Part shown: positions 1-6,073 of the stretch, piece after piece
How the letters are laid out: each line of letters begins with the position of its first letter
Numbering within the stretch: position 1 is the stretch's first letter
DNA from: a bacterium
Lineage (GTDB): Bacteria; Elusimicrobiota; Elusimicrobia; UBA1565; UBA9628
DNA: 6,073 nucleotides
NCBI GenBank assembly: GCA_021796015.1
Contig: JAJYOT010000068.1
Coordinates: 1 to 6,073, forward strand
Direction of reading: 5' to 3'
Made by a program: the position numbers and the translations under genes
The notes under the pieces: model-generated
The model's input: only the letters and a program-made list of their open reading frames with translations
Database searches by the model: none
What the model was told of the DNA's origin: nothing

Positions 1-3000
1 ATGATTGGCCTCAAGAACCTTGCGGGTGTCATCCTGAATCTGGGAAATCGCATGCGAGGTTTGGTGTAGCGCGCTGTCGTAAGGGCTATTGAGTTGTCCC
101 ATCCATGACAAAAGTTCGGATTTCGTGCTATTCAAACTGCTCATCGTGTTTTGAAGCGCCGTCATCATCGAATTCATCGCCGTCAAATCGCCCTGATCAA
201 CGGTGACCCCCGAGCCGTAAACCTGATTAGCCATGGCCTGATAATAGGTGGAGAGAAGATTCACCGTCCCTAAAGACCCGGGATCGTATTGACTAATCTT
301 GATATTGTAAAAATTGATTCCCTCTTGGAGAACGGACTGCAAAGAATTGAGCATCGCGATTTGATTGGCGTAAACCGTCGCGGTTGGGGGGCTATTGCCA
401 CCTGAGTTGATGTAAGCCTCGTCCTGCTTTAATTGCGCTTGAGCGCTGTTTAAAGCGGCGGTTGCATCGTTTAAGAATTTTTCAGCTTGGGGAATCTCGG
501 TCGCGAGTTCCTGCTGGGAGCTCTGAACCGTCGAAAAGGAATAGAGAAAGCGCGCGATTGAGAAAGAAATCGAAGGAGAATTGGCGCTGCTTCCGGATGA
601 CGGCGCCAAGATTTTGGCCGCGGCCAAGGCCAAAAGGGCCAACTGTTGAGCGTTAGAAACGGTCGGAGACGGCTGATGACCGGTTTGAACGGCGAGACCG
701 CCCCCGCCGCCCACATTAATTGAAGACGCTGAGCCCGCTTGGGCCGCGATATTTTTCAGCTCGGAAGCCAAACCGGTTAAATTCCCGTTGTTAGTCACGG
801 AGAGAGAATAAATCTGATTATAGCCCGCTTGACTCGCCGCGACATTGGTCGGCAATTGATAGGACGAAAGATTGTATTTCCCGCCCGACAAGGTTTGGAT
901 TTTCGTTAGGATTTGGTTAAGTTGCGCATCTTGATCGTTGATTTCCTTGACGCGCTGATCCATTTCAGTCGTGTAAAGGGTAATTTTTTTCGGGAGGCTG
1001 TATGGCCCGCCGCCGGGATAATTACTGTCCTTCAAATAATCTACGGTCTCATTCCCATTAAAATTCGGGTCTTTTCTCTCGTTGACCTGAGTCAGATTCG
1101 TTGAAACCGTCTGTTGAAGATTGGTGAAATTGGTCTGCCAAGATTGCAAACTCGACAAACTGCTGGCGGTGTTTCCGGAACTGCCGCCTAAAGAGATCAG
1201 CCCCCAAGGAATGGTTTTATCGTTGAGTTGTTGAGTTTGGGTAATCAGAGAATTTTCCGCGCTAAAAAGCTCTTGATAAGCTCCATTGGAAGACACCTGC
1301 TGAATGGAAGACTCTTGATAGGGAATGAGCGTGTTTTCCAAGGCGTTTTGAATGTTGTTCAGAGGCGAGATAATGTCGTTTTGAAGCAAATTTTCCTTGC
1401 GGTTAATAAGCGCCTGCACCGCGTTGGTCGGGGGATTGGCATTGGCATTGGGATATTGGGCCACGAAAGCCTGATCGGCCCCAACATCGTTGATGATATT
1501 TTGCACCATGTTGACGGCCTGCTTCATGGCGGTCTGGGCTTGGGGAACGGTACCTCGAAGCGCGCTTTGAATGGTCGTCACGGTCGTCTGGGCCTCGCTT
1601 CCTTGAATGACCAGCCAAGCCGCCTGCGGCAAGAGAGAAGCGATTTTCACCAAATCCAGGGAAGCCTGAAAAGCCTGGGGTGTTCCGTTATTGGGTATCT
1701 GTGCGTTTTGAAGAGCCGTTCCATAATTTTGAACCGCGGTTTGGAGTTGGGTCAGAGTCAAACCCGAAAGCCGGGGCAAGCTCGGCCCTCCAGCCTGACT
1801 GATTTGGTTGGCCATTTGATCCATTTGAGAGGTAATGGAGTTAATGGATGATTGCGCTTGGCTCAAGGTTTGGCTCGCTTGGGCTTCCCAAACCGGCAAA
1901 GACTGAGGATAAGAACGCCCAAATTCATCGGTCACCATCGTCTGATTATTGGGGTCTAACATCGCCGCGACCGAGTTAAGGTCCTTTTGAAAAGTATTGA
2001 GTTGCCCTTCCCAGTAAGACTTTCGCGCGCTTAAAATTTCGCTAAAGCTCATCGAGTTGGAAATGCCCGGGCCGCCCGGAACGTCTTTAATAATGACTGG
2101 CCAGGCTTGAGTAGGCGCCGTCTTAATTTCGCTGAGGCCATTCTGCGCTGATTGAAGATTGGTCTGGACCTCGGTCAAGATATTTTTAAATTCCTTGAGC
2201 GAAAATGCCGAGGGATTGTTGGGATTTCCGTTCGTACGCCATTGAGACACCTGTCCCAGTTCCTGCAAACGCAGTTGAAACTTCGCCTCCAAAGCCTGCG
2301 CCTCGGAATCAAAACTTCCGCTCGTAACTCCTTCATGAGAGGCAATGGTCGCCATAACCGAGGGAAGCGCGCCTTTGACGGAAGTGAAAACTTGGACCGC
2401 GGAAGAAGCTTCGCTAAAATCGGAAGAGAGTTGATTTTGTTGGGTTTGATCGGCCTGGGTCTGCTGAGTCGCTTCCTGCTGCCATTGCGGAAGATTAGAC
2501 TGCGCCTGTTGAGCTGCCGCTTGGTTTTGTTGCGACAAGGTCTGGGACTGGTCTATTTTCTGGATGTTGGTATTCAAAAGACCTTCCATCCCGCTGATCG
2601 CGTTTTCCGCCGCGTTAATTTCGCGAAGGCCTAGAGCGAAATCCATGACCGCCGAAACCTGGGAAAGGCCTTGAATAAAATTCATCATATCCTGCCCGTT
2701 CCGGCGATTATTCAGAGCGCTCTCCCGCGCCTTGGAAACGACTTCAAGCACTTTTCCAGTCGCGTCCCGCATTTTCATCTGGGCCGCGGCATTGGTTCTG
2801 AGAGTTCTAATCTCCTTCACCAAGTTTTCGATTTTATGATCCACCTTCAAATCTTCGGGGGAAAGGGGACGTTCGCTCGGGACGTTTCTCCCCACCTTGC
2901 GGTCCAGATTGCTCAATACGGACTTGATCATTCCAGGACGAATTTCCTGATCCTCGGCATAACCGATGCGATTCTCCGGGCCTCTGCGTTTTTTTGCATC

Positions 3001-5382
3001 CATCGAAGACAGATCTTTCAGTTTTTGCTTCAATTCGTGAAGATGTTGGTCTGAATTTGAGGCAGGACGGCTTAAATCATGGTTTTCTGAAAGCTTTGAA
3101 CGGACATAACGCTCGTTTTGAGCCTGTCGTAATTTGGCCAACCGCGCTCGATAGGCCTTGATTTCACCCGGGGTCAAAGGCCGGTTTTGAGTTTTGAGCG
3201 CCGCCTCGTCTTTATGAACCGAGGCCAAATCTTTTTGAAGCTTCAGTTCTTGCGCGCGCGCGGCTTTCATCTCGTCCTTAAAATTTCCCGCCGATTTCTC
3301 AAGTTCTTTAAGGCGAGCGTCTATTTCCTTGGGAGTTTTTTTGTAAAGCTCGGAGTCAAACGGAATCGGCTTACTGGGAGCGGAAGCCGCCGCTACCACG
3401 CCCGCGGCCGCAGCGCCGGCGGTACGGGAGTTGAGAGTGTGCATGACCGCGTCCGACAAGTTAAATCCCAAGGCCGATTCAACTTTGTAGAGAAGGACAT
3501 TCCCCCAGGTAATCGCTCCACCAAAAGGAATCACGCTTTGACCTTTAGGGGCTTCAAACGCCGAGAAAAGGCCGTGAAAGCCGTGAAAGTCGTGCCCCGT
3601 AACCGCATGCCAAGAAGGAGTCAGGCTTGTATCAATCTGGGCTCCGTAGGAAAGAATTCCTTGAATCTCGGAACCGACGGTCAAAAGCCCCAGGAAAAAC
3701 TTAAGGTCCTGCCAAATGAAGAATTTCCAAAACTCGCGCGCGAAAACGGCCGAGGCCATGGCCTGGGTCCAACTTACGGAATCTTCGGGATGTTCGGCTT
3801 CAAGACGCCGGCGATGCCAATCCACCGACTGGGGCAAGGTAAAAATGGTCGAGAGAATAAAAGTATTTAATATGGGGCCAAGAACCAAATCCTTCATCAA
3901 GGCCTGTGTGGCAGCGGCTACAATGGGCGCAAAAACTCCACCCAAGAAAGGAATCCCTGAAATGAAAACAGGAAGGCCGTTGGCGGCCGTAACCAACAGC
4001 GGCCCCATCACGGGAATAGATAAAAGACTTAAGTGGAGAATCGCGACCCCCGGAGCCAAGGCGCCCAAGATTCCCATCGCCACCGCCGAAGCCACCGCCA
4101 TAATGAGTCGGCGTCTTAAAAAGGCCAAAAGCGGCAAGGGGGCGACATGGCCAAAAATTCTCACCAAACGACCCGGCCCGGTTGAGAGAAAACGAGAGGC
4201 CCAGGTTTCGCCGTTTCCTGAAATCGCGCTTTCACGCAAAACGCGGCGGAAAAATTGCTCGGCGTTTTGGGTCTCGACGACCAGCCCGCCATCGACGTCG
4301 GCCAGACTCAAAAAATCCTCGGTGGAATGGGCGAAGGTATAGCTGATATTCTGCCGGAAATAACCCAAAACGAAAACGTCAAACAAATGATACGGGAACC
4401 GGACAAAAAAACCCAAGAGATGCTTCTGAATCTCGAAGGTTCTTTTCAGCCGGCCCTTCCATCCCGGCTCGTAATGCAGATTCGCCAATTTTTGAAATCC
4501 AACATGGTATTTTTGCGCGTCGAAATGCTGAAAGCGCTGGGCGTTGAGCTTTTGAAGCCCCAGATAAACCGCGTCCCACTCGGCATGAGGAGAGTCTTCT
4601 TTAAGCCCGACCTTGGACGCGAGTTCTATCACGCGCGCGCGCGTAATATGGAATTGACGGGAAATTTGATCGATGATTTGGGGAGTCTCGGCGTTTAAGG
4701 GCAGACGGGAAAGCTCGGAGTCGTGCTTAAGGCCGACGACCTTGCGGTATCCGAGCATGTTCTCATAAAAAATCGAAACTCCCGGAGGGCCTCTGGGCGC
4801 TTCCGGCGGCAAGGCCGCTTGGGAATCGCCCGGAGGCGGCCCCATCGGCGGACCGCCGTTCCCAATTTTTCCCGCGCCGTCAAAAAGCGCCCGGCTCGCC
4901 AAGGCCGCGGACTCGGGTGAAGAATTCGCAATTCTGTTTTTTTCTTCGTCATTCCGGCGCAAGCCGGAATCCAGACCATCGCTAACGGACTGGACCCCGG
5001 CTTTCGCCGGGGTGACGACGGGAGAATTGGGGACTGTCCCTAACTCCCCAGGCCTGGTCTCCACCCCAATGACCTTTTGCGCTTGACTCGCGGATTTCTC
5101 TGGAGAAGGTTGGGAAGACGTTTCAATTTTTTTCGCTTCGCTCGGCAATGGTTCCGAAGGCAAAGCCGCGTTCGGAGGAGGAATTTCGGCTCCCGATAAA
5201 GAAGCCGCCGAAGGATCCAGCGACTGATCGGGAAGAGAAAGTGGGTTTTGGAGCGGGTCTGGGGCATCTTCTTTGGGAGCGTCCGCGGCTAAAACGGCGT
5301 AAAAACGGGACCCCGGAGACAATAAGATCAAGCTGAGGGCCAGAAATATGGAGAGAAATTGCTTGATCTTTTTTTGAATCAT
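1..5382 (-). CDS. Giant exported/envelope protein of unknown function (3' end outside window)
   Basis: The frame starts at ATG 5382-5380, stays open for 1794 codons and runs off the left edge, so the C-terminus is missing. I chose this start because it is followed at once by a signal sequence (KKIK, then a hydrophobic core, then AVLAAD). An in-frame TAA lies just upstream (5395-5397), and the next Met is near residue 182. Layout in approximate residues: signal 1-33; Pro/Ser/Ala linker 35-205; soluble segment 205-405; several hydrophobic helices 408-516; mixed segment with a His cluster 520-655; Ala-rich hinge 655-670; charged coiled coil 675-890; Gln-rich 935-984; Gln/Asn/Ser/Thr-rich helical region with ~300-residue internal repeats from about 1094 to the edge. 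I see no cysteine. No enzymatic motif or known family is recognised. The signal peptide and coiled coils suggest a structural role at the cell envelope or surface. A tape-measure-like protein was considered, but the signal peptide argues against it. The frame is near certain; the role is inferred. Confidence 0.93.
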   Translation of the reverse strand, partial: MIQKKIKQFLSIFLALSLILLSPGSRFYAVLAADAPKEDAPDPLQNPLSLPDQSLDPSAASLSGAEIPPPNAALPSEPLPSEAKKIETSSQPSPEKSASQAQKVIGVETRPGELGTVPNSPVVTPAKAGVQSVSDGLDSGLRRNDEEKNRIANSSPESAALASRALFDGAGKIGNGGPPMGPPPGDSQAALPPEAPRGPPGVSIFYENMLGYRKVVGLKHDSELSRLPLNAETPQIIDQISRQFHITRARVIELASKVGLKEDSPHAEWDAVYLGLQKLNAQRFQHFDAQKYHVGFQKLANLHYEPGWKGRLKRTFEIQKHLLGFFVRFPYHLFDVFVLGYFRQNISYTFAHSTEDFLSLADVDGGLVVETQNAEQFFRRVLRESAISGNGETWASRFLSTGPGRLVRIFGHVAPLPLLAFLRRRLIMAVASAVAMGILGALAPGVAILHLSLLSIPVMGPLLVTAANGLPVFISGIPFLGGVFAPIVAAATQALMKDLVLGPILNTFILSTIFTLPQSVDWHRRRLEAEHPEDSVSWTQAMASAVFAREFWKFFIWQDLKFFLGLLTVGSEIQGILSYGAQIDTSLTPSWHAVTGHDFHGFHGLFSAFEAPKGQSVIPFGGAITWGNVLLYKVESALGFNLSDAVMHTLNSRTAGAAAAGVVAAASAPSKPIPFDSELYKKTPKEIDARLKELEKSAGNFKDEMKAARAQELKLQKDLASVHKDEAALKTQNRPLTPGEIKAYRARLAKLRQAQNERYVRSKLSENHDLSRPASNSDQHLHELKQKLKDLSSMDAKKRRGPENRIGYAEDQEIRPGMIKSVLSNLDRKVGRNVPSERPLSPEDLKVDHKIENLVKEIRTLRTNAAAQMKMRDATGKVLEVVSKARESALNNRRNGQDMMNFIQGLSQVSAVMDFALGLREINAAENAISGMEGLLNTNIQKIDQSQTLSQQNQAAAQQAQSNLPQWQQEATQQTQADQTQQNQLSSDFSEASSAVQVFTSVKGALPSVMATIASHEGVTSGSFDSEAQALEAKFQLRLQELGQVSQWRTNGNPNNPSAFSLKEFKNILTEVQTNLQSAQNGLSEIKTAPTQAWPVIIKDVPGGPGISNSMSFSEILSARKSYWEGQLNTFQKDLNSVAAMLDPNNQTMVTDEFGRSYPQSLPVWEAQASQTLSQAQSSINSITSQMDQMANQISQAGGPSLPRLSGLTLTQLQTAVQNYGTALQNAQIPNNGTPQAFQASLDLVKIASLLPQAAWLVIQGSEAQTTVTTIQSALRGTVPQAQTAMKQAVNMVQNIINDVGADQAFVAQYPNANANPPTNAVQALINRKENLLQNDIISPLNNIQNALENTLIPYQESSIQQVSSNGAYQELFSAENSLITQTQQLNDKTIPWGLISLGGSSGNTASSLSSLQSWQTNFTNLQQTVSTNLTQVNERKDPNFNGNETVDYLKDSNYPGGGPYSLPKKITLYTTEMDQRVKEINDQDAQLNQILTKIQTLSGGKYNLSSYQLPTNVAASQAGYNQIYSLSVTNNGNLTGLASELKNIAAQAGSASSINVGGGGGLAVQTGHQPSPTVSNAQQLALLALAAAKILAPSSGSSANSPSISFSIARFLYSFSTVQSSQQELATEIPQAEKFLNDATAALNSAQAQLKQDEAYINSGGNSPPTATVYANQIAMLNSLQSVLQEGINFYNIKISQYDPGSLGTVNLLSTYYQAMANQVYGSGVTVDQGDLTAMNSMMTALQNTMSSLNSTKSELLSWMGQLNSPYDSALHQTSHAISQIQDDTRKVLEANH
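187..1206 (-). repeat. Diverged protein repeat, copy B (with ~50-residue insertion)
   Basis: Residues about 1393-1732 repeat the landmarks of the preceding unit. They are W1393 then L-I; DPN at 1438-1440; YP...SLP at 1455-1464; Y1521 then NNG at 1531-1533; IPQAE at 1630-1634; and GGNSPP near 1661-1666. The spacing is 295-301 up to NNG and then grows to about 351. The difference is explained by a Gly-rich insertion around 1555-1610 that contains GGGGG at 1558-1562. A further copy may start near residue 1733, but too little is visible. Confidence 0.5.
1207..2103 (-). repeat. Diverged protein repeat, copy A (~300 residues)
   Basis: Residues about 1094-1392 align in order with residues 1393 onward at a spacing of about 300. 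Shared landmarks in copy A are W1094 then V-I; DPNN at 1143-1146; YPQSLP at 1158-1163; Y1220 then NNG at 1231-1233; VPQAQ at 1279-1283; and NANPP followed by a Gln/Leu-rich helix near 1314-1334. Identity between copies is low, so this rests on the ordered landmarks and similar composition. The unit is predicted mostly helical and is rich in Gln, Asn, Ser and Thr. Boundaries are approximate. Confidence 0.5.
2431..2580 (-). other. Gln-rich segment of the giant protein
   Basis: Of residues 935-984, 19 of 50 are Gln, with the remainder mostly Ala, Ser, Thr, Asn and Asp, for example SQQNQAAAQQAQ (950-961). It joins the coiled-coil region to the Gln/Asn/Ser/Thr-rich repeats. It could be an extension of a polar coiled coil or a flexible linker. 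The DNA is not a simple trinucleotide repeat (CAA and CAG are mixed), so recent slippage is not evident. Confidence 0.6.
2713..3345 (-). other. Charged coiled-coil region of the giant protein
   Basis: Residues about 680-890 are rich in Lys, Glu, Arg, Ala and Leu with heptad-like spacing, as in EIDARLKELEKS (685-696), KAYRARLAKLRQ (742-753) and DHKIENLVKEIRTL (848-861). Almost no aromatic residues are present. An Ala-rich hinge (AGAAAAGVVAAASAP, 655-669) precedes it. A motif RPL(T/S)P followed by an acidic-start helix occurs twice, at 734 and 838. This suggests two related rod modules about 104 residues apart. Confidence 0.6.
3835..4161 (-). other. Hydrophobic multi-helix segment of the giant protein
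   Basis: Residues about 408-516 are strongly hydrophobic with few charges after an RRR at 423-425. Candidate membrane spans are about 426-454 (IMAVASAVAMGILGALAPGV onward), 455-474, 476-494 and 499-515. Short Pro/Gly turns separate them, and polar WHRRR-type sequence follows. This could be three to four membrane helices, which would anchor the protein after its export signal. It could instead be a buried hydrophobic domain or an insertion segment. I recognise no family. Confidence 0.6.
4631..4644. repeat. Alternating CG tract, ACGCGCGCGCGCGT
   Basis: This is a 14-bp perfectly self-complementary alternating purine-pyrimidine tract containing six CG dinucleotides, inside the giant gene, where it encodes T-R-A-R-V (residues 247-251). 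A shorter GC alternation lies at 3252-3262. Such tracts favour Z-DNA and replication slippage, but here the reading frame is intact and no function is implied. Confidence 0.7.
4946..5018. repeat. Inverted pair of REP-like hairpins inside the coding frame
   Basis: Two 29-bp arms, 4946-4974 and 4990-5018, are inverted copies of each other with 5 mismatches, around a 15-bp spacer. Each arm is itself a hairpin. Arm 1 has ATTCCGGC / GCCGGAAT around GCAA. Arm 2 has ACCCCGGC / GCCGGGGT around TTTC, which reads GAAA in repeat orientation. Four of the five mismatches form two compensatory pairs (T-A in arm 1, C-G in arm 2); the fifth is in the loop. The sequence type (CATTCCGGCG...CGCCGGAATG-like) is a widespread bacterial interspersed repeat. 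It often leaves peptides such as PAKAG and SGLRRND in predicted proteins, and both are seen here at residues about 122-146 of the giant protein. The element sits in the Pro/Ser-rich linker and keeps the reading frame open. Confidence 0.85.
5027..5043. repeat. Imperfect GGGGAC/GTCCC palindrome beside the REP pair
   Basis: TTGGGGAC (5027-5034) and GTCCCTAA (5036-5043) are inverted copies around a single T, with one mismatched pair (5029/5041). The palindrome lies 8 bp beyond the REP-like pair and encodes part of GTVPNSP in the giant protein. GGGGAC-N-GTCCCC palindromes recur as dispersed repeats in several bacterial groups, some near REP-associated (IS200-like) transposases. Assigning this copy to such a family rests on memory and one imperfect example, so it is tentative. 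Confidence 0.45.
5284..5382 (-). other. Signal-peptide coding segment of the giant protein
   Basis: Residues 1-33 have a basic n-region (MIQKKIKQ), a hydrophobic core (FLSIFLALSLILL) and a helix-breaking Pro-Gly at 23-24. The polar end is FYAVLAAD. A signal peptidase I cut after A32 (V-L-A) or A33 fits the small residues at -3 and -1. No lipobox is possible because there is no Cys. The mature chain would begin with acidic, Pro-rich sequence (ADAPKEDAPDP). The alternative is an uncleaved signal anchor. Confidence 0.75.
5379..5382 (-). promoter_or_regulatory. ATGA stop/start overlap (translational coupling)
   Basis: The TGA stop of the membrane-protein gene (5381-5379) overlaps the ATG start of the giant gene (5382-5380) in the tetranucleotide ATGA. 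The 25 bases upstream of this ATG (GCCGATTTAATCTCGCTTAC and flanks) contain no purine-rich Shine-Dalgarno-like run. Initiation on the giant gene therefore most likely depends on ribosomes terminating on the upstream gene. No separate promoter is visible between the two genes. Confidence 0.8.
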
Positions 5383-6073
5383 GCGTAAGCGAGATTAAAT
5401 CGGCGCGGCAAGTTGAAAGCTAGTGGGCCCTCCTTTTTACCGCCGGCATCCGGACGTTTGAGCGCGCGATACGTGATGAAAGAAAACAAAAATTGTAAAA
5501 CGTTCGACGCCGCGACGAGAACCAAATCGATGTGTTTGGCCGGATTCTGCCAAGCCTGGGTTCCCCCCCAGACCACAAAACACGCGGCAATGAGGCAGAA
5601 AATTAAAACAAACCCCGGGGCAAAACTATTTGGTTTTTCCCCCCGCTTGATGGTCATCAAATCCGGAACAAACAAGGACAAATAAAAGCCTTGAACCAGA
5701 ATCTGAATTCCCGCGCTAATCAAAGGCAACGGAACTGGGAAAACCGATGAAATCAAAGAGGGCATGAAAGCGGCGAGACCAAAATACATTCCAAAGCCCG
5801 CGGCAATAAGAAGAGGCGCCAAGGCTAAGGTCATTTGAAGAGAACGGTCCGTTCGAAGTTCGTTCAACCATTTCCTCAGCCAAGACCCGTCATGGGAAGG
5901 AACGCTTGGCTGGGTTTTTTCCTTTGGGAGAAATTTCGCCAGCAAAATTCCCGCGGCCAAAACGGCGGAAACCGACAGGCACTCCGAACCCCACAAAAAT
6001 TTATCGGCCGCGGTCTGAGCCGGAGCGACGATGAGCCCGACCATGAGATTGGCCGCGATCACCCCGTAAGTCC
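5379..6073 (-). CDS. Multi-pass membrane protein of unknown family (5' end outside window)
   Basis: The frame is open to the right edge and ends with TGA at 5381-5379. At least 227 residues are visible counting from an internal GTG at 6062. The codons upstream of that GTG (T-Y-G) are still open and the sequence there is already membrane-like, so the true start is probably outside the window. Counting from that GTG, hydrophobic segments lie at about 1-15, 29-46, 77-100, 109-132, 147-170 and 179-201. A charged, soluble loop (about 47-75, with WLRKWLNELRTDR) separates the second and third. The C-terminal tail is basic (LKRPDAGGKK, then LPRRFN), which would suit the cytoplasmic side. The pattern suits an integral inner-membrane protein such as a transporter fragment, but I recognise no family signature. 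It contains three Cys, unlike its neighbour. The 4-base ATGA overlap with the giant gene indicates co-transcription and coupled translation, and perhaps a shared envelope function. Confidence 0.85.
   Translation of the reverse strand, partial: TYGVIAANLMVGLIVAPAQTAADKFLWGSECLSVSAVLAAGILLAKFLPKEKTQPSVPSHDGSWLRKWLNELRTDRSLQMTLALAPLLIAAGFGMYFGLAAFMPSLISSVFPVPLPLISAGIQILVQGFYLSLFVPDLMTIKRGEKPNSFAPGFVLIFCLIAACFVVWGGTQAWQNPAKHIDLVLVAASNVLQFLFSFITYRALKRPDAGGKKEGPLAFNLPRRFNLAYA

Follow-up and report, generated by a model that had tools for sequence, protein, structure and literature searches.

A giant cysteine-poor protein of Elusimicrobiota with a TolC-type region, a possible single-chain channel of the cell envelope

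The window, that is, the whole stretch of 6,073 nucleotides of contig JAJYOT010000068.1 analysed here, carries parts of two genes on the minus strand. The larger one is a giant frame that starts with ATG at position 5382 and runs through position 1 for 1794 codons, its 3' end lying beyond the window. The features are as follows (window positions, strand, description).

5379..6071, minus: C-terminal part of an upstream membrane-protein gene, overlapping the giant gene by 4 bases; full-length relative P0007
1..5382, minus: giant gene, N-terminal 1794 codons; it continues past window position 1 and has 4727 codons in P0011
5281..5382, minus: signal peptide, residues 1-34, by eye and hydropathy
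4798..5280, minus: variable Pro-rich linker, residues 35-195, 16% Pro as measured on P0011
5026..5046, no strand assigned: second palindrome GGGACAGTCCCC, residues 113-119, in frame
4948..5016, no strand assigned: REP-like palindrome, residues 123-145, in frame; a dispersed repeat in G001-G003
3268..4797, minus: N-terminal membrane module, residues 196-705, present in the long form
3835..4107, minus: hydrophobic core of the membrane module, residues 426-516, hydrophobic helices
2461..3267, minus: charged helical or coil linker, residues 706-974, model confidence mostly low
2416..2574, minus: Gln-rich stretch, residues 937-989
1273..2058, minus: tandem helical domain copy 1, residues 1109-1370, profile duplication
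241..1173, minus: tandem helical domain copy 2, residues 1404-1714, profile duplication
Beyond the window: beta-rich region, residues about 1850-2300

The giant frame contains 0 stops and 0 Cys codons, as the original prediction of an uninterrupted Cys-free frame from a signal peptide to the window edge had it; the strand is minus. From the base composition of the frame, 53 Cys codons are expected and the probability of a stop-free run over 1793 codons is about 6e-35, and the other five frames of the window contain 39-102 stops and 9-55 Cys codons. Compared with the four nearest relatives (L001-L004) over 1748-1772 codons, the frame has dN/dS of 0.082-0.105 by NG86, about 0.09 overall, values that are approximate because dS (0.9-1.8) is partly saturated. 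The low dN/dS together with the stop and Cys statistics excludes a frame artefact, and the giant frame is a real gene under purifying selection. By 200-residue pieces, dN/dS is 0.28-0.37 for residues 1-200 and 0.04-0.13 for the others, leaving out one piece for which it was not computable.

The full gene can be read from relatives. P0011 has 4727 residues and is 99.1% identical to the window protein over its 1794 residues; since 16 residues differ, it is taken as a near-identical sibling and not as the product of the window itself. Its length means that the window covers about 38% of a very long gene. That the frame is an assembly error, or several genes taken as one, is next to impossible: some relatives are split within their assemblies (G231 and G208), but closed intact frames of 4708, 4664 and 4662 codons exist in three assemblies besides P0011, the frame is uninterrupted in all of L001-L004 (L003 leaves the end of its contig), and dN/dS is low along the whole window frame. 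The giant size and the export signal that had been proposed are supported.

The features named from the window alone, namely the signal peptide, the Pro-rich linker, hydrophobic helices, a charged helical or coil region and a Gln-rich stretch, were all found. The signal peptide carries an SPG...Y...LA motif that relatives and P0007, the upstream protein of L001, also show on inspection by eye. The long repeats that had also been proposed stand only in part: no long DNA repeats were seen in the giant frame of the window, and profile comparison shows a single clear tandem duplication, of residues 1109-1370 and residues 1404-1714 (E about 3e-15). This tandem helical domain gave no clear fold match, ClyA/XaxA-type alpha pore-forming proteins being among those compared. 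A second internal duplication is located near the C-terminus, at residues 3974-4090 and 4185-4303 of P0005 (hhalign E 5e-5). The window protein had only weak matches in Pfam and the PDB (E 0.07 and worse) and none in NCBIfam; in PDB profile searches with three regional alignments, two were without a match and the third gave four weak ones (E 0.3-1.1). Neither the helical nor the membrane region of the window showed significant similarity to TolC proteins.

The Pro-rich linker holds the two palindromes. The REP-like palindrome is a hairpin, with z -5.4 for the stretch 4920-5070 folded as DNA. Matches to it number 14 in G001, the genome of L001, 53 in G002, 30 in G003 and 0 in G004, counts that include partial matches and single places counted on both strands, the one for G002 resting on 40 of 108 candidates scored. 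The best copy in G001 lies inside the giant gene of G001 itself, near its start, and its better-fitting orientation is the reverse of the one in the window (E 8.6e-17 against 1.7e-6). The window copy of the second palindrome is one base off GGGGACNGTCCCC, which has 82 occurrences in G001 and 3-15 in G002-G004, with a control pattern at 0 in all four. Rickettsia palindromic elements occur within coding genes, and the giant gene resembles this case in having a palindromic repeat in frame within a protein gene; it differs in both the host phylum and the element. The peptide LGTVPN encoded by the second palindrome is also contained in the product of a downstream gene, L001:24137-25273, of 378 aa, which has a signal-like N-terminus and a C-terminal hydrophobic helix.

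In the window clade, the upstream gene encodes a membrane protein, a 537 aa frame in L001 (P0007), without a Pfam match at E <= 0.01; the fragment in the window has two NCBIfam matches far below their cut-offs, the best with E 0.007. A profile built from four copies of the upstream protein recognises the N-terminal part of three giants among the 43 searched, each from another genome (L086, E 3.6e-18; L087, 1.7e-15; L085, 6.1e-14). P0014, which is not among these three, pairs with the upstream protein by BLASTP at E 5e-5. The fusion of the upstream protein to the giants L085-L087 argues that the upstream protein and the giant act together. These three giants are alike, so the fusion may represent one lineage.

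Cys is absent from L001 (4708 aa), L002 (4664 aa) and P0011, and L003, L004 and P0001 have a single Cys each, at residue 11 within the signal peptide; the more distant P0002, P0003 and P0004 have 4, 1 and 5, respectively. Across 36 giant frames, with the first 150 residues of each excluded, 37 Cys were counted in 156,879 residues (0.024%). For 20 TolC proteins from this phylum, counted over the last 400 residues of each, the value is 0.15% (12 Cys in 8000 residues), and therefore the scarcity of Cys in the giants is unusual even among envelope proteins. In nine neighbour genes of L001 it is 0.85% (29 Cys in 3421 residues), and the avoidance of Cys suggested from the window is supported. Both the signal-like N-terminus and the Cys avoidance of the giant are well supported.

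The window protein had been described as having no recognised family. This is right for the part in the window, which has no convincing match in Pfam, NCBIfam or the PDB, and wrong for the whole protein, part of which is TolC-like. The TolC-type region, located outside the window and read from P0011 and relatives, comprises residues about 2340-3440, in the middle to second half of the whole protein. Its hhalign comparison with TolC proteins gave E values of 1.9e-7 to 5.1e-7 with probabilities of 92-94%, against 0.18 in a reversed control. Profile similarity to TolC and the predicted TolC fold cover residues about 2340-3040. By sequence, units 1-3 resemble TolC, unit 6 is marginal (E 0.0016), and units 4 and 5 showed no similarity to TolC (E 0.37 and 0.31). 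Fold alignments to TolC-type proteins occur in two registers, units 2 and 3 and units 3 and 4. There are thus three half-repeats by sequence, three by fold and four when both are combined; the number is at least four and probably six, repeats past four being presumed. The fold predicted for L001 (pLDDT 69.9, pTM 0.67, moderate confidence) shows strand pairs clearly in five units out of six and matches channel proteins strongly. The TolC fold consists of two strands, a long helix and pseudocontinuous helices per repeat (PMC8277102, consulted in part), and the predicted fold of the giant has these elements; two repeats per protomer is where the giant departs from it.

The Pfam family OEP recognises some of the giants. 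At E up to 1, 5 of the 34 relatives of the TolC-type region had a match, and the curated cut-off was passed by 1 of ten relatives scanned singly; there was no OEP match in L001 (E <= 1), L004 or the window protein, and no transporter or adaptor domain of Pfam in L001 and L004, the two full giants scanned. The TolC relationship of the giant is well supported. At the C-terminal end of the chain, a hydrophobic helix with basic residues behind it was recognised by eye in 21 of 33 stop-terminated giant frames. The remaining 12 have no such ending, and L070 among them appears frameshifted.

Relatives of the giant are found in about 50 of the 340 genomes of the phylum. Residues 2001-4000 of L001 have matches in 52 at E <= 1e-3, those in G147 and G183 being weak (about 1e-4), and the window protein has matches in 49, those in G167 and G179 being solely due to the stretch encoded by the palindromic repeat. 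All taxon-named records (P0002-P0004, L004, P0013, P0014, P0016, P0021, P0023 and P0025) belong to Elusimicrobia/Elusimicrobiota. Several genomes have two copies. The long form mostly has 4.6-5.9 thousand residues; the shorter form, with about 3.7-3.9 thousand, is devoid of roughly the first 740-880 residues of the long form. By eye, the shorter paralogues L065, L066, L067, L068, L071, L075 and L079 have neither the N-terminal module nor the C-terminal membrane helix. In L013, L040, L045 and L052, the longest stop-free frame is antisense to the giant match, a situation that may lead gene callers astray.

Distant relatives carry another gene upstream, on the same strand and of about 300 residues, for example L090:1970-2893. 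Five of six such proteins scanned have a Y1_Tnp domain, all above the curated cut-off, and a tail with similarity, under curated cut-offs, to DnaA-like or other HTH domains. The gap to the nearest giant frame is less than 150 bases in 17 of 21 loci and 1.4-4.7 kb in the other four. The HUH motif is absent from the giant-linked proteins (HxH in 0/21), whereas NHxH is present in 12/12 comparison proteins taken from lower-scoring matches in the phylum. A search of the phylum gave 32 places at >=300 bits; nine were examined, and a giant is nearby in five and not in G197, G218, G217 and G213, the contig of G213 being short. The relative of REP transposases is not present at G220, one long-form locus outside the window clade; in the window clade, G002-G004 have no match and G001 has two distant homologues. 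A published classification of REP-associated tyrosine transposases includes a subclass with a DnaA-like tail (PMC6006769). Because its final sample was selected for HuH and Y motifs (722/924), that classification, in the parts consulted, is silent on HUH-less members.

It is plausible, at about an even chance, that the giant spans the envelope as a single chain and contains an outer-membrane channel of its own; we infer its topology, barrel closure and transport. The signal peptide would export the giant protein, and the inner membrane would hold the N-terminal module (196-705) and the C-terminal helix with its basic tail. The long helical middle, beginning in the window, would span the periplasm, and the four, probably six, half-repeats of the TolC-type region (about 2340-3440) would form an outer-membrane beta-barrel and a periplasmic alpha-barrel. 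The chain would thereby supply a built-in outer-membrane channel that is tethered to the inner membrane and possibly self-contained. Against this reading speak the missing C-terminal helix in 12 of the 33 frames, the tandem helical domain with its lack of a clear fold match, and a published interpretation of giant genes of Elusimicrobiota and sibling phyla as predatory surface weapons (PMC12057145, consulted in part). A more specific proposal, which we consider tentative, is that all six TolC half-repeats and the inner-membrane anchors in one polypeptide make an envelope-spanning channel without trimerisation, and that most of the long-form lineages examined beyond the window clade have, linked to it, a domesticated REP-transposase homologue that is HUH-less and whose DnaA-like DNA-binding tail may regulate the giant.

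A TolC-derived scaffold without a pore, in which the repeats are a rigid tether joining inner and outer membrane, is the strongest rival and is rather unlikely. The divergence of the repeats, with no TolC similarity in units 4 and 5, and the great length of the chain speak for it, as do the many ordinary OEP proteins: each of ten genomes searched has 10-24 OEP domain matches, so that ordinary export can do without the giant. The strand pairs predicted for five units and the strong fold match to channel proteins argue against it. It is improbable that the giant is a secreted or surface helical protein, with tandem helical domains that act on other cells or at the surface and a TolC part that serves as a device for self-export. 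An extracellular fibrous protein, suggested originally and consistent with the Cys-free, Gln-rich and helical stretches, is very improbable, because the membrane module and the C-terminal membrane helix fit a fibre poorly, and the TolC-type region contradicts it as well.

The giant resembles outer membrane factors (TolC, OprM, OprN and CusC; Pfam OEP, PF02321) in its unit of two strands, a long helix and a helical return. Unlike them, it has four, probably six, units per chain instead of two, and these units are embedded in a protein of 4.7 kilo-residues that also has a membrane module and a C-terminal membrane helix. Outer membrane factors form their 12-strand barrel as homotrimers. As in tripartite efflux pumps and type I secretion, there would be a conduit between inner and outer membrane, but the giant would unite the outer and inner-membrane parts in one chain; TolC-type channels are homotrimers that cross the envelope with separate partners (PMC8277102). 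The giant also shares phylum and size class with the huge proteins (over 5000 aa) of Elusimicrobiota surveyed in PMC11573180. To those proteins no COG was assignable, and the main text of that survey never mentions TolC. In open-access literature, mostly at the level of titles and abstract openings, we recognised no description of the giant family or of a single-chain TolC.

In conclusion, the giant shows clearly that a very long envelope protein can avoid Cys, and there is a fair chance that it is an envelope channel made of one chain, with a presumed topology, six presumed units and a putative channel function. If this is true, several TolC units and membrane anchors in one chain would be a natural test of how TolC-type channels assemble, and would give a functional class to some giant proteins of Elusimicrobiota, which are without an assigned role in the consulted parts of the survey (PMC11573180).
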